From positions 62,001 to 126,000 of the forward strand of contig NZ_JAKNHJ010000004.1 of the NCBI RefSeq assembly GCF_022133705.1: a stretch of DNA of 64,000 nucleotides, written 5' to 3'. The notes under the pieces are model-generated. The model made no database searches. It had not been told where the DNA came from and was given only the letters and a program-made list of their open reading frames with translations. Both the position numbers and the translations under genes were made by a program. How positions within the stretch are numbered: position 1 is the first letter of the stretch; the number at the start of each line of letters is the position of its first letter. Shown here piece by piece: positions 1 through 64,000 of the stretch. The DNA is from Varibaculum cambriense. Lineage in GTDB: Bacteria; Actinomycetota; Actinomycetes; Actinomycetales; Actinomycetaceae.

Positions 1-1541
1 AGCCCCGCGGTTGCCGGCAGCAAGGGGCGGTAAAAAATATCTTGTTGCAGGGCACGGATCTGTGGTTTCAGCTTTTCCCAATAACTGGTGAGTTCCCCGC
101 TCTTGCCAAAACGTTCTTGACGCAAAGACCTGCCCACCCGGCGCTCATCTTCACGATTTTGCGGGAATAAATGGGTACGCGCCATCCGCTGCATTTGCAT
201 CCGGTGTTCGACAACCCGCAAGAACCGGTAGGCGTCTGCCAACTGCCGGGCAGGATCCCGGCCGATATATCCGCCCTGGGCGAGAGCGTCTAGCGCTTGT
301 AGCGTGGGGCGCACTCGCAGGTTCTCATCGGTGCGTCCATGCACCATTTGCAACAGTTGTACCGAGAACTCAATATCGCGCAGCCCGCCCGGCCCCAGTT
401 TAAGTTCTCGGCCAGCTGTAGGGCTAGGGATTGATTCTTCTACTCGAATCCGCATTGCTCGAGTGTCGCTAAAGAAGCCTTCCCGCTCGACTGCTGTCCA
501 CACTAGCGGCCATACTGCCTGCATATAGGCATCTGCCACTCGGGGAGATCCAGCTGCCGGACGCGCCTTTAACAGCGCCTGAAACTCCCAAGTTTTTGCC
601 CATTTTTGGTAATACTTGGCGTGAGCAGCTACGGTGCGACAAGTAGCTCCATCTTGCCCCTCCGGGCGCAGCGCTAAATCTATTGGCCACAGCGGCATCT
701 CGATTCCTGGCCCAGAGCACCCGGCCGAAATACCGATTGCTAAGCGGGAAGCTACCTTAAGAGCCTCTTCTTCATTGAGACTGCCATTTTCAGCCGGCTC
801 AGCCACATAAATCAGGTCGATGTCACTATGATAGTTCAGCTCTCCCGCGCCGGTTTTACCCAGGGCAATCACCGCGAAATCTACCTCGCCTGCGGGATCA
901 TATTTTCCGCGTGCCAGGGCGAGGGCTCCTTCTAAAGTAGCGTCGGTTAGGGCGCTGAGTTTTCCGGCTACTACGGAAAAGAAAGCTAAAGGATCGGGAT
1001 GCGAGGCGTCCTCCGCAATTATTTGTAATAGCTGGGCGCGGTAGGCGCGGCGCAGATCATTGAGATTACTTTCCGGAGCTATCCAGGTATCATTGCGGAT
1101 TTCTTGGGCATTAACCGCCTGTAAAATTTCTTGGCGCACCTGGGCGCGGTAGCGCTCAATAAAATCTAGTTCCTGACGGACTTGATAGCGTTTACCATCC
1201 CAATACACCTCTGACTGTGAGGCTTCTAGCTGTGACAGGAGCTGCGGATGGCTAATCAGGTAATCACCTGCAAAACGAGAAACTCCGCAAATAGCTATCA
1301 CCAGGGCGCACTGGCGAGGATTCTCCGCCAGGTAGTCTCCCGTCCCCTCTATCGCCTCTAACAGATTGATTAAGCACACTAACACCTGGTCGGGGTGGGC
1401 AGAGGCTGACAATTCCCGCCAAAAGTCTTCATTTTGTACTAGCGGGGCAAAGACCGGGCTACTTACCCAGCCTTCGGCGCGCGCTACTTCGGTAACCCCG
1501 CTAGAGCGCAGGCGCGAAGCGAGACTAACTCTCCTAGCCAT
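1..1541 (-). CDS. glnE: Glutamine synthetase adenylyltransferase/deadenylase GlnE (N-terminal part, runs off window)
   Basis: The frame is open from an ATG at 1541 to the left window edge, giving about 513 codons of a family near 1000. It is the N-terminal half, the adenylyl-removing nucleotidyltransferase-fold domain. Visible motifs are GELNYHSDIDLIY (metal-binding D-x-D), a WPIDLALRPEG stretch, WEFQALLKARP and LGPGGLRDIEFSVQLLQ, all typical of GlnE. The family reversibly adenylylates glutamine synthetase in response to nitrogen state. The ATG lies 2 bp past the glnA2 stop codon, so the genes are cotranscribed and probably translationally coupled. The C-terminal adenylylating domain lies outside the window. 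Confidence 0.95.
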   Translation of the reverse strand, partial: MARRVSLASRLRSSGVTEVARAEGWVSSPVFAPLVQNEDFWRELSASAHPDQVLVCLINLLEAIEGTGDYLAENPRQCALVIAICGVSRFAGDYLISHPQLLSQLEASQSEVYWDGKRYQVRQELDFIERYRAQVRQEILQAVNAQEIRNDTWIAPESNLNDLRRAYRAQLLQIIAEDASHPDPLAFFSVVAGKLSALTDATLEGALALARGKYDPAGEVDFAVIALGKTGAGELNYHSDIDLIYVAEPAENGSLNEEEALKVASRLAIGISAGCSGPGIEMPLWPIDLALRPEGQDGATCRTVAAHAKYYQKWAKTWEFQALLKARPAAGSPRVADAYMQAVWPLVWTAVEREGFFSDTRAMRIRVEESIPSPTAGRELKLGPGGLRDIEFSVQLLQMVHGRTDENLRVRPTLQALDALAQGGYIGRDPARQLADAYRFLRVVEHRMQMQRMARTHLFPQNREDERRVGRSLRQERFGKSGELTSYWEKLKPQIRALQQDIFYRPLLPATAG

Positions 1542-1543
1542 AG

Positions 1544-2881
1544 CTATACTCGCAAGAACTTTGCGAGTTCTCCCCGGGTTATCTGCGCCGAGTATTCGCG
1601 CCATTCGCGTTCTTTATTCCGCAGCACATAGGCAAAAACTTCCTCCCCCAATACCTTGGCCATGAACTCGGATTGGCGCAGCTCCGACACGGCTTCTTCT
1701 AAAGTTAGAGGTAGGGCGGGGATTCCTTGGGCGCGGCGTTCCTTATCAGATAGGCGCCAAACATCGTCCTCGGTTTCTAGAGGCAGTTTCATTTCTTTTT
1801 CAATCCCATCTAGTCCCGCAGCCAGCAGCGCGGCATAGGCTAAATAGGGATTAGCGGCCGGATCGGTTCCGCGATATTCGATGCGGGCATCGCCGGCTTT
1901 TTCTGGTTTATACAGCGGCACCCGCACCAGCGCCGAGCGGTTGTTGTGTCCCCAACAGATATAGGAGGGCGCCTCCGAGCCTCCCCACAAACGTTTGTAG
2001 GAGTTGACGTGCTGGTTTACTACCGCCGAGTATTCACGCGCGTGAGAGAGCAGCCCGGCGGTAAAAGCCTGTCCGGTGGCAGAGAGCTGATAAACATCGC
2101 TGGCACCATCGTAAAAAGCGTTATGCTCGCCCTCGAAAAGTGACATATGGGTGTGCATTCCGCTGCCGGCCTGCCCCGCCATGGGCTTCGGCATGAAGGT
2201 GGCCACCATCCGGTCTTGCATCGCGATCTCTTCAATCAGGATCCGGAAAGTCATGATGTTATCGGATCCGGTCAGGGCATCGGAGGCGCGCAGATCGATT
2301 TCGTTTTGCCCCGGCCCGTTTTCGTGATGCGAAAACTCTACCGAAATTCCCATTTCTTCCAGCATTGCCACTGCTCGACGGCGAAAAGAGTTGTCTCCCC
2401 CGTTAGGCACATGGTCAAAATAGGAAGCATTGTCGATAGGACGCAGTGGCTCATCCAAGGAAGTTGGTGGCTGCAGCAGGTAGAACTCAATTTCGGGGTG
2501 AATATTGAAAGTAAAACCAAGATCGGCGGCGCGCTCTAATTGCCGCTCTAGTACGCGGCGAGGATCGGACCGGGCGGGCTGCAGATCTGGAGTATAGACA
2601 TCGCAAAACATTCGCCCGACTTCGGCGTCCTCGCCTCGCCACGGCAAGATTTGAAAAGTAGAGGCATCGGGACGCAGCAACATGTCAGATTCGTAGACGC
2701 GAGTAAAGCCCTCAATGGCGGAACCATCGAATCCGATTCCCTCGTTAAAGGCGTCCTCAAGTTCTGCGGGGTCAATTGCCACTGATTTTAGGGAGCCAGA
2801 TACATCGGTAAACCACAGGCGAATGAACTTTACTCCCAGTTCCGCAATCTTTTGTAGTACATCTTCTTGCGCTGAGTCCAC
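1544..2881 (-). CDS. glnA2: Type I glutamine synthetase, GlnA2-like
   Basis: ATP-dependent ligation of ammonia to glutamate. The start chosen is GTG 2881, preceded by AAGGAAAG, giving 445 aa, close to mycobacterial GlnA2; a TTG at 2905 in the same frame lacks a good ribosome-binding site. Motifs in order are HPEIEFYL, HHENGPGQNEID, the ATP-site stretch KPMAGQAGSGMHTH and RIEYRGTDPAANPYLAYA. At the place where adenylylated GSI-beta enzymes carry the NLYDLP loop tyrosine, this protein has DDVWRLSDKER with no tyrosine, so it is an alpha/GlnA2-type enzyme that should not be adenylylated. It is followed by glnE after 2 bp, as in Mycobacterium. The major GlnE substrate, GlnA1, is probably encoded beyond the left edge. 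Confidence 0.93.
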   Translation of the reverse strand: MDSAQEDVLQKIAELGVKFIRLWFTDVSGSLKSVAIDPAELEDAFNEGIGFDGSAIEGFTRVYESDMLLRPDASTFQILPWRGEDAEVGRMFCDVYTPDLQPARSDPRRVLERQLERAADLGFTFNIHPEIEFYLLQPPTSLDEPLRPIDNASYFDHVPNGGDNSFRRRAVAMLEEMGISVEFSHHENGPGQNEIDLRASDALTGSDNIMTFRILIEEIAMQDRMVATFMPKPMAGQAGSGMHTHMSLFEGEHNAFYDGASDVYQLSATGQAFTAGLLSHAREYSAVVNQHVNSYKRLWGGSEAPSYICWGHNNRSALVRVPLYKPEKAGDARIEYRGTDPAANPYLAYAALLAAGLDGIEKEMKLPLETEDDVWRLSDKERRAQGIPALPLTLEEAVSELRQSEFMAKVLGEEVFAYVLRNKEREWREYSAQITRGELAKFLRV

Positions 2882-2953
2882 GATTCTTTCCTTACTGTTT
2901 ACCAATATTTGGGGTTTAAATTTATTTGTTCCAGCTAGGACGGTTACCGGACA

Positions 2954-3742
2954 CTACCGGGCGTGCGCCCACCAACGTCCGTCATCGCTGCGTCCACATT
3001 TTAGTGGCAAACTAAATGCTTCTGAAAGCTTTTCGCTGGTCAGAACCTGATCGATATCGCCGCTAGCCATGATTTTACCTTCCTTCATCAAGGCTGCGCG
3101 ATTAAAGGATGCCGGTATTTCTTCTAAATGGTGGGTGACCATCACGATCTGTGGTGACTTTGGATCCGAACTGAGCTCATCGAGAGCGGAAAGTAAAAGT
3201 TCTCTAGCCTGCAGATCCACCCCCGCTACCGGTTCATCCAAAAGTAGGATCTCCGGATCAGCCATTAGAGCCCGAGCAATCAACACCCGCTGGCGCTCCC
3301 CATCGGAAAGCGTAGCTATCTTACGGTCTTGGAGAGCTGCCACCCCGAATAATTCCATCAGGTTTGTACGGCGCTGATAGTCGATATCTTCGAAATCTTG
3401 ATCCCGTCCGCGCACCATAGTGCCATAGGCGGCGGAAAGAATCAGCGCCTTGACGGTTTGTGAGCGCGGGATTACCCGCAGCGCCGCCGTTGAACACAGC
3501 CCCACCCGCTCATGCAATTCTTGCACCGGTACTGCCCCTAGACGTTCCCCTAGCACTTTGGCTTTCCCACTGGAGGGATAGCTACGCGCAGCTAGAATCG
3601 ATACTAGAGTGGTTTTCCCTGCCCCATTGGGGCCGAGGATTACCCAGTTCTCGCCCAGTTTGGTTTTGAAGGAAACATCCTGAAGGATCGGGTTTCCTCC
3701 ACGCGAAAAACTGACGTGTTTTAATCGGAGCAGAGTATCCAT
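2954..3742 (-). CDS. ABC transporter ATP-binding protein (stand-alone)
   Basis: About 262 aa with one ABC domain: Walker A GPNGAGKTT, signature LSDGERQR, Walker B ILLLDEP and H-loop MVTHH. No permease lies next to it, so the partner and substrate are unknown; the family is the single-gene ATPase seen in many actinomycetes. The start ATG 3742 (MDTLLRLK) is chosen because a TAAGAT hexamer ends 7 nt before it. An upstream in-frame ATG at 3751 is embedded in that hexamer, so it cannot begin the same transcript. Transport versus a regulatory or housekeeping role cannot be told from sequence. Confidence 0.85.
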   Translation of the reverse strand: MDTLLRLKHVSFSRGGNPILQDVSFKTKLGENWVILGPNGAGKTTLVSILAARSYPSSGKAKVLGERLGAVPVQELHERVGLCSTAALRVIPRSQTVKALILSAAYGTMVRGRDQDFEDIDYQRRTNLMELFGVAALQDRKIATLSDGERQRVLIARALMADPEILLLDEPVAGVDLQARELLLSALDELSSDPKSPQIVMVTHHLEEIPASFNRAALMKEGKIMASGDIDQVLTSEKLSEAFSLPLKCGRSDDGRWWAHAR

Positions 3743-3749
3743 ATGTCCC

Positions 3750-3755
3750 ATCTTA
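3750..3755 (-). promoter_or_regulatory. -10 hexamer TAAGAT, probable leaderless promoter of the ABC ATPase gene
   Basis: TAAGAT fits TANNNT and ends 7 nt before ATG 3742. No Shine-Dalgarno sequence intervenes. Confidence 0.5.
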
Positions 3756-3778
3756 ACCAGTGTGCTTGCCGATAAGTG

Positions 3779-3816
3779 GCGGGGGCGAGCATCTTCCCCA
3801 AAGTGCTCGCCCCCGC
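3779..3816 (-). terminator. Hairpin terminator downstream of glgA
   Basis: A perfect 13-bp stem (3779-3791 with 3804-3816, GCGGGGGCGAGCA) and a 12-nt loop lie 34 bp beyond the glgA stop codon. There is no U-tract, so it is either a Rho-independent-like hairpin of the U-less type common in actinomycetes or a 3'-end stabiliser. Confidence 0.6.
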
Positions 3817-3849
3817 TGCAGCTAGCAGACTTCTAGCTGCGTATTGGCT

Positions 3850-5055
3850 CTATAACAAAGAGCGGTATAGTTCCACAGTTTTATCGGCAACAGTCTGCCA
3901 AGAAAATTTTTCTTCCACCCGTTTACGTCCAGCTTTACCCATTTTCTTGGCCAGCTCGGGATTTTCAACCAGCTTAGTGATGCGCTCGGCCATATCCCGG
4001 TGGAATTTATCTGGATTCGTGGGGGTACCGCTGCCGTCAGTTAACTGTTCGATCGGCACTAGATAACCGGTCTCGCCCTCGGCAATACAATCGGGAATCC
4101 CACCGGTAGCAGTTCCTACCACCGGCAACTCCATTGCCGCGGCCTCCAAATTGACAATCCCCATCGGTTCATAAATCGAGGGGGTAACAAAAACATGCGC
4201 TGCCGACAAAATGTTGACCAGCTGGTCGTGCGGGAGCATCTGCTCAATCCAGATGATTCCGTTACGCTCCGCTGATAATTCGTCAACCAACTCGCGTACT
4301 TCTTTTTCAATCTCCGGGGTGTCGGGCGCCCCGGCGCATAGCACTACTTGAGAATCTGCCGGAATCTGTTTGATCGCCTGCAAGAAGTGTGGCAGACCCT
4401 TTTGGCGGGTTATCCGCCCTACGAAAACCACCGTCGGTACATCCGGGTTAATGCCGTACTTAGCTAGGGTTTGGGCAACCGCTTCCTGGTCAGCAGGTAG
4501 CGCCCAATCGCTTAGATCCAAACCATTGTGGATAACATGAACCTTATCCGGGTCTATCTGCGGATAGGCACGTAAAATATCTTCCTTCATCCCGTGGGAA
4601 ACCCCCACCACCGCATCGGCTGCTAGGTAGGCCGTTTCTTCTGCCCAGGATGACAGGTTATAACCGCCACCTAATTGTTCTCGTTTCCAAGGACGGAGCG
4701 GCTCTAAAGAGTGAGCCGTCACCACATGCGGAACCTCGTACAATTTCTTTGCCCAGTGACCAGCCATATTGGCATACCAGGTATGAGAATGCACCAAGTC
4801 GGCCCGGTCGCAATGCTGCGCCATCTGTAAGTCGATCCCCAGGGTACGCAGCGCGGCGTTCGCTCCGTCCTGCTTGCGGCAATAGTCGTATCCGGTAACC
4901 TGGATTTTCCCGCCACTATCGGGACGGGAGCCATCGAAACAATGTACCCCCACCTCAATTCTTTCCGCCAGCACCTTTGCCAACTCAGTTACATGGACGC
5001 CAGCGCCACCATAGACATGTGGGGGGTACTCACGACTCAACAAATCGACACGCAT
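3850..5055 (-). CDS. glgA: Glycogen synthase, Corynebacterium type (GT4)
   Basis: Transfers glucosyl units from a nucleotide sugar in glycogen (or maltose-1-phosphate) synthesis; the actinobacterial GlgA/GlgM type belongs to GT4, not GT5. The N-terminus MRVDLLSREYPPHVYGGAGVH is the family opening, so the start is ATG 5055 (401 aa) with AGGAAAGGA upstream rather than an in-frame start at 5166. C-terminal donor-site motifs are VGRITRQKGLPHF and EPMGIVNLEAA. It is divergent from glgC with a 270-bp intergenic region, the usual actinobacterial arrangement, which suggests shared control. Whether the acceptor chemistry is GlgA-like or GlgM-like cannot be decided by reading. Confidence 0.93.
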   Translation of the reverse strand: MRVDLLSREYPPHVYGGAGVHVTELAKVLAERIEVGVHCFDGSRPDSGGKIQVTGYDYCRKQDGANAALRTLGIDLQMAQHCDRADLVHSHTWYANMAGHWAKKLYEVPHVVTAHSLEPLRPWKREQLGGGYNLSSWAEETAYLAADAVVGVSHGMKEDILRAYPQIDPDKVHVIHNGLDLSDWALPADQEAVAQTLAKYGINPDVPTVVFVGRITRQKGLPHFLQAIKQIPADSQVVLCAGAPDTPEIEKEVRELVDELSAERNGIIWIEQMLPHDQLVNILSAAHVFVTPSIYEPMGIVNLEAAAMELPVVGTATGGIPDCIAEGETGYLVPIEQLTDGSGTPTNPDKFHRDMAERITKLVENPELAKKMGKAGRKRVEEKFSWQTVADKTVELYRSLL

Positions 5056-5313
5056 CTGGGGATCCTTTCCTAGGTGACCTTTAATTTTGCCGCTATCTAC
5101 TAGATTAGTGGAATCGTGAAGGCGCGGGGCAAAAACGGGAAATCCTTCGCTCCTACCCCGCACCAAAAACGCTTATCCCGGGGAAAGTCTCTGCGCTGAA
5201 TTCTGGGGCAAGGCAAAAAGCGGAAGACTAATATTTTGTAAATTCTACGTAAGCGGACTATTACCATTTAATTAATCAAGCTCAAATCCCCGCGCAAGCC
5301 CTGCAGCTTGGCA

Positions 5314-5319
5314 TAAGCT
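5314..5319 (+). promoter_or_regulatory. -10 hexamer TAAGCT, probable leaderless promoter of glgC
   Basis: TAAGCT fits TANNNT and ends exactly 6 nt before the glgC ATG (5326). No Shine-Dalgarno sequence is present. The rest of the 5056-5313 intergenic region is AT-rich near 5230-5280, with no clear operator. Confidence 0.55.
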
Positions 5320-5325
5320 GACGTC

Positions 5326-6561
5326 ATGGGAAAAATTAATGTGTTAGCAATGATTCTGGCTGGCGGCGAAGGCAAGCGCCTGATGCCCCTTACTTTAGAT
5401 AGAGCGAAACCGGCGGTTCCTTTTGGTGGAACCTACCGTTTGATCGATTTCGCGCTTTCCAATGTGGTGAACTCCGGTTATCTCCGCTCGGTGGTACTCA
5501 CCCAATACAAATCGCACTCGCTAGACCGTCACTTAGCTACCACCTGGCGGATGTCAGACTTGCTGAGCAACTATGTTGCCCCGGTGCCCGCCCAACAGCG
5601 GCGCGGCAAGCATTGGTATTTGGGCAGCGCAGATGCGGTCTACCAGTCGCTAAATATTGTGCGTGATGAGAATCCCGACTACGTCCTGATTATTGGGGCG
5701 GACAATATCTATCGCATGGACTTTTCACAAATGGTAGATGACCACATTAAATCCGGCCTGCCGTGTACGGTCGCCGGGATTCGGCAACCGGTTGAACTGT
5801 CCAGCGCTTTCGGGGTTATTGATCAAACTAATGGAACGATTAATCGCTTCATCGAGAAACCCGATACCTGCGAGGGTCTGCCTGATGATCCCACCAAGTT
5901 CTTGGCGTCGATGGGTAACTACGTTTTCACTACCAAAGACTTGGTGGCTGCTTTAGAAGAAGATGCCAAGAATGAAGATTCAAAGCACGATATGGGTGGG
6001 GATTTGGTTCCCTATTTTGTAAAGCATGGCGGGGTTAACTGCTATGACTTCATTGAGAACGAAGTTCCGGGCGCTACCGACCGCGACCGTGATTATTGGC
6101 GCGATGTGGGTACGATCGATGCCTTCTACGAGGCCCACCAGGACTTGCTCTCAGTATCCCCAGTGTTCAACCTCTACAACTTTGACTGGCCGACCTACAC
6201 AAAGCTAGACGCCTGGTTGCCCCCCGCCAAGAGCACTTTTAGTGACGAGAATCGCCGCGGCATGGCTCTGGATTCAATCGTGTCTCCCGGGGTAATTATT
6301 TCCGGGGCACGCGTGGAACGTTCCATGCTCTCTCCCCGAGTGCACTTGCATTCCTTCTCATCTGTGGACGGCTCAGTGTTAATGAATGGGGTAGATGTGG
6401 AACGCTCCGCCGTGATCCACAATGCCATCTTGGATAAGAATGTGCAGGTCGCCGAAGGGGTACAGATCGGCGTTGATCACGCTAAAGACCGCGAACGGGG
6501 CTTTACAATTTCCGAGGGCGGTATCACCGTAGTCCCCAAGGGAACTATCGTCGATCATTAA
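5326..6561 (+). CDS. glgC: Glucose-1-phosphate adenylyltransferase (ADP-glucose pyrophosphorylase)
   Basis: Makes ADP-glucose from ATP and glucose-1-phosphate, the committed step of glycogen synthesis. The 411 aa match the family length. The N-terminal signature is [26 protein letters not shown]; sugar-phosphate motifs include FIEKPD, and [19 protein letters not shown] precedes a C-terminal left-handed beta-helix with hexapeptide-like repeats (about residues 295-405). It is transcribed divergently from glgA, probably from a leaderless start at 5326. A 12-bp hairpin follows the stop codon. Confidence 0.96.
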
Positions 6562-6582
6562 GCTAAAACTCTCTAAGTTGCT

Positions 6583-6610
6583 GGGGAGCACTTCTTTTGA
6601 AGTGCTCCCC
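6583..6610 (+). terminator. Hairpin after glgC
   Basis: A perfect 12-bp stem GGGGAGCACTTC (6583-6594 with 6599-6610) around a TTTT loop lies 21 bp after the glgC stop. No U-tract follows. It lies between two convergent genes and could end both transcripts. Confidence 0.65.
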
Positions 6611-6687
6611 GCACTGGCTCTAACAGTGCGTTAGGCAATTTAAGCCAAGTAGCAGCACAACGAAAATGTCAGGGTATGCGTCTGGGC

Positions 6688-7176
6688 CTAGGCGCGCGGT
6701 GGGGCGTGAAAAACTCCGGTTAGTTCCCCACTGGAAGAACCAAGGTGATTAAATCCGGTAACTTTAAAAGCAATAGCGGTAGCGGTGGATACTCCATAGG
6801 GAATACCGGCGTTGTCTGGAGCTAATAGCTGGGCAGTCATCGAGATAATCGGTTCGTGTCCCACTACCAAGATGGCTGTACCACCGACGGGCGCATACTC
6901 CCCCACTAGACGGAGTAGCCGCTCCGGGGAGCAGTGATAAAGCTCGTCCTCTGGCAGTAGTTGCGCGTCTGGGTATGATTGCCCAAGCTGCTCCGCACTT
7001 TGAGCCGCGCGAGTCGCCGTAGAATGCAATATCAGCTCGACCTCAACGCCCTCTTTAACCAATAACGTCCCCAGCTGCCGCGCCTGCCGCACCCCAGCTG
7101 GAGTCAAGGGACGGCAGTGGTCGCCGCGGCCGTAACCTGCCTGGGCGTGGCGTACCAGGGTAAATTCGTAGCTCAT
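6688..7176 (-). CDS. SixA-type histidine phosphatase
   Basis: 162 aa of the histidine phosphatase superfamily. The catalytic RHG-like motif is LVRHAQAGYG near residue 8, with a second catalytic His in VVGHEPI around residue 106. Length and motif spacing resemble SixA/phosphohistidine phosphatases; the true substrate is unknown. It is convergent with glgC. The start ATG 7176 follows TAGGAT plus 6 nt, so it is probably leaderless. Confidence 0.85.
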   Translation of the reverse strand: MSYEFTLVRHAQAGYGRGDHCRPLTPAGVRQARQLGTLLVKEGVEVELILHSTATRAAQSAEQLGQSYPDAQLLPEDELYHCSPERLLRLVGEYAPVGGTAILVVGHEPIISMTAQLLAPDNAGIPYGVSTATAIAFKVTGFNHLGSSSGELTGVFHAPPRA

Positions 7177-7182
7177 AGCCCT

Positions 7183-7188
7183 ATCCTA
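7183..7188 (-). promoter_or_regulatory. -10 hexamer TAGGAT, probable leaderless promoter of the SixA-type gene
   Basis: TAGGAT (TANNNT) ends exactly 6 nt before ATG 7176 and no Shine-Dalgarno sequence is present. Confidence 0.55.
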
Positions 7189-7227
7189 GCTAAGCCTTTA
7201 GAATGAAAATCAAGGACAAGGAGGAAC

Positions 7228-7455
7228 ATGGCTTTAGCTAAAGGACCAGAAGACAATATTTGTTCAGCGCGCCGGTGCGAAAACCCGGCAACCAAAGCGG
7301 TACTGTGGCGCAACCCCAAGATTCCCCGCCCGGTACATAAAACCTGGCTAACCTGCGATGAACACACCGAGTTTTTGCGCCAATACCTGGCTTATCGCTC
7401 TTTTCCCACTAAGGTAGTTCCCTTTAGCGAGGTCGATACGGCAACTTTGGATTAG
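7228..7455 (+). CDS. Small conserved actinobacterial Cys-containing protein
   Basis: 75 aa with a perfect AAGGAGG ribosome-binding site 6 nt before the ATG. It has Cys in the N-terminal CSARRCENPATKAV segment and one in LTCDEHTEF, plus a His, an arrangement that could bind a metal such as Zn. The family is common in actinomycetes and sometimes carries the name acetone carboxylase in databases, for which nothing in the sequence gives support. Function unknown. Confidence 0.8.
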   Translation: MALAKGPEDNICSARRCENPATKAVLWRNPKIPRPVHKTWLTCDEHTEFLRQYLAYRSFPTKVVPFSEVDTATLD

Positions 7456-7507
7456 CGCAGGATTATTAGCTAACCTCAGCAAAGTTCCGAGCAGAGCCAG
7501 CGACTAG

Positions 7508-9172
7508 CTACGTCAGCTCGACCAAATCTAGGTAGTCATCACTCCATAAATCCTCGTCCCCATCCGGCAGCAACAACACCCGCTGCGGATTGAGCGCCTG
7601 CACGGCTCCCGGATCGTGGGTGACCAGCACCACTGCCCCCTCGTATTGGTCGAGGGCGTGCAAGATTTCTTCCCGAGACGCCGGATCTAGGTTATTGGTA
7701 GGTTCATCAAGCAGCAGCACATTGGCGCCGCTAACCACCAAGGTGGCTAAAGCTAGCCGGGTTTTTTCTCCCCCCGACAGCACGCTGGCCGGCTTAAAAG
7801 CGTCCTCACCCGAAAATAGGAACTGTCCCAAAATGTTGCGCACATGGGTTTCATCCAGGTCGGGAGCCGCCGCTGTCATATTTTCGTACACCGTGCGGGC
7901 GGGATCTAGGGTTTCGTGTTCTTGGGCGTAGTAGCCTAGTTTCAGGCCGTGACCGGGAACGACTTCCCCCGCATCTAGCTCCTCGATCCCGTTTAATAGG
8001 CGCAGCAGCGTGGTTTTCCCGGCACCGTTTTCCCCTAAAACCACCACTTTGCTGCCGCGATCGATTGATAAATCAAGGCCGGAAAATACCTCTAGGCTGC
8101 CATAAGATTTCGCGAGGCCGCGCGCATTCAGCGGCACTTTGCCGCAAGCTAGCGGAGTGGGAAAACGCAGGCGCGCGACTTTTTCGGCTTTGGTTTCACT
8201 CCCGGCCTCTTTTACCAGTTCCTCGGCCCGGCGCAGCATTTGTTGCGCCGCGACAGCCTTAGTGGCTTTGGCGCGCATTTTTTCGCCCTGTTCGCGCAAT
8301 GCCTGCGCTTTCGCCAAAGCGTTTTGCCGCTCCCGGCGCCGCCGCGCCTCATCTTGGGCGCGCTGCTTCAGGTAGGCATCCCACCCTAGTTTGTATTGAT
8401 CGATGACCGCCCGGGAGGCATCCAAATACCAAACCTGGTTTACCGTGTCTTGTAGTAGCGCCGTAGAGTGGGTGACCATTACGAAGCCGCCGGCATAGGT
8501 GCGCAAGAAATCGCGGAGCCAAATGATGGAGTCATGGTCTAAGTGGTTGGTGGGCTCATCTAAAAGCAGTACGTCCGGCTGGGAAAACAGTACTCGCGCC
8601 AGTTCTACCCGGCGGCGCTGTCCTCCGGAAAGAGTCGCCAGTGGCTGAGTAAGCGCGGCTTGGTCTAACCCTAAGTTATGGGCTATCTGCATAGCTTCCG
8701 AGCGGGCAGCATACCCCCCTAACCGGGTAAACTCTTCATCCAGGCGCGCGTATCTTTCTATCGCCTTCGCCTGAGTTTCCCCGCTCGTGGTGGACATTTT
8801 TTCTTGGGCATTCTCGATTGCTCGCAAAGTGCGATCCAAATCCCGCACCGCCATAATCCGGGAAATCCCGTCCTTTTGTTTCACTCCGACCGTCGGGTCC
8901 TGTGACAGATACCCTACCGACCCGGAGGAAGTAACTTTGCCTTGAAAATCGATATTGTCGATTAGTTCTTGGGCTTCTTCCTCACTGAGGGAACCGCTGG
9001 AGCGATGTTTACCGAGAGCCACTAGCGCCGCAATTAAGCGCATAGTAGTGGTTTTACCAGCGCCATTGCGCCCCACTAGGCCGATGCGCATTCCTTTATC
9101 AATCCGCAAATTGGTGCGAGACACCAAGAGCCGCTGCCCGATCCGCACTTCCATATCTTGCGCATTAATCAC
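7508..9172 (-). CDS. ABC-F family ATPase (two ABC domains)
   Basis: 554 aa with tandem ABC domains and no membrane segment. Domain 1 has GRNGAGKTT, LSGGQRRRVELARV and LLLDEPTNHLD; a charged linker (about 265-345) separates it from domain 2 with GENGAGKTT, LSGGEKTRLALATL and LLLDEPTNNLD. ABC-F proteins act at the ribosome as translation factors or give target protection against antibiotics; this one looks like a housekeeping actinobacterial member, but resistance cannot be excluded. The start is GTG 9172, 6 nt after TAGAAT. It ends just beside the convergent small gene at 7228-7455. Confidence 0.9.
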   Translation of the reverse strand: MINAQDMEVRIGQRLLVSRTNLRIDKGMRIGLVGRNGAGKTTTMRLIAALVALGKHRSSGSLSEEEAQELIDNIDFQGKVTSSGSVGYLSQDPTVGVKQKDGISRIMAVRDLDRTLRAIENAQEKMSTTSGETQAKAIERYARLDEEFTRLGGYAARSEAMQIAHNLGLDQAALTQPLATLSGGQRRRVELARVLFSQPDVLLLDEPTNHLDHDSIIWLRDFLRTYAGGFVMVTHSTALLQDTVNQVWYLDASRAVIDQYKLGWDAYLKQRAQDEARRRRERQNALAKAQALREQGEKMRAKATKAVAAQQMLRRAEELVKEAGSETKAEKVARLRFPTPLACGKVPLNARGLAKSYGSLEVFSGLDLSIDRGSKVVVLGENGAGKTTLLRLLNGIEELDAGEVVPGHGLKLGYYAQEHETLDPARTVYENMTAAAPDLDETHVRNILGQFLFSGEDAFKPASVLSGGEKTRLALATLVVSGANVLLLDEPTNNLDPASREEILHALDQYEGAVVLVTHDPGAVQALNPQRVLLLPDGDEDLWSDDYLDLVELT

Positions 9173-9178
9173 CCCGCG

Positions 9179-9184
9179 ATTCTA
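9179..9184 (-). promoter_or_regulatory. -10 hexamer TAGAAT, probable leaderless promoter of the ABC-F gene
   Basis: TAGAAT (TANNNT) ends exactly 6 nt before GTG 9172 and no Shine-Dalgarno sequence lies between. Confidence 0.55.
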
Positions 9185-9314
9185 CCCAGGAGCTGCCAGT
9201 AGTTAAAACTGCTGAGCCTATTGCTTGCCCCGCTACTTTCCCGTAATTTCGAGGATAGGAGTAGCTCGAAGCGAGTACCAGCCCCGGCAGAGCAGGTGGA
9301 GGTGAAGAATAACC

Positions 9315-10046
9315 ATGTTTTGCGGCTTCCATATTTCCCTACTGGGAAAGCCAGATAGCCCCCTACCGGAGATTACAGAGGATAGCGAACCGCTGGTTAA
9401 TGCTATCTACGCCTGGCAGCACACTTTTATCGATAATTTTCCGGAGCGATGTGACAGTGGAGAAACCTGGCAAGTTGCAGAAGTTACTGTAAAACCCGGA
9501 CTGCAGCATACTGAAGCGACCGCATATTTTATTGCTCCCAGCTTTACGGATTCACCAGCTGCTATATCTCAGACGCTGGAGGCATTTTGGAAAGCTACTG
9601 AAAAGCTGTACCAGCTCCAGATTTCAGAAGTTATTTTTCAGTTTGATCCCACTACCAGCGCAGATTTTTCCCAGCTGACTCCGAATTTCAGCAGCTACCA
9701 CGCAGCTGCGCAGTGGATGGATTCCGAATTAATTCCTGCGAGCACCATCGCTAATTTATCCGTCACCGCAGATACCCGGTTACCCGGGGAAGTTGCTAGG
9801 GAAACGATAGCTTTTATTAACTCCTGCGGAATTTCCGTAACCGATGACACTTCGCGCGGTTCCGTCCTCCCTAAAAATACCAACGCGAAAATACCTGAGG
9901 ATCGTTACCGGGCACTTATTCCGGGGTGGGATTCCATCAGTGTTTCTTGGCTTTTGGCTGCGCTAGTTGCCAGCTATGCCCCGAAGATTCGGGAAAAGCT
10001 TACTATTTCTATTGGGCTAGCTCCCTTACCCGGCGATTCAAAATGA
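9315..10046 (+). CDS. Hypothetical protein, not recognised
   Basis: 243 aa with a strong ribosome-binding site (GGAGGTGAAG) upstream of ATG 9315. It is acidic, has no signal peptide and no clear membrane span, and no motif that I recognise. The C-terminal third contains a mixed helix (SISVSWLLAALVASYAPKI) that is mildly hydrophobic. Codon use reads as more AT-rich than the neighbours. It is divergent from the ABC-F gene and followed by about 270 bp without a supported gene. Probably a real lineage-specific gene; no function offered. Confidence 0.6.
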   Translation: MFCGFHISLLGKPDSPLPEITEDSEPLVNAIYAWQHTFIDNFPERCDSGETWQVAEVTVKPGLQHTEATAYFIAPSFTDSPAAISQTLEAFWKATEKLYQLQISEVIFQFDPTTSADFSQLTPNFSSYHAAAQWMDSELIPASTIANLSVTADTRLPGEVARETIAFINSCGISVTDDTSRGSVLPKNTNAKIPEDRYRALIPGWDSISVSWLLAALVASYAPKIREKLTISIGLAPLPGDSK

Positions 10047-10318
10047 TAGATATAAGCAAGCTCATTTAATACACAGTGGACGCACAGTTTTTGCACATAA
10101 TTGCAGCGCTTTCCCTTGTAATGGCCTATTTTGATGTTGAGTGAACCTTTGCGGAGCAAGCTGTATATCTCCGTTCGCCGGGCGGTTTCCGGTGTTTACA
10201 GAGCTTCGCGGGCGTGAACCGCTGACAAGTATCAGAGCCACAATAAAGTGTCGAAAGAGATAAAGGTTTGCGGATGTAGGGGGACAGAGTGACGGGCGAG
10301 AGTGCGTAGCTTTCGGAA

Positions 10319-11371
10319 TCAGAGAGTGTCTTGCCCAGTCTTTTGGACTCTAGTCTCAAGCCTTTTAATGGTTCTCAGATAGTCTCGCTCGACCTGAGAA
10401 AGTGTGTTTGTCTGGTATTTGCGGTACTCAGCAGTTGCCTTGGCGATCGCGTTTTGGTGACTAATTTTTCCGGCTCCCTGAAGCTGCTGTTGCCCAGTCG
10501 CTGCCAGAACATTGTCAAGATGTTCAACGTAGTCGCTCATATGCATGGGGCGGTGATTCATAGCTTGAACTTCCGCAAAATCAAAATAACCGGAAACAAG
10601 ACGATTCAGAACCTTTAGCTCGTCCTCTGTCAAGTAGTTTTTAGCCACCTTTATTTCCGCAAGTGCGGGTTGGTCGCCCTTGAAAGTAGTCAGTCCCATA
10701 AAAGGCTTGGAAGCGTCCGCCCGCTCGTGGATTATTTCCGCCGCTGTGTGTCCGTGAGCCGCGTAATGCAACTTGTTCTGAACCATCTTGAAAAACGCAA
10801 TCGACTCTTGGCTCTTCGGGTCATAGTCCACACTGGTGGCATACAGATCCAGCACTTGTCGGTACATGACTTTTTCCGAGGAACGAATATCGCGGATGCG
10901 TTCGAGAAGTTCATACCAGTAAGGTCCGCCGCCGAGCTTCTTAAGTCGCTCGTCATCTAAGGTGAAACCTTTGAGAAGATATTCTTTTAATCTCGCAGTC
11001 GCCCAACGTCTAAACTGCGTAGCAGTTTTTGATTTGACTCGATATCCCAAGGAAATAATCATGTCCAGGTTGTAGTGAGGTAGCGTCCTTGCTACCTTGC
11101 GGCTACCCTCAAGGCGAACCTGTCGGAATTCCCGACAGGTTGCCTCCTCATCTAACTCTCCCTCGGCATAGATATTGCCAATATGTTCCACAACATTAGA
11201 CCTAGAACTCTGAAAAAGCTCCGCCATCTGCTGCTGCGTAAGCCAAACCGTCTCGCCCTCAAGCCTGACCTCAATACTGACCGGGCTCTCAGGATCCTGA
11301 TAAATCAGCATCTGCCCTTTGGGTTCAACGGGTCGGCTACCGTCCTCTACGGTCATGGAACTGCCCTTCAT
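10319..11371 (-). CDS. rhuM: RhuM family protein (accessory, virulence-type annotation)
   Basis: About 350 aa. The N-terminal half has the RhuM signature (VWLTQQQMAELFQSS, NIYAEGELDEEATC, YNLDMIISLGYRVKS); the C-terminal half has the Fic/DOC-linked RhuM region with MSDYVEHLDNVL and a helical tail. RhuM proteins are typical of genomic islands and prophages; their biochemical role is unresolved. The start may be ATG 11371 or ATG 11356, the latter with GAAGGGCAG before it. It lies beside other accessory-looking genes, and no integrase or transposase is close. Confidence 0.88.
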   Translation of the reverse strand: MKGSSMTVEDGSRPVEPKGQMLIYQDPESPVSIEVRLEGETVWLTQQQMAELFQSSRSNVVEHIGNIYAEGELDEEATCREFRQVRLEGSRKVARTLPHYNLDMIISLGYRVKSKTATQFRRWATARLKEYLLKGFTLDDERLKKLGGGPYWYELLERIRDIRSSEKVMYRQVLDLYATSVDYDPKSQESIAFFKMVQNKLHYAAHGHTAAEIIHERADASKPFMGLTTFKGDQPALAEIKVAKNYLTEDELKVLNRLVSGYFDFAEVQAMNHRPMHMSDYVEHLDNVLAATGQQQLQGAGKISHQNAIAKATAEYRKYQTNTLSQVERDYLRTIKRLETRVQKTGQDTL

Positions 11372-11428
11372 ACGAAAACATCTATTCAGGTTACTTGCGC
11401 TCGCCCGTAAGTAACTAACTACACCCCA

Positions 11429-11674
11429 TCAACCACTAAGTGTTTCCTGCCGCAATCGTTCGCGAGTTTTCTGGTCAAGTAAGCTTTTAGGAATACCTTG
11501 AAGCGCACCCTCAAGAGCAAGTAACGAGTGCAGACAGGTGAATTGAGGATGAACCCGCCACCACGCCTCTATGCTTCCGAGATCGGCTAGTTTCTCAGGG
11601 GTGTCAATCCCTACCTCAATAAGTGCCTGTGCTAGCTTTGGCCCGATATTTGGAAGATCAGTCAATTCATTCAT
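11429..11674 (-). CDS. TfoX C-terminal-domain (helix-hairpin-helix) protein
   Basis: 81 aa from ATG 11674 (MNELTDLPNIGPKLAQALIEVGIDT). The LPNIGPKLAQALIEVGI element and the following helices match the TfoX/Sxy C-terminal domain, which stands alone here. In gamma-proteobacteria full-length TfoX regulates competence; stand-alone C-terminal domains in Gram-positives are of unknown role. The gene overlaps the 3' end of the marR-type gene by 8 bp (stop TGA at 11667-11669 lies inside it), so translation is probably coupled. Confidence 0.75.
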   Translation of the reverse strand: MNELTDLPNIGPKLAQALIEVGIDTPEKLADLGSIEAWWRVHPQFTCLHSLLALEGALQGIPKSLLDQKTRERLRQETLSG

Positions 11675-12110
11675 CAATGCTCCATTGCTCCAGTCCGAAA
11701 GCACTTAGCGCAATCTCAAATCCTCGCTTCATTACCGCCAAATCCTCCGGATTAATCTGCTGCGTTCGTAGCCGTACCGGCCCTACTAGTGGAACCCTCG
11801 ACAGAAGATCCCGCCCCTGCTCGGTTACGACACATACGCGTCGACGTCGATCCACAACATCGTTTTCTACCTTAAGTAAGTCGTGACTTTCCAGACGGCT
11901 AATTGCTTGCCCCAAAGACGCTGGGTGCCAGTCTAATTCCTCCCGGAGACGGAGAATCGACACCGGATCACGCTCCTTAATGATGCGCAGTAAGGCCACC
12001 TGAGATCCAGTTACCCCTACCTCTCGCTTCACCTGAGCGTCGAACTTGGCGCGTGCACGTTCCAATTTCCACCAAGAGCGAATCGCGCTAATCGATTCAT
12101 TATTTGACAC
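11667..12110 (-). CDS. MarR-family transcriptional regulator
   Basis: About 147 aa from GTG 12110. The winged helix spans about residues 40-110: VTGSQVALLRII, then SILRLREELDWHPASLGQAISRLES (recognition region) and a wing VVDRRRRVCVVTEQGRDLL. It probably regulates itself and the coupled TfoX-C gene. A TTG at 12149 in the same frame would add 13 residues, but TATAAT lies in that extension exactly 6 nt before GTG 12110, favouring the shorter, leaderless product. Confidence 0.82.
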   Translation of the reverse strand: MSNNESISAIRSWWKLERARAKFDAQVKREVGVTGSQVALLRIIKERDPVSILRLREELDWHPASLGQAISRLESHDLLKVENDVVDRRRRVCVVTEQGRDLLSRVPLVGPVRLRTQQINPEDLAVMKRGFEIALSAFGLEQWSIDE

Positions 12111-12116
12111 ATAACA

Positions 12117-12122
12117 ATTATA
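12117..12122 (-). promoter_or_regulatory. -10 hexamer TATAAT, probable leaderless promoter of the marR-type gene
   Basis: A perfect TATAAT ends 6 nt before GTG 12110. The next GGAGG is 23 nt away from this GTG and too far to serve it. Confidence 0.55.
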
Positions 12123-12248
12123 TGCAAAGCAATCCTCCAAGTCGAGCAATTACCAAGAATTGATTGGCGCTCACCCGGAAGCATACTGAGTAACAACGCG
12201 AGCATTCGCGTTTCGGCGGAGTTACTTCCCCCCGCTATCGGACAGGAT

Positions 12249-12254
12249 TACAAT
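12249..12254 (+). promoter_or_regulatory. Possible -10 hexamer (TACAAT) for the SorC-type regulator gene
   Basis: TACAAT lies 38 bp before ATG 12293, leaving a leader that contains AAAGGG as ribosome-binding site. No convincing -35 was seen. Confidence 0.35.
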
Positions 12255-12292
12255 AGTGCTGTAGCAAAGGTGCCGTCACAAAGGGAAAAGCC

Positions 12293-13246
12293 ATGCCCGT
12301 AAATCTGAGTCGCAAAGACATTCAAGCTATTGATGCCGCCAAAGCCTACTATGGAGGTCTTCCCCAAAATGAAGTGGCGGCGCGCCTAGGAATCTCGCGT
12401 CCTACCGTTTCTAAGCTGCTGCGTTATGCCCGCGCCAAAGGATATGTGAAAATCACGGTTAATGACCCCCGACTAGCAGACTCGTCGACTGCGAAGGCTC
12501 TGATTTCACGTTTTGGCCTGGAGGAGGCGGTGGTGGTTTACCCCAGCGCTCCCGCAGATAACGAAGTCCGCAAAGCGCTAGGGGAAGCCGGGGCCCGAAT
12601 GGTGGAAAAGGTGATTAAAGATGGTGATACCGTGGGGGTTTCCTGGTCGCGAACCGTCGAAGAAATCTCTAAAAACCTCACCGCCCAGCCGCGCAAGCAG
12701 GTAGAGATCGTGCAACTGCGCGGAGGGGTAGGCGGGTTCGCGCGCGGACAAAGCGAAATCGAGGCGGTCAATCGTTTCGCCGAGGCTTTTAAGGCCAAGG
12801 CACACCTTTTAGGAGCACCCACCGTATTTCAAAGCGCCGAAGCTAAAGAGGCAATGACGAAAGAAAAGCAGGTGGCGTCAGCTTTGAAACGAGGACGAGA
12901 CTCCCGGGTAGCCGTTTTTACCGTGGGAGATGCGGCCAAAAGTTCCTATCTTTTGACCCTGCCTACCCTCTCACGCGATGTGAAACTGTTTTTAGAGCAG
13001 AAAGCAGTCGGCGATATTTGTTCTCGTTTCATCGACACCCATGGCCGGGTGTGTCTGCCGGAACTAAACGACCGCACGATGGCGATCACTCTCGCGCAAC
13101 TGCGCAGAATTCCCGAAAAAATAATGGTTGCTGGCGGAGGCGCAAAAGTAGCGATCATCAGAGTCGCCCTGGAACACGGCTACGCTAATCGGCTAGTAAT
13201 CGATGCGGCTACCGCTGCTCAAGTGCTAGATATGCGGGCAAACTAG
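12293..13246 (+). CDS. SorC/DeoR-type sugar-binding transcriptional regulator
   Basis: 317 aa with the family architecture. The N-terminal HTH (about residues 8-58) includes GLPQNEVAARLGISRPTVSKLLRYARAKGYV; the C-terminal sugar-phosphate sensing domain has AKALISRFGLEEAVVV, GDTVGVSWSRTVEEI and a central LRGG. Members respond to phosphorylated sugars or polyols. The next gene, a HAD-IIA phosphatase with its own start 205 bp downstream, could be a target or simply a neighbour. A paralogue lies at 36609-37571 beside a glycerol-3-phosphate dehydrogenase gene. Confidence 0.88.
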   Translation: MPVNLSRKDIQAIDAAKAYYGGLPQNEVAARLGISRPTVSKLLRYARAKGYVKITVNDPRLADSSTAKALISRFGLEEAVVVYPSAPADNEVRKALGEAGARMVEKVIKDGDTVGVSWSRTVEEISKNLTAQPRKQVEIVQLRGGVGGFARGQSEIEAVNRFAEAFKAKAHLLGAPTVFQSAEAKEAMTKEKQVASALKRGRDSRVAVFTVGDAAKSSYLLTLPTLSRDVKLFLEQKAVGDICSRFIDTHGRVCLPELNDRTMAITLAQLRRIPEKIMVAGGGAKVAIIRVALEHGYANRLVIDAATAAQVLDMRAN

Positions 13247-13439
13247 CCGTTGATCGGAGAGTTAACCGTCGCGTTCGTTTTATTTCCACGACGCGTACTA
13301 CATAAAACTGCCCCTGGATTTGCAGCGCTTTCACACCTGGAATAGATCCGGTGGCTCGGCATTGATTACTTGTGCCTTCGCGATGGTAAATAGGCGGATA
13401 ACAGGACTTTAGAGATAAGCATTTGCGGTATGTCCCCGC

Positions 13440-13445
13440 TAGGAT
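13440..13445 (+). promoter_or_regulatory. -10 hexamer TAGGAT, probable leaderless promoter of the HAD-IIA gene
   Basis: TAGGAT (TANNNT) ends exactly 6 nt before ATG 13452. The spacer GGGGGT is too close to the ATG to act as a normal Shine-Dalgarno. Confidence 0.55.
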
Positions 13446-13451
13446 GGGGGT

Positions 13452-14243
13452 ATGAGCGATATTAGTGAATTGCGTAAACCTAAAGCCTGGATGAGCGATA
13501 TGGATGGGGTGCTGGTGCACGAATCCGTGGCGCTACCAGGAGCATGCGAGTTTATTGAAACTCTAAAAGGAAACAGTATTCCGTTCTTGGTACTGACCAA
13601 CAACTCTATCTATACCAACCGCGACCTATCGGCACGGCTGGCATCCTCGGGATTAGAGGTTCCCGAAGACCGCATCTGGACTTCGGCTAATGCTACTGCC
13701 GAATTCTTAAATAGCCAGTCCCCTAACTCGACCGCGTTCGTTATTGGCGAGGCCGGTTTAACCACTGCGATCCACGAAACCGGTTATATCATGACTGAAA
13801 CCGATCCGGAATATGTAGTCCTGGGTGAAACCCGCTTCTACGATTTCGTGAATATTACCAAAGCGATCCGACTAATCGAAAAGGGCGCGAAGTTCATTTG
13901 CACCAACCCGGATACTACCGGTCCTTCCGAGGACGGAACTCTGCCCGCGGTGGGTTCAGTGGCGGCAATGATAACCAAGGCTACCGGGCGCCAGCCCTAT
14001 TTTGTGGGTAAGCCGAATCCGGTGATGTTCCGGGCTGGACTCAATAAGCTGGGCGCCCACTCTGAGGATGCGGCCATGGTTGGTGACCGCATGGACACTG
14101 ATATTCACGCCGGTGTAGAAAGCGGTATGGATTCCTACCTAGTGTTATCAGGTTCAACTTCTCGCGAGGATATCCAGAAGTTCCCCTACCGCCCCAAGGC
14201 GGTGTTCAACGGGATTGGGGATCTACTACCTCTACTTGGATAG
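13452..14243 (+). CDS. HAD-IIA family phosphatase (NagD-like)
   Basis: 263 aa. HAD motif I is SDMDGVL (nucleophile Asp16 and acid/base Asp18), motif II LTNNS, the lysine motif GKPNP and motif III MVGDRMDTDI. The C2-type cap of NagD-like enzymes sits between motifs II and III. Such enzymes dephosphorylate nucleotides, phosphoglycolate, glycerol-3-phosphate or pyridoxal phosphate; the substrate cannot be assigned by reading. A strong terminator follows 36 bp after the stop codon. Confidence 0.9.
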   Translation: MSDISELRKPKAWMSDMDGVLVHESVALPGACEFIETLKGNSIPFLVLTNNSIYTNRDLSARLASSGLEVPEDRIWTSANATAEFLNSQSPNSTAFVIGEAGLTTAIHETGYIMTETDPEYVVLGETRFYDFVNITKAIRLIEKGAKFICTNPDTTGPSEDGTLPAVGSVAAMITKATGRQPYFVGKPNPVMFRAGLNKLGAHSEDAAMVGDRMDTDIHAGVESGMDSYLVLSGSTSREDIQKFPYRPKAVFNGIGDLLPLLG

Positions 14244-14279
14244 CCTAGTTAGTACACCTAACTGACGGTTAAATCATTA

Positions 14280-14318
14280 GGGGTGGCTCCCGGCCATTGG
14301 CCGGGAGCCACCCCTTTT
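14280..14318 (+). terminator. Strong intrinsic terminator
   Basis: A perfect 16-bp GC-rich stem GGGGTGGCTCCCGGCC (14280-14295 with 14299-14314), ATT loop and TTTT follow the HAD gene. It also lies just beyond the arcB stop on the other strand and could block read-through both ways. Confidence 0.9.
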
Positions 14319-14333
14319 CAGTACCTGATTATT

Positions 14334-15338
14334 CTAGTCAGTTAGCGTCCCCAAAGTAGCTACCATCACGGCTTTAATGGTATGCATCCGGTTTTCAGCC
14401 TGGTCAAACACTACTGAGCGTTCCCCACAGAAAACCTCATCGGTAACTTCCAAGGCATCTAGACCCGTTTTTTGGTAAATATCCTCCCCCACGGTGGTGG
14501 CGCGGTCATGGAAAGCGGGTAGGCAGTGCAAGAATTTTGCCTGCGACCCCGCCGCGGCCATTAGCTGCGCATTCACCTGGTAGGGCAAGAGCAGCTTAAT
14601 CCGCTCATCCCAGACTTCTTTCGGCTCCCCCATCGAAACCCAAACATCGGTATACAAGAAATCTGCGCCCTTAACCCCAGCAGCCGGGTCATCGGTGTGG
14701 GTGATTTTCGCGCCAGTTAGAGCCGCAATTTCATGGGCTTTATCAATCCAGCACTGTTCATTCCACAGCTGCTTTGGCCCGATAATCCGCACATCCATAC
14801 CCATCATTGCCCCGGAAATCAGCAGCGAATTCGACATATTATTGCGGGCATCCCCCAGGTATGCAAAGGAAATATCGCGCAAGTCTCGCCCGGAATGCTC
14901 CATCATAGTGAGCTGGTCACAAAGCATTTGCGTGGGATGCCACTCATCGGTCAGGCCATTCCAAACCGGCACCCCCGATAGGCGCGCCAAGGTTTCTACG
15001 TCCTCTTGACGCCGTCCTCGAAACTCAATCCCGTCATAGAAGCGCCCCAATACTTGCGCGGTGTCCGCCATAGATTCCTTATGACCAATCTGGGAGGCCA
15101 CCGGGTCAAGAAAGGTTACATGTGCGCCCTGGTCGTAGGCAGCTACTTCAAAAGAGCAACGCGTGCGGGTAGAAGTTTTTTCAAAAATGAGGGCGATATT
15201 TTTCCCTTTCAAATAAGGCTGTTCGCTTCCCGCGCGTTTGGCTGCTTTTAGCTGCGCCGCCAAATCCAGCAGATACCGCCACTCCTCGGCGGTGAAATCG
15301 AGTTCTTTTAGAAAATGGCGGCCAGATAGTAATGCCAC
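14334..15338 (-). CDS. arcB: Ornithine carbamoyltransferase (arginine deiminase pathway)
   Basis: 334 aa. Interconverts citrulline plus phosphate with carbamoyl phosphate plus ornithine. The carbamoyl-phosphate loop STRTRCSF is near residue 55, the ornithine/carbamoyl motif HCLPAFHD near residue 270, and the C-terminus carries the [21 protein letters not shown] stretch of OTCs. It sits directly downstream of arcA (52 bp), so the catabolic role is likely. Start GTG 15338 with GAAAGGGG before it. No carbamate kinase (arcC) or antiporter (arcD) gene lies in the pair; they must be elsewhere if the pathway yields ATP. Confidence 0.94.
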
Positions 15339-15389
15339 AGTTTACCCCTTTCGATTTATTTCTTTCCCCTGTCTAACTGGGGTTTAAAG

Positions 15390-16619
15390 CTAGTTGTCGA
15401 TGGCTTGGCGCTGAAGCGGACAAGTCATACAGCGCGGCCCTCCGCGCCCACGCCCCAGTTCTGCACTGGGAACTTCCAGAACCTTTACCCCCTGGGAACG
15501 CAAGTAATCAATGGTTTGCCAGTTACGGTCATAGGACGTAACCACATTTTCACGAAGCGCCAACAGGTTACAGGCATCATTCCATTGCCCGCGTTCGGCG
15601 CCACTATCGGATTGCGGGGTTTGCAAAATATTAGCCGTGTTTACCCCCGCCGCCTGGGCAAGAACTTCATGCATTTTGGCTTCCGGATGCATCTGCCAAG
15701 AGATTTGACCGTCTGCGCCCCGGCGAGCAGTAACACTCGCCAACATCCCCAGCTTCTTGTATTTATAAAAAGTATCCCGGTTGACCATAGTTAGCACCGT
15801 GTCCAGGTGCATTTGGGCTCGCTCCATCGGCATTAGCAGTCCCGTGACCATTTCTATTGACGAGGACGAGTCCCGGAGCAGACGGGAAGCAAGGCGCTCA
15901 AAGCCCGCGGGACTGGTGCGTTCCGAAATCCCGACCAGTATCGAGGTGGGAGACAGGACTTCCACATCTCCGCCTTCACAGGAGGCAGGAGTGTCGGCTA
16001 ACCCCGCGCCAAACTGGGTAAGACTTTCGCTAAAATCTGGATGGAACCGGTAGATAGCCTGCAAGTTTAAGGTTTCCCGGCGACGGGCAGTCTTTTTCAT
16101 GGCCGAGAGCATTACTCCCCGGCCAATCCAGGCGGAAGTATCCCGAGTGAACAGGTGGTTAGGGAGCGGCGCTAAGATAAAATCTTCTGTTTCTACTCGC
16201 GCCAAAACGGTGGAGGCTACCGCTCCTAATTGAGACTCAATTTCTGCGCGGGTAAGCCCGCTAATCAAGATTTGAGCCAGCTTCTGGCTCTCCTTCTCTG
16301 CCAGGAACTCTCTAAGCGGAGCGCTAAGCGCCACCCCCAAATGGCGATCATCGATAGTCTGCTCCAACAGCCATTTTCGTGCTGGCGCTAAGTCTAAAGT
16401 CTCGGCTAAGAGATCTTGCAGATACACAACTTGCGTGCCTTGGGAAGCAAGCGCCGCGCTAAAGGTATCGTGATCTTCACGCGCCTTCTCTAGCCACAAA
16501 ATATCGTCAAAGAGTAGTTCCTCGCGATTTGAAGGAGTCAGGCGGTCAATTTCGCTCCCAGGCCGGTGTACCAGTACTTTTTCTAGTTTCCCGACCTCGG
16601 ACCAGACTCCACGCATCAT
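15390..16619 (-). CDS. arcA: Arginine deiminase
   Basis: 409 aa. Hydrolyses arginine to citrulline and ammonia. Family motifs in order: WSEVGKLEKVLVHRPG at the N-terminus, FTRDTSAWIG, CEGGDVEVLS, MERAQMHLDTVLTMV with the catalytic His-x-Asp, and the C-terminal GPRCMTCPL with the catalytic Cys. Two adjacent ATG codons follow AAGGGGAAATCC; either may start. First gene of the arcAB pair. The pathway gives ammonia, and with carbamate kinase ATP, which is typical of host-associated acid-exposed bacteria. Confidence 0.95.
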   Translation of the reverse strand: MMRGVWSEVGKLEKVLVHRPGSEIDRLTPSNREELLFDDILWLEKAREDHDTFSAALASQGTQVVYLQDLLAETLDLAPARKWLLEQTIDDRHLGVALSAPLREFLAEKESQKLAQILISGLTRAEIESQLGAVASTVLARVETEDFILAPLPNHLFTRDTSAWIGRGVMLSAMKKTARRRETLNLQAIYRFHPDFSESLTQFGAGLADTPASCEGGDVEVLSPTSILVGISERTSPAGFERLASRLLRDSSSSIEMVTGLLMPMERAQMHLDTVLTMVNRDTFYKYKKLGMLASVTARRGADGQISWQMHPEAKMHEVLAQAAGVNTANILQTPQSDSGAERGQWNDACNLLALRENVVTSYDRNWQTIDYLRSQGVKVLEVPSAELGRGRGGPRCMTCPLQRQAIDN

Positions 16620-16662
16620 GGATTTCCCCTTGCTAGATTATCTGCAAGCCTATGTTATCCCA

Positions 16663-17217
16663 TTAGACGTTAAAGCCGAGAGCGCGTAACTGTTCGCGCC
16701 CTTCTTCCGTAATCCGATCCGGCCCCCACGGCGGCATCCACACCCAATTGATTTGTACTCTGCTGGCCATTGAACCAAGCACCCATTGGGTCTGTTCTTC
16801 CAACATATCGGTAAGCGGACAGGCAGCCGAAGTGAGGGTCATCTCGACGATTACTGCCCCATCAGCTTGAATATCTACCCCGTAAATCAATCCCAAATCT
16901 ACGATGTTAATCCCGAGTTCGGGGTCGATTACATCCTTTAGAGCCTCCAGGACGTCCTCTTCAGTAGGCAGAGCGCCCACAGGAGGAAGCGCCGCAGATT
17001 CTACGACAGACGCTGGATTTTCACCTGGATTAGCAGAAGCAGATTCTGCGGACTGGTCTGCGCTGTTAGCTGCTGGCAAGTTGTCGGTGCCCTCATTTCC
17101 GGCATGTTGGTGTACTTTAGAAGGCTGATAGGGACCGGCATTTTCATTACCGGCTGCCACTTCTTGAAAGCGCTGCGGCACCTCAGCGGTGTTTTCCCAG
17201 GGACGTTCTTCACTCAT
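16663..17217 (-). CDS. sufT: SufT-like metal-sulfur cluster assembly protein (DUF59/MIP18) with a long N-terminal extension
   Basis: 184 aa. The DUF59 domain occupies the C-terminal 100 or so residues (EDVLEALKDVIDPELGINIVDLGL, then TLTSAACPLTDMLEEQ with its conserved Cys, and a C-terminal PPWGPDRITEEGREQLRALGF). The first 80 residues are acidic, Ala/Ser/Glu/Pro-rich and probably disordered. Last gene of the suf operon; it overlaps sufU by 8 bp. The family helps mature Fe-S proteins as an accessory factor. Confidence 0.9.
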   Translation of the reverse strand: MSEERPWENTAEVPQRFQEVAAGNENAGPYQPSKVHQHAGNEGTDNLPAANSADQSAESASANPGENPASVVESAALPPVGALPTEEDVLEALKDVIDPELGINIVDLGLIYGVDIQADGAVIVEMTLTSAACPLTDMLEEQTQWVLGSMASRVQINWVWMPPWGPDRITEEGREQLRALGFNV

Positions 17218-17671
17218 TTTCCTGCCTCGCTTGCGTTTTGGCGATTGATTCTCTAAGTGCCATCCACCCTAAAAGGGCGCATTTAACCCGGTTCGGAAAC
17301 TTCGAGGTTCCTTGCAGGCTGGCGGCATCTTCGAGGGGATCTAGTATTTCGTCGGGAACTTCTTGCCCTCGCGAATGCATCATTTGGTCAAAGTCTTTCC
17401 AAAGCTGCTCGATTTCCGCCAGAGATTTCCCTGCCACTAGGTCACTCATCATTGATAGCGATGCTTGCGAGATAGAACAACCCTGCCCCTGCCAAGCAAG
17501 ACGTGACAGCTTATCCCCCTCTAAAGCCACTTCTAAAGTAACCTCATCCCCACAAGTAGGATTAACTTGATGGGAGGAGGTATCCGAAGGTTCTACCTGA
17601 GCGCTGCCGTGTTTTTCGGCGGCGTGATCCATAATCACCTGTTGATAAAGCTGGTCAATAGCTGAAACCAT
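17210..17671 (-). CDS. sufU: Fe-S assembly protein SufU (sulfur transfer partner of SufS)
   Basis: 153 aa of the U-type family. The three conserved Cys are in NPTCGDE, GQGCSIS and VKCALLGW, with the Asp of CGDE, which are the Zn ligands in Gram-positive SufU. The 18-21 residue insert that distinguishes SufU from IscU is present. Zn-SufU accepts persulfide from SufS. The start ATG shares one base with the sufS stop codon. Confidence 0.94.
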   Translation of the reverse strand: MVSAIDQLYQQVIMDHAAEKHGSAQVEPSDTSSHQVNPTCGDEVTLEVALEGDKLSRLAWQGQGCSISQASLSMMSDLVAGKSLAEIEQLWKDFDQMMHSRGQEVPDEILDPLEDAASLQGTSKFPNRVKCALLGWMALRESIAKTQARQENE

Positions 17672-18939
17672 TAATTCCCCCTCAAAAAGAAACTACGCAC
17701 AACCTCTAGACCTGCGATTAAGCGGTCAATATCCCCGTATGAAGATGTCAGTGATAACGATGCCCTACATGAGGCTCGCAACCCATAGTGGGCGTGCAGT
17801 GGCAGGGCACAGTGATGACCCACCCTAATCGCCACGTCCTCGGCATCTAATACCTGCCCCACGTCATGGGGATGAATCCCCGCGAAATCAAAAGCCGCAA
17901 GTCCTACCCGTTCCCGGTAGTCAGCCGGTCCTAAAAGCCGCAGACCTTTTACAGTCGCCAATCCTTCCAGCAGGTACTGGGTCAAAGCCAATTCGTGGCT
18001 ACGAATCCGCTCCATCCCCACTTCCTGCAGGTAATCGAGCGCCACCGCCCAAGCGTGAATCTGGGCTACCGCTTGCGAGCCGGCCTCGAAACGCTCCGGG
18101 ACAGGTTGGAAACTGGTTTTATCCATGGTGACATCGGCGATCATAGAGCCACCTGCCAAGAAAGCTGGCAATTGCTCTAGCAATTCTCGGCGACCGTACA
18201 GGGCTCCAATACCGGTAGGACCTGCCATTTTATGCCCGGAAAAACAAGCGAAATCTGCGCCCAGGGCTTCAACATTTAGAGGCATGTGGGCACTGGACTG
18301 GCAGGTATCTAACACTACCCAAGCTCCCACCGCGTGAGCCGCCTGGATAATAGGCGCTATGTCAGTAATCGCCCCCGATACATTAGAGGCGTGAGTTACC
18401 GCCACTACCTTGGTGTTAGGAGTGATCGCGTCTAGAGTATCGAGATCGATACGCCCTTCGCGGTCTAGATCGAGATAAGCGAACTCGCATCCCGTGCGCT
18501 GGCTAAGTAACTGCCACGGCACCAAGTTAGCGTGATGCTCTGCCCTTGTAGTAACTACCCGATCACTTTTACCGATCAGCGGAGCCCCGCCATCAACCCC
18601 GGGGTTAGACAAGCCGTAGGCCACCAGATTTAGTGCCTCAGTTGCGTTCTTGGTCCACACGATTTCTTCCGGGCAAGCCCCCACAAAGCCAGCCAGTTTT
18701 GCGCGGGCGTCCTCGAAATATTGGCTAGATTCATCGGCTAGCAGGTGAGTACCCCGATGCACCGCTCCATTAGAGTTTTCGTAAAAAGCGTTTTCGGCCT
18801 CGATAACGGAACGCGGTTTTTGAGAGGTCGCCGCCGCATCTAAATAGACAAGCGGTTTTCCTCCCCGCCCGATGCGGGAAAGAATCGGAAAATCGGCGCG
18901 CAAACGCGCCAGTTCCGTATCGGAAAATGGAGAATCCAT
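17671..18939 (-). CDS. sufS: Cysteine desulfurase SufS (group II)
   Basis: 422 aa PLP enzyme that takes sulfur from cysteine. The PLP lysine is in FSGHKMAGPTG, the catalytic Cys in RVGHHCALPL with the group-II context, and the opening EAENAFYENSNGAVHRGTHLLA is typical. Partner SufU is encoded next with a 1-bp overlap. sufC lies 51 bp upstream. Confidence 0.96.
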   Translation of the reverse strand: MDSPFSDTELARLRADFPILSRIGRGGKPLVYLDAAATSQKPRSVIEAENAFYENSNGAVHRGTHLLADESSQYFEDARAKLAGFVGACPEEIVWTKNATEALNLVAYGLSNPGVDGGAPLIGKSDRVVTTRAEHHANLVPWQLLSQRTGCEFAYLDLDREGRIDLDTLDAITPNTKVVAVTHASNVSGAITDIAPIIQAAHAVGAWVVLDTCQSSAHMPLNVEALGADFACFSGHKMAGPTGIGALYGRRELLEQLPAFLAGGSMIADVTMDKTSFQPVPERFEAGSQAVAQIHAWAVALDYLQEVGMERIRSHELALTQYLLEGLATVKGLRLLGPADYRERVGLAAFDFAGIHPHDVGQVLDAEDVAIRVGHHCALPLHAHYGLRASCRASLSLTSSYGDIDRLIAGLEVVRSFFLRGN

Positions 18940-18990
18940 TAGCTTTGTCCTCTCAAAAACCAGCCACTTACCAGGCCACTAAACTGCGGC

Positions 18991-19737
18991 TTACAGGTAA
19001 GAGTCGTACCCGCTGGTTTCTAGTTTGTCTGCCAGCTCGCTACCTCCGGAATCCACGATCCGCCCGTTGGCGAATACGTGCACGAAGTCCGGCTTAATGT
19101 AGTTGAGAATCCGGGAATAGTGGGTAATTACCAGCAGGCCGCAGCCGAGTTTTTCGTGGGCGTGATTAACCCCGGCAGACACAGTACGCAAAGCATCAAT
19201 ATCCAGGCCAGAATCAGTTTCATCCAGAATGGCGAACTTGGGGTGCAGAATCTGCATCTGCAGGATTTCTAACCGTTTCTTTTCCCCGCCCGAAAATCCG
19301 GCGTTGAGGTCGCGGTTAGCAAACTGGGGGTCTACCCGCAGGTCTTCCATAGCTTCTTTAAGCTCTTTTACCCAGGTACGCACCGGCGGAGCCTGTCCAT
19401 CAACTGCAGTACGGGCGGTACGCAAGAAGTTAGAGACGGTGACTCCGGGAACCTCCACCGGGTATTGCATTGCCAGGAATAAGCCGGCACGTGCTCGATC
19501 ATCCGGGGATGATTCCAGGATATTAACCCCGTCTAGGAGCACTTCCCCGCCCTCAATATGGTAACCGGGGTGACCGGCAATCGAATAGGCCAGAGTAGAT
19601 TTACCCGAACCATTCGGCCCCATAATCGCGTGTTTTTCCCCCGAATTCACCGTTAGAGAGGCACCCTTAAGAATATGTTTTATCCCTTCGGGAGTTTCTA
19701 CCGAAACTTTCAGGTCTTTAACTTCTAGTTTCCCCAT
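18991..19737 (-). CDS. sufC: Suf scaffold ATPase SufC
   Basis: 248 aa ABC-type ATPase of the SufBCD complex. Walker A GPNGSGKST, signature FSGGEKKR, Walker B AILDETDSGLDID and H-loop VITHYSR match SufC rather than transporters. The start ATG directly follows the ferredoxin stop codon. Confidence 0.97.
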   Translation of the reverse strand: MGKLEVKDLKVSVETPEGIKHILKGASLTVNSGEKHAIMGPNGSGKSTLAYSIAGHPGYHIEGGEVLLDGVNILESSPDDRARAGLFLAMQYPVEVPGVTVSNFLRTARTAVDGQAPPVRTWVKELKEAMEDLRVDPQFANRDLNAGFSGGEKKRLEILQMQILHPKFAILDETDSGLDIDALRTVSAGVNHAHEKLGCGLLVITHYSRILNYIKPDFVHVFANGRIVDSGGSELADKLETSGYDSYL

Positions 19738-20082
19738 TTATTCATTTCCTTTACTGCGGCTGCAGGCGTCAACATAAACCGCCTGCCCTTTGATTTCAAG
19801 CTGATAACAGTTAACTGGCGCGGTGGCGGGCAAGGTGGGCTGTCCGGTATTGAGATCGAACTGGGCACCGTGCCCCCAACATTCGATCGCGCAGCCTTCT
19901 ACGTCGCCCTCATCTAAAGCTACGTCTCCGTGAGTGCACAGGGCGTCTATTGCGTGCCAGCCGCCTTCTTCATCACGCACCACGGCGATCGGGATCTTGT
20001 TTCCCCGCTCGCCGGTTACTTCGGCGCGCAGCGCCTCGGCGGGCTCAAGGGCGCTAAGGTCGCAAACTTTTTCTAGGCTCAT
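19738..20082 (-). CDS. Rieske-type [2Fe-2S] ferredoxin in the suf operon
   Basis: 114 aa. Rieske ligand motifs are CTHGDVAL and CWGHGAQFD (Cys-x-His and Cys-x2-His). This is the non-heme-iron-oxygenase ferredoxin type commonly found between sufD and sufC in actinomycetes. It may donate electrons or carry a cluster during assembly; direct evidence for the role is lacking. It overlaps sufD by 4 bp (ATGA). Confidence 0.92.
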   Translation of the reverse strand: MSLEKVCDLSALEPAEALRAEVTGERGNKIPIAVVRDEEGGWHAIDALCTHGDVALDEGDVEGCAIECWGHGAQFDLNTGQPTLPATAPVNCYQLEIKGQAVYVDACSRSKGNE

Positions 20083-21260
20083 AGCGGATCCGGCCCTTTT
20101 TCCAAGCGGGCATCAATCGCGTGGAGCAGACGCTCTTCAATCTCCTCAATCCCGATTTGGCGAATCACTTCCGCGAAGAACCCATGCACCACCATTTTGC
20201 GAGCAATATCTTCGGGTATACCCCTAGAGAGCAGGTAGAACAGTTGTTCCTCGTCAAAGCGTCCGGTAGCCGATGCGTGTCCGGCTCCCGCAATCTCGCC
20301 GTTTTCAATTTCTAGGTTAGGCACCGAATCGGCTTTAGCGCCCTCGTTTAATACCAGGTTGCGGTTTTGTTCATAGGAATCAGTGTTGAAAGCCTGCTTA
20401 CCAATCAACACATCCCCAATCCAGACTGCGTGTGCCTGTTGGCCTTGCAGTGCCCCTTTATAGTGCACATCGGAGCGGCAGTTTTCCGCGCTGTGGTTGA
20501 CGAACAGACGATGTTCTTGATGCTGATCCGTGTCGGTGAAGTAAACACCGAACAGTTCAACTTCCGCGCCTGGTTTATCCAGTTCAATGTCGGGACAAAT
20601 CCGCACCAGGTCGCCACCCAAAGTAATCGCAATATGCTTTAGCTTGGCATCTTTTTCCACGTTCATACGGTGGTTACTGGCGTGAACTGCCGTTCTATCC
20701 CATTCTTGGATAGAAACAAATTCTAGTTGCGCCCCCGATTCCACATCGATTTCTACCCCCTGGTTCAGCTGGGCATCCCCGGTGTGCTCCAGGATCACCA
20801 GAGCTTTCGCATCCGGTTTCACATCGATGCAGATATGTTGAGCTGCCGGCTGCCGGTTTTCCCCGATCACCTTAATACGTACCGGTTCGCTCAATTCTTC
20901 CGCGATTACCACGTTCACCAGCTCGCGGTGATTATTCCACTCCACAACGGCAGCGCGATCACCAGGCGCCCCTACTTTTCCGTGGATATCACTGTCAGCA
21001 GCTATTTCCACATAGGAGGACGTGCCTAGCTCTACCCGCTCAGTTTCGCTCACTACCTGCCCGGCAACTTCAACGCGGGGAGCCTTCCCCTCTAAAGCAT
21101 CCGCGAGCAGCATTTTTATCCGCTCTAGCGGAGTGAATCGCCAATCTTCCTCGCGTCCGCCAGGCATGGGGATATCGGCGAGGTTAAACGAGGTGGGACG
21201 ATCCGCTCGGGAAGGAGCCGCGACTACTTTATGGCCTGTCTTCTTTTCCATCTCGGCCAT
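20079..21260 (-). CDS. sufD: Suf scaffold protein SufD
   Basis: 393 aa. The beta-helix core with the C-terminal SufBD signature is seen around HASATGRFDEEQLFYLLSRG, preceded by LEIENGEIAGAGHA. It pairs with SufB and SufC to form the scaffold for cluster assembly. The start shares one base with the sufB stop (TAATG). Confidence 0.95.
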   Translation of the reverse strand: MAEMEKKTGHKVVAAPSRADRPTSFNLADIPMPGGREEDWRFTPLERIKMLLADALEGKAPRVEVAGQVVSETERVELGTSSYVEIAADSDIHGKVGAPGDRAAVVEWNNHRELVNVVIAEELSEPVRIKVIGENRQPAAQHICIDVKPDAKALVILEHTGDAQLNQGVEIDVESGAQLEFVSIQEWDRTAVHASNHRMNVEKDAKLKHIAITLGGDLVRICPDIELDKPGAEVELFGVYFTDTDQHQEHRLFVNHSAENCRSDVHYKGALQGQQAHAVWIGDVLIGKQAFNTDSYEQNRNLVLNEGAKADSVPNLEIENGEIAGAGHASATGRFDEEQLFYLLSRGIPEDIARKMVVHGFFAEVIRQIGIEEIEERLLHAIDARLEKGPDPL

Positions 21261-22714
21261 TACCCCACCGATCCTTCCATTTGTAGTTCAATCAGGCGAT
21301 TAAGCTCTAGGGCGTACTCCATAGGAAGTTCCCGCGCGATCGGCTCAATAAAGCCGCGCACAATCATTGCCATCGCTTCCGTTTCACTAAGCCCCCGACT
21401 CATTAAATAAAAGAGCTGGTCAGCGCTAACTTTAGAAACCGTAGCCTCGTGCCCCATCTCGACATCATCAGTTTGAATATCCACGTAAGGGTAGGTGTCC
21501 GTACGGGAAATCTGATCGACCAGCAGCGCATCACACACTACTGAGGCTTTAGAGTGTTTCGCCTCAGGTGCGATCTGTACCAGGCCGCGATAGGAGGAAC
21601 GACCCCCGTTACGCGAAATCGATTTCGAGACGATCGAAGAGGAGGTATTAGGCGCCAGGTGCAGCATCTTGGCGCCGGTATCTTGGTTCTGTCCCTCTCC
21701 GGAGAAGGCTACGGACAGAGCCTCTCCTCGCGCGTTCTTACCGGTCAAATAAACCGAGGGGTACTTCATATTAGTTTTTGACCCCATATTGCCATCGACC
21801 CATTCCATAGTGGCGCCCTCTTCACAGATCGCGCGCTGGGTCACCAGGTTGTAGACGTTAGTCGACCAGTTCTGAATGGTGGTGTAGCGCACCCGGGCAT
21901 CCTTGAGGCAGAAAATCTCTACAATCGCGGAGTGCAGAGAATCAGATTTGTAGATCGGGGCGGTGCACCCTTCCACGTAGTGAACGTAAGAGCCCTCGTC
22001 AGCAATGATTAGGGTGCGCTCAAACTGCCCCATGTTTTCGGTGTTGATCCGGAAATAGGCTTGCAGCGGAATCTCTACATGTACCCCTTTGGGTACATAG
22101 ATGAAAGATCCCCCCGACCACACCGCAGTGTTCAGGGCAGCAAACTTATTATCCCCGGCCGGAACGGCCTTGCCGAAGAAACGTTTGAAGAGATCTTCGT
22201 GTTCGCGCAAGGCAGTGTCGGTATCTAAAAATACTACTCCTTGTTTTTCCAGGTCACCGCGGATCTGATTGTAGACCACTTCCGATTCATACTGGGCGGC
22301 TACCCCAGAAACTAGGCTTTCACGCTCCGCTTCTGGAATCCCCAGCCGGTCATAGGTTTTCTTAATATCCTCGGGCAGGTCTTCCCAGGAATTGGCTACC
22401 TTATCGGTAGAACGCACAAAGTACTTAATCTGATCCATATCCAGATCAGATAGATCCGGCCCCCAGTTTGGCATGGGTTTGCGTTCAAAAATCTTCAGAG
22501 CCTTCAAGCGACGCTTAAGCATCCATTCGGGCTCGTTCTTCTCGGCAGAGATAAAGCGCACCACGTCCTCATCGAGGCCACGCCGAGCGCTTTGCCCTGC
22601 TGCATCAGAGTCGTGCCATCCGTACTCATATTGGGTGCCAATTGAGTCAATAACCTGCTGGTCAGCAGCCTCTTTTTCCTCTTTTGTGGCAATCACCGGC
22701 GGTGATGATGTCAT
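21260..22714 (-). CDS. sufB: Suf scaffold protein SufB
   Basis: 484 aa, the usual SufB length. Recognisable segments are [32 protein letters not shown] with the conserved Cys, [10 protein letters not shown], and the C-terminal [18 protein letters not shown]. It is the main site of cluster assembly. First structural gene after sufR, 36 bp downstream. Confidence 0.97.
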
Positions 22715-22750
22715 TTGTGTTTTTGTTCCTTCTTGTCGTTTCTTCCTGCC

Positions 22751-23443
22751 CTAGTCTGCCATGTTCACCGATTTACGGAGAATTTTGGGAGAAGGAAACA
22801 CTATCGGCACCGAGGTGGTGCACACATGCTCCCCATCCGCCAAAGTCGCTAATCGTTGCACATGCACGTCTAGTAGACGCGAAAAAGCTTGGGTTTCCGC
22901 TTCACAAAGTTGCGGAAATTCGCCGGCCACTTCCTGTACCGGGCAATTACCTTGACAAAGCTGTACTGCGAAACCGCCATTGCCTACCTCGCGCACCGTA
23001 GCGGCATACCCATCGGCGGTTAAAGCATCGGCGAGGGCACGAGCCCGAGCCCGCGGATCTGACCCCGCCTCTTTAATCAGGGGGGCGTAACGCCTTTCAA
23101 TATCGCGAGAATGAGCGGCGGCGAAGGTATCAATCCCGTCTGACCCTGCCAGCTGTTCTATAAACCCTAAAGCCCTGCTGGCCAGTTTGGAATAATCTTC
23201 ACTCAGTCCTTCGCGCCCTTTGCCAGTCGCCACATAATGACGAGCCGGTCTGCCACGTCCGCGCTTGGTATGGCCATAGGTCTCATAGACTGCGATCCTA
23301 TGCTCGGATTCCAAAGCGGTGATATGGCGACGCACCGCTGCAGTTGTCAGACTTAAAATCTTTGCCAGATGGGCTGCGGTGACGGGGCCTTTTTCAACAA
23401 TTAGGTCTAAAACTGTTTGCCGGGTCGGTTCCGTTTCACTCAC
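22751..23443 (-). CDS. sufR: Suf operon repressor SufR
   Basis: 230 aa from GTG 23443, chosen for AAGGAGG 5-6 nt upstream; a longer form from TTG 23470 is possible but would begin inside the operator palindrome. The N-terminal winged helix has VTAAHLAKILSLTTAAVRRHITALE. C-terminal Cys ligands are in LCQGNCPVQEVAG and FPQLCEAE, as in Mycobacterium SufR, which senses Fe-S status through a cluster. It autoregulates and controls sufBDCSU in known cases. Confidence 0.93.
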   Translation of the reverse strand: MSETEPTRQTVLDLIVEKGPVTAAHLAKILSLTTAAVRRHITALESEHRIAVYETYGHTKRGRGRPARHYVATGKGREGLSEDYSKLASRALGFIEQLAGSDGIDTFAAAHSRDIERRYAPLIKEAGSDPRARARALADALTADGYAATVREVGNGGFAVQLCQGNCPVQEVAGEFPQLCEAETQAFSRLLDVHVQRLATLADGEHVCTTSVPIVFPSPKILRKSVNMAD

Positions 23444-23460
23444 GCTTCCCTCCTTGCCAA

Positions 23461-23478
23461 TAGACTTCAATAAGTCTA
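23461..23478 (-). promoter_or_regulatory. Probable SufR operator (7-bp perfect inverted repeat)
   Basis: TAGACTT-CAAT-AAGTCTA reads as a perfect palindrome with a 4-nt centre. On the minus strand it begins 4 nt after a TAAAAT -10 hexamer (23483-23488), so it covers the expected transcription start of sufR. Further ACACGTGT (23492-23499) and TTAGAC/ACACTT half-sites lie at 23492-23536. Confidence 0.6.
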
Positions 23479-23633
23479 ACGTATTTTAGAAACACGTGTC
23501 TTGCAAAAATAACCAGTGTTAGACAAGTGTGGCCGGGGCAACAAGCACCCTAGGTGCAAACCCGAGATATTAGACCTCCACCCCGGGCAGCTTAGCGGTT
23601 TTCTGCTTGTTCGCGTTTAGCTGATTTTTCCGC

Positions 23634-24302
23634 TTACCTTGGGATATTTAAGGGATCCGGGTTGAAGGGCGCGCCAGCTTCTCGCAAACCTGTCCACCCC
23701 TGCCGTAAGGCCGCAATTACCGCCAAGATAGAGGCCATAGCAGACGGGTTGTGTAGATCGCCAGCAAAGAGGGCATCTCTTGCCTGATCCAAAGAAAACC
23801 AGGCAGTTTCCATATCCCGTTCTTCCTCACAGGCTTCGAAACGCTTACCGGTGGCCTCAGAAATCCCTTGCGCCACAAACACTCGCAGATGCTCACTACT
23901 TCCTCCCGGGGAAGTAAAGAAATCCACTAGTACCTGCCAATTTTCCGCCTCAAGATTGGCTTCTTCCCAGAGTTCCCGTTTAGCAGCGCTGACCCGATCC
24001 TCCCCGGCATGATCCAACAGTCCCGCAGGAACCTCCCAGAGGAATGCGCGCACCGGATGGCGGTATTGGCGGACTAATAAAATCTCCCAATCCGAAATCT
24101 CTCGCGAGGACGGATCTGCCCCAGCTACCGGACGCACTGCCGCAATCGCCACTGCCCCGGGATGGGCAAGATAGTCCCGCTGAGCAGCAGGCTCGTCGGT
24201 ATGCAGCTGCACCTTATCGGTTACAAAATCAAATACATTTCCCTGGTAGATCAGTTGATGATCCCCTACTGGGTAGTTAAAAGCCTCATCGCGCAATTCC
24301 AT
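23634..24302 (-). CDS. Nudix hydrolase (ADP-ribose pyrophosphatase type)
   Basis: 222 aa from ATG 24302, preceded by AAGGGGGAAAAC; an in-frame GTG six codons upstream is less likely. The Nudix box runs from GLLDHAGED through AKRELWEEANLEA, after WEVPAGLL typical of ADP-ribose pyrophosphatases. Hydrolyses ADP-ribose or related nucleoside diphosphates. Its place after murJ matches Rv1700 in Mycobacterium, without the xerD that follows there. Confidence 0.9.
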   Translation of the reverse strand: MELRDEAFNYPVGDHQLIYQGNVFDFVTDKVQLHTDEPAAQRDYLAHPGAVAIAAVRPVAGADPSSREISDWEILLVRQYRHPVRAFLWEVPAGLLDHAGEDRVSAAKRELWEEANLEAENWQVLVDFFTSPGGSSEHLRVFVAQGISEATGKRFEACEEERDMETAWFSLDQARDALFAGDLHNPSAMASILAVIAALRQGWTGLREAGAPFNPDPLNIPR

Positions 24303-24334
24303 GTTTTCCCCCTTGCCCACGGTCTAGATCCTAA

Positions 24335-25999
24335 CTATTGTCCGCTCTGATTTTCCGAGTTATCTCCGCCCAACGAGTCCGTAGAGTCCTTTCCCGCAGC
24401 ACGATCTCGCTTTCGTTTTCGTAGCTGCGGAATCAGCAACGGACTCATTATTAGCGCGCTAATCAGCGCCGCAATTGCGGCGGCCACAAAAGTACCGATT
24501 ATCCCCGGCCACAGCCCCATAAAAAACCCGGATACCCACCAGCCGGCAGCCGCCGCTAGCAGCGCCAGCAGAAAGGCTTTCAAAGCAGCTGTTCCGAGAC
24601 CGCTCACTGCTTGCCTGCCCGCTAACTGCCGCAAGCCGATTATTAGCCCCACAGCCCCCAAAGTCATACCTACCGATTGGGCTAGCCCCAGAGCCAGTAA
24701 AATCCCATTTGCCCGGTTAGAGACTAATTCGGGTAGGACGGCACCCAAACCCCAGGAAAGTCCCGCAACCGTAAGCCAACCGGCAGAGGAAGCCACCACC
24801 GCTTGACGCGCCCCTCCCAAGGCATAAAGTACCCGAGAAACGTGATAGACCAGCCCATAGCCCACGATTCCTGGCGCCATCGCCACTAGCGCCCATAACA
24901 TCCCTGGCACCGGATTGATGCGGGTGAAAATATCGGTCACCGGACGCGCCAAGGTAACCAGCAGCGCCGATCCAAAAAGCCCAACGATGGTGACTAAGCG
25001 GGTAGAGGCAGCACATTCGGGATTGAAAGCGGCTGTTCCACCCTGGTGCAAAAGTGAAGATAGCCGCGGAAACATCGCAGTAGCGATCGGCACTGCCAGT
25101 ACCGCGTAGGGCAGCATATATACCGATTGAGAATATTGATAGATCGGCAAAGAGCCTTCCGCTCCATAGGTACGAGTCACCAGAATAATCACCAGCACCG
25201 AAATCTGCTGGGCGATCAAAGACCCCACTCCCGCGCCCGCTAGGCGCATCGCTTTGCGTCCTCGTCCCTGGCCTAAATGTAAAGTGGGACGCCAACGAAT
25301 CCCCAGGCGGTAGATAGGGATGAACAGGGGAAGGCTCATCGCCGCTACTCCGGCAGTAGTTCCCCACCCCAGGATCAAGATGGCGTTATGAGCAACTTGT
25401 GCAGGATCAGAAACCGAGGGAGTAAGGTAACCAAAAATCGCGTAAGTAGTGATTACCACCAGGGAGTTAAGCAGCGGCCCTAAGGCGGGCAATAAAAACT
25501 TTTCGTGTGCCTGCAAAATACCGGTGCCTACTACACACAATCCATAAAGCGGAACTTGCAGCGCAAACATTTGCAAGAATACGCTGATCAAATGAGCTTG
25601 CAGCTGGGGGTCAACCCCTTGGGGACAAGGCATTACCTGCCCGATCCAAGGTGCCAACAAAAACACCGCCAGCCCTACCGGACTAAGTAGAAGTAAAGCC
25701 CAGGTAATCAGGGCAGACGATACCCGCTGCACATCTTTATGCATCTGATCTGCAATCGGGCCAGCCAAGATAGGGATGGTGACTCCCGCGAGCGCTCCCC
25801 CCGCTACTACCTCGAACAAAACGGTAGGTAGCTGGTTGGCGGTGGAGTAAGCGTTCGCGAAGGCTCCGGTGCCAACCCAGGCTGACTGGGTCAGCCAGCG
25901 GCCAAAGCCAAAAAATCGCGACAGTAAAGTGAGAACGGAGATCATCCCCACCGCCGAAGCGAGAGCGGGTAGCTTCCTCTTTACCCCGGGGTTTTTCAC
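24335..25999 (-). CDS. murJ: Lipid II flippase MurJ (MviN)
   Basis: 554 aa with about 14 membrane segments. The N-terminal SVLTLLSRFFGFGRWL and later FPRLSSLLHQGG match MurJ/MviN. It flips the peptidoglycan precursor across the membrane. Length is the core MurJ length with only a short charged tail; the pseudokinase extension of mycobacterial MviN is absent. The GTG start overlaps the preceding stop by 4 bp. Confidence 0.93.
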   Translation of the reverse strand: MKNPGVKRKLPALASAVGMISVLTLLSRFFGFGRWLTQSAWVGTGAFANAYSTANQLPTVLFEVVAGGALAGVTIPILAGPIADQMHKDVQRVSSALITWALLLLSPVGLAVFLLAPWIGQVMPCPQGVDPQLQAHLISVFLQMFALQVPLYGLCVVGTGILQAHEKFLLPALGPLLNSLVVITTYAIFGYLTPSVSDPAQVAHNAILILGWGTTAGVAAMSLPLFIPIYRLGIRWRPTLHLGQGRGRKAMRLAGAGVGSLIAQQISVLVIILVTRTYGAEGSLPIYQYSQSVYMLPYAVLAVPIATAMFPRLSSLLHQGGTAAFNPECAASTRLVTIVGLFGSALLVTLARPVTDIFTRINPVPGMLWALVAMAPGIVGYGLVYHVSRVLYALGGARQAVVASSAGWLTVAGLSWGLGAVLPELVSNRANGILLALGLAQSVGMTLGAVGLIIGLRQLAGRQAVSGLGTAALKAFLLALLAAAAGWWVSGFFMGLWPGIIGTFVAAAIAALISALIMSPLLIPQLRKRKRDRAAGKDSTDSLGGDNSENQSGQ

Positions 26000-26910
26000 C
26001 GCCGACGTCCTAGTTGGTCAATAGTTCGCAAGCCCGGAGTTTTTGCAATTACCTGCGAGAATGAAATCTTTTCACTAGCGGCAGTGAGGGCTAGCACCCC
26101 AAGGACGCCGATAATTTTCCCGCCGGTGCCAGTCTTTTGGGCCCAGGCTGAGCCTAGTAAGGCCCCCAGGGCATTAGCACCGGTATCCCCTAGCATTTCT
26201 CGCTCCCCCAAGTCGGCAGGTAATGCCAGCGCACTGGTAGCAATAGCTCCTGCTGCTAAGGGGGTTGCGGTATCTTTAGCCGGAATAAGCGGCAGGGCCG
26301 CTAAGGTGGCAACTTTCAAGCAACGCCCCGGGCGCAGATCAAATAGGTTCGCCAAGTTAGCGCTACCCGCAATCAGAGTAGTATCCAGTACCCAGGTACC
26401 CAGCCCGGTTCCTCGCGAACGCCCTATCCCGAGCGCCCCCAAGGCAGCGCCAGTGCCGATCCCCACTATTTTCAGGGCTCCGGTAGTAACTTTTCCCTGC
26501 GAAAGCGCCTGTAGGTGACCATGAAATCCCTTTGGTACCGCCGGTTTTTCCTTTTTTGTTTCTGAGGTTTTGGGAGAAGATCCGGGAAGCGGTGCCGACT
26601 GTGCAGCCTGGCTATCTGCAGCCTTATCAGGCAGGTCAGCGCGAGTGTCATCCAAATAACCCAGAGCAGCCCCAGCCGCCACCGGTAGCATGGTGCCTAC
26701 TCGCGCGGGTCGATCTGCTGCTAACGAAACGCCAGTTGCCAAACAGGCGGCGGCAACTTTAATTCCTCCTGTAAGCGAGACCGTTTGCCCATGAAAATTT
26801 TGCCGCCGGTAGCGCCGGGAAACCTGGGGGGACAGGTGGTGAAGCAAGTATTTCCGGGCTAAGAAAAACCCGGCTGTGGCAGATAGAGCTCCCCCGATTG
26901 CGCGTGCCAC
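25996..26910 (-). CDS. Divergent MraY/WecA-like polyprenyl-phosphate transferase homologue
   Basis: 304 aa with several hydrophobic segments. Resemblance to the polyprenyl-phosphate N-acetylhexosamine-1-phosphate transferase superfamily lies in ALGYLDDTRAD (Asp-Asp pair), NLFDLRPGR in place of the family NxxDGxDGLA loop, and LGDTGANALGALLG for the later catalytic Asp. A charged stretch (residues about 95-135) is inserted. It overlaps mctB (1 bp) and murJ (4 bp), so it is in an envelope operon. Enzyme activity is not established. Confidence 0.75.
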   Translation of the reverse strand: MARAIGGALSATAGFFLARKYLLHHLSPQVSRRYRRQNFHGQTVSLTGGIKVAAACLATGVSLAADRPARVGTMLPVAAGAALGYLDDTRADLPDKAADSQAAQSAPLPGSSPKTSETKKEKPAVPKGFHGHLQALSQGKVTTGALKIVGIGTGAALGALGIGRSRGTGLGTWVLDTTLIAGSANLANLFDLRPGRCLKVATLAALPLIPAKDTATPLAAGAIATSALALPADLGEREMLGDTGANALGALLGSAWAQKTGTGGKIIGVLGVLALTAASEKISFSQVIAKTPGLRTIDQLGRRR

Positions 26911-27836
26911 TACTGTCCCTCCACTTTAGCTTGCGGAATTGGGGGAATAAGTTGGGTAGCGTAATGCTCGGTGCCGTATGCCTGGTTATTTCCGGCTTCA
27001 TCAGCTAAAAGAGCAAAGGGAGTAGAAACATTGCTCATCACCGATCCGATGCTATCAACCGTGGTAACTTCAATTTTTTCGACGCGAATCTGCGATAAAT
27101 AGTCACCTTCGCTTTGGGCACTGCCTACTACTACCGTCCCTTTGGGAAGAGCGAGGTTAATACCTTTCACGAATTCTAAATCCGGTTTGAGCTGCGGATC
27201 CTGCCCTTCTTTTTCCTTGCTTTCCGCGGTGGCGACCACTATCAATTGCGCCGGATCAGTAACTGCCGAAGCGGAAATTAAGGGGGTATCTCCCGCCGAA
27301 AGGCTAGTTACCAGGGTCTGTATTTCTTTGTCGGAACTGGTCAGCCCCATCCCCAAAGCGGTTGCCAATACTTGTTGGCTAGAAACTTTCGCGTCGGCTT
27401 TATCTCCCAATTTGCTGGCTAAAGTAGAAGCTAAAGTGTCACGGTAGGATTGAGTATCTTCATTAAACCAGGAGTCCTTCACGGTAACCGAGTCAGTGAT
27501 AGCAGCGCCTGCCATCTTTAACTGCGCGTTTATTCCGTTCACGGCCTCATTACTTACCCCGGGCATTCTCACTACGGCTACTTTCCTACCAGTCATAGTG
27601 CCCGGAGTTACCTTGCGACCCAAAACCCCGATATATTCATTGGAGCTATTTGCCTGTTTCACCAAATCTTCATTGGCCTGACGCAACTCAGTTTGCTGTT
27701 TAGATAGCGCCGTGACTTGCCCGGAAAGGGTATCGGAGATTTTCCCCTGCAAGGGGCCGGCTCCCAGAACCACCCCCATTGTGAGCGCGACCAGCACGGC
27801 CATCAATGATACTAAGTGATAGCGAAAATCAATCAT
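26910..27836 (-). CDS. mctB: MctB/SteB-type membrane-anchored protein (DUF3186)
   Basis: 308 aa. It opens with MIDFRYHLVSLMAVLVALTMG, one N-terminal membrane span, then a coiled coil (about 40-70) and an extracytoplasmic domain. The family includes mycobacterial MctB, an outer-membrane copper-channel candidate, and corynebacterial SteB, a partner of SteA in cell-envelope or septation control. The neighbour is steA, 16 bp upstream, which favours the SteB role here. Ribosome-binding site AGGAG before ATG 27836. Confidence 0.88.
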   Translation of the reverse strand: MIDFRYHLVSLMAVLVALTMGVVLGAGPLQGKISDTLSGQVTALSKQQTELRQANEDLVKQANSSNEYIGVLGRKVTPGTMTGRKVAVVRMPGVSNEAVNGINAQLKMAGAAITDSVTVKDSWFNEDTQSYRDTLASTLASKLGDKADAKVSSQQVLATALGMGLTSSDKEIQTLVTSLSAGDTPLISASAVTDPAQLIVVATAESKEKEGQDPQLKPDLEFVKGINLALPKGTVVVGSAQSEGDYLSQIRVEKIEVTTVDSIGSVMSNVSTPFALLADEAGNNQAYGTEHYATQLIPPIPQAKVEGQ

Positions 27837-27852
27837 TTTTCTCCTGCCTTGG

Positions 27853-29049
27853 TTAGCCCTTTAGTGAGGGAGCGACCCCGAATAGTTGACGGAAAAAGTC
27901 AATCAAATCATGCAAATAGATACCGGCAATCCCATAAAAAGTCTGCCCCACGGGGGTAACTGCTAGCGAAATTGCCACTGCCCCCACCCCGACCAGGGCG
28001 AGCAGTACCGTCTGCCAGGTAGATATTCGCGGCTGATAAAGCTGGGACACTCCTTTCGCGTCTACCAGTTTTGATCCCACTCGCAGGCGGGTAAGGAAAG
28101 TAGAAGCCATTCCGGAGCGTCCCTTATCTAAGAATTCCACCAAAGTCGCATGGGTGCCTAGAGCCACAATCATTTCCGCACCTTTATCGTCAGCCAGCAG
28201 CATGGCGACATCCTCGGAAGTGCCGGTCGCGGGGAAGAGCACGTGGGGGATGCCTTCTCTTTTCAATCGTTCCGTACCGGGAGCTTTACCATTCCGGTAG
28301 GCATGCACCACGATTTCCGCTCCGCAACGTAACGCTTGGTCAGAGACAGAATCCATATCTCCAATAATCATATCGGGGGTGTATCCCTGTTCCAGGATGG
28401 CGTCGGCTCCCCCATCTACTCCCACTAATACCGGTTTATATTCGCGAATATAGGGGCGCAAGGAACGTAAATCCTCTTGATAATGGTAGCCACGCACCAC
28501 AATCAAAGCATGTTTACCTGCGAACTTGGTTTTAACTTTGGGAACCCCAACCCCATCTAGGAGGAGATCGCGCTCGCGGCGCAAATACTCCATAGTATTA
28601 GCGGCGAAAGCTTCAATCTGGGTGGAGACTCCTTTACGCGCCTCCTCTAAGTCGACAGCGATAGTTCCCGGAGTCTGCAAGACTCCCTGTGCGAGTAGCT
28701 CCCCCTTTTGGTAGACCGCATTGCCTTCTACGGTGACCGTGCTGCCTTCTTTCAGGTTCATGATCGCGCTACCTAGATCATCGATCAAGGTAATACCAGC
28801 ATCAACAATGATGGAAGGCCCCATATTGGGGTAGCGTCCGGTAGTTGATTTAGCGGCATTAAGCACCGCGCTAGGGGCGGCCGCCACCAGAGTTTCTGCT
28901 GCGATCCGGTCAATATCAGCATGATTAATAACCGCGATTTCACCGGCTTGGAGCCGCTGAGTCAGATGCTTAGTTTTCTTATCTACCCGCACCCGGCAGC
29001 TAGAGGCGGGTTCTGCTGCTTTCGTTTTGCTCCGTCTAAAAAGTCCCAC
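27853..29049 (-). CDS. steA: SteA-like septation/cytokinetic protein
   Basis: 398 aa. The body shows a thiamine-pyrophosphokinase-like catalytic-fold region (VGVDGGADAILEQGYTPDMIIGDMDS), and a hydrophobic span near residues 345-370 precedes the C-terminal tail. It is the Rv1697 family (SteA), linked to septal peptidoglycan hydrolysis with SteB. The GTG start at 29049 lies 9 bp after the recN stop and 6 nt after TAATGT. Confidence 0.88.
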   Translation of the reverse strand: MGLFRRSKTKAAEPASSCRVRVDKKTKHLTQRLQAGEIAVINHADIDRIAAETLVAAAPSAVLNAAKSTTGRYPNMGPSIIVDAGITLIDDLGSAIMNLKEGSTVTVEGNAVYQKGELLAQGVLQTPGTIAVDLEEARKGVSTQIEAFAANTMEYLRRERDLLLDGVGVPKVKTKFAGKHALIVVRGYHYQEDLRSLRPYIREYKPVLVGVDGGADAILEQGYTPDMIIGDMDSVSDQALRCGAEIVVHAYRNGKAPGTERLKREGIPHVLFPATGTSEDVAMLLADDKGAEMIVALGTHATLVEFLDKGRSGMASTFLTRLRVGSKLVDAKGVSQLYQPRISTWQTVLLALVGVGAVAISLAVTPVGQTFYGIAGIYLHDLIDFFRQLFGVAPSLKG

Positions 29050-29055
29050 GGGTCA

Positions 29056-29061
29056 ACATTA
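29056..29061 (-). promoter_or_regulatory. -10 hexamer TAATGT, probable internal leaderless promoter of steA
   Basis: TAATGT (TANNNT) overlaps the recN stop codon and ends 6 nt before GTG 29049. No Shine-Dalgarno sequence is seen, so steA may have its own transcript inside the operon. Confidence 0.5.
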
Positions 29062-30744
29062 CCCCACGCTACAGGCGTTAATCAGTTCCCGAGCGTGGTC
29101 AAGGGCAGATTTCGAGTCCGCTTTGCCGGCCAGCATTCGAGCAATCTCACGTTCTCGCTTGCTACCTGCAACTTCTCTGACCTGGGCAATATCGTTATTT
29201 TTCGACACCACCAGTTGTTTATCTGCCCAAGCCGCTACTTGGGGAAGATGCGTTACCACTATCACTTGCGCGTGTTTTGCTAGTCTAGCCAGGCGCTCGC
29301 CCACCGCGAGCGCAGTTGCCCCTCCGATTCCGGCATCAACTTCATCAAAAATAAAAGTAGGAGTCCCTTTAGCTAGAGACTTAGCGGCCAGGGTAACTTC
29401 CAAAGCCAACATAATCCGCGAGAGTTCACCCCCGGAAGCTCCTTGACCCAAGGGACGAATCTCCGCGTTAACGCCCGCCCGCAGACCAAAAGTCACCTGG
29501 TCGAAGCCATGAGAGTTGGGTTCAGCAAGCGATTTCAGTTCGATATCGAATCCGGCGTCCGGCATCTGGAGGGCAGCGAGTTCTCCTGCTACCTCCTTTT
29601 TCAAAGTTTTTGCGAGGGCGAGGCGCGCGCGAGATACTTTCTTTCCCAGCGTTTGTAGCTGCGATGCGGCTTTTTCCAGTTGTTCTTCCAGCACCCTGCC
29701 CTGGTTTTGCGGCCCGGACAGTTGAATAATTCTGTCTCTGGCAGTATCTGCCCAGGTTAACCAGCTATCTAAATCTTTTGCCCAGGTGCGATAGGCGTGA
29801 CGTAACTGCGAAAGGCGACTTTGTGCCTGATCTAACAGCGCAGGATCCGCCTCGAGATTTGAAAGGTAGGCTCCAGCCTCGGCCGATATATCCAAAATGA
29901 TTGAGGAGGCATCCCGGAGGCCACGCACCAATTCGGAAAGTTCTTCATCGCTTTGGGCACCCTTTTCCAGCGCTTGAATGGCCGCGCTCACCAGGGAGGC
30001 GGCCCCGGCAGAGTCGGAACCATCTCCCCCGAGATAGTTATAGGCCGCTTGAGCCGCTTCTCTAAGGTCTTCTACATTACCCAGTCGCTCAATCTTGCGG
30101 AGCAGATCGTCTTCTTCTCCCGGCTCTGGTTGCAGTTTTTCCTGCAGTTCTACCCCTTCTTTTAGCCGAGAAACCTCTATCTCCCGTGCTTGACGTTGGT
30201 TTTCCCAATCTTCTAACTGGGTTTGCAAATCCCGCCAAGATGTATAGGTGGCGCGAAATTCTGTCACCAATTCTTGATGCGCCGATCCCCCAAAAGAATC
30301 CAATAGCGCTAACTGTCGTGCCCCGCTGCGTAATCTAAGCTGCTCAGTTTGCCCATGTATCGTCACCAGTTCCCTTCCGATCTGGGATAATACTCCACTG
30401 GGAATGGTGCGGCCACCACCGTGACAGCGCGAACGCCCTCGAGCAGGAACCATGCGGGCTAGTATGATCTCTCCGTCCTCAACTAATCCGCCCGCCTCGG
30501 TAAGGAGCGCCGCTGCCTGCGAGGAACTGTCGGTGACAAAAATGCCCTCGACCGCCAGTTCTTTTTCTCCATAACGTACCAAGGCAGAGTCGGCTTTTTT
30601 ACCGAGCAGCAAACCGATAGAAGACAACACCATGGTTTTGCCTGCCCCGGTCTCCCCCGTAAGCGCCGTAAAACCGGGTGAAAAACTCAGTTCCGCTTGC
30701 GGGATGACCCCCAAATTTTTGATAGTAAGCTGGTCAATCATCAT
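29059..30744 (-). CDS. recN: DNA repair ATPase RecN
   Basis: 561 aa SMC-like protein. Walker A GETGAGKTM, coiled-coil arms in the middle (about 170-400), signature ASGGELSRIMLALE and Walker B TFIFDEVDAGIGG, then VVTHLPQVAAWAD. Takes part in double-strand-break repair. The gene begins directly after nadK (stop at 30745) and ATG 30744 is followed by a second ATG. Confidence 0.96.
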   Translation of the reverse strand: MMIDQLTIKNLGVIPQAELSFSPGFTALTGETGAGKTMVLSSIGLLLGKKADSALVRYGEKELAVEGIFVTDSSSQAAALLTEAGGLVEDGEIILARMVPARGRSRCHGGGRTIPSGVLSQIGRELVTIHGQTEQLRLRSGARQLALLDSFGGSAHQELVTEFRATYTSWRDLQTQLEDWENQRQAREIEVSRLKEGVELQEKLQPEPGEEDDLLRKIERLGNVEDLREAAQAAYNYLGGDGSDSAGAASLVSAAIQALEKGAQSDEELSELVRGLRDASSIILDISAEAGAYLSNLEADPALLDQAQSRLSQLRHAYRTWAKDLDSWLTWADTARDRIIQLSGPQNQGRVLEEQLEKAASQLQTLGKKVSRARLALAKTLKKEVAGELAALQMPDAGFDIELKSLAEPNSHGFDQVTFGLRAGVNAEIRPLGQGASGGELSRIMLALEVTLAAKSLAKGTPTFIFDEVDAGIGGATALAVGERLARLAKHAQVIVVTHLPQVAAWADKQLVVSKNNDIAQVREVAGSKREREIARMLAGKADSKSALDHARELINACSVG

Positions 30745-31578
30745 CTATCCCAGCGAACGCCAGCCTTTAACCGGCAATTGGAACTTATGTACCAGGCGCC
30801 CAGAGAAAGGCGTATCTAGAATCTGGGCTAGCATTACTGGCGCTTTGCCTTTAGTTGCCCGCATAGAGGATGCCGGGGGTACTTCATGGCAACGCAAGCC
30901 ATCTAGCCACAGCTGCATGGGGGTACGCTGATCAGGCAGTACCGAGATTTCCATAGTGGAGTCGGGGGATACTACCAGCGGACGAGTAAATAGGCCGTGT
31001 GCGCCCAGAGGCGAAACCACTACTGCCTCTACATCTGGCCATACAATGGGGCCGCCAGCGGAAAAACTATAGGCAGTGGAACCGGAGGGAGTAGCCACAA
31101 TCAAACCATCGGCACCATAGGTGGTAATGCCACGTTTATCAATCCCCAACCCCAGGTGGGAAGGGTGGGCGCGATCAGTAGATAAAATCGCTGCCTCGTT
31201 AAGTGCCCAATCGTTTATTGCCTTGCCATCTGGCAAAGTGACGGTAACGTCTACCGTCATACGCGATTGCACCGTGTAGGAGCCGGCCACGATATGATCA
31301 ATAACTTCGGAGATTCTATCGGGCTCTACCTCGGTTAAAAACCCGGTGTGCCCCAGATTGATTCCGATTAGGGGAACTGCTTGAGCACGCGCGTAGCGAG
31401 CCGCTCCTAGTAAGGTGCCGTCTCCGCCCAGGGCAATTACAATCTCAACGGCGCCGGAATAGGTCTCATCTACCGGGGTTATCCCATGGCTACGCAGCTC
31501 TTGGGCAATATTATCGGCGGTTTTTTCCAGATCAGGGCGCGAAAGGTGCCGGATTACCATCACGTGCCGCTCACCCAT
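30745..31578 (-). CDS. nadK: NAD kinase
   Basis: 278 aa from ATG 31578, preceded by AAGGGGAGAAGC; longer in-frame readings run back into tlyA. Signature motifs are IALGGDGTLLGAAR and GINLGHTGFLTEV, plus the diacylglycerol-kinase-fold GSTAYSFSAGGP. Phosphorylates NAD to NADP. It sits between tlyA (25-bp gap after the tlyA stop) and recN, the standard actinobacterial order. Confidence 0.95.
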   Translation of the reverse strand: MGERHVMVIRHLSRPDLEKTADNIAQELRSHGITPVDETYSGAVEIVIALGGDGTLLGAARYARAQAVPLIGINLGHTGFLTEVEPDRISEVIDHIVAGSYTVQSRMTVDVTVTLPDGKAINDWALNEAAILSTDRAHPSHLGLGIDKRGITTYGADGLIVATPSGSTAYSFSAGGPIVWPDVEAVVVSPLGAHGLFTRPLVVSPDSTMEISVLPDQRTPMQLWLDGLRCHEVPPASSMRATKGKAPVMLAQILDTPFSGRLVHKFQLPVKGWRSLG

Positions 31579-31603
31579 ATGCTTCTCCCCTTTTCGTGGT
31601 GTA

Positions 31604-32437
31604 CTATTTCGTTTTTTCTTGCCCAGCAGGACCATTTTCAATCGCGCAGCGCACCAGCTGCCGGATTTCGTCCTCACCGGGCATCATCGCGCCCCGCCCT
31701 AGGTATACAAAGTACTCTACATTTCCGGCCGGCCCGGGTAACGGCGAAGCCGCCACCTGTTTTAATCCTAACCCGTTTTCCTGAGCCGCCGCGATCACTG
31801 CCAGCACTGTGTGGAAATGATCTTCGGGATCACGAACTACCCCTCCATCCCCCAAATCTTCGCGGCCGATTTCAAATTGCGGTTTTACCATCAAAAGGTA
31901 TTCAGCATCTTCAGTAGAAGCCCTAACCAGGGCAGGTATCACTAGTTTCAGGGAGATAAAAGACAAATCTCCTACTATTAACTGGGCAGGTTCCCCAATC
32001 TTTTGCGGATCCAGGTAACGGATATTGGTACGATCATGAACTTCCACCCGCGGGTCTTGTTGCAGACTCCAGCGCAGCTGGCCATATCCCACATCTACAG
32101 CGATTACGCTTTTCGCTCCCCGCCGCAATAAGACATCGGTGAAACCACCGGTAGAAGCCCCGGCATCTAGGCAGCGTTTACCTTTTATAACCGGGGCGTC
32201 TTGACCCAAAATATCGAGGGCGCCCGCCAGTTTGTAACCGCCGCGAGAAGCATATTCCTCATCCGGGCTGTCAGCTACCACCACCGCTTGGGCAGGATCA
32301 ATCTGAGAAGCAGGCTTCGGCATGACTCGCCCATCGACACTGACCCTGCCAGCGGTAATCAACCGAGCCGCGTGCGCACGGGAAGTCGCTAAATGACGAC
32401 GTACTAGTTCGCGATCTAGCCGACGCAGCCTACCCAT
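31604..32437 (-). CDS. tlyA: 16S/23S rRNA 2'-O-methyltransferase TlyA
   Basis: 277 aa. N-terminal S4 RNA-binding domain (RLDRELVRRHLATSRAHAARLI and the following VSVDGRV), then a FtsJ-like Rossmann methyltransferase with LDAGASTGGFTDVLL and MVKPQFEIGRE. In Mycobacterium TlyA makes the ribose methylations that allow capreomycin binding. The start follows a small gene after 2 bp. Confidence 0.95.
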   Translation of the reverse strand: MGRLRRLDRELVRRHLATSRAHAARLITAGRVSVDGRVMPKPASQIDPAQAVVVADSPDEEYASRGGYKLAGALDILGQDAPVIKGKRCLDAGASTGGFTDVLLRRGAKSVIAVDVGYGQLRWSLQQDPRVEVHDRTNIRYLDPQKIGEPAQLIVGDLSFISLKLVIPALVRASTEDAEYLLMVKPQFEIGREDLGDGGVVRDPEDHFHTVLAVIAAAQENGLGLKQVAASPLPGPAGNVEYFVYLGRGAMMPGEDEIRQLVRCAIENGPAGQEKTK

Positions 32438-32439
32438 GA

Positions 32440-32649
32440 TTATTTTCTTTCTATCTGGGCATTTAGAGAATCCAAGGCGGCAGATAATTTGGTAGCTGCC
32501 GTCTGAAGGTCGCTTAAAGTAACCTGCGGATAGATACTGCCTACTTCAGTCGGCCAACTGGCTAATAGTTGGTCGATATCGGATTTGCGGGCTGCCAGTT
32601 CCAGGTCCTCGGGAGCGTCAGACAGGTTACTGTTCTTGTTCACTGTCAA
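32440..32649 (-). CDS. Small conserved protein between HAD phosphatase and tlyA (Rv1693-like position)
   Basis: 69 aa, mostly helical, with hydrophobic heptads in LQTAATKLSAALDSLNAQI. It overlaps the end of the large TPR-HAD gene by 23 bp and ends 2 bp before tlyA. The position matches the small Rv1693 gene of Mycobacterium. No known function. Confidence 0.75.
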   Translation of the reverse strand: MTVNKNSNLSDAPEDLELAARKSDIDQLLASWPTEVGSIYPQVTLSDLQTAATKLSAALDSLNAQIERK

Positions 32650-35272
32650 CCTCGCCAGGCAGCAGCAGCTCTAGCTGCAGATCTTCCCCGTCCGCTTCCT
32701 CATTACCGCTAGCTACCTCAGCCACCTCAGCTACTTTCGCGGCTTCCTTCGCAGCCGGTTCCGGTTCGCTCGCGGTTGCGTCCCCTTCCTTTGCCTTCTC
32801 CGCAGGTTCTTCCGCTGCCTCTTCCGGCGAATCGGCTACAACTTCTGAGGGCGCAGAATCCAAATTCTCTGTGTCCACCTCGGCGGAACGTGCAGGTACT
32901 TCCGCTACCGAGGATTGGTTCTCTTCCGCAGATCCGTCGCCTGCGGGCACATTAGACTCCGAGGTTTCGACCTCGCGTACTACCTCAATATCCGGTAGAT
33001 GAACAAATACTCCCTGATCACGCACATCCCACACAGCGGCAACTAATGCCCGATAATCTTCCAGGCTGAGCACTGCCCCGTTATCTACCGGTTCATCTTC
33101 GCGCATCACCCGTCCATCTTCGGCCACCATAAAAGCGGCAGATTCCCCGCTAGTCCAAGCTCCAGTAGGTTGATGCACCGGGCCGGGATGCACACGGGTT
33201 AGATCTGTAAGATCTAGCCCCAGATAGGAAGGGCGCCGATCAGGATAAGCCAATGCCACGGCTTTGGCATCGGAGACCCCGGTGAGCACATGGAAACTGA
33301 GCATATCGGCAGCAACCGCTCCCGCAATATCGGTATCGAGACGATCCCCTACCACTAGGGGTTTACTGGCGCCTGCATGGGCTGCTGCTTTCCGATAAAT
33401 CCCCGCAAAAGGTTTTCCTCCGGCGAACGGTTTTTGTCCTGTGGCATGTTCTACCGCTGCCACCAAGGAACCATTTCCCAAGGCAAAGCCCTTTTCAGTG
33501 GGCAAAGTAGCATCCAGGTTAGTGGCCATAAACAGGGCGCCAGCATTGATCGCATAGGCTGCCTCGGAAAGCTCAGCCCAGCCTACCTCTGCTCCATAAC
33601 CCTGGATTACCGCCGCCGGTTGTTCGCTGGCTTTGCTAACTACCTCAAACCCGGCTTGAGCGACAGTATCACGCAGCGCCTGCGTCCCCACCACCAGCAC
33701 TTTGGAGGCGGGTTCGATTTTTTGGGTGAGGATTTCTACCGCATCCATCGCCGCCGTCATTACTTCTTCCGCAGCCGCAGCTATCTGATGCCCCTTAAGC
33801 TTTTCCGCCACCTGCTGCGGGTTACGGGAGGCATTATTGGTTACGAACTGGAACTTAATACCTGCTTCCCGGGCTGCCGCTAAACCGGCAGCCGCATTAG
33901 GAATATCACGGGTACCGGCGTAGCAAACCCCATCTAAATCGATGAGAAGCACATCGGCAGTCTCCACTAAAGGTTTACGACTTCCGTGCAGATCAGAGGG
34001 CACATAGGGGTTGTCGGCTTCGAGCACTTCTTCCAGATCAACAATGGCTACCGTGTCGGGAACCTCTGGGGTTTGCTCGGCAACTTTGTCGGCTTCTTCC
34101 TCTCTTCCAAGTTCGCGCAAGAGGTCGGCCTTATAGGAAAGAATCCTTGCCAAAAGTACGGGTTCTTCCAGTTGTTGCTGTTCTAAGAACTGATTTAACA
34201 CTAGGAGGGCCGCGTCAGACTCCCCTAAATCGTGGCGCGCTCCCGCTTGCACGATAACTAGTTCCACCAGGTCGGAAAGACTATAGGACGAAGTATCAGT
34301 TTCGGAAATAATTTCTAGAGCTTTTTCGGGTTTGCCGAGTCCGCGTTCACAGTCCGCTTCAATCGCCCGCAAACTGTCAGTCCCATCCAAGCGGCGCGCA
34401 GCCCGTACTTCCCGTAGCGCTTCACTGTACTTGCCACTGGCGTAAGCTGCCAGCGCGCAGGCTTCCCGTACCGTTCCGATGCGACCTGCCCGGCTAACTG
34501 CCGCCTTAGCATGCAGATAGGCTTCTTCGGCATCTACATCTAGCAGGGATCCCGCCATCACCAGATGACGCGCTACTTTTTCGGCATTGTCCGGATCTAG
34601 CGAAGATAAGGCTGCCCGAGATTCTCTATCCAGGTCAGAAGCTTTTACTGCCGCCGGAATCTGGGGTTCATTATCGTGGCGCCATTCTTTGGCGCGGTAA
34701 CGGGAATCCCGAACCCCGAAAGAATGCTTTCCGGAGCGAGGCGCTTGCGCTTCCCGTTCCCGGCGTTCATCCCGCCGATTATCTTGACGGTTATCCCGAC
34801 GGTTATCACGATCAAAGCGCTTGCCACTCCGGTTGAACCCGCGGCGTGATCCTGCCTCATTTCGCTCACCCCCGCGATAGGAAGCGCGCCCTGAACGCTC
34901 TCCGCCTCCGCGAGATTCCCCACGGTCATCACTATAGTTGCGGCGTCCTCCTCGATTATCTTCCCGGTCACTCCGGTAGGAGCCGCCCTCCCCTCGATAG
35001 GAGCCGCGACGATCATTACGATCATTGCGGGAATTACCCCCGCGCCGATCCTGCCACTTGCCACCCCGACGATTGTCTTTGCGGTAGCCACCCTCGCGGT
35101 ATCCTCCCTCGGAGCTTCCGCGCCGCCGGTATCCGTCACGATTGCCTTGCCGCTCGCCTGAAGAATCTGAGTAGTTGCGTTGATTACCGGAACCTTGCCC
35201 GCCGCCCGCTTGTGAACGTCGCTTACGCCATTGAGGTTCGCGTCCGCCACCATGCTGATTAAAATTGCTCAA
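32627..35272 (-). CDS. Fusion: RG/RD-rich low-complexity region, TPR-like helices, HAD-IIA phosphatase, acidic tail
   Basis: 881 aa. Residues 1-200 are Arg/Gly/Asp/Ser-rich with repeated RGG, RRDNR and YRGG elements and are probably disordered and RNA-binding-like. Residues about 205-405 are helical repeats (KYSEALREVRAARRL and similar) typical of TPRs. Residues 438-690 form a HAD-IIA phosphatase: LLIDLDGV (Asp445/Asp447), FVTNNASRN and VVGDRLDTDIAGA. Residues 760-881 are Glu/Ala/Asp-rich. In Mycobacterium the TPR protein Rv1691 and the phosphatase Rv1692 (a glycerol-3-phosphate phosphatase) are separate neighbours before Rv1693-tlyA; here they form one frame. The start is a TTG at 35272 with AAGGAT 6 nt before it. 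Confidence 0.85.
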   Translation of the reverse strand: MSNFNQHGGGREPQWRKRRSQAGGGQGSGNQRNYSDSSGERQGNRDGYRRRGSSEGGYREGGYRKDNRRGGKWQDRRGGNSRNDRNDRRGSYRGEGGSYRSDREDNRGGRRNYSDDRGESRGGGERSGRASYRGGERNEAGSRRGFNRSGKRFDRDNRRDNRQDNRRDERREREAQAPRSGKHSFGVRDSRYRAKEWRHDNEPQIPAAVKASDLDRESRAALSSLDPDNAEKVARHLVMAGSLLDVDAEEAYLHAKAAVSRAGRIGTVREACALAAYASGKYSEALREVRAARRLDGTDSLRAIEADCERGLGKPEKALEIISETDTSSYSLSDLVELVIVQAGARHDLGESDAALLVLNQFLEQQQLEEPVLLARILSYKADLLRELGREEEADKVAEQTPEVPDTVAIVDLEEVLEADNPYVPSDLHGSRKPLVETADVLLIDLDGVCYAGTRDIPNAAAGLAAAREAGIKFQFVTNNASRNPQQVAEKLKGHQIAAAAEEVMTAAMDAVEILTQKIEPASKVLVVGTQALRDTVAQAGFEVVSKASEQPAAVIQGYGAEVGWAELSEAAYAINAGALFMATNLDATLPTEKGFALGNGSLVAAVEHATGQKPFAGGKPFAGIYRKAAAHAGASKPLVVGDRLDTDIAGAVAADMLSFHVLTGVSDAKAVALAYPDRRPSYLGLDLTDLTRVHPGPVHQPTGAWTSGESAAFMVAEDGRVMREDEPVDNGAVLSLEDYRALVAAVWDVRDQGVFVHLPDIEVVREVETSESNVPAGDGSAEENQSSVAEVPARSAEVDTENLDSAPSEVVADSPEEAAEEPAEKAKEGDATASEPEPAAKEAAKVAEVAEVASGNEEADGEDLQLELLLPGEVDSEQEQ

Positions 35273-35443
35273 CTCTAGATCCTTATCTTTTATTGCTTAG
35301 TCGACTTCCTTCTATTCTAAGCGTAAAGAGCGCCCCGAAGCTGCTTCTAAAAGGTTGTCTATCCTCACTATTTCGCGTTCTCGCCCTAGGTACCAAGAAT
35401 CGGCTCACCTATGGAGCTGGCTAAACTTTTCCAACGCAGTTCT

Positions 35444-35481
35444 GGCTGGTGAAGAACGACCTAAAGCCTGCTTCACCAGCC
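35444..35481 (-). terminator. Hairpin after the glycerol-3-phosphate dehydrogenase gene
   Basis: A perfect 11-bp stem GGCTGGTGAAG (35444-35454 with 35471-35481) lies 25 bp beyond the stop codon. No U-tract follows. Confidence 0.6.
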
Positions 35482-35505
35482 CGAAAACTTGTTTAGCACT
35501 TTCCC

Positions 35506-36567
35506 TTAGCGCTCTCCTCCAAAGAAGAGTGACCAGGGCATTTCGAGGGGCGCATCCTCAGCTACTACCGAGTACAGGTAGCGACACAGAGGGAAGTCTT
35601 CTTCTTTGATCACTCCTCGCTCAGTCAGTGGCTTGAGCGCCGCCCCGATTACTTGAATCGCGGCGACTCCCTCGAGGGTTACCCCTTTCATGAGGGAATC
35701 GCGCACTTCCGAGAACGGTACTCCCGAGCCCACATAACGGCCGGCTTTAACGTTGCGACCGCCCATAGAGGTTACGAACATATCGCCTACCCCGCCCAAG
35801 CCATCAGCGGTTACCGCCTCTCCCCCGAGTAGCTGCACGAATTGGCGTAGCTCTTTTTGTCCCTGCGCAAATACGGCCGCTCCATAGTTGAAGCGCACAT
35901 ATTTGGCATCGGTTTTTCCTTCCTTGTCCAGCAAGCCGTCGCCGAATCCGGCAGCAAACGCGTAAATGTTCTTGGTAGCTGCCCCGGTTTCATGCCCGAT
36001 AAAATCGGTGGACGTCCACACATGGTAATAGTCAGTGCGGAACAGTTTAGAAAGCTTGTTGAGTACCTCTTGATCTTCTCCGCAAAAGACCACGCAGGTG
36101 TCGTGATGAACCGCGAGTTCACCAGCAATAGAAGGGCCTACAATGGCTGACCAGGAAACTTGCGAGGCGAGCTCTGGCCCTACTGCTTTCTGGAGTACCT
36201 CCGGCAAAATATGCATGGTGCCGTCCTCGTCGGCGCGCATCCCTTTGGTAATACACAATACGTGTTGTCCGGGTTTGAGCAATCCGGTTAGCTGCTCGCC
36301 AGCCCATTCGATCCCGAAGCTATTAACCCCACACATAACCACGTCTGCGTCCGCGAAGGCTTCTTCCGCGTCCTCCAACTGGTATGCTTTAACCCCTTCG
36401 TTAACCTTTAGTCCCAAGTCGGGATGGATACCCTTGGTTTTTATCGAGTCGATAATATCCCGATCCAAATGGGTACCCACCAGACGCACCTCATTACCGT
36501 TTTCGCTGGCAGGAAAGGAAAGAGCGGTTGCCATGATTCCCGATCCCAGCATTACAATCTTTGCCAT
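35506..36567 (-). CDS. Glycerol-3-phosphate dehydrogenase (NAD(P)+), GpsA-like
   Basis: 353 aa. N-terminal NAD-binding motif MVLGSGIMA-type (here KIVMLGSGIMATAL), GVNSFGIEWAG, the CITKGM segment, IVGPSIAGEL, and the catalytic-region GHETGAATKNIYAFAAG and GVGDMFVTSMGGRN. It interconverts dihydroxyacetone phosphate and glycerol-3-phosphate, or a closely related polyol phosphate. It lies directly downstream of the second SorC-type regulator gene, so it may respond to a polyol phosphate rather than serve only phospholipid synthesis. Good ribosome-binding site AGGAG. Confidence 0.88.
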   Translation of the reverse strand: MAKIVMLGSGIMATALSFPASENGNEVRLVGTHLDRDIIDSIKTKGIHPDLGLKVNEGVKAYQLEDAEEAFADADVVMCGVNSFGIEWAGEQLTGLLKPGQHVLCITKGMRADEDGTMHILPEVLQKAVGPELASQVSWSAIVGPSIAGELAVHHDTCVVFCGEDQEVLNKLSKLFRTDYYHVWTSTDFIGHETGAATKNIYAFAAGFGDGLLDKEGKTDAKYVRFNYGAAVFAQGQKELRQFVQLLGGEAVTADGLGGVGDMFVTSMGGRNVKAGRYVGSGVPFSEVRDSLMKGVTLEGVAAIQVIGAALKPLTERGVIKEEDFPLCRYLYSVVAEDAPLEMPWSLFFGGER

Positions 36568-36608
36568 TTTGTTTCTCCTAAGGGTGTTGTCAATAAGGTG
36601 TTCCTACA

Positions 36609-37571
36609 TCAGTTTTCAGTGGGTATTTCAGCCGATTCTAATAGCGAGTGCGCCAGACCGGAATCCACTATTAGGGTGTCTACATATCCGCCTCTTAAGG
36701 TAGCCATGGTGGTGGCGGTTTTCCCACTACCGGAGGCGACTGCCACTTTCATGCGGGCTTCTTTCAGGGATTTCAGGCTAATACCAATTGTGCATTTATC
36801 TAGCTCTAGATCCGCCGGCAGACCTTCTGCATTTACAAAGCGGCACAGCAGGTCCCCTACTACTCCGCGGGAAATAAGTTTTTGTAGTCCCTGTTCAGAA
36901 ACATAACCAGAACGCACCAGAACTGAATCTGCTTCTAGTTTTCCCGGTGAAAAACAGATCACGTCAGCGTTTGCTGCCGCCTCCAGGGTCGCCTTGATAG
37001 AAAAGTCACTGCGCAGAGCAGAGGCAATTCGGCTATCTCCTACCAGTGCTGGCGCAGGTAGAATCCGCCCAAAACCTCCGGCTTTTTCTGCGATGGTACG
37101 GATCGATTCGGATACAAAATTGTCTTGCGTGTAGCTCGGCCCACCATTGGTTTGGATCACGGTAGTGCCCCGAGACCATTGATCCGGAAGCTCCCTGGCC
37201 ACCCGGGCAATCGTCTTCCCCCAAGAAACAGCCAAGGTTCGCGGCTGCGGACGTAGCGACTGCAAATGCCGGGCTGCGGCTCGAGCCACTGCGCGAAATG
37301 TAGCGTTTTCTCCGGTTTCTTGCGGAACCACTATCACTTTATCCAGATCAAAGTACTCTTTTAGTGCCTGCTCAAGCTGATAATGTTCGGCCTGCGGGGG
37401 CTCAATAGTTATCCGCACAATTCCGCGGTCACGGGCTTCTTGAATTAAACGGGAGGCTGTCCAGCGACTAAAGCCAAGCTTTTTTCCAATCTCGGCGTGG
37501 GTGAGAGAATTCTCGTAGTACATGCGAGCTGCCTCCACCAGCAGATCTACTCGATATTCTTCGCCGCTCAT
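36609..37571 (-). CDS. SorC/DeoR-type sugar-binding transcriptional regulator (second copy)
   Basis: 320 aa. N-terminal HTH SLTHAEIGKKLGFSRWTASRLIQEARDRGIV and a C-terminal sugar-phosphate domain with TLAVSWGKTIARVA and QTNGG. It is the same type as the protein at 12293-13246 but clearly diverged. Genes are 41 bp apart from the dehydrogenase gene in the same direction, suggesting cotranscription and control of it. Ribosome-binding site AAAGGGAG. Confidence 0.88.
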   Translation of the reverse strand: MSGEEYRVDLLVEAARMYYENSLTHAEIGKKLGFSRWTASRLIQEARDRGIVRITIEPPQAEHYQLEQALKEYFDLDKVIVVPQETGENATFRAVARAAARHLQSLRPQPRTLAVSWGKTIARVARELPDQWSRGTTVIQTNGGPSYTQDNFVSESIRTIAEKAGGFGRILPAPALVGDSRIASALRSDFSIKATLEAAANADVICFSPGKLEADSVLVRSGYVSEQGLQKLISRGVVGDLLCRFVNAEGLPADLELDKCTIGISLKSLKEARMKVAVASGSGKTATTMATLRGGYVDTLIVDSGLAHSLLESAEIPTEN

Positions 37572-37718
37572 GGTCTCCCTTTGGTTTTCTTCTCTTTTCT
37601 CAGCCTAAGCTGTTCCCTTTGGTCAGAATTATCAAAACCAATCCTTTGCAACAAAAGTGCACGACGGATACTACTTTGCCCTATCTTGGTAAAAAGCCAT
37701 GCTCAACAGTGCCAACGC

Positions 37719-39590
37719 CTAGTCAAGCAGGTCTGCTAATTCCTTTAGCATCGTCGAGGGCGTCATATGCGAACTTTCCAGCAAGTTATCGCGCGAATCC
37801 GTGGGCAAGAACGCCCGAGGAATACCAAAAGATTTAATCGGGGTGAAACAATTATTTCCCGCACAAGTGGTACGCAGCAAAGCTCCTACCCCATTGGTTA
37901 CTTCCCCGTCCTCGACAGTCACCACTAAATCGGCGGCCTCCACCTGGGCTAACAGCGCCGGAGAAGCTGGGATTACCCAACCGGGATCTACACACTTGAC
38001 CGTATGCTCGCGCGCGGCAAGTTCTTTTGACAGGGAGATCGCCGCATCCGCCATGGATCCTACTGCCACCACCAAAATTTTCTTACCGGTACTCGAAACC
38101 CGGAATAATATATCGAGACCGTTTTCGGTTGCTTCTGCCTTAATATCAGGAGGCACACTACCTTTGGGATAACGCACGATTGTAGGTCCGTCCTCAATCG
38201 AAACTGCCTGCCCCAATAGTTTGCGCAAGGTGCTGGCGTCCCGAGGCGCGGCTACTCTAATTCCGGGAATCATGGCGGCGATCGCCAGATCCCACATCCC
38301 GTTATGACTAGCCCCATCAGCTCCGGTAATACCCGCACGATCCAAAACCACGGTAATACCTTGTTTATGCAGGGAAGCATCCATTAACAGCTGATCGAAA
38401 GCCCGGTTTAAGAAGGTAGCGTAAAGGGCAATAACCGGGTGACACCCGGCAAAGGAAAGACCGGCGGCCATCGTCATCGCGTGCTGCTCCGCGATCCCCA
38501 CATCAAATACCCGCTGGGGGAACTGAGATCGCAGCGGTTTTAAACCTACCGGCTCCATCATAGCTGCCGATATCCCTACAATCTTGGGGTTACGTTTAGC
38601 AAGCTGCACAATTTCTTCCGCAAATACCGATGTCCACCCGAAGCGTTCCTTCTTTACCGGCAAGCCAGTTTCGGGATGAATCGGGCCGACAGTATGGAAA
38701 TGATCCGCATCATTTTCTTCTGCCGGAGAATATCCCCTACCTTTCTCCGTGATAACGTGCACAATGATCGGTCCGGAAAACTCTTTCGCCCGGGCAAGTT
38801 GGAATTCGGTGGCCACAATGTCGTGACCGTCAACGGGGCCGGTATATTTAATTCCCAGGTCGGAAAACATTACTTGTTCAGAAGAAACCATATCGGCCAT
38901 TCCGCGTTTAATCCCATGCAGGGCGTCATAGGTGAGTTCTCCGGGTTTACCGCGAGACTTAAGATGCTGTTTTCCCCAACGTAATGCCTTCTCATAGGCG
39001 GGAGAAGTACGTAGCGCATCCAGATGGTGCGCCAGTCCCCCGATAGTGGGCTCATAGGAACGACCGTTGTCATTAACTATGATAATCAAGCGAAGATCGG
39101 GACGTTCAGAGATATTGTTCAAAGCTTCCCAAGTCATTCCCCCGGTCATGGCACCATCTCCAATGACTGCCACCGTATAGGAACGATCTCCTTTAAGTGC
39201 TTTAGCTTCCGCTACCCCCTGCGCCCAAGACAACGCGGTAGAGGCATGGGAGTTTTCCACCACATCATGTACCGATTCCGCCCGCGAAGGATATCCCGAC
39301 AGCCCTTGCGCCGTGCGCAGCTGGGCAAAATTTTTGCGTCCGGTAAGGATCTTATGAACATAGGCTTGATGCCCGGTATCGAAAATAATGGTGTCGGTGG
39401 GGGAAGAAAACATGCGGTGGAGTGCAATCGTTAGCTCTACTACCCCCAGGTTAGGCCCCATATGCCCCCCGGTTTTTGCCACGTTCTCTACCAGGAATGA
39501 CCGAATCTCCCCGGCCAGGTCTGCCAGCTCTAGGCTAGAAAGCTTCTGCAAATCTGCCGGGTTATTTATCCGATCGAGTATTTTTGCCAC
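37719..39590 (-). CDS. dxs: 1-deoxy-D-xylulose-5-phosphate synthase
   Basis: 623 aa. TPP-dependent first enzyme of the MEP isoprenoid pathway. Motifs: GDGAMTGGMTWEALNN (TPP motif), HDVVENSHASTALS near residue 108, DRAGITGADGASHNGMWDLA and PVDGHDI. The start is GTG 39590, 6 nt after TAAACT, so probably leaderless. Confidence 0.95.
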   Translation of the reverse strand: MAKILDRINNPADLQKLSSLELADLAGEIRSFLVENVAKTGGHMGPNLGVVELTIALHRMFSSPTDTIIFDTGHQAYVHKILTGRKNFAQLRTAQGLSGYPSRAESVHDVVENSHASTALSWAQGVAEAKALKGDRSYTVAVIGDGAMTGGMTWEALNNISERPDLRLIIIVNDNGRSYEPTIGGLAHHLDALRTSPAYEKALRWGKQHLKSRGKPGELTYDALHGIKRGMADMVSSEQVMFSDLGIKYTGPVDGHDIVATEFQLARAKEFSGPIIVHVITEKGRGYSPAEENDADHFHTVGPIHPETGLPVKKERFGWTSVFAEEIVQLAKRNPKIVGISAAMMEPVGLKPLRSQFPQRVFDVGIAEQHAMTMAAGLSFAGCHPVIALYATFLNRAFDQLLMDASLHKQGITVVLDRAGITGADGASHNGMWDLAIAAMIPGIRVAAPRDASTLRKLLGQAVSIEDGPTIVRYPKGSVPPDIKAEATENGLDILFRVSSTGKKILVVAVGSMADAAISLSKELAAREHTVKCVDPGWVIPASPALLAQVEAADLVVTVEDGEVTNGVGALLRTTCAGNNCFTPIKSFGIPRAFLPTDSRDNLLESSHMTPSTMLKELADLLD

Positions 39591-39596
39591 CCAGCC

Positions 39597-39602
39597 AGTT
39601 TA
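39597..39602 (-). promoter_or_regulatory. -10 hexamer TAAACT, probable leaderless promoter of dxs
   Basis: TAAACT (TANNNT) ends exactly 6 nt before GTG 39590 and no Shine-Dalgarno sequence is present. Confidence 0.5.
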
Positions 39603-39686
39603 GCCACATTTTGTATTAATGAGGGCGGGGATGGATTTATCTACTACTTACTTGCGTGAGCCCGCCCGGCGCGCCAAACTGAAACC

Positions 39687-41486
39687 ATGGGTAAAAAACC
39701 TTCCGGACGTGCCAATTCTTTCTTGAACTCTCGCGCGGGACTCACTGCTTTGGCGATCACCATCGGAGCAATAGTAGGCCTAGTGGCGGTAGGTTTTTAC
39801 TACTTGATATCCGGTTGGAGTTACCTGACAACCGGTTATACCGATTACCCCGCTCACGCAGGGGCAGCCCACGGATTCCTCGGTTTATCACCGGCGTTTA
39901 TCATTGCAGTTCCCGTGCTGTCCGCCCTGCTATATGGACCGGTAGTGGAATATTTCACCCCCGGCAGTCGCGGACACGCCGTCCCGGAAGTGATGTTCGC
40001 TGTCCGCCGCAAAGGCGGGAGAATTCCTGGGCGCACCGCCCTAGTGAAACTTTTTGCCACTTCTCTGACCTTGGGAGGAGGGGGAAATGCGGGCAGAGAA
40101 GGCCCGATTGTGATGATTGGTGCCGCGATTTCTTCTTGGGTAGGAACCCGCCTGGGATTAATTAAACAACGGCTGATGTTCCTGTGTGCTTGCGGAGCTG
40201 CTGCCGGGATTGCCGCTACCTTTAATGCTCCCCTGGCAGGTGCCTGTTTCGCGGTAGAACTGGTGCTGGGAGCCTTAAGCGCGGAAGACTTTGTTTTCAT
40301 TGTGTTTGCCTCCGTTTCGGCTTCCCTCATCTCGCAACAGTTTCTTCCTGACCAGGCCAGTGTGCCCCTCAGCCAATCTTTGGACGTGTTTTCCCATAGC
40401 GATTATCTGCTTGTGGCGTTGGCGGCTTTGGCAGCGACGTTGGCGGGGATCGGGTTTTCTAAACTTCTCTACCTGGTTTGGGATGGGATTGACCTGGTTT
40501 ATCACTGGAAGGCTTGGTTTCGCCCGGTCGCTGGTTCATTGGTTCTGGGAGTATTCCTCTACTTTTTTCCCTTGCTCTATGGCACTGGGGAAAGCGTACA
40601 GTTGCGGGTACTCTCGGGTGATTTTCCGGTTTGGATGATTCTAGCGTTACTTTTTGGGCGCGCTTTGAGTGCCGCTTTCACTATTTCTATGGGGGGAGCG
40701 GGCGGAGTCTTCGGTCCCACCTTATTTGTAGGCGCCTGTGCGGGTATGGCGGTGGGACAGCTAGTCCAACCTTGGTCGGCTTCTTCTACTGCCATTTATG
40801 GAGTAATCGGTATGGGCGCGGCTTTCGCGGCTGCCTCCCGCGCACCCTTAACCGCAGTCTTCATCATTATCGAGATGACCAGGCAGTATTCCCTGATTCT
40901 CCCGATGATGCTGGCGGTAGGGATTGCCACCGGGATTTCGCTATTTATGACCCGCTCGACTATTTATACCCAAAAACTGCACCGTCGCGGTGACCGGCTG
41001 TCAGACCCGGTTTCGGCTACTTTACTGGGAACCAGTACGGCGGCGGATTTAATGCATCAGCCACCGCAAGTTTTAAACACTGATATTACTTTGAGGCAGG
41101 CCGAAAAAACCCTAGAAACCTCCGGAGAAGTCTCGCTGGCAGTGGTAGATGCGCAAGGAGTATTTCAAGGCTCGATAAGTGCCCTATTGCTGCGCGAAGA
41201 AATCGAAAAACGTGGCGAGGAGGTGCCCCTGTCTGAAATCCGCCTGGTATCAGCGTTTTGTTCTCCCAGTGAACTCCCTAGTCAAATCCTCAAGGAGCTG
41301 GCGCAGTCCTCACTTTCGAACCTGCCGGTAGTGGGACGCTCCCAAGAAGTCTTGGGTTATGTGCGAGGACGCGACCTGATCTTCAAGCTTTACCGGCAGC
41401 AAACCCGCGCGCTCAACCAACGCGACCTAGGCGATTCCCTGGGCAAGCGCATTCGCAAGCGCTGGAAACATCGCCACCACCGCTAA
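39687..41486 (+). CDS. ClC-type chloride channel/transporter with C-terminal CBS pair
   Basis: 599 aa, about 10-12 membrane helices. Selectivity motifs are GSRGHAVPEV, GGGGNAGREGPIVMIGAA and GGAGGVFGPTLF, in the usual three-loop order. Residues about 450-585 form a CBS pair. In the helix-D motif GREGP the residue is Glu, which is the gating glutamate of transporters. It may help acid resistance or chloride balance, which would fit the arginine deiminase pair. A long inverted repeat lies just beyond its stop codon. Confidence 0.92.
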   Translation: MGKKPSGRANSFLNSRAGLTALAITIGAIVGLVAVGFYYLISGWSYLTTGYTDYPAHAGAAHGFLGLSPAFIIAVPVLSALLYGPVVEYFTPGSRGHAVPEVMFAVRRKGGRIPGRTALVKLFATSLTLGGGGNAGREGPIVMIGAAISSWVGTRLGLIKQRLMFLCACGAAAGIAATFNAPLAGACFAVELVLGALSAEDFVFIVFASVSASLISQQFLPDQASVPLSQSLDVFSHSDYLLVALAALAATLAGIGFSKLLYLVWDGIDLVYHWKAWFRPVAGSLVLGVFLYFFPLLYGTGESVQLRVLSGDFPVWMILALLFGRALSAAFTISMGGAGGVFGPTLFVGACAGMAVGQLVQPWSASSTAIYGVIGMGAAFAAASRAPLTAVFIIIEMTRQYSLILPMMLAVGIATGISLFMTRSTIYTQKLHRRGDRLSDPVSATLLGTSTAADLMHQPPQVLNTDITLRQAEKTLETSGEVSLAVVDAQGVFQGSISALLLREEIEKRGEEVPLSEIRLVSAFCSPSELPSQILKELAQSSLSNLPVVGRSQEVLGYVRGRDLIFKLYRQQTRALNQRDLGDSLGKRIRKRWKHRHHR

Positions 41487-41491
41487 CGCCA

Positions 41492-41641
41492 CTCTGGGCA
41501 CGGTAAAAGATGCGAGAGACCGGTTGCAATCTCTAACCGAAACATCGGAAACATACTTGTTTGTCTCAGTGAGATATTGCCTCTAGCCGGATGCAAGCAC
41601 AGCTAATCTAGGTCCTCCGAGCGCTTTTACCGTGCCCAGAG
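41492..41641. repeat. 18-bp perfect inverted repeat flanking 114 nt between convergent genes
   Basis: CTCTGGGCACGGTAAAAG (41492-41509) is repeated inverted at 41624-41641. The 114-nt interior holds smaller hairpins such as AGAGA-n10-TCTCT and TCTCAGTGAGA. It occupies almost all of the 174-bp gap between the ends of clc and acnA. It may act as a two-way terminator-like structure, a structured 3' UTR, or a small miniature element. Confidence 0.7.
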
Positions 41642-41660
41642 CACAAGCGTTATGGCATTC

Positions 41661-44363
41661 CTAGGCAACTAGGTTGCGCAGCACGTATTGCAGGATCCCA
41701 CCGTGGCGGTAGTACTGGGCTTCACCGGGAGTGTCGATCCGCACGGTGGCGTCAAACTCTACGACGGAGCCATCCGTCTTAGTCGCGGTCACCTTCATAA
41801 CCTGCGGAGTTATCCCCTCATTGAGCTGGGTAATCCCGTTAATATCGAAGGTTTCAGTCCCGTCCAGACCGAGAGAATCGGCGCTTTCGCCCTCGGGGAA
41901 CTGTAGCGGGAGAATCCCCATCCCGATCAGGTTGGAGCGGTGAATACGTTCGAAAGACCGCGCGATAACCGCTTTTACGCCTAGCAGCAAAGTTCCTTTA
42001 GCGGCCCAGTCACGCGAAGATCCGGTTCCGTATTCTTTACCACCAAGCACCACCAGGGGTACGCCGGCCTGAGCGTAGGAAACCGAAGCGTCGTAAACCG
42101 GCACTACCGGAGCATCCGCTTTGGTGAAGTCCTTGGTGAACCCGCCCTCGACATTGTCAAGTAGCTGGTTACGGATACGGATATTTGCGAAGGTGCCGCG
42201 CATCATCACTTCGTGGTTACCGCGCCGCGAACCATAGGAGTTGAAGTTGCGCCGTTCCACTCCGTGGGAGCTTAGGTATTGACCAGCCGGCGTCTTGGAG
42301 GCAAACGCACCTGCGGGAGAAATGTGGTCGGTAGTTACCGAATCTCCTAGTTTCAGCAGCACTCTAGCTCCGGAAATGTCTGCTACCGGATCCGGGGTTT
42401 CCGGCATTCCTTCAAAGAAAGGTGCCCGGCGTACATAGGTGGAGTCATCATCCCAGGCAAAAGTGGATGAATCGGGTACCTCCAGCGATTGCCAGCGGTG
42501 ATCGCCCTCGAATACGCTGCGGTAATCCTGCAGATACATATCGCGATCGATAGCTTGACCGATAGCTTTTTCTACTTCTTCGGCAGCTGGCCAAATATCA
42601 CGCAGGTAGACGGGATTCCCGCGGTTATCCGTTCCCAACGCCTCGGTTTCAAAATCAAAATCCATAGTTCCCGCGAGCGCGTAGGAAATCACCAGGGGCG
42701 GGGATGCTAAGTAGTTCATCTTCACATCGGGGTTAATCCGTCCCTCAAAGTTACGGTTACCAGACAGCACGGACACCACGGTCAGGTCTGCGTCCGCTAC
42801 CGTGTTGTGAACTTCCTCTGGCAGCGGCCCGGAGTTACCGATACAGGTAGTACAGCCGTAGCCGACAATATCGAATCCCAGCTGCGACAGATACGGCATT
42901 AGACCAGCCTTTTCGTAGTAGTCGCGTACTACTTGGGAACCGGGAGCTAGCGAAGTTTTCACCCAGGGCTTAGGCGTTAGTCCCCTTTCAGTGGCGTTCT
43001 TGGCAAGTAAACCCGCCGCCATCATCACCGAGGGATTCGAGGTGTTAGTACAGGAAGTAATGGAGGCTATCACCACGTTGCCGTGATCCATGGCTACTTC
43101 TTCCCCACCGGCCAGTTTCACCTGGGTGGGGCGGGTAGGACGCATAAGTGTCGGATCAATGGTCTTATCGCCGGCAACATAGTCGGGCAAAATCTTCTTG
43201 AAGGAATCTTTAGCCATTGCCAGTTCGATGCGGTCTTGGGGACGCTTCGGACCGGCAATCGAGGGCACTACCGTGGACAGATCCAGTTCCAGATATTCGC
43301 TATACCGTGCCTCGCGAGCAGGGTCATGCCACAGTCCTTGCCGCTTGGCGTACTCGCGCACTAGGGCGCAGGATTCTTCGCTGCGACCGGTTAGGTGCAG
43401 GTAGTCAATAGTGACCTCATCGATCGGGAAGATAGCGGCAGTAGAGCCAAACTCCGGAGACATATTGCCGATAGTGGCGCGGTTAGCTAGAGGAACTGCC
43501 CCCACTCCCTCGCCATAGAACTCGACGAATTTGCCGACTACTCCATGGTCACGCAACATTTGGGTAATGGTGAGCACCACATCGGTGGCGGTGGCTCCCG
43601 GCGCGATTTCACCGGTCAGTTTGAAGCCCACTACCCGCGGAATCAGCATCGATACCGGCTGGCCGAGCATGGCTGCCTCAGCCTCGATTCCGCCGACGCC
43701 CCAGCCGAGGACGCCTAGGCCGTTAACCATGGTGGTGTGGGAGTCGGTACCTACCAAAGTATCGGGGTAAGCCAGCGCGCCGTCCTCGTCCTTATCGGCG
43801 AATACTACCCGCGCCAGGTATTCGATATTTACCTGGTGCACAATCCCGGTTCCCGGGGGTACTACCCGGAAGTTTTCGAAGGCGCCTTGCCCCCAGCGCA
43901 GGAACTGGTAGCGTTCCTGGTTGCGCTGATACTCGATATCCATATTTTTTTCCACGGCATCTTGAGAGCCGAATACGTCGATCTGCACCGAGTGGTCAAT
44001 AACCATTTCCGCCGGCACCTGCGGGTTAATCAGGTCAGGGTCTTTGCCCAGGTTCACCACCGCGTCCCGCATAGTCGCCAGATCCACGATGCAGGGAACA
44101 CCGGTGAAATCTTGCATTAAGACTCGAGCCGGGCTGTACTGGATTTCCTGGCTAGGCTGAGCATCCGGATCCCAGTTCGCAATCTGCGTGATCTGCTCTT
44201 TGGTGATATTTTTCCCGTCCTCGTTACGCAGCAGGTTCTCTGCCAGGATTTTGAGGGAGTAGGGTAATTTTTCGGTGCCGGGCACCGCTTTCAGGTCATA
44301 GATTTTATAGCTCTTATCGCCGACTTTTAACTGGGTCGCGGCGCCAAAGCTGTTCAAACTCAT
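41661..44363 (-). CDS. acnA: Aconitate hydratase
   Basis: 900 aa from ATG 44363 ([10 protein letters not shown]), preceded by GGGAGG; the in-frame reading upstream to 44543 is unlike the family. Cluster Cys ligands lie in [11 protein letters not shown] and [12 protein letters not shown]; substrate motifs include [22 protein letters not shown] and [10 protein letters not shown]. It converts citrate to isocitrate in the TCA cycle and depends on the Fe-S supply from the suf operon in this window. Confidence 0.97.
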
Positions 44364-44519
44364 TGCAACCTCCCGCAGGGAATCAAAATATTTTCTCTTG
44401 ATATCAAGATACTTTGCGGAGCGCGCGAATGCCAGTGTTAAGAACTTTTTGACTCTTAGAGCGGACAGAAAGCTGCGCAGCGGAGAGCAAATAATCCTTT
44501 CCACCTGAGAGGACGAATA

Positions 44520-44560
44520 CGCGGGCTGAAGATAGAGCGTCACTCTGTCTTCAGCCCGCG
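44520..44560 (-). terminator. Hairpin downstream of the histidine-triad gene
   Basis: A 13-bp perfect stem CGCGGGCTGAAGA (44520-44532 with 44548-44560), extended by AGAG/CTCT inside, lies about 100 bp after the stop of the Zn operon and before acnA. It has no U-tract. Confidence 0.55.
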
Positions 44561-44656
44561 GGCACGATTACATCCCTAAACGTCAAGGATTTATAAAAGA
44601 ATTTCCTTACCTAATTTTCTTTTACGTTACTTTTCAGAAAGCATTCTTAGAAACTC

Positions 44657-46075
44657 TTAGGACGCAACCTCGGCAGCGCTCCCCCACCCGTTTTCTCCTT
44701 TGGGGCGAGCTTCGGGGTGCATTATCAAATACTTCAAGGTAGCAACCACCTGCCGGGCGCTGTAGCCATGGAACATATTGTCTTTACCACCTTTGGCGAA
44801 CTGAATAATCGTATCCAAAGTCATGTAGTGGTAGTGATCGTAATGAGGAATCACAAAGCGCTGTTTTTCATGGTCATACCGGGTGGTGTGGGTGACATTG
44901 CCGTAAGTGATGTACTCCAAGGGGACTATCAATTTCGCCTCTACCTCGTCATAAGTGAAACGTTCATCTTCCTCAATCGGCGAAGTATCTTTCGGTTTTT
45001 CTTCCTGATATTCGGTGATTTTAATATCGGGATATAGCGCGGAGGGATCTGTATAACTAATCCCCTCGTGCCCATCGGCAAAGTGCAGATGCCAATGGTC
45101 ACCGTGGCGTTCAATTCTTACTACCCGTTCCGGATCATTGGGGTCTTGTTTTCCACTTCCCGGTTTAGGCTTTGGCTTTGGCTCTGCTTCCGGCTTTGGG
45201 GTTTGCCCTTTATCGGGCTTGCTTGCACTCCCGCTACCGGAATGCGATCCGGCGTATTGCCCAATCTTGATTCGCGGGAACACCTTGACAGGATTATCGT
45301 AAGTAATATATTCCTGCCCGTCCTTGGTGTAGGCATGATAGTGATCTCCGTGTTGCAAAATCTTCACGATTGGCAGTTTCGCCAGCTGCTGCAAGGAAAC
45401 GACCGACACAAACGGCAGTTTTCCTCCCGGAGCCGGTTTCGTATGGCTACCGCTGGTACCTTTGTTTCCTTTGGAGCTAAGTGCTGGGTTAAATGGGGAG
45501 GACGGGCCAGCCGGACGCGGTGACCATACGCTAGGTACGGTTACTTTTCCATTCCCGTGACTACCGTTATAAGTTCCGACCGCAACCCCAGGGTATAGAG
45601 AGCGCGGATCACTATAGGTAATAAACTCTCGACCATCAGCAGTGTAAACATGGTAGTGATCACCGTGTTTCAATATCTTTACTACCCCGTTTGACGCGAG
45701 CGAGGACAGTTGAGAAGTAGAAACTACTTTCGCAGCCCCTTTTAGCTGACCAGCATTCTTTGCTTTTGAAGGGTCAGTGTAGGTAATGATTTCCCGGCCG
45801 TCCTTAGTGTATACATGCCAGTGATCTCCATGTTTCCTGACTCTTACAATCTCATTGTTAGCAACTTCCGCGTCTACTAACACTTCAGTGGTTTCATCTT
45901 GTTTATATTTGGGCTCTTTTGGTTGCACTCTCGCGCCTCCCGCAGTGGAGATACCACTCCCTCGGGATTGAAATTCATTGCTGCCCCCAAAAGCCAGCCC
46001 CAGCGCGAATGCGCTTGAGGTAAGCACCAGGGTTAATGCCACTGCAACCCCAATTATTACTTTATTAATTTTCAT
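44657..46075 (-). CDS. Secreted histidine-triad protein (streptococcal Pht-like)
   Basis: 472 aa with an N-terminal hydrophobic export/anchor segment (about residues 5-28). Five HxxHxH triads are visible: HGDHWH 82-87, HGDHYH 137-142 and 242-247, HGDHWH 324-329 and HYDHYH 411-416; the first four are each followed by a DGxExIxY element. Streptococcal Pht proteins bind Zn at the surface and help AdcAII. Pro/Lys-rich spacers (280-310) separate repeats. It is the last gene of the znuACB-like operon, 9 bp from the permease gene. ATG start with AAGGAG upstream. Confidence 0.9.
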   Translation of the reverse strand: MKINKVIIGVAVALTLVLTSSAFALGLAFGGSNEFQSRGSGISTAGGARVQPKEPKYKQDETTEVLVDAEVANNEIVRVRKHGDHWHVYTKDGREIITYTDPSKAKNAGQLKGAAKVVSTSQLSSLASNGVVKILKHGDHYHVYTADGREFITYSDPRSLYPGVAVGTYNGSHGNGKVTVPSVWSPRPAGPSSPFNPALSSKGNKGTSGSHTKPAPGGKLPFVSVVSLQQLAKLPIVKILQHGDHYHAYTKDGQEYITYDNPVKVFPRIKIGQYAGSHSGSGSASKPDKGQTPKPEAEPKPKPKPGSGKQDPNDPERVVRIERHGDHWHLHFADGHEGISYTDPSALYPDIKITEYQEEKPKDTSPIEEDERFTYDEVEAKLIVPLEYITYGNVTHTTRYDHEKQRFVIPHYDHYHYMTLDTIIQFAKGGKDNMFHGYSARQVVATLKYLIMHPEARPKGENGWGSAAEVAS

Positions 46076-46083
46076 TTTTCTCC

Positions 46084-46881
46084 TTACTTTTTACGAAAGA
46101 CTAAGGCCGTAAGCAGCCCGAATACGGATATGAGGACGATTACCGCGCCGGGGCGCAGGTTTTGGTAGTACGAGATAATTAGCCCCGCGTACACGAACAC
46201 GAGGGAGGCTCCTATCGAAACTAGGAGCGTACCGCGATAGGTTTTAGCCAATTGCATAGCGCAAATTGAGGGGATAACCAGGATAGAGGACACTATCAGC
46301 GACCCAATGGTTTTAGCGGCTACCGAGACTGACAGCGCCACCAGCAGCGAGAACACAAAGTTCAGCTTGCGGGAGTTAATCCCCAGTAACCTGGCCACTT
46401 CAGTATCAAATAGGGTGAGATAGAGGCGCCGGTACAGGAGTTTGTAAATGATCAAAACTACCAACCCCACCCCCAACACCAGATATAACTCAAGGTCACC
46501 GAGGGTAACTATCGAGCCAAATAGATAGGTGGTGATGGCGCTAGAGCCACCGGAGAAACTGGTGAAAATCCCCGCCAGCCCGATTGAGGCAGCCAAAATA
46601 ATGACGGTAGATATTTCTTGATAGGCACGCAAACGAGCCCTCAGCGCCTCCACCCCTAAAGCGGCAATTACGCAGGCAACCACCGAACCTACTAGCGGAT
46701 TAAACCCGAACGCTAACCCGGCGGCTACACCCGCGAGAGAGGAATGCGAGAGCGTATCCCCCATCATTGACAGCCGCTTCAACACAATCGGTAATCCGAT
46801 TAGAGGTAAAAGTACTGCCAGGATGGTTCCTACCAGAAAAGCGCGCTGCATGAAGTCATAGGCAAGCAGATTCACCGGCAC
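46084..46881 (-). CDS. znuB: Metal (Zn/Mn) ABC transporter permease, ZnuB-like
   Basis: 265 aa, seven to eight membrane segments, family ABC-3. Motif LPLIGLPIVLKRLSMMGDTLSHSSLAGVAAG is typical of ZnuB/AdcB. It overlaps the ATPase gene by 26 bp in the same direction. Substrate is inferred to be Zn from the operon (histidine-triad protein and Zur-like box). Confidence 0.9.
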   Translation of the reverse strand: MPVNLLAYDFMQRAFLVGTILAVLLPLIGLPIVLKRLSMMGDTLSHSSLAGVAAGLAFGFNPLVGSVVACVIAALGVEALRARLRAYQEISTVIILAASIGLAGIFTSFSGGSSAITTYLFGSIVTLGDLELYLVLGVGLVVLIIYKLLYRRLYLTLFDTEVARLLGINSRKLNFVFSLLVALSVSVAAKTIGSLIVSSILVIPSICAMQLAKTYRGTLLVSIGASLVFVYAGLIISYYQNLRPGAVIVLISVFGLLTALVFRKK

Positions 46882-47539
46882 TCCTTTTATATTCTTCCAG
46901 CTGAAGGCGAGTTAAGATTCCTCTTTCAAGGCGGTAGGCTTCATCTAGAAACAAGGCGGCTTCCGCTAGATGATGGGTAATCATTAGGACGGAGTTGCCC
47001 GCTAGGCATTGCCGGCGCAATATCTGATATAGCTCTAGGGAGAACTGTTGGTCTACCCCACCGGTTGGCTCGTCAAGAAGAATTAGGCGCGCCTGTTTCA
47101 GCAGAGCCACTAGCAGACCTACCCGTTGCAATTGCCCGCCAGAAAGTTCACTTAAACGATGATTTTGCACCGCCGTTAGCCCCACGTTTTCCAGTAACAC
47201 TTCCGGGTCTGTTTTCTGTTTAAGCTGCGCTAAATACATCTTTAGTAGTTCTTTAACCGTGGTGGGAAAGTTTCGGTATCTGCTGACAGCTTCTTGGGAT
47301 AGGTAGGCAAGGTCGCGATAGTGATTATCTACGCTGAGCGAATCTTCAAACAGCCGGATTTGTCCTGTTTCTGCTTTGAGTTTTCCGAGAATTAGGTTCA
47401 TCAAGGTGGTTTTGCCGACACCGTTTCCCCCTACTATCGCCGCGAACTTACCGGCTGCCAGCGAGAAATCAACTCCTTGCAAGAGCGGATATTCTCCATA
47501 AGTAAAGTGGAGTTTTTCTATTTCCAGTACCTTACTCAT
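46856..47539 (-). CDS. znuC: Metal (Zn/Mn) ABC transporter ATPase, ZnuC-like
   Basis: 227 aa. Walker A GGNGVGKTTL, signature LSGGQLQRVG, Walker B LILLDEPTGGVD and H-loop ITHH. It overlaps znuA by 4 bp. Confidence 0.92.
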   Translation of the reverse strand: MSKVLEIEKLHFTYGEYPLLQGVDFSLAAGKFAAIVGGNGVGKTTLMNLILGKLKAETGQIRLFEDSLSVDNHYRDLAYLSQEAVSRYRNFPTTVKELLKMYLAQLKQKTDPEVLLENVGLTAVQNHRLSELSGGQLQRVGLLVALLKQARLILLDEPTGGVDQQFSLELYQILRRQCLAGNSVLMITHHLAEAALFLDEAYRLERGILTRLQLEEYKRSAGESACL

Positions 47540-48477
47540 CGGAAGGATTCCATCAGGTTAGTGAGATTTTTCTGCATTAGCCCGAGGTATCCCAGGTTTT
47601 CTTCCTCTTTCGTGAGGTGCTCCATGGTGTAAAGAGTTCCGGTTTTCGTTCCGGTAGTGCGCGCTAGAGTTTCCGCTACTTTCGGAGTGGCTTTACCTTC
47701 AAAGAAAATGGTGCTGATTTGATGCTTTTTAACGAATTCAGCAATCGTAGCCAATTGGTTAGCCGAGGGCTCGTCCTCGGGAGATATTCCGGTGACTGCT
47801 ACCTGTTTTAGCCCATAGTCGTCCGCCAGATAGTTAAAGGCCGCATGGGAGGCAACAAAGTAACGTTTTTCAGCAGGGATTTTAGCTATTTCTTGTTGGA
47901 ACTTTTTATCTAGTGCCTGGAACTTTTCTTGGGCTTTCTTTAGATTTTCCCGGTAGTAGCCGGCATTATCAGGGTCAATAGCACTTACTTTTTCGTAAAT
48001 GGTCTGTAACTCGATTTGCGCGTTTTTTACGCTCAGCCAAGTGTGAGGGTTGATTGCGGTGTTATCAGTGCGCGCGGCATCTTTGTTTTTTAGTAGCGTT
48101 AGTCCTTGCGATAAATCAAGGAATTTTTCGTCTTTCCCGATTGCTTCGCGTAAATCTGAAATAAAGCTTTCCATGCCGGCTCCGTTGTAAACAATCAGAT
48201 CGGCTTTTGAGAGTTCCGCACGATCGCTGGTTTGCAGTTCAAAATCGTGAGGTTCCTGCGTGCCTCTAATAACCGTTTTGACTTCCATCTTGTCGCCGAC
48301 GATCCGGCCGGTCAGATCGGCTACCGGGAAGAAAGTGGCATACAGGAGGGGTTTTTTCGACTCGGATTTATTGCCCACATTCACGCTTTGAGAGTTGGTT
48401 GCACATCCGACCGTAGACAGCAGAAAAACGGCGGCAATGATGGAAGAGACCAGTACTTTTAGTCTATTTTTTTGCAC
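47536..48477 (-). CDS. znuA: Zn/Mn-binding lipoprotein, ZnuA/AdcA cluster A-I
   Basis: 313 aa. Signal peptide with lipobox LLSTVGC (Cys26 approximately), then YATFFPVADLTGRIVGDKMEV, EPHDFELQ and NPHTWLSVKNAQ (metal-ligand His), ASHAAFNYLADDYGL and an FFEGKATPKVAETLA end. The His-rich loop present in many ZnuA proteins is absent; the histidine-triad protein of the same operon may fill that role, as AdcAII and Pht do in streptococci. First gene of the operon, GTG start with TAGGA upstream. Confidence 0.92.
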   Translation of the reverse strand: MQKNRLKVLVSSIIAAVFLLSTVGCATNSQSVNVGNKSESKKPLLYATFFPVADLTGRIVGDKMEVKTVIRGTQEPHDFELQTSDRAELSKADLIVYNGAGMESFISDLREAIGKDEKFLDLSQGLTLLKNKDAARTDNTAINPHTWLSVKNAQIELQTIYEKVSAIDPDNAGYYRENLKKAQEKFQALDKKFQQEIAKIPAEKRYFVASHAAFNYLADDYGLKQVAVTGISPEDEPSANQLATIAEFVKKHQISTIFFEGKATPKVAETLARTTGTKTGTLYTMEHLTKEEENLGYLGLMQKNLTNLMESFR

Positions 48478-48532
48478 GATATTCCTAACGGCTTTCTAGT
48501 TTGGTTTGATCTGACTTTTTACTTACTCACAA

Positions 48533-48561
48533 ATCTTAACGGTAATGAGAATGGTTATCAA
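48533..48561 (-). promoter_or_regulatory. Promoter of the znu operon
   Basis: -35 TTGATA (48556-48561), 17-bp spacer, -10 TAAGAT (48533-48538) upstream of znuA. The Zur-like box overlaps the -35 and spacer. Confidence 0.75.
48546..48560. promoter_or_regulatory. Zur/Fur-like operator
   Basis: TGAGAATGGTTATCA has the form TGAnAAnnnTTnTCA, an imperfect palindrome of the Zur/Fur type, inside the znu promoter. Repressor binding here under Zn-replete conditions would shut the operon. Confidence 0.7.
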
Positions 48562-48621
48562 TTTACGAGAGTTGGGGATACTCACAAACCGGAGGGCGAG
48601 GCTGCCCACTCCCCCGCTACA

Positions 48622-48713
48622 GCCAATCGTCGGAACAGATTAGCGCCAATCATCGGAACGAATTACAGCCAACCATCGGCCCAGAATGCCGCCAATCGTC
48701 GGAACGCGCTGGT
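48622..48713. repeat. Four direct repeats with an exact 23-bp period
   Basis: Units GCCAATCRTCGGAAC start at 48622, 48645, 48668 and 48691; the third has two changes at the end (GCCAACCATCGGCCC). The 8-nt linkers are partly alike (ATTA in two). The array lies 62 bp past the Zur-like box and 180 bp before the orphan antitoxin gene. The period is near two helical turns, so the sites face the same side of DNA. Function unknown. Confidence 0.85.
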
Positions 48714-48896
48714 AAAGACCGCAATTATGGAGGACTTGAGAATAGAAATAAGCTAGTTCCCTATTCCGAGATTAACCACTCAACCTGGAGACACTGAGCC
48801 CTGAACCTAACGCCACAACGAGGAAATAACTTCTAGATTTGTATTGCAACTGTTTTACACACTCAGTAGCATTTAAGCATCAGGAGGCATAGAACC

Positions 48897-49181
48897 ATGG
48901 CTAAAACTGCAAATATCAGCATCCGGATTGAACCAGATGTAAAGCATAATGCGGAAGATATATTTGGCAGCTTTGGCATTTCTATTACTGATGCCATCAA
49001 CATTTTCTTACGCACCTCCATTATGGAAGGCGGTTTTCCTTTCGCCATTAAGCAGCCAAGCTACAATATTGAAACCCTGGCTGCTTTAGCTGAAGCTCGC
49101 GATATTTTCTCCGGCAAGGTTCAAACCAAAACCTACAACTCACCTGAAGAACTGTTTAAAGACCTAGATGCCGAGGATTAA
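48897..49181 (+). CDS. RelB/DinJ-family antitoxin (orphan)
   Basis: 94 aa. The N-terminal ribbon-helix-helix segment ANISIRIEPDVKHNAEDIFGSFGISITDAIN is the DinJ type. Ribosome-binding site CAGGAGG before ATG 48897. No intact toxin gene follows: only a nine-codon remnant starts 5 bp after the stop. The gene is AT-rich compared with the core genes nearby, which suggests transfer. Confidence 0.87.
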   Translation: MAKTANISIRIEPDVKHNAEDIFGSFGISITDAINIFLRTSIMEGGFPFAIKQPSYNIETLAALAEARDIFSGKVQTKTYNSPEELFKDLDAED

Positions 49182-49186
49182 GTTTT

Positions 49187-49437
49187 ATGCTTGAGCTGCA
49201 GACAACAGCCAGGTGAAGAGTTCCAGGTTTTGTTCCGTTTGAGTAGAGGGACAATCTGGATTACACCCAAGGGATTTGATCAGAACGCGAAGAATCGAGT
49301 GATTTGCCTTGTCGAGAATCGGCATGGTCAGAGAAAACGTACTTGCGGGAAGCGTGTCAGGCAACTGCGCCCCGGCTTGGTGTTTCCCTCGACAGTTGGT
49401 ACACCCGTTTTACGATGGGAAAATATCGCAAAAAGGT
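49187..49437 (+). pseudogene. Decayed toxin start and unassigned gene debris
   Basis: ATG at 49187 begins MLELQTTAR and then TGA at 49214-49216, where a YafQ-like toxin would be expected to begin after DinJ. The rest up to 49437 has short open frames in other phases (for example a 53-codon end that reads YLREACQATAPRLGVSLDSW) but none that I can assign. I take it as deletion or insertion debris. Confidence 0.45.
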
Positions 49438-49758
49438 TTAACCACCATTCATAAGTTTTTCAATATCCCGTTTCCCATAAAGAACACGGGAAATCACAAC
49501 TTCCTGCTTTCCTTCGCGAATAAAATAAAAAATAAGAAAATTATCGCACGCCATGATCCTTAAACCTCGACTTCTCCAGGGCTCAAAGCCAACTAAACGA
49601 TGCGCAAGAGGGAACTGATTAAGACCCAATATTGCTGTTTCTATCCTGTCTATTTGTCCTCTAGCATTTTTAGGTGACAATAAATTAAAGGTGATATATG
49701 CATAAATGCCACGTAAGTCCTCTTCTGCTTCATGTGATATGCAAACTGCATAGCTCAT
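49438..49758 (-). CDS. RelE/ParE-family toxin
   Basis: 106 aa. The family fold is visible in ISHEAEEDLRGIYAYI, then GLNQFPLAHRLVG and a C-terminal YFIREGKQEVVISRVLYGKRD. ParE toxins inhibit gyrase and RelE toxins cleave mRNA at the ribosome; the ISRVLYGKRD end suggests ParE-like. It overlaps the upstream antitoxin gene by 4 bp. Confidence 0.9.
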   Translation of the reverse strand: MSYAVCISHEAEEDLRGIYAYITFNLLSPKNARGQIDRIETAILGLNQFPLAHRLVGFEPWRSRGLRIMACDNFLIFYFIREGKQEVVISRVLYGKRDIEKLMNGG

Positions 49759-50060
49759 AAGCCAAATTCCCTGTGCAAAGATTCAAACACCTTATCCGCA
49801 GGCTTCACATCACCAGATAAAACCGACTTGTATCCCTTTTCTAACTCGCCATTCAACTCATCTTGAGTCATAGAACTTACATCACGCGGCTCTCTGTACC
49901 CCAATTTCACATCAAAAGGAAGCCCCTGTTGTAAAACCACCTGCTTATAAAACATGGTGATAGCACTAGAAGGAGGAAGACCCAAAGAATTCAATATATA
50001 CTCTGCCTGCTGTTTTAGTTCAGGATCAATACGCGTATACAAGTTAGCTGTTTTTGCCAT
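49755..50060 (-). CDS. RelB/DinJ-family antitoxin (partner of the ParE-type toxin)
   Basis: 101 aa. It opens MAKTANLYTRIDPELKQQAEYILNSLG, similar to the orphan antitoxin at 48897-49181. It lies upstream of the toxin gene with a 4-bp overlap, the usual antitoxin-first order. The promoter region 50061-50100 is AT-rich. Acts as antidote and probably autorepressor. Confidence 0.9.
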   Translation of the reverse strand: MAKTANLYTRIDPELKQQAEYILNSLGLPPSSAITMFYKQVVLQQGLPFDVKLGYREPRDVSSMTQDELNGELEKGYKSVLSGDVKPADKVFESLHREFGL

Positions 50061-50250
50061 ATAACCACCCCTTGTTTCTTGCGATGATTATATAACATTG
50101 CATTGGCATTGCAATTACGTTTGCAAACTACACTCATCGGTAAGATTAAAAGCCAAATCGCACTCAAAAATCGCAGGAAACGGCTTAATCCCTCTAACGA
50201 TAGAACCTTGCTCCCTACCATACAAAGGTAACAATACTCCACCCCTCCTG

Positions 50251-50325
50251 CTAACCTCTCGACAGCAAAGCAACACACTCGAAATGGTGGGTATGGGGGA
50301 AGAGGTCGAAGGCCTGCAAGTCCGA
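50251..50325 (-). pseudogene. 3' remnant of a TrmA/RlmD-type rRNA methyltransferase gene
   Basis: On the minus strand the segment reads SDLQAFDLFPHTHHFECVALL then SRG and a TAG stop. FPHTHHxE near the end is the C-terminus of the uracil-C5 methyltransferase family. No catalytic body is upstream: the frame beyond 50350 does not resemble the family. It matches the C-terminal end of the intact gene at 52201-53691 in about 30 of 34 bases across the FPHTHH part. It may have come with a mobile element that uses the 3' end of this gene as its site. Confidence 0.7.
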
Positions 50326-50522
50326 AGGCGGGTTCTTGGAGTAGAGGCAGGTCGGCAGATCTTGAGGTGTTTCATTACGCACGTGAGATCAAAACAACCC
50401 GTTCAAATCACCAAAAAAATACCCCTACATCAGACAGTCTTACTGTATGCGCATCCCATGACGGCAGTTGATAAGAGAAATACCTGGTAAGCGCAGGATT
50501 CAAAATCTACTGAAACTGATTT

Positions 50523-51197
50523 TTACCGTTTGAGAGATTTTAAATAGTCTTTTTGTTTTGGTGTAATACGCTTACTTTCACGGGCTTTTTGTATCGCCTT
50601 ATTATGAGTCCATTTATCTAAGCGGTTCTCTTCAATATATTTAATGCTCGCTTCCCATTGCTTTGCCAAAGCAGTTGCAAAGAACCAGGCAATGCCCATT
50701 TGGACGTAATACTCTTCGCTATTAACAGAAGCGGGTATTTCCAGATATGCAGGACTAAAATCATCATCAAGAAAGTAAGACATTAGCACCTTAATGCCAA
50801 AGCGACAGGTATACGATTTATCCGATGTTGACCATTCTTTGACTTTCCCCAAAAGTGCTGTTTTATGCTTGTTGAAAATCTTTGGGGACAAGACATCGCA
50901 AACAGCCCAATTATCTACGTAAGGCAGAAACTGATCGACCGCTTTAATGCAGGCACCATAATCCCTGATTTCGGAAAGAAGTAGTCCGTGGAGAATGTTT
51001 TCGTCATAGTATTTATGCGGTAAATCGCGCAGAAATTGCGAGGATTTCCCTTCCTTGGCAAGCATTTTGGCAAGCTTTCTAGCCTGGGGAACTCTGACTC
51101 CTATAAACATCTCTCGAGGGATGTTCGGGATCAATCTCGCCTGAAAATCCGCATACGAAATATCCTGCAAGGCGAATAATTCTTCTTTTATATTCAC
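50523..51197 (-). CDS. DNA alkylation repair protein, AlkD-like
   Basis: 224 aa of the HEAT-like AlkD glycosylase fold. Recognisable parts are MFIGVRVPQARKLAKMLAKE, YYDENILHGLLLSEIRDY and WAVCDVLSPKIF, plus NKAIQKARESKRITPKQKDYLK at the end. Removes alkylated bases. It is AT-rich and Lys-rich compared with the core genes and more like a Firmicute gene, so probably acquired. GTG start. Confidence 0.88.
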   Translation of the reverse strand: MNIKEELFALQDISYADFQARLIPNIPREMFIGVRVPQARKLAKMLAKEGKSSQFLRDLPHKYYDENILHGLLLSEIRDYGACIKAVDQFLPYVDNWAVCDVLSPKIFNKHKTALLGKVKEWSTSDKSYTCRFGIKVLMSYFLDDDFSPAYLEIPASVNSEEYYVQMGIAWFFATALAKQWEASIKYIEENRLDKWTHNKAIQKARESKRITPKQKDYLKSLKR

Positions 51198-51508
51198 TTA
51201 CCCCATTCTCCAAACTATTTTACGTTACTGTTCAGCTATAGATTTTTGGCATTAAATATACACTCACCACATGGAATGACTGCAGCAAAAAAGTCGATTT
51301 TAGTGTTGATTGTTCGAAACATATCCTTAAGCCTTTTAATGATACATCGGCGCGATCATTAATACGTGCACTGCCTTCGGAGCCGGAGGTTACAGAATCC
51401 GTTCAGACAGTTTAAACCCTCTCTATCCGGTATCTTCGTAATACAACTCTTTGAGCTTTGGAAATTTATTTACCTATTCCTTATTATTTCCTTACACACG
51501 CGAAGGTA
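51198..51508. other. AT-rich intergenic stretch without a supported gene
   Basis: A 311-bp stretch between the AlkD-like and LOG-like genes. The longest minus-strand reading of note is 28 codons (MFRTINTKIDFF...), which I do not recognise. No hairpin, tRNA or repeat was seen. Confidence 0.5.
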
Positions 51509-52041
51509 TTAAAATTCTAGAATCCTTTTTATCTCGGCAAGATTTTCGGCAAAATAGATTCCCTCTTGGCGCTCTTTGGAGGAAAGTCCTTTTTCAATCA
51601 TATGATTCAGAAATGCTTTCAAATCGTCGTAGTAACCGTTGAGGTTATAAAGAATGCAGGGTGCATCCAGTTGTTTCAAAGACACCTTGGACATGACCTC
51701 CGCAATTTCTTCCAATGTTCCCGTGCCACCAGGGAAGGAGATAAAGGCGTCACCCAACGCAATCATTTTGTTTTTACGCTCTGTCATATCTTTCGTCACG
51801 ATTAACTTGGTTAATCCATCATGCTGAAATTCGTTTTCGATAAAACAATTGGGTTCAATACCTATTACTTCACCTCCAGCATTCAAAGCACTGTCCGCAA
51901 CGATACCCATCAGTCCGGATTTAGAGCCACCATAGATTAGCGAATTTCCGCTATTTCCAATCCACGAACCTAATTCCTCGACTTTTTTCTTAAGCATGGG
52001 TCATTCCCTTCATTTGCACCAAGATAAACGGTAATATTCAT
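51509..52041 (-). pseudogene. LOG-family phosphoribohydrolase-like gene with a frame break at an A_AAA_AAG heptamer
   Basis: Two frames together rebuild one LOG protein of about 177 aa. Frame 1 starts at ATG 52041 (MNITVYLGANEGNDP, the family opening) and hits TAG at 51970-51972. The body, ending at 51509, contains LIYGGSKSGLMG and the catalytic FPGGTGTLEE. They meet at AAAAAAG (51982-51988), which is read as A_AAA_AAG in frame 1; a -1 slip there gives RKK-VEELGSW with no missing residue. It is either a one-base contraction of the A-run, a sequencing error, or programmed -1 frameshifting. An internal ATG 51997 could give only an N-terminally truncated body. The region is AT-rich and Firmicute-like. 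Confidence 0.75.
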
Positions 52042-52200
52042 AAAAATTTTTGTCCTCAAATTCCGATTTGTTTCTTTTATGTGTTTTATAGCGCATTAGA
52101 TGAAAATTGCGTATACATCAACCTCAAATACACAATCCAACATCTGTCCAAGTCTGGATAGTTTTTAGAAGCCCCTTATTCTCAAGCCTTTCTATTCCAT

Positions 52201-53691
52201 TTAGCCCTTGGTCTTTACCATCAAGCAGACACTCTCCAGATGGTGGGTGTGGGGGAAAAGATCGTAGGCCTGCAAGGACGCGATCTGGTAGCCATGGGAT
52301 ACGGCGACTTTTAAGTCGCGGGCTAGAGCTGCCGGATCGCAAGCCACGTAGATAACCTTCTCCGGCTCTAGGCGCGTCAGCGCTGCCATCACTTTTTGTC
52401 CCGCGCCGCTACGCGGAGGATCCATCACTACCAGGGGCGACGCCTTCCTTTTGCCGCCATAGTCCGCAAGCGCCCGGGCATCCACCCTGCCGGCGCGAAT
52501 CTGTAGGCGTCCAGGCACTCCCGACAGGTTCTTGCGCGCCATTTTCACTGCCGGCTTTGACCCCTCCAAAGTTGTGAGGCGTCCTCCCCTGTCCAGAATG
52601 CTAGCTAGCGGACGCGAAAACAGCCCGGCACCCGAATACAGTTCCAGGACTTCTTTCCACCGTCGGTTCCCGGGTGTCAGCGGGCGGTCGCTACTAGCGT
52701 CTGCCTCGCTATGCTCGCTAGCCTCGGCACTCCCGCCTGCCGCGTCACTGCCAGCGTGTCCTTGCCCCACACCTGGAACAGAAAGTGTCCCGCTATCTAG
52801 CTCGTAGTCGCTGGTAGCCGCCGCCATTACTTGCTGGCCTAAAATCCGTGCCGCCTGGCGGTGCGCCTGCCAGAAACCGCTCGGTGCCACCAGGTAGTCC
52901 CCGAAACCGGGAACCGATAAACGCACATTCTTTTCTGCAACCGGCTGAGCTGATTCGTCAAAGAGGGCGTGCCCATTCCACACTCTCAGCCCGTTAGCAC
53001 TCGCCCAAGCCCGGATGCGCCCTCCGGGCGTAAAAACCTGGCTCCAACTGGCGGGGTCGCTAAACAAAGATGATTCGCTGATCACCGAATCTGCCAAGGG
53101 AAAACTGTCGATCTCTATCAGTTCTTCCCCGCGGAACTTAGTCATCGCCAAGCGCCCGGCAGCACTAACCTCAAAATCTGCGCGCAGACGATACCTCAAA
53201 CCGTCCTCGCCGCTCAGATCGTCCTCACCGCTAGGGTTATCCGCTCCCGCACCGCCCGCGGCTCCCGATGCCGAATATGCGTCCTGAGTACCCGCGCCCA
53301 CGCAGCCACTACTTACGCCTAGGCAGCTCAACTCTCCCCCGCTTACCGCTAATGCTTGCGCGTAAACTTCCTCTCCTCCTAGGCGTCGCAGGCAATCCGC
53401 CAACACCTCAGCTTTCCAGATGCGTTGGAACGGCACTTTCACGTGGCAAAGATCAGCCCCGCCACTTCCTCCCGGCCCGCCCAGAGCCCACACCGGCGTT
53501 TGCCGTTGCTCCGAAGCCTCAAGTACTTCGTTCACCTCGGCAAAAATAACTTTGCCTTTTTTAGCGACCGGGACAGCTTTTACCTGCTCTCCGGGCAGTC
53601 CGAAACGCACCATATAGGTCTGACCGTCCCGGTGCGCCAGGCAGTAACCGCCATGAACCGGACGCAATAGTTGCAAGGAAACTTCGCTCAT
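52201..53691 (-). CDS. TrmA/RlmD-family (uracil-C5) RNA methyltransferase
   Basis: 496 aa. An N-terminal TRAM-like region is followed by a methyltransferase with LELYSGAGLFSRPLA, VMDPPRSGAG, the catalytic Cys in IYVACDPAALARDL and a C-terminal LFPHTHHLESV. Two low-complexity stretches rich in Gly, Ser, Ala, Asp and Glu (residues about 135-170 and 300-335) interrupt the core, which is unusual. The position next to the APC permease matches Rv2689c-Rv2690c. Confidence 0.88.
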   Translation of the reverse strand: MSEVSLQLLRPVHGGYCLAHRDGQTYMVRFGLPGEQVKAVPVAKKGKVIFAEVNEVLEASEQRQTPVWALGGPGGSGGADLCHVKVPFQRIWKAEVLADCLRRLGGEEVYAQALAVSGGELSCLGVSSGCVGAGTQDAYSASGAAGGAGADNPSGEDDLSGEDGLRYRLRADFEVSAAGRLAMTKFRGEELIEIDSFPLADSVISESSLFSDPASWSQVFTPGGRIRAWASANGLRVWNGHALFDESAQPVAEKNVRLSVPGFGDYLVAPSGFWQAHRQAARILGQQVMAAATSDYELDSGTLSVPGVGQGHAGSDAAGGSAEASEHSEADASSDRPLTPGNRRWKEVLELYSGAGLFSRPLASILDRGGRLTTLEGSKPAVKMARKNLSGVPGRLQIRAGRVDARALADYGGKRKASPLVVMDPPRSGAGQKVMAALTRLEPEKVIYVACDPAALARDLKVAVSHGYQIASLQAYDLFPHTHHLESVCLMVKTKG

Positions 53692-53707
53692 AAGCTAATG
53701 CTCAATC

Positions 53708-55888
53708 TTAAAAATCAGCAGAAAAATCGGGCTGGACATCCTCAGGGGCAGAAGATTTACGACCCGAGGACGACTGTTCTATCCCCCAGCCACCGTGGAC
53801 ACCATTAATCCAGGGAAGATGGTCATTCTCGCCCACAAATGCTCCCCGGGTAATATCTTGAGCTCTCCTTCCAAATACTGGGGAAGACTGGCGGTACTCT
53901 TCCGGAGGAAGCAACGCGGCTCCCCCTCCTTGCTGATCCGCCTGCTTGCGGGTTCGGGAGAAGTTCCACGGCACCATCACCACTAATACCCCCGGCATAG
54001 CCCGCAGCTGGTGGCGGAGGCGCTCTACAGATCGGTTATGTAAATACTTTTGCCAAGGATATTTCACCTGGTAGCTGGGAATATAGATAACTATCAGGTC
54101 ACGGGGGCAGCGGTGACGCAAAGAGCGCACATGTTGCAGCAGCGGCCCGGTAATATCCCGGAAGGGTGAAGCCAGCACCGTCAGTGGAACTTCCACCCCG
54201 CTTTGCCTCCAACTGTCTTTAAGACGGGCAAAATCATCAGCTTCAATCTCTACGTGAACAAGAGACAGCGAGGACGGGTGACAGGCACGAGCATAGGAGA
54301 TGGCTCGCATAGTGGGTTTGTCGAGACTAGAAACCAGCACCAGGCTTTGTACCCGGGAAGGCAAGGAGCGCGCAGTAGCGAAATCAACCACTTCAGTTTC
54401 CCCGCTTAAGCGCTGATAGTAGTTCCCAATCTTCCACAAGAGAACAAAAACGATTGCCATCATGACTAAAGCCACCCAGGCACCGCGGGTAATCCGAGAA
54501 GCAGTCACTACCACCAGCACCATGGCGGTACAAAAGAAACCGAGCGCGTTTACCAGCCAACGGCGGCGCAATATCTTCCGGTTCTTTTCAAAAGTCCGTA
54601 AACGCAGTTTCGAGTTCCAGTATCTGAGCATCCCGAGTTGTGAAACAGTCAAAGAAATAAAAACCCCAATAATGTACATCTGGATTAGCTTGGGGGCTTG
54701 ACCGCCGGTAACCACGATCAGAATTGCGGCTACCAAAGCCGGAACACAAATAACTGGGGAGAGGGAACTTCGATCTGCTCGCCGAAAAATTTGGGGCGGC
54801 AAAAACCCGTCCCGGGATAACACTTGAGTAAGTTGCGAAAACCAGTTAAAGGCGCTGTGAGCAGCAAAGATCAAGATGACAGCGGTAAATATAATCACCA
54901 GCGAAGCCACTATTGGATAGCCAGAAAAAACAGTATTCGCCAGTTGCGCAATCACCGGAGGTACTTCTCTAGCCTCAAGCGGGCCATCCGCGCTGAGCAG
55001 TTGGGAGTCAAAAGCCGGAACTTTTACTCCCGTCACTTTCGCCAGGTGCAGCATAGAAAACATCATTGCCGCGCTTATCACAGCAAAAACCGCCAGGGTT
55101 ATCCGCGCGTTTTTAGGGCGCGGCTTCCTAAAAGCCGGCACCCCATTGCTGATTCCCTCAATTCCGGTCAAGGCTACACAGCCGCCCGAAAACGCCCTTA
55201 AAAACAGGATCAATCCCCCCAGACCGGTAAGCCCCGCTTGGTAGGGAGCAGCCGGTAAGATTTCCATCTGCGCTGTCGGTGCCAGCCCTAAGGTACCCAG
55301 GGCTTCCTTTACGAACCCAAAGATGGCTAGCAGCGCAATAGCTGCCATAAATAGATAGGCGGGGATGGCAAATAGCTTTCCGGACTCGCGCATCCCCGAA
55401 AGATTCAATCCCGTCAAGATGACTATTATTCCCAGTGCCACCCAAACCGGGTGGACGCTAAGGGAGGGAAATAAAGACGAAAGATAACGCCCAGCCACCG
55501 TGGTAGAAACCGCAATCGTCAAAGAATAATCAACGAGCAACGCACTTACCGTAATCAAAGCGGCCGGTTGTCCCAGGTTTTGCCGCGCCACCTCGTAGTC
55601 GCCCCCTCCGCGCGGGTAGGCCAAAACTACTTGACGGTAGGAAATAATCACCACCGCCATAACTGCGAAAACCGCTACCCCCACCCAGAGGGAAATACCA
55701 GAGGCTACGATTCCTCCTACTCCTAGCGTCAACAGAATCTGATCCGGGGCGTAGGAAACCGAAGACAGCGCATTCGAAGCAAAAACTGGGAGGGCGTAGC
55801 GTTTCGATAGCCCTTCCCGCATCAGCTGTGGCTTACGCAGGGCTGGGGTTTGCCAGCGTTCTTTGTCGTCTTTCACACCCCCGATCAT
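53708..55888 (-). CDS. APC-superfamily permease (Rv2690c-like)
   Basis: 726 aa. About 12 membrane segments occupy residues 30-480, with GGGDYEVARQNLGQPAA, LTGIEGISNGVPAFRKPRPKNA and AHSAFNWFSQLTQVLSRDGFLP typical of the APC/KUP-like group; a cytosolic C-terminal domain of about 240 residues follows. Substrate unknown; amino acids or potassium are the options, with ceoBC next door favouring K+. It is divergent from ceoB. Confidence 0.85.
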   Translation of the reverse strand: MIGGVKDDKERWQTPALRKPQLMREGLSKRYALPVFASNALSSVSYAPDQILLTLGVGGIVASGISLWVGVAVFAVMAVVIISYRQVVLAYPRGGGDYEVARQNLGQPAALITVSALLVDYSLTIAVSTTVAGRYLSSLFPSLSVHPVWVALGIIVILTGLNLSGMRESGKLFAIPAYLFMAAIALLAIFGFVKEALGTLGLAPTAQMEILPAAPYQAGLTGLGGLILFLRAFSGGCVALTGIEGISNGVPAFRKPRPKNARITLAVFAVISAAMMFSMLHLAKVTGVKVPAFDSQLLSADGPLEAREVPPVIAQLANTVFSGYPIVASLVIIFTAVILIFAAHSAFNWFSQLTQVLSRDGFLPPQIFRRADRSSLSPVICVPALVAAILIVVTGGQAPKLIQMYIIGVFISLTVSQLGMLRYWNSKLRLRTFEKNRKILRRRWLVNALGFFCTAMVLVVVTASRITRGAWVALVMMAIVFVLLWKIGNYYQRLSGETEVVDFATARSLPSRVQSLVLVSSLDKPTMRAISYARACHPSSLSLVHVEIEADDFARLKDSWRQSGVEVPLTVLASPFRDITGPLLQHVRSLRHRCPRDLIVIYIPSYQVKYPWQKYLHNRSVERLRHQLRAMPGVLVVMVPWNFSRTRKQADQQGGGAALLPPEEYRQSSPVFGRRAQDITRGAFVGENDHLPWINGVHGGWGIEQSSSGRKSSAPEDVQPDFSADF

Positions 55889-55954
55889 CCCACTATTAAG
55901 TCAAAACTAATAGTTTCTGCTGGTTTGAAAGCTGAAAATAGCCCAGAAAAGGTT

Positions 55955-55960
55955 TACGCT
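55955..55960 (+). promoter_or_regulatory. -10 hexamer TACGCT, probable leaderless promoter of ceoB
   Basis: TACGCT (TANNNT) ends exactly 6 nt before ATG 55967. No Shine-Dalgarno sequence is seen. Confidence 0.5.
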
Positions 55961-55966
55961 ACTTCC

Positions 55967-56632
55967 ATGCACTTCGTAGTTTTAGGCTCGGGACGAGTAG
56001 GTGCCAGAGTCGCACAGACCTTGGACGAACAGGGACATTCGGTTGCTATCATCGATTCCAACCCCGACGCTTTCCGTAAGCTTCCCACTGATTTTTCCGG
56101 GCAAAAAGTATCCGGTATTGGCTTCGACCGGGAAGTACTAGAGCGTGCCAATATTGAGGAAGCTTATGCTTTCGCTGCCATCTCTAACGGAGATAACACC
56201 AATATTTTGGCAGCCCGTATCGCACGCGAAACTTTTGGGATTGATCGGGTAGTTGCCCGGATTTACGATATTCGCCGCGCAGAAATCTACCGCAAGCTGG
56301 GCATTAACACGACCTCTCCGGTATCGTGGACCGCTTCGGAAATGCTGCGACTAATGTTGCCGGACGATACCCAGCTGGCGTATTCTGATTCGGTTTATCA
56401 GGTGAAGATGCTCCGCATTTTCCCTTGTGAAGACTGGGTGGGGGTGTCTTTACAGCAGACCCAAAAACTTCTGGATATCAAAGTTGCCTATATTGGCCGC
56501 GATGGTGACCCCTATTTCAACCTTTCTTCCCTGGTAATTCAAGAGGGCGACGAACTGATATGTACCGTCCCTTCGGAGCGGGCAGCCCAGATAGAGCGGG
56601 CTTTCAAACGACCACCAGTGCAGGAGGATTAA
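55967..56632 (+). CDS. ceoB: TrkA-type K+ uptake regulator, CeoB-like
   Basis: 221 aa from ATG 55967 (MHFVVLGSGRVGARV); an upstream in-frame TTG reading is unlikely. RCK fold: VVLGSGRVGARV with Asp in AIIDSNPDAF (NAD-binding), then DNTNILAARIARETFG, and a C-terminal TrkA_C domain. It gates Trk/Ktr-type potassium channels. It is paired with ceoC after 1 bp. Confidence 0.92.
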   Translation: MHFVVLGSGRVGARVAQTLDEQGHSVAIIDSNPDAFRKLPTDFSGQKVSGIGFDREVLERANIEEAYAFAAISNGDNTNILAARIARETFGIDRVVARIYDIRRAEIYRKLGINTTSPVSWTASEMLRLMLPDDTQLAYSDSVYQVKMLRIFPCEDWVGVSLQQTQKLLDIKVAYIGRDGDPYFNLSSLVIQEGDELICTVPSERAAQIERAFKRPPVQED

Positions 56633-56633
56633 T

Positions 56634-57335
56634 ATGCGAATAGTGATTGCCGGAGCCGGCTCGGTAGGACGCTCTATTGCCCGAGAACTGGTAGCTAATG
56701 GTTATGAAGTTACCTTGATCGATAATCATCCATCCCGCATGGAAGTAGCATCGATTCCGCAGGCAGACTGGGTATTAGGGGACGCCTGCTCCCTAGATAC
56801 GCTTTCTAAAGCCGAGATCAGCGAGGCCGACGTAGTAGTTTGTGCTACCGGGAACGACAAAGTGAATCTGGTGGTTTGCCTATTGGCAAAAACCGAGTTC
56901 GGGGTACCTAAGACAGTAGCGCGGGTCAATAATCCCAAAAACGAGTGGCTCTTCGATGATGCTTGGGGAGTAGACGTGGCCGTTTCTACCCCGCGCGTGA
57001 TGACTTCCTTAGTAGAAGAAGTAGTGTCTGTGGGCATTCCGGTACATCTGTTCCGCTTCCACACTTCTGACACCAACATGTATTCGCTAACCGTTCCCGA
57101 AGATTCTGACTTAACCGGGCAGCCCCTGTCCGCCCTCGACCTGCCTCCTTCGGTGGTGTTAGCAGCAGTTTTACGTGATTCGCGTCCGCTTGCTCCCCGC
57201 CCTGATACTTTGCTGCAAGGACTCGATGAACTCTTGATGCTATTTAGTTCCAAAGCCGAAGAGGATTTAGAGCAAATAACTGCCCTGTTTGCACCCCCGC
57301 CTGAAGAGGTAGCTGATCCGGCGCAAGAAGACTAG
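56634..57335 (+). CDS. ceoC: TrkA-type K+ uptake regulator, CeoC-like
   Basis: 233 aa. RCK-N motif MRIVIAGAGSVGRSIARELVANGYEV with acidic residue in LIDNHPSRM, and a C-terminal TrkA_C region. It follows ceoB after 1 bp (ribosome-binding site AGGAGG inside ceoB), the usual pair. The 3' end overlaps the convergent DUF3159 gene by 4 bp. Confidence 0.92.
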   Translation: MRIVIAGAGSVGRSIARELVANGYEVTLIDNHPSRMEVASIPQADWVLGDACSLDTLSKAEISEADVVVCATGNDKVNLVVCLLAKTEFGVPKTVARVNNPKNEWLFDDAWGVDVAVSTPRVMTSLVEEVVSVGIPVHLFRFHTSDTNMYSLTVPEDSDLTGQPLSALDLPPSVVLAAVLRDSRPLAPRPDTLLQGLDELLMLFSSKAEEDLEQITALFAPPPEEVADPAQED

Positions 57336-58078
57336 CGGTCATTGCCACGTAGGCGGGAGGTTTCTGCTCGCAGTAGAGCCCAGTTAAAATAACCTACCAG
57401 GGCAAATGCGGGCAACCCTAAGATGAGTCGCGCTGCCCCCAGGGGAACCAACTGATTTGCGTAGTACAGGGGTAGTTCCACCGCTAATCGCAAGGTGAAA
57501 AGCCCTATCCAGAGCCAAGTGCAAAGTCGGGAAAGCTCATAAAACTTGCGGAATGGCGGACGGAGCCAGCTATCCAATTTGCCGACAGTCCCAGCTACCA
57601 GCCAGCCGATGGCAGGTCGGCGAGCCAGGATAGTGGCCAGCAGGATCACGGAGTAAACCCCGTTTATCCAAAAACCAAAGGCAAAAAAATTCTCCACCTG
57701 ACCGCTACGCCAGGCCCAAAATACACTGATTAGCGTGCCGGCAAGGCCGGCTAGCACCTGGCGCAAACTTTGGTGGCGAAAGATACGGATCGCTCCGAAG
57801 ATAACGGTCACTGTCAGCGCCAAGATAACCGGCAGGCGCAGAGAATTAGTAAAAGGATAGATCGCCACTACCAAAATGGTGGGTAAGGTAGCTTCCAAAG
57901 CCCCCAAAGGCCCGCCGATGGCTTCCCGCATCGAAAACTGCTGCGATCCTAACTGGGATCCCAAACCACCTAACTGTCCTGAAAGTGAGGATTGTCCCCG
58001 CGGGTCAGCATCCGGTGACAAATGGGGTGATTCTGGCTGGTCTCCACGGGCATTATTGGACTCTAAACTACTGTTCAT
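57332..58078 (-). CDS. DUF3159 membrane protein
   Basis: 248 aa from ATG 58078; the start overlaps the OB-fold gene by 11 bp. After a Ser/Pro/Gly-rich N-terminus, five to seven membrane segments run from residue 65, with REAIGGPLGALEATLPTILVV and GFWINGVYSVILLATILARRPAIGWLV as typical DUF3159 segments. Rv2693c family; function unknown. Confidence 0.88.
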   Translation of the reverse strand: MNSSLESNNARGDQPESPHLSPDADPRGQSSLSGQLGGLGSQLGSQQFSMREAIGGPLGALEATLPTILVVAIYPFTNSLRLPVILALTVTVIFGAIRIFRHQSLRQVLAGLAGTLISVFWAWRSGQVENFFAFGFWINGVYSVILLATILARRPAIGWLVAGTVGKLDSWLRPPFRKFYELSRLCTWLWIGLFTLRLAVELPLYYANQLVPLGAARLILGLPAFALVGYFNWALLRAETSRLRGNDR

Positions 58079-58403
58079 TAGCGCGAACCGGCTCAATCTG
58101 AAAAGTAGGGTTGATAACACAAAGTCCGCTGGAGCGAGCAATAACCATCCCTTGCACCGCTAAACGAATCCCAGCTTTAATCCCGGGAACACTTTTCCGC
58201 CCTAGCCACACCACATCTATTGACCCGGTACCGTCAAAAAGGGTTGCGGTAAAGGAACCAGCTCCGGTGGGAGCAGGAAAAGTAACCGAACGCAATACCC
58301 CAAACAGTGAGGCTTTTTGTCGCTCAGCGACCTCACAAACTTGGGCGGCTACCCGAGGTTGCGAACCTTCCGGAACTGCAGGTTTCGTTTCTTCGGAAAC
58401 CAC
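58068..58403 (-). CDS. OB-fold nucleic-acid-binding protein (Rv2694c-like)
   Basis: 111 aa. An OB-fold run SVTFPAPTGAGSFTATLFDGTGSIDVVWLGRKSVPG is visible. The GTG start shares one base with the DUF3710 stop. Proteins of this family are probably nucleic-acid binding; no specific role is known. Confidence 0.85.
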   Translation of the reverse strand: MVSEETKPAVPEGSQPRVAAQVCEVAERQKASLFGVLRSVTFPAPTGAGSFTATLFDGTGSIDVVWLGRKSVPGIKAGIRLAVQGMVIARSSGLCVINPTFQIEPVRANEQ

Positions 58404-59134
58404 TACTCGCCCCCGCCCAACTGCTCAAGTAGTTCTTCAGGTAGTTCGATCGGTAATGCTTCTCCCGGTACGTGGGCTTCTTTCCCGCGAACTACCTCCA
58501 TGCCGCCTAGGACTTCCAATAGGCCTTCACGAGCGGATTCTTCCTCGGCAGCTTGTCCCCTGACGATGACTCGTAGCAGCCAGCGATCGCCTTCAATCCC
58601 CCACAAGAGCAGGGGCATTGCTCCCTCAACCGCTGATTTACCTTCCGGGATGGGGCGCGCCAGCACCGCTTCCCCGAAAGGACCGGGGAGCGGAAAAACC
58701 TGGTATTCCTCCGCTTTGAGCTGGTCAGCTAACTCTTGGCGAACCTCATCCCACAGCCCCCCGGAACGTTGCATCGCGAAGGCGGCAAGCTGCATCTGAG
58801 CGGTTCCCGACACTATCTCTAGAGCCAAGATATTGCCATTTGCATCTTGAACGGGAAGAACTTGTAATCCCGCGATCATGGGGATCCGTAAGACCCCCAT
58901 ATCTAGAAACTCGCTGCCCTCCGGCGACTCGCCCTCATTGTAAGGGCCTTGCCGCTTAGAGGTTTGCGCGTTAGGTGAAACTTCCTCATCAATTGGCGCC
59001 AAGGCCGATTGCCCTGCAGAAGACTCTGCTGTGTTAGCGGACTCCTCCGGCTTTTCGGAGGCCGGGATGTCTGCCGCTAGTGGCGAAGATTCGTCTTGAT
59101 CGAAACGTTTACGTCGAGAAGAAAAAAATCTCAT
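58403..59134 (-). CDS. DUF3710 protein (Rv2696c-like)
   Basis: 243 aa. Acidic, Ser/Glu-rich N-terminus (1-80), then the DUF3710 core with LRIPMIAGLQVLPVQDANGNILALEIVSG and ARPIPEGKSAVEGAMPLLLWGIEGDRWLLRVIVRGQA. The ATG 59134 start lies 6 nt after TAAACT, so the transcript may be leaderless. Function unknown. Confidence 0.88.
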   Translation of the reverse strand: MRFFSSRRKRFDQDESSPLAADIPASEKPEESANTAESSAGQSALAPIDEEVSPNAQTSKRQGPYNEGESPEGSEFLDMGVLRIPMIAGLQVLPVQDANGNILALEIVSGTAQMQLAAFAMQRSGGLWDEVRQELADQLKAEEYQVFPLPGPFGEAVLARPIPEGKSAVEGAMPLLLWGIEGDRWLLRVIVRGQAAEEESAREGLLEVLGGMEVVRGKEAHVPGEALPIELPEELLEQLGGGE

Positions 59135-59140
59135 AACGCC

Positions 59141-59146
59141 AGTTTA
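59141..59146 (-). promoter_or_regulatory. -10 hexamer TAAACT, probable leaderless promoter of the DUF3710 gene
   Basis: TAAACT (TANNNT) overlaps the DUF4193 stop codon and ends exactly 6 nt before ATG 59134. Confidence 0.5.
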
Positions 59147-59446
59147 TTCAGCGCAGTCAAGGCAAACCGGTTGGCCGTCAACTGCCCCCGCCAGGCGGGA
59201 ACGGTGCTGAACTAGGAAGCATACCGAGCACGTAAACTCGTCATCTTGCGCCGGAATTACCTGCACAGAGAGTTCTTCGCCAGATAGATCAGCGCCAGGC
59301 AGCTCAAAATCTTCTGCAGCTGCGTTTTCATCCTCATCGACTTCAGAGGAACCGCTGGCCTCTGCGCGGCGAGCCTTCAGTTCTTCTAAGGAGTCCTGCT
59401 CGACTTCCTCTTCATTTTTACGGGGGGCGTCATAATCTGTTGCCAC
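59144..59446 (-). CDS. DUF4193 protein (Rv2699c-like)
   Basis: 100 aa. MATDYDAPRKNEEEVEQDSLEELKARR at the start, an acidic middle, and a Cys-pair zinc-ribbon-like tail (FTCSVCFLVQHRSRL, QPVCLDCAE). This small acidic family is universal in actinomycetes; the function is unknown. GTG start with AAGGGA upstream. It opens the operon-like set with DUF3710, OB-fold and DUF3159 genes. Confidence 0.9.
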   Translation of the reverse strand: MATDYDAPRKNEEEVEQDSLEELKARRAEASGSSEVDEDENAAAEDFELPGADLSGEELSVQVIPAQDDEFTCSVCFLVQHRSRLAGAVDGQPVCLDCAE

Positions 59447-59614
59447 GGTTCGTCCCTTCTAAAGATGGTGCTTAGGTCTACAGTTAAGTAAACAATAGAC
59501 GCGGGGATATTAACACTTCAAGCCCTAAAATGCTAGATACGACAGACACACCGCGCCGAATAGGCAAAAAACGCCCCTGAACGTGGCAATCTCGAAGCAA
59601 GGGAACGGAGGAAT

Positions 59615-60916
59615 ATGAAAGACCTAGAGCTGTTGGGATTGCACCCAGATGGTAATCAGCTGATTCTCAACGATGAGGAAGGCACCCGCTACGCCTTGGC
59701 CATCACCCAGGAGCTACGCGACACGCTGCGCCCGGAGCGTCCCAACTTGGAGGCGGTGCCCCAAAGCCCGAAGAAAACAGTTCCTCCGCGTAAAATCCAA
59801 TCCCTGGTTCGCGCCGGCAGTACCGCTAACGAGATCGCAGACAAGTTTGAGCTTCCCCTGGCGAAAGTACAACGTTACGCTACCCCGATTTTGGCCGAGC
59901 GTCGCCACATTGCGAATCAGGCGCAATCTTGTCAGATAGGAGGGGAATCAGATTCTCCGCGGTTAGGAGAGCTAGTCGTAGATCGTCTCGCAGCGCGCGG
60001 GGTGGCGGCAGCTTCGCTGCGTTGGGATGCGGTTCGCGGCGGAAAAGGTCCTTGGGAAATCATTTTGACTTTTACCCAAGATGCCCGTGATTTGACTGCC
60101 CGTTGGCATATGGAACCTGGTTCTTCCACAGTGAGCGCCCTTGACCAAGAAGCAACCTGGTTAACCGAGGCTCCCCAACCGGCTTCAAAAGTATCGAGTT
60201 TTGAAGAGTTTTTCCCCGTAACTTCCCCGGAGACTACAACCCCACAAAAACCGGATACCGGTACTGAGGCACTCTTAGAAGCACTGGCAGCCGCGCGCGG
60301 AAAACGCGATATTTCCCCGGATCTACAACTCCCCGAAGAAACCGAGCTAGAGGAGATTTCCGATTTAGAGGGCGAACCTGGTGATACTCAGGCCAGCACC
60401 CCGGCGGAGATAGTTTCCCTTTCCGGCAAGCGTCAGGGATCACCTACTGCGGAAGAAAACCCCGCTGTGTCCGCTTCCGCGCAGTCGCAAAGCGATTTCA
60501 GCCCCGTAGAAGACGAACAACTGAGGGAAAAATCAACGATCCCCCAGGCGGAGCCCGCCGCGCAACTTCCGCAAGAAAAACGCCCCTTAGATCAGGTGTG
60601 GGATAGTAGCGAACCTACTTTTGTAGGCAATCTTTCCGAAGCGGAGGCTCTTAACCTGGATTTAACCAGACGCGCCCCCGCAAGCTCGGCAAGGAACGAA
60701 GCTGGGGAGCCTTCTCGCCCCGCCCCTCCTCCCCCCAGCGCTGACCCCGGACAGGAAGCTCTCGTCCTGCCGGGAATGGAAAACGTTGAAGAAAACGATA
60801 AAACCATCCTGGCTTCCGGGGAAAAAACCCCAAAAACCAAAGGTAAACATCGACGTTCCCACCGTAAATCTATCCCCAGCTGGGACGATATTGTCTTTGG
60901 TACTAAGCCGCGGTAA
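59615..60916 (+). CDS. sepH: Septation protein SepH (DUF3071)
   Basis: 433 aa. The N-terminal DUF3071 region (about 1-170) has MKDLELLGLHPDGNQLILNDEEGTRYAL and the HTH-like NEIADKFELPLAKVQRYATPI. The remainder is acidic, Pro/Glu-rich and disordered, ending with a basic KGKHRRSHRKSIPSWDDIVFG motif. SepH binds FtsZ and promotes Z-ring assembly in Streptomyces and Mycobacterium. Ribosome-binding site GGAGG. Divergent from DUF4193. Confidence 0.92.
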   Translation: MKDLELLGLHPDGNQLILNDEEGTRYALAITQELRDTLRPERPNLEAVPQSPKKTVPPRKIQSLVRAGSTANEIADKFELPLAKVQRYATPILAERRHIANQAQSCQIGGESDSPRLGELVVDRLAARGVAAASLRWDAVRGGKGPWEIILTFTQDARDLTARWHMEPGSSTVSALDQEATWLTEAPQPASKVSSFEEFFPVTSPETTTPQKPDTGTEALLEALAAARGKRDISPDLQLPEETELEEISDLEGEPGDTQASTPAEIVSLSGKRQGSPTAEENPAVSASAQSQSDFSPVEDEQLREKSTIPQAEPAAQLPQEKRPLDQVWDSSEPTFVGNLSEAEALNLDLTRRAPASSARNEAGEPSRPAPPPPSADPGQEALVLPGMENVEENDKTILASGEKTPKTKGKHRRSHRKSIPSWDDIVFGTKPR

Positions 60917-60955
60917 GTACTCGAATACGTCCTACTAGGCTGCAGGTCTTACTGT

Positions 60956-62125
60956 TTAAACCAGAATTAGGGGGATTTCCATTTCCGCCGGGGTAAGCGA
61001 GCCATGGACTCCTACCATTTGCAAAACTCCCCGGCTATGAAAACGAGAATCTACAAACTGATAGTTTTCCTTCGCAAAAATGGTGAAGTCCCCGATACGA
61101 TCCGGTTCGCTAATATCGCCGTAAATCTGGCGGTAGTCAGCTACTATCTGACCGCGTCCGGCAAGTAGTTTTTGCCACTGTACCAGCACCAACGCATCAG
61201 GAGCCTTCCGGGTGCGATTACCGGCAGGGTCCTGACCTAGATATTTTTCTTTAAGGTGAACGTGGAGGGCGCGCGGCTCCCCGGAGATCGCTGCCACCTG
61301 GGAGGCTAGCTCTGACTCGGCTAAATCAACCGTGGAAGCGTCAGTAACATTAACCATGCCGTGATCTGCGGTTATCGCCAACAGTACGTCAGGGGGTAAC
61401 TGCGCACGCAGTTCCGACAATGCCCGGTCAATTGCCTCCAATTCTTGTAACCAGCGGGGATGAGACCACCCCAGATTATGCCCCCAATGATCAAGTTGTG
61501 ACCAGTAAAGATATACATAATCCGTCCCCTGTTTAAAAGCTGCAGCAGCCTGGGCGCAACGCTCAGAAAGCTTCGTGGACACCTTTAAGTTCGCGTCGCG
61601 CAAAGTGATGTCACTAAGCTTAGAACCCACAAAGTCAGGCGGGACGAGCGCCAGGGACTCTAGACCGCTATTTCGGGCATAAGTAAAATGAGTCGGCTGG
61701 TCACACCAGGATTGAGCCGGTCGCCCGTAGCCTTCAAAAGTAATTAAATTCAACACCCGTCTAGCAACCGGATCCCAACACTGATACCCCAGCATCCCGG
61801 TTTGGGCAGGCGAAAGACCGGTATGGAGGCTGGTGAGAGCAGCTACCGTAGTGGACGGGACGCAGGTTCGCAACGCTTGCCCCAGGGTGTCTGAGGCCTG
61901 CGTGAGATACGGGCGCATAAAGGGTAGATGTCCGCGCCGCGACAAGAGCAGCTGCTGTCCCATGCCATCAATGACTACGAGGCATAACCGGCGTTTATTT
62001 TCCCCGATTAGTGGCCGCAACTCCGCCGAAAACTTGGTTTCTTCCCGCCAGTTAAGCGCCCCGAACAGCGTGGGTAAAATATCCCATATTCGCATTCCAG
62101 TAGTGGTTTTCTCACGGTGACCCAT
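60956..62125 (-). CDS. Alkaline-phosphatase-superfamily protein (nucleotide pyrophosphatase/phosphodiesterase type)
   Basis: 389 aa. LVVIDGMGQQLLLSRRG gives the first metal Asp, VPSTTVAALTSLHTGLSPAQTGMLGYQ the catalytic Thr, YWSQLDHWGHNLGW and TADHGMVNV the other metal ligands. The family cleaves phosphodiesters. No signal peptide is obvious. It is divergent from the topoisomerase gene with only 67 bp between them. Confidence 0.9.
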   Translation of the reverse strand: MGHREKTTTGMRIWDILPTLFGALNWREETKFSAELRPLIGENKRRLCLVVIDGMGQQLLLSRRGHLPFMRPYLTQASDTLGQALRTCVPSTTVAALTSLHTGLSPAQTGMLGYQCWDPVARRVLNLITFEGYGRPAQSWCDQPTHFTYARNSGLESLALVPPDFVGSKLSDITLRDANLKVSTKLSERCAQAAAAFKQGTDYVYLYWSQLDHWGHNLGWSHPRWLQELEAIDRALSELRAQLPPDVLLAITADHGMVNVTDASTVDLAESELASQVAAISGEPRALHVHLKEKYLGQDPAGNRTRKAPDALVLVQWQKLLAGRGQIVADYRQIYGDISEPDRIGDFTIFAKENYQFVDSRFHSRGVLQMVGVHGSLTPAEMEIPLILV

Positions 62126-62192
62126 ACCTCTTATCTTCTCATATCCGCGAGCCGAATCTGACTAGTGCCTCGTTTTTTGCTTTGATATTAGG

Positions 62193-64000
62193 GTGAGCGA
62201 AAAGTCGAATGAACCCCGTCAGCCTGATCTGTTTTCTGCAGCCATGCCTGCAGCGGATGCCCTCGACCAGCCAGACCTGAAAGAAAAACGGGCAAGCTCG
62301 CCCTCGAAAACTGTAACTGCCCGTCCGCCACGGAAAAAAGCGGCGCCTTCCTCCCCCGAACCGGTAGCGGAAAAAATTACTCATATTGATGTTTCCGAGG
62401 AGATGCGCACCTCCTTCTTGGAGTACGCCTATTCGGTGATTTATGCACGCGCCCTGCCCGATGCTCGGGACGGTTTGAAGCCGGTGCAGCGGCGCATCGT
62501 TTATATGATGAGCGAAATGGGGCTGTGGCCTAATAAGGGGCACGTAAAAAGCTCGCGCGTAGTGGGCGAAGTTATGGGTAAGCTCCACCCTCACGGTGAC
62601 AGCGCTATCTATGACGCGATTGTGCGCCTAGCACAAGACTTTAACCTGCGGATGCCCCTGGTGGATGGGCATGGGAACTTCGGTTCACTAGATGACGGTC
62701 CGGCGGCGGCGCGCTATACGGAAGTTCGAATGGCACCTACCGCGCAAGATATGGTGTCTAATCTCGATGAGGATGTCGTAGATTTTGTTCCCAACTACGA
62801 TAACCAGTTCCTGCAACCAGCAGTATTGCCCGCAGCATTCCCGAATCTGTTAGTTAATGGGGCTAACGGGATTGCCGTGGGTATGGCCACCTATATCGCC
62901 CCCCACAACCTGGGGGAAACCGTGGCCGGCGCGATTCATCTGCTAGAGAACCCGCAGGCTAGCACCGAAGATTTAATGCGTTTTATTCCCGGCCCCGATC
63001 TGCCAGGCGGGGGCATTATTGTGGGGCTGGATGGCATTCGCCAAGCCTATGAGACCGGAAGGGGCATTTTCCGTACTCGCGCCAAGACCTCGATTGAGCG
63101 GGTTAGCGCCCGGAAGATGGGGATTGTGGTCACCGAGCTGCCCTATATGGTCGGCCCGGAAAAAGTGATTGAAAAAATCAAGGATGGGGTGCAAAAAGGC
63201 CGGTTAAAGGGTATTTCCGCGGTTACTAACTTAACTGACCGCGAACATGATCTGCGCCTAGTTATCGAGGTGAAATCCGGGTTTAACCCGGAGGCAGTGC
63301 GCGCTTCCCTGTTCAAGCACACTCCCATGGAAGATTCTTTCGGGATTAACGCGGTGGCTCTGGTCGATGGCCAGCCCCGCACTCTGGGTCTAAAAGAAAT
63401 GCTGCAGGTGTTCCTAGATCACCGCATGGAGATCGTGATGCGCCGCAGCCAGTATCGTCTGCGTAAACGGCAAGAACGGCTGCATTTGGTACGTGGCTTG
63501 CTGATCGCAGTCCTCGATATCGATGATGTTATTCAGATTATTCGCGCCTCCGAGGACTCCGCCCAGGCAAAAACGCGATTAATGGAGGCTTTTGACTTAG
63601 ATGAAGTGCAGGCCGAACACATCCTGTCCCTGCAACTACGCAGGTTAACAAAGTTTTCTCGTCTGGAATTAGAGGCAGAGCGTGACCGCTTAACCGCAGA
63701 AATTGCCGAATTGGAAGCCCTGATTGCTTCGCGGGAAAAACGCCAAGAACTGGTGGCCAGCGAGCTGCGGGAAGTAGCCCAAAAACGTTCTGATCCCCGG
63801 CGGACAGTGCTGTTGGAAGAAGAGGGCGCTGCCCAGTTAACTGCCGATCAGGACACCCCCTTGGAGATCCCGGATGAGCCGGCAACCGTAGTTTTAGGGG
63901 CAGGCGGCCTGGTGGCACGCTTCCCCGGGCATGAAGCTTTATCTGCTGAGGCAGGGCGCGAACCTTGGGATACCATTATTTCCACTGCCCTTACCACGGC
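62193..64000 (+). CDS. Type IIA topoisomerase subunit A (ParC-like), partial at the right edge
   Basis: 602 codons are visible from GTG 62193 to the window edge, with an ATG 17 codons further on as the alternative start. A basic tail of about 65 residues precedes the core. Core motifs: [31 protein letters not shown] (quinolone region, with Ser and Asp at the usual positions), [17 protein letters not shown] with the catalytic Tyr, then a coiled coil. Compared with GyrA the [11 protein letters not shown] context and the N-terminal tail look like the actinobacterial ParC-type; no partner parE/gyrB gene is in the window to decide it. Confidence 0.88.

Follow-up and report, generated by a model that had tools for sequence, protein, structure and literature searches.

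We find, with a probability that we put at about 0.88, that an acquired gene of the LOG family (TIGR00730) in Varibaculum cambriense has been put out of frame by one single-base difference in the region of codon 20. The gene lies in a stretch of 64,000 nucleotides (contig NZ_JAKNHJ010000004.1, positions 62,001 to 126,000), referred to here as the window. The A-rich heptamer at which the frame breaks would be a by-product of where the difference happened to fall and not a conserved signal. This is an ordinary case, an acquired gene that is one base out of frame.

A LOG-family gene split between two frames

The coding strand of the gene is the minus strand of the window, a point that the initial annotation left unstated. 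The LOG-family N-terminus makes up the first 19 residues of the 23-codon upstream frame, and the downstream piece is read in the −1 frame relative to it (Table 1). When intact relatives were used as protein queries, nine of nine gave two colinear matches, one covering residues 1–19 and the other running from residue 15 onward one base back. Identity to these queries was 89–100% in the first match and 81–87% in the second, and 19 of 19 N-terminal residues were identical to those of L034, L035, L038 and L039 (E about 2e-8). A match of this quality puts the break in frame far beyond chance. These results bear out the initial annotation, which had placed the N-terminus in one frame and the remainder in the −1 frame, with the break at A_AAA_AAG in slippery phase. 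Since the two protein matches overlap by five residues (52000–51985), the protein comparison leaves the exact base of the break unfixed. In a DNA alignment with nine of the 80 relatives that we kept, the single one-base gap within the gene falls in the window sequence, at the end of the A-run.

As the sequence stands, ribosomes starting at the upstream ATG would stop after 23 codons, and the yield of functional protein is probably very low or nil. The putative ribosome-binding stretch in front of this ATG has counterparts in the relatives, where AGGAG/GGAGG-type stretches occupy the place of the GAGGA, as judged from the alignment and from the stretches upstream of the genes.

Table 1. Positions of the features in the window
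Feature	Position	Strand	Description
Upstream piece	51970..52041	minus	ATG at 52041; MNITVYLGANEGNDPCLRKKSRN (23 residues), with the last base of the stop codon at 51970
Downstream piece	51509..51997	minus	From internal ATG 51997, MLKKKVEELGSWIGNSG..., 162 aa, with PGGTGTLEE
A_AAA_AAG heptamer	51982..51988	minus	At the frame break; X_XXY_YYZ phase when read in the frame of the upstream piece
Probable ribosome-binding stretch (GAGGA) and spacer	52042..52059	minus	Precedes ATG 52041; predicted from sequence
DNA alkylation repair-like gene	50523..51197	minus	224 aa, GTG start, PF08713 match of 70.4 bits

Taken alone, the downstream piece scored 145 bits against TIGR00730 (cut-off 96.35), matching profile positions 17–172 of 178, and 127.6 bits against PF03641. 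It carries the PGGxGTxxE motif in the form PGGTGTLEE; the motif comparison covered 24 of the 80 relatives together with the window. Against the specific cytokinin-LOG equivalog it reached 94.9 bits, which is below the cut-off of 300, and we therefore assign no substrate to it. With its N-terminal β-strand and phosphate-contact position in the other frame, the gene as coded is a broken member of the LOG/TIGR00730 family. That family, of the cytokinin riboside 5'-monophosphate phosphoribohydrolase type (PDB 5its, 5zbj and 1t35), is the closest protein system, from which the window gene differs in that its N-terminal strand and phosphate loop lie in another frame than the catalytic part.

The break is private to one genome

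For comparison we kept the best 80 of 112 relatives found in the genome collection. Going by record titles, most belong to Clostridia and relatives, such as Kallipyga, Levyella, Murdochiella, Peptoniphilus, Lachnospiraceae and Faecalibacterium, or to Collinsella. The nearest were L033–L035, at 86–87% identity. The counts of the break, the heptamer and the junction residue cover all 80 loci. In each of the 80, one uninterrupted frame runs over the break site and joins the LOG N-terminus to the remainder, so that against all of them the window gene is shifted by one base. Among the window and these 80 homologues the frame break is private to one genome.

The heptamer was found in the slippery phase in none of the 80 relatives. 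Its letters occur within 30 nt of the site in two (L046 and L061), where the frame is intact and reads them as AAA AAA G. At the junction column 75 of the 80 carry Ala, four Ser and one Glu, and none carries the Lys that a slip on the heptamer would place there. The earlier statement that no residue is lost or duplicated across the heptamer accordingly stands for the length of the product but not for its content, as a slip would put Lys in the place of the Ala shared by those 75 relatives. This comparison settles most of the frameshifting question, and it carries a caution: a perfect slippery heptamer with no lost residue is, on its own, no evidence for programmed frameshifting.

The other possibility, raised at the outset on equal terms, contraction of a run of seven A to six, was right in kind in so far as an indel separates the window by one base from all 80 relatives. 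The proposed ancestor with seven A, however, finds no support. A run of seven A was absent from the site in all 80, and the longest run in the 30-nt region was 1 to 4 bases in 78 of them and 6 in the other two. Because 75 of the 80 have an Ala codon at the site, a history of one lost base and one substitution is no more complicated than contraction from seven to six.

Age and reality of the frame break

To gauge how long the frame has been broken, we compared the downstream piece with 11 of the 80 relatives, omitting its first few and last two codons. The dN/dS values were 0.043–0.087, as against 0.047–0.113 between intact relatives (pairs with L033 or L035, of which one was not computable). 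Since the values resemble those of intact pairs, the break is either recent, or an error, or compensated by some protein production. These ratios indicate that the downstream piece is a sequence under constraint for most of its history. Changes unique to the window lineage, in comparison with ten relatives, numbered 3, 2 and 3 at codon positions 1, 2 and 3; these counts were too few to be used and were dropped.

We then asked how the rest of the window behaves, in a synteny and frame-break comparison with four of the five genus relatives (G001, G002, G003 and G005). No strong frame break was seen across 54,244 bases (527 frames, four genus relatives). In a more permissive search, all nine control queries recovered the LOG break, and the 272 queries yielded three weak candidates, at 23455, 39669 and 59609, with second-piece E values of 0.003, 3.3 and 6.7; none of these lies beside a homopolymer longer than 3. 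The comparable 54,237 bases contain 46 runs of six or more identical bases, and the lack of a homopolymer break despite these 46 runs tips the balance slightly away from an assembly prone to such errors throughout and towards a real mutation. A single assembly error may nevertheless be compatible with otherwise clean homopolymers. Moreover, for unclustered singleton breaks that homologues span, the GeneTack survey expects sequencing errors in the main, and recent indels as the alternative (PMC3711429), an expectation that counts against weighting the case towards a real mutation. The window gene fits this class: like the frameshifted pseudogenes and singleton breaks described in those parts of the survey (PMC3711429), it has a one-base break in one genome with its homologues intact, and no difference from them was found. 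On balance we lean towards a difference that would be recent and real in the organism, and consider an assembly error rather unlikely, though by no means negligible.

Could the gene still be expressed?

The site has the appearance of programmed −1 frameshifting, in which ribosomes would slip on A_AAA_AAG and so set the proportion of full-length LOG protein. The heptamer found exactly at the break is among those most prone to slippage in bacteria and is in the correct phase, and a slip would restore the full family length. In parts of a review, the same heptamer is given as the natural shift site of Escherichia coli dnaX (PMC5009743), and with dnaX and the IS3/IS911-type transposases the window shares heptamer, phase and direction of shift. 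Unlike in those systems, the window heptamer is not conserved, with neither the break nor a heptamer in slippery phase in any of the 80 relatives, and it is accompanied by no clearly unusual stimulator, by a second lysine tRNA and by no useful short product. Folding downstream of the site was weakly favourable to a hairpin over 71 nt (z −1.58) and 51 nt (z −1.95), but the z-score was only −0.77 over 101 nt downstream and 0.04 over 110 nt around the site. When 31 of the 80 relatives were folded, 14 of these 31 intact genes folded as strongly or more so over the corresponding 71 nt, and ten of 31 did so over the first 50 nt downstream, so that folding after the heptamer lies within the range of intact relatives. 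A candidate for an upstream Shine–Dalgarno-like element is the AAGGG read 17 nt upstream of the heptamer, yet in intact relatives a similar stretch is conserved coding sequence. In addition, the organism's own genome has a tRNA-Lys(CUU) beside the UUU species: ARAGORN found both (ctt and ttt) among the loci caught by one anticodon-loop pattern, to which the scan was confined. In the E. coli case, according to the same parts of the review, high slippage is tied to a sole lysine tRNA, and Thermus thermophilus, with two lysine tRNAs, uses another mechanism (PMC5009743). The 23-residue peptide made without a slip has no evident use. Nor is AAAAAAG rare, there being eight copies on the two strands of the window; four of the eight fall within putative coding frames that run 600 bases or more from stop to stop, and two of these four are in the same slippery phase. 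On the grounds of conservation, folding and tRNA content we rejected programmed frameshifting as the best reading, and regard it as highly improbable.

The same heptamer might act without any evolved signal, if the A-rich site were leaky and the recent one-base difference were partly compensated. The right phase of the heptamer and the unrelaxed constraint downstream speak for such a rescue, as do precedents for corrective slippage at oligo-A: in the parts of the respective sources used here, slippage at an oligo-A stretch partly corrects a frameshift mutation of chloroplast atpB (PMC8254509), and translational correction of indels is described in the review (PMC5009743). Against it stand the tRNA-Lys(CUU), the shortness of the run of six A, the replacement of a nearly invariant Ala by Lys, and the fact that the constraint is equally well accounted for if the break is very young or erroneous. 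We consider this rescue unlikely, and think it quite unlikely that the chance difference amounts to a tolerated, low-output frameshifting gene giving some full-length LOG protein despite the second lysine tRNA; if true, it would exemplify how frameshifting sites can arise from chance indels. Our probabilities for the various readings are judgements and overlap, and leaky rescue could accompany a real mutation. Phase variation through changes in the length of the A-run would account for the one-base difference lying at that run. A run of six is, however, short for a phase-variable contingency tract, and it was the lack of a longer A-run at the site in the 80 relatives that led us to reject this explanation, which is exceedingly improbable. 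Finally, translation might begin at the in-frame internal ATG (position 51997), which has an AAGGG 8 nt upstream, to yield a functional protein of 162 residues. AlphaFold2 modelled this form with confidence (mean pLDDT 91.6, pTM 0.85), which gives no argument against its folding and to that extent runs counter to our reading that the form is dead, although such a score is no proof that the shortened protein folds. The form would lack the first 16 residues, including the strand at residues 2–6 in the model of intact L035. Besides P15, nine columns of the first 15 (M1, I3, T4, V5, Y6, L7, G8, A9 and G12) showed no variation in any of the 30 relatives, out of the 80, that were aligned. Position 9 aligns with Ser19 of Corynebacterium glutamicum LOG, a phosphate contact, and the LOG of Mycobacterium marinum has Ala at the position aligned with that Ser19. 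In one LOG study, changing phosphate-contact residues, Ser19 possibly among them, to alanine nearly abolished activity (PMC4979012). A functional product from the internal start is very unlikely, and loss of the frame by a one-base difference remains the preferred reading.

Origin and neighbourhood of the gene

A TIGR00730-type match was present in 55 of the 59 relatives' genomes searched. The five genus relatives each had one match, in every case only a distant homologue (26–28% identity), and the organism's own genome has one other, distant LOG-type copy, on contig C11 (27% identity). The DNA of the window gene, by contrast, is 82–84% identical to that of L033–L036 and L038, part of the leader included. 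Since the genus relatives have distant homologues only, the LOG gene was probably acquired horizontally, and the close matches point to clostridia-like bacteria as the probable donors. Copies close to it were not found on mobile elements: the 171 plasmid and 22 phage records matched were each below 60% identity, and carriage of a close copy by phage or plasmid was rejected. Among viral contigs there was no relative by protein (31 pattern matches, none confirmed), and the DNA pattern of the break site had no match.

The neighbouring alkylation repair-like gene (Table 1) also has a counterpart in one of the nearest relatives. The 680 bases from 50519 to 51198 are 78% identical to L033 (Kallipyga massiliensis), in which some 2.9 kb separate the alkylation repair-like match from the LOG gene. 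As the simplest reading, the two genes were probably acquired together from an L033-like source. In L033, frames of 728 and 130 residues (L033:4523-7305) lie between the LOG and alkylation-repair genes, which are adjacent in the window; these extra frames were either lost by the window or gained by L033.

A 48-base direct repeat (85% identity; 50273–50320 and 52229–52276) corresponds to the 3' end of an RlmD-like methyltransferase gene on the minus strand (52201–53691). The repeat flanks a segment of about 2 kb that holds the LOG and alkylation-repair genes, and resembles an attachment-site duplication; none of the frames listed at this segment stood out as an integrase. At the syntenic place in four of four genus relatives (G001, G002, G003 and G005), the stretch of the window at about 48.4–52.2 kb is mostly unmatched. 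In G003, a second fragment of the RlmD-like 3' end (L140:12734-12909) lies about 2.9 kb before the true one. By such comparisons, the variable region that follows the RlmD-like gene resembles an insertion hotspot. A pair of the ParE-toxin/RelB-antitoxin type (PF05016 and PF04221; 49438–50060) adjoins the acquired segment, and part of the pair (49602–49828) matches G003 at 86% within the insertion of that genome. At positions 48618–48706 a 43-base unit occurs three times with partial overlap, the copies being spaced 23 bases apart and 74–81% identical.
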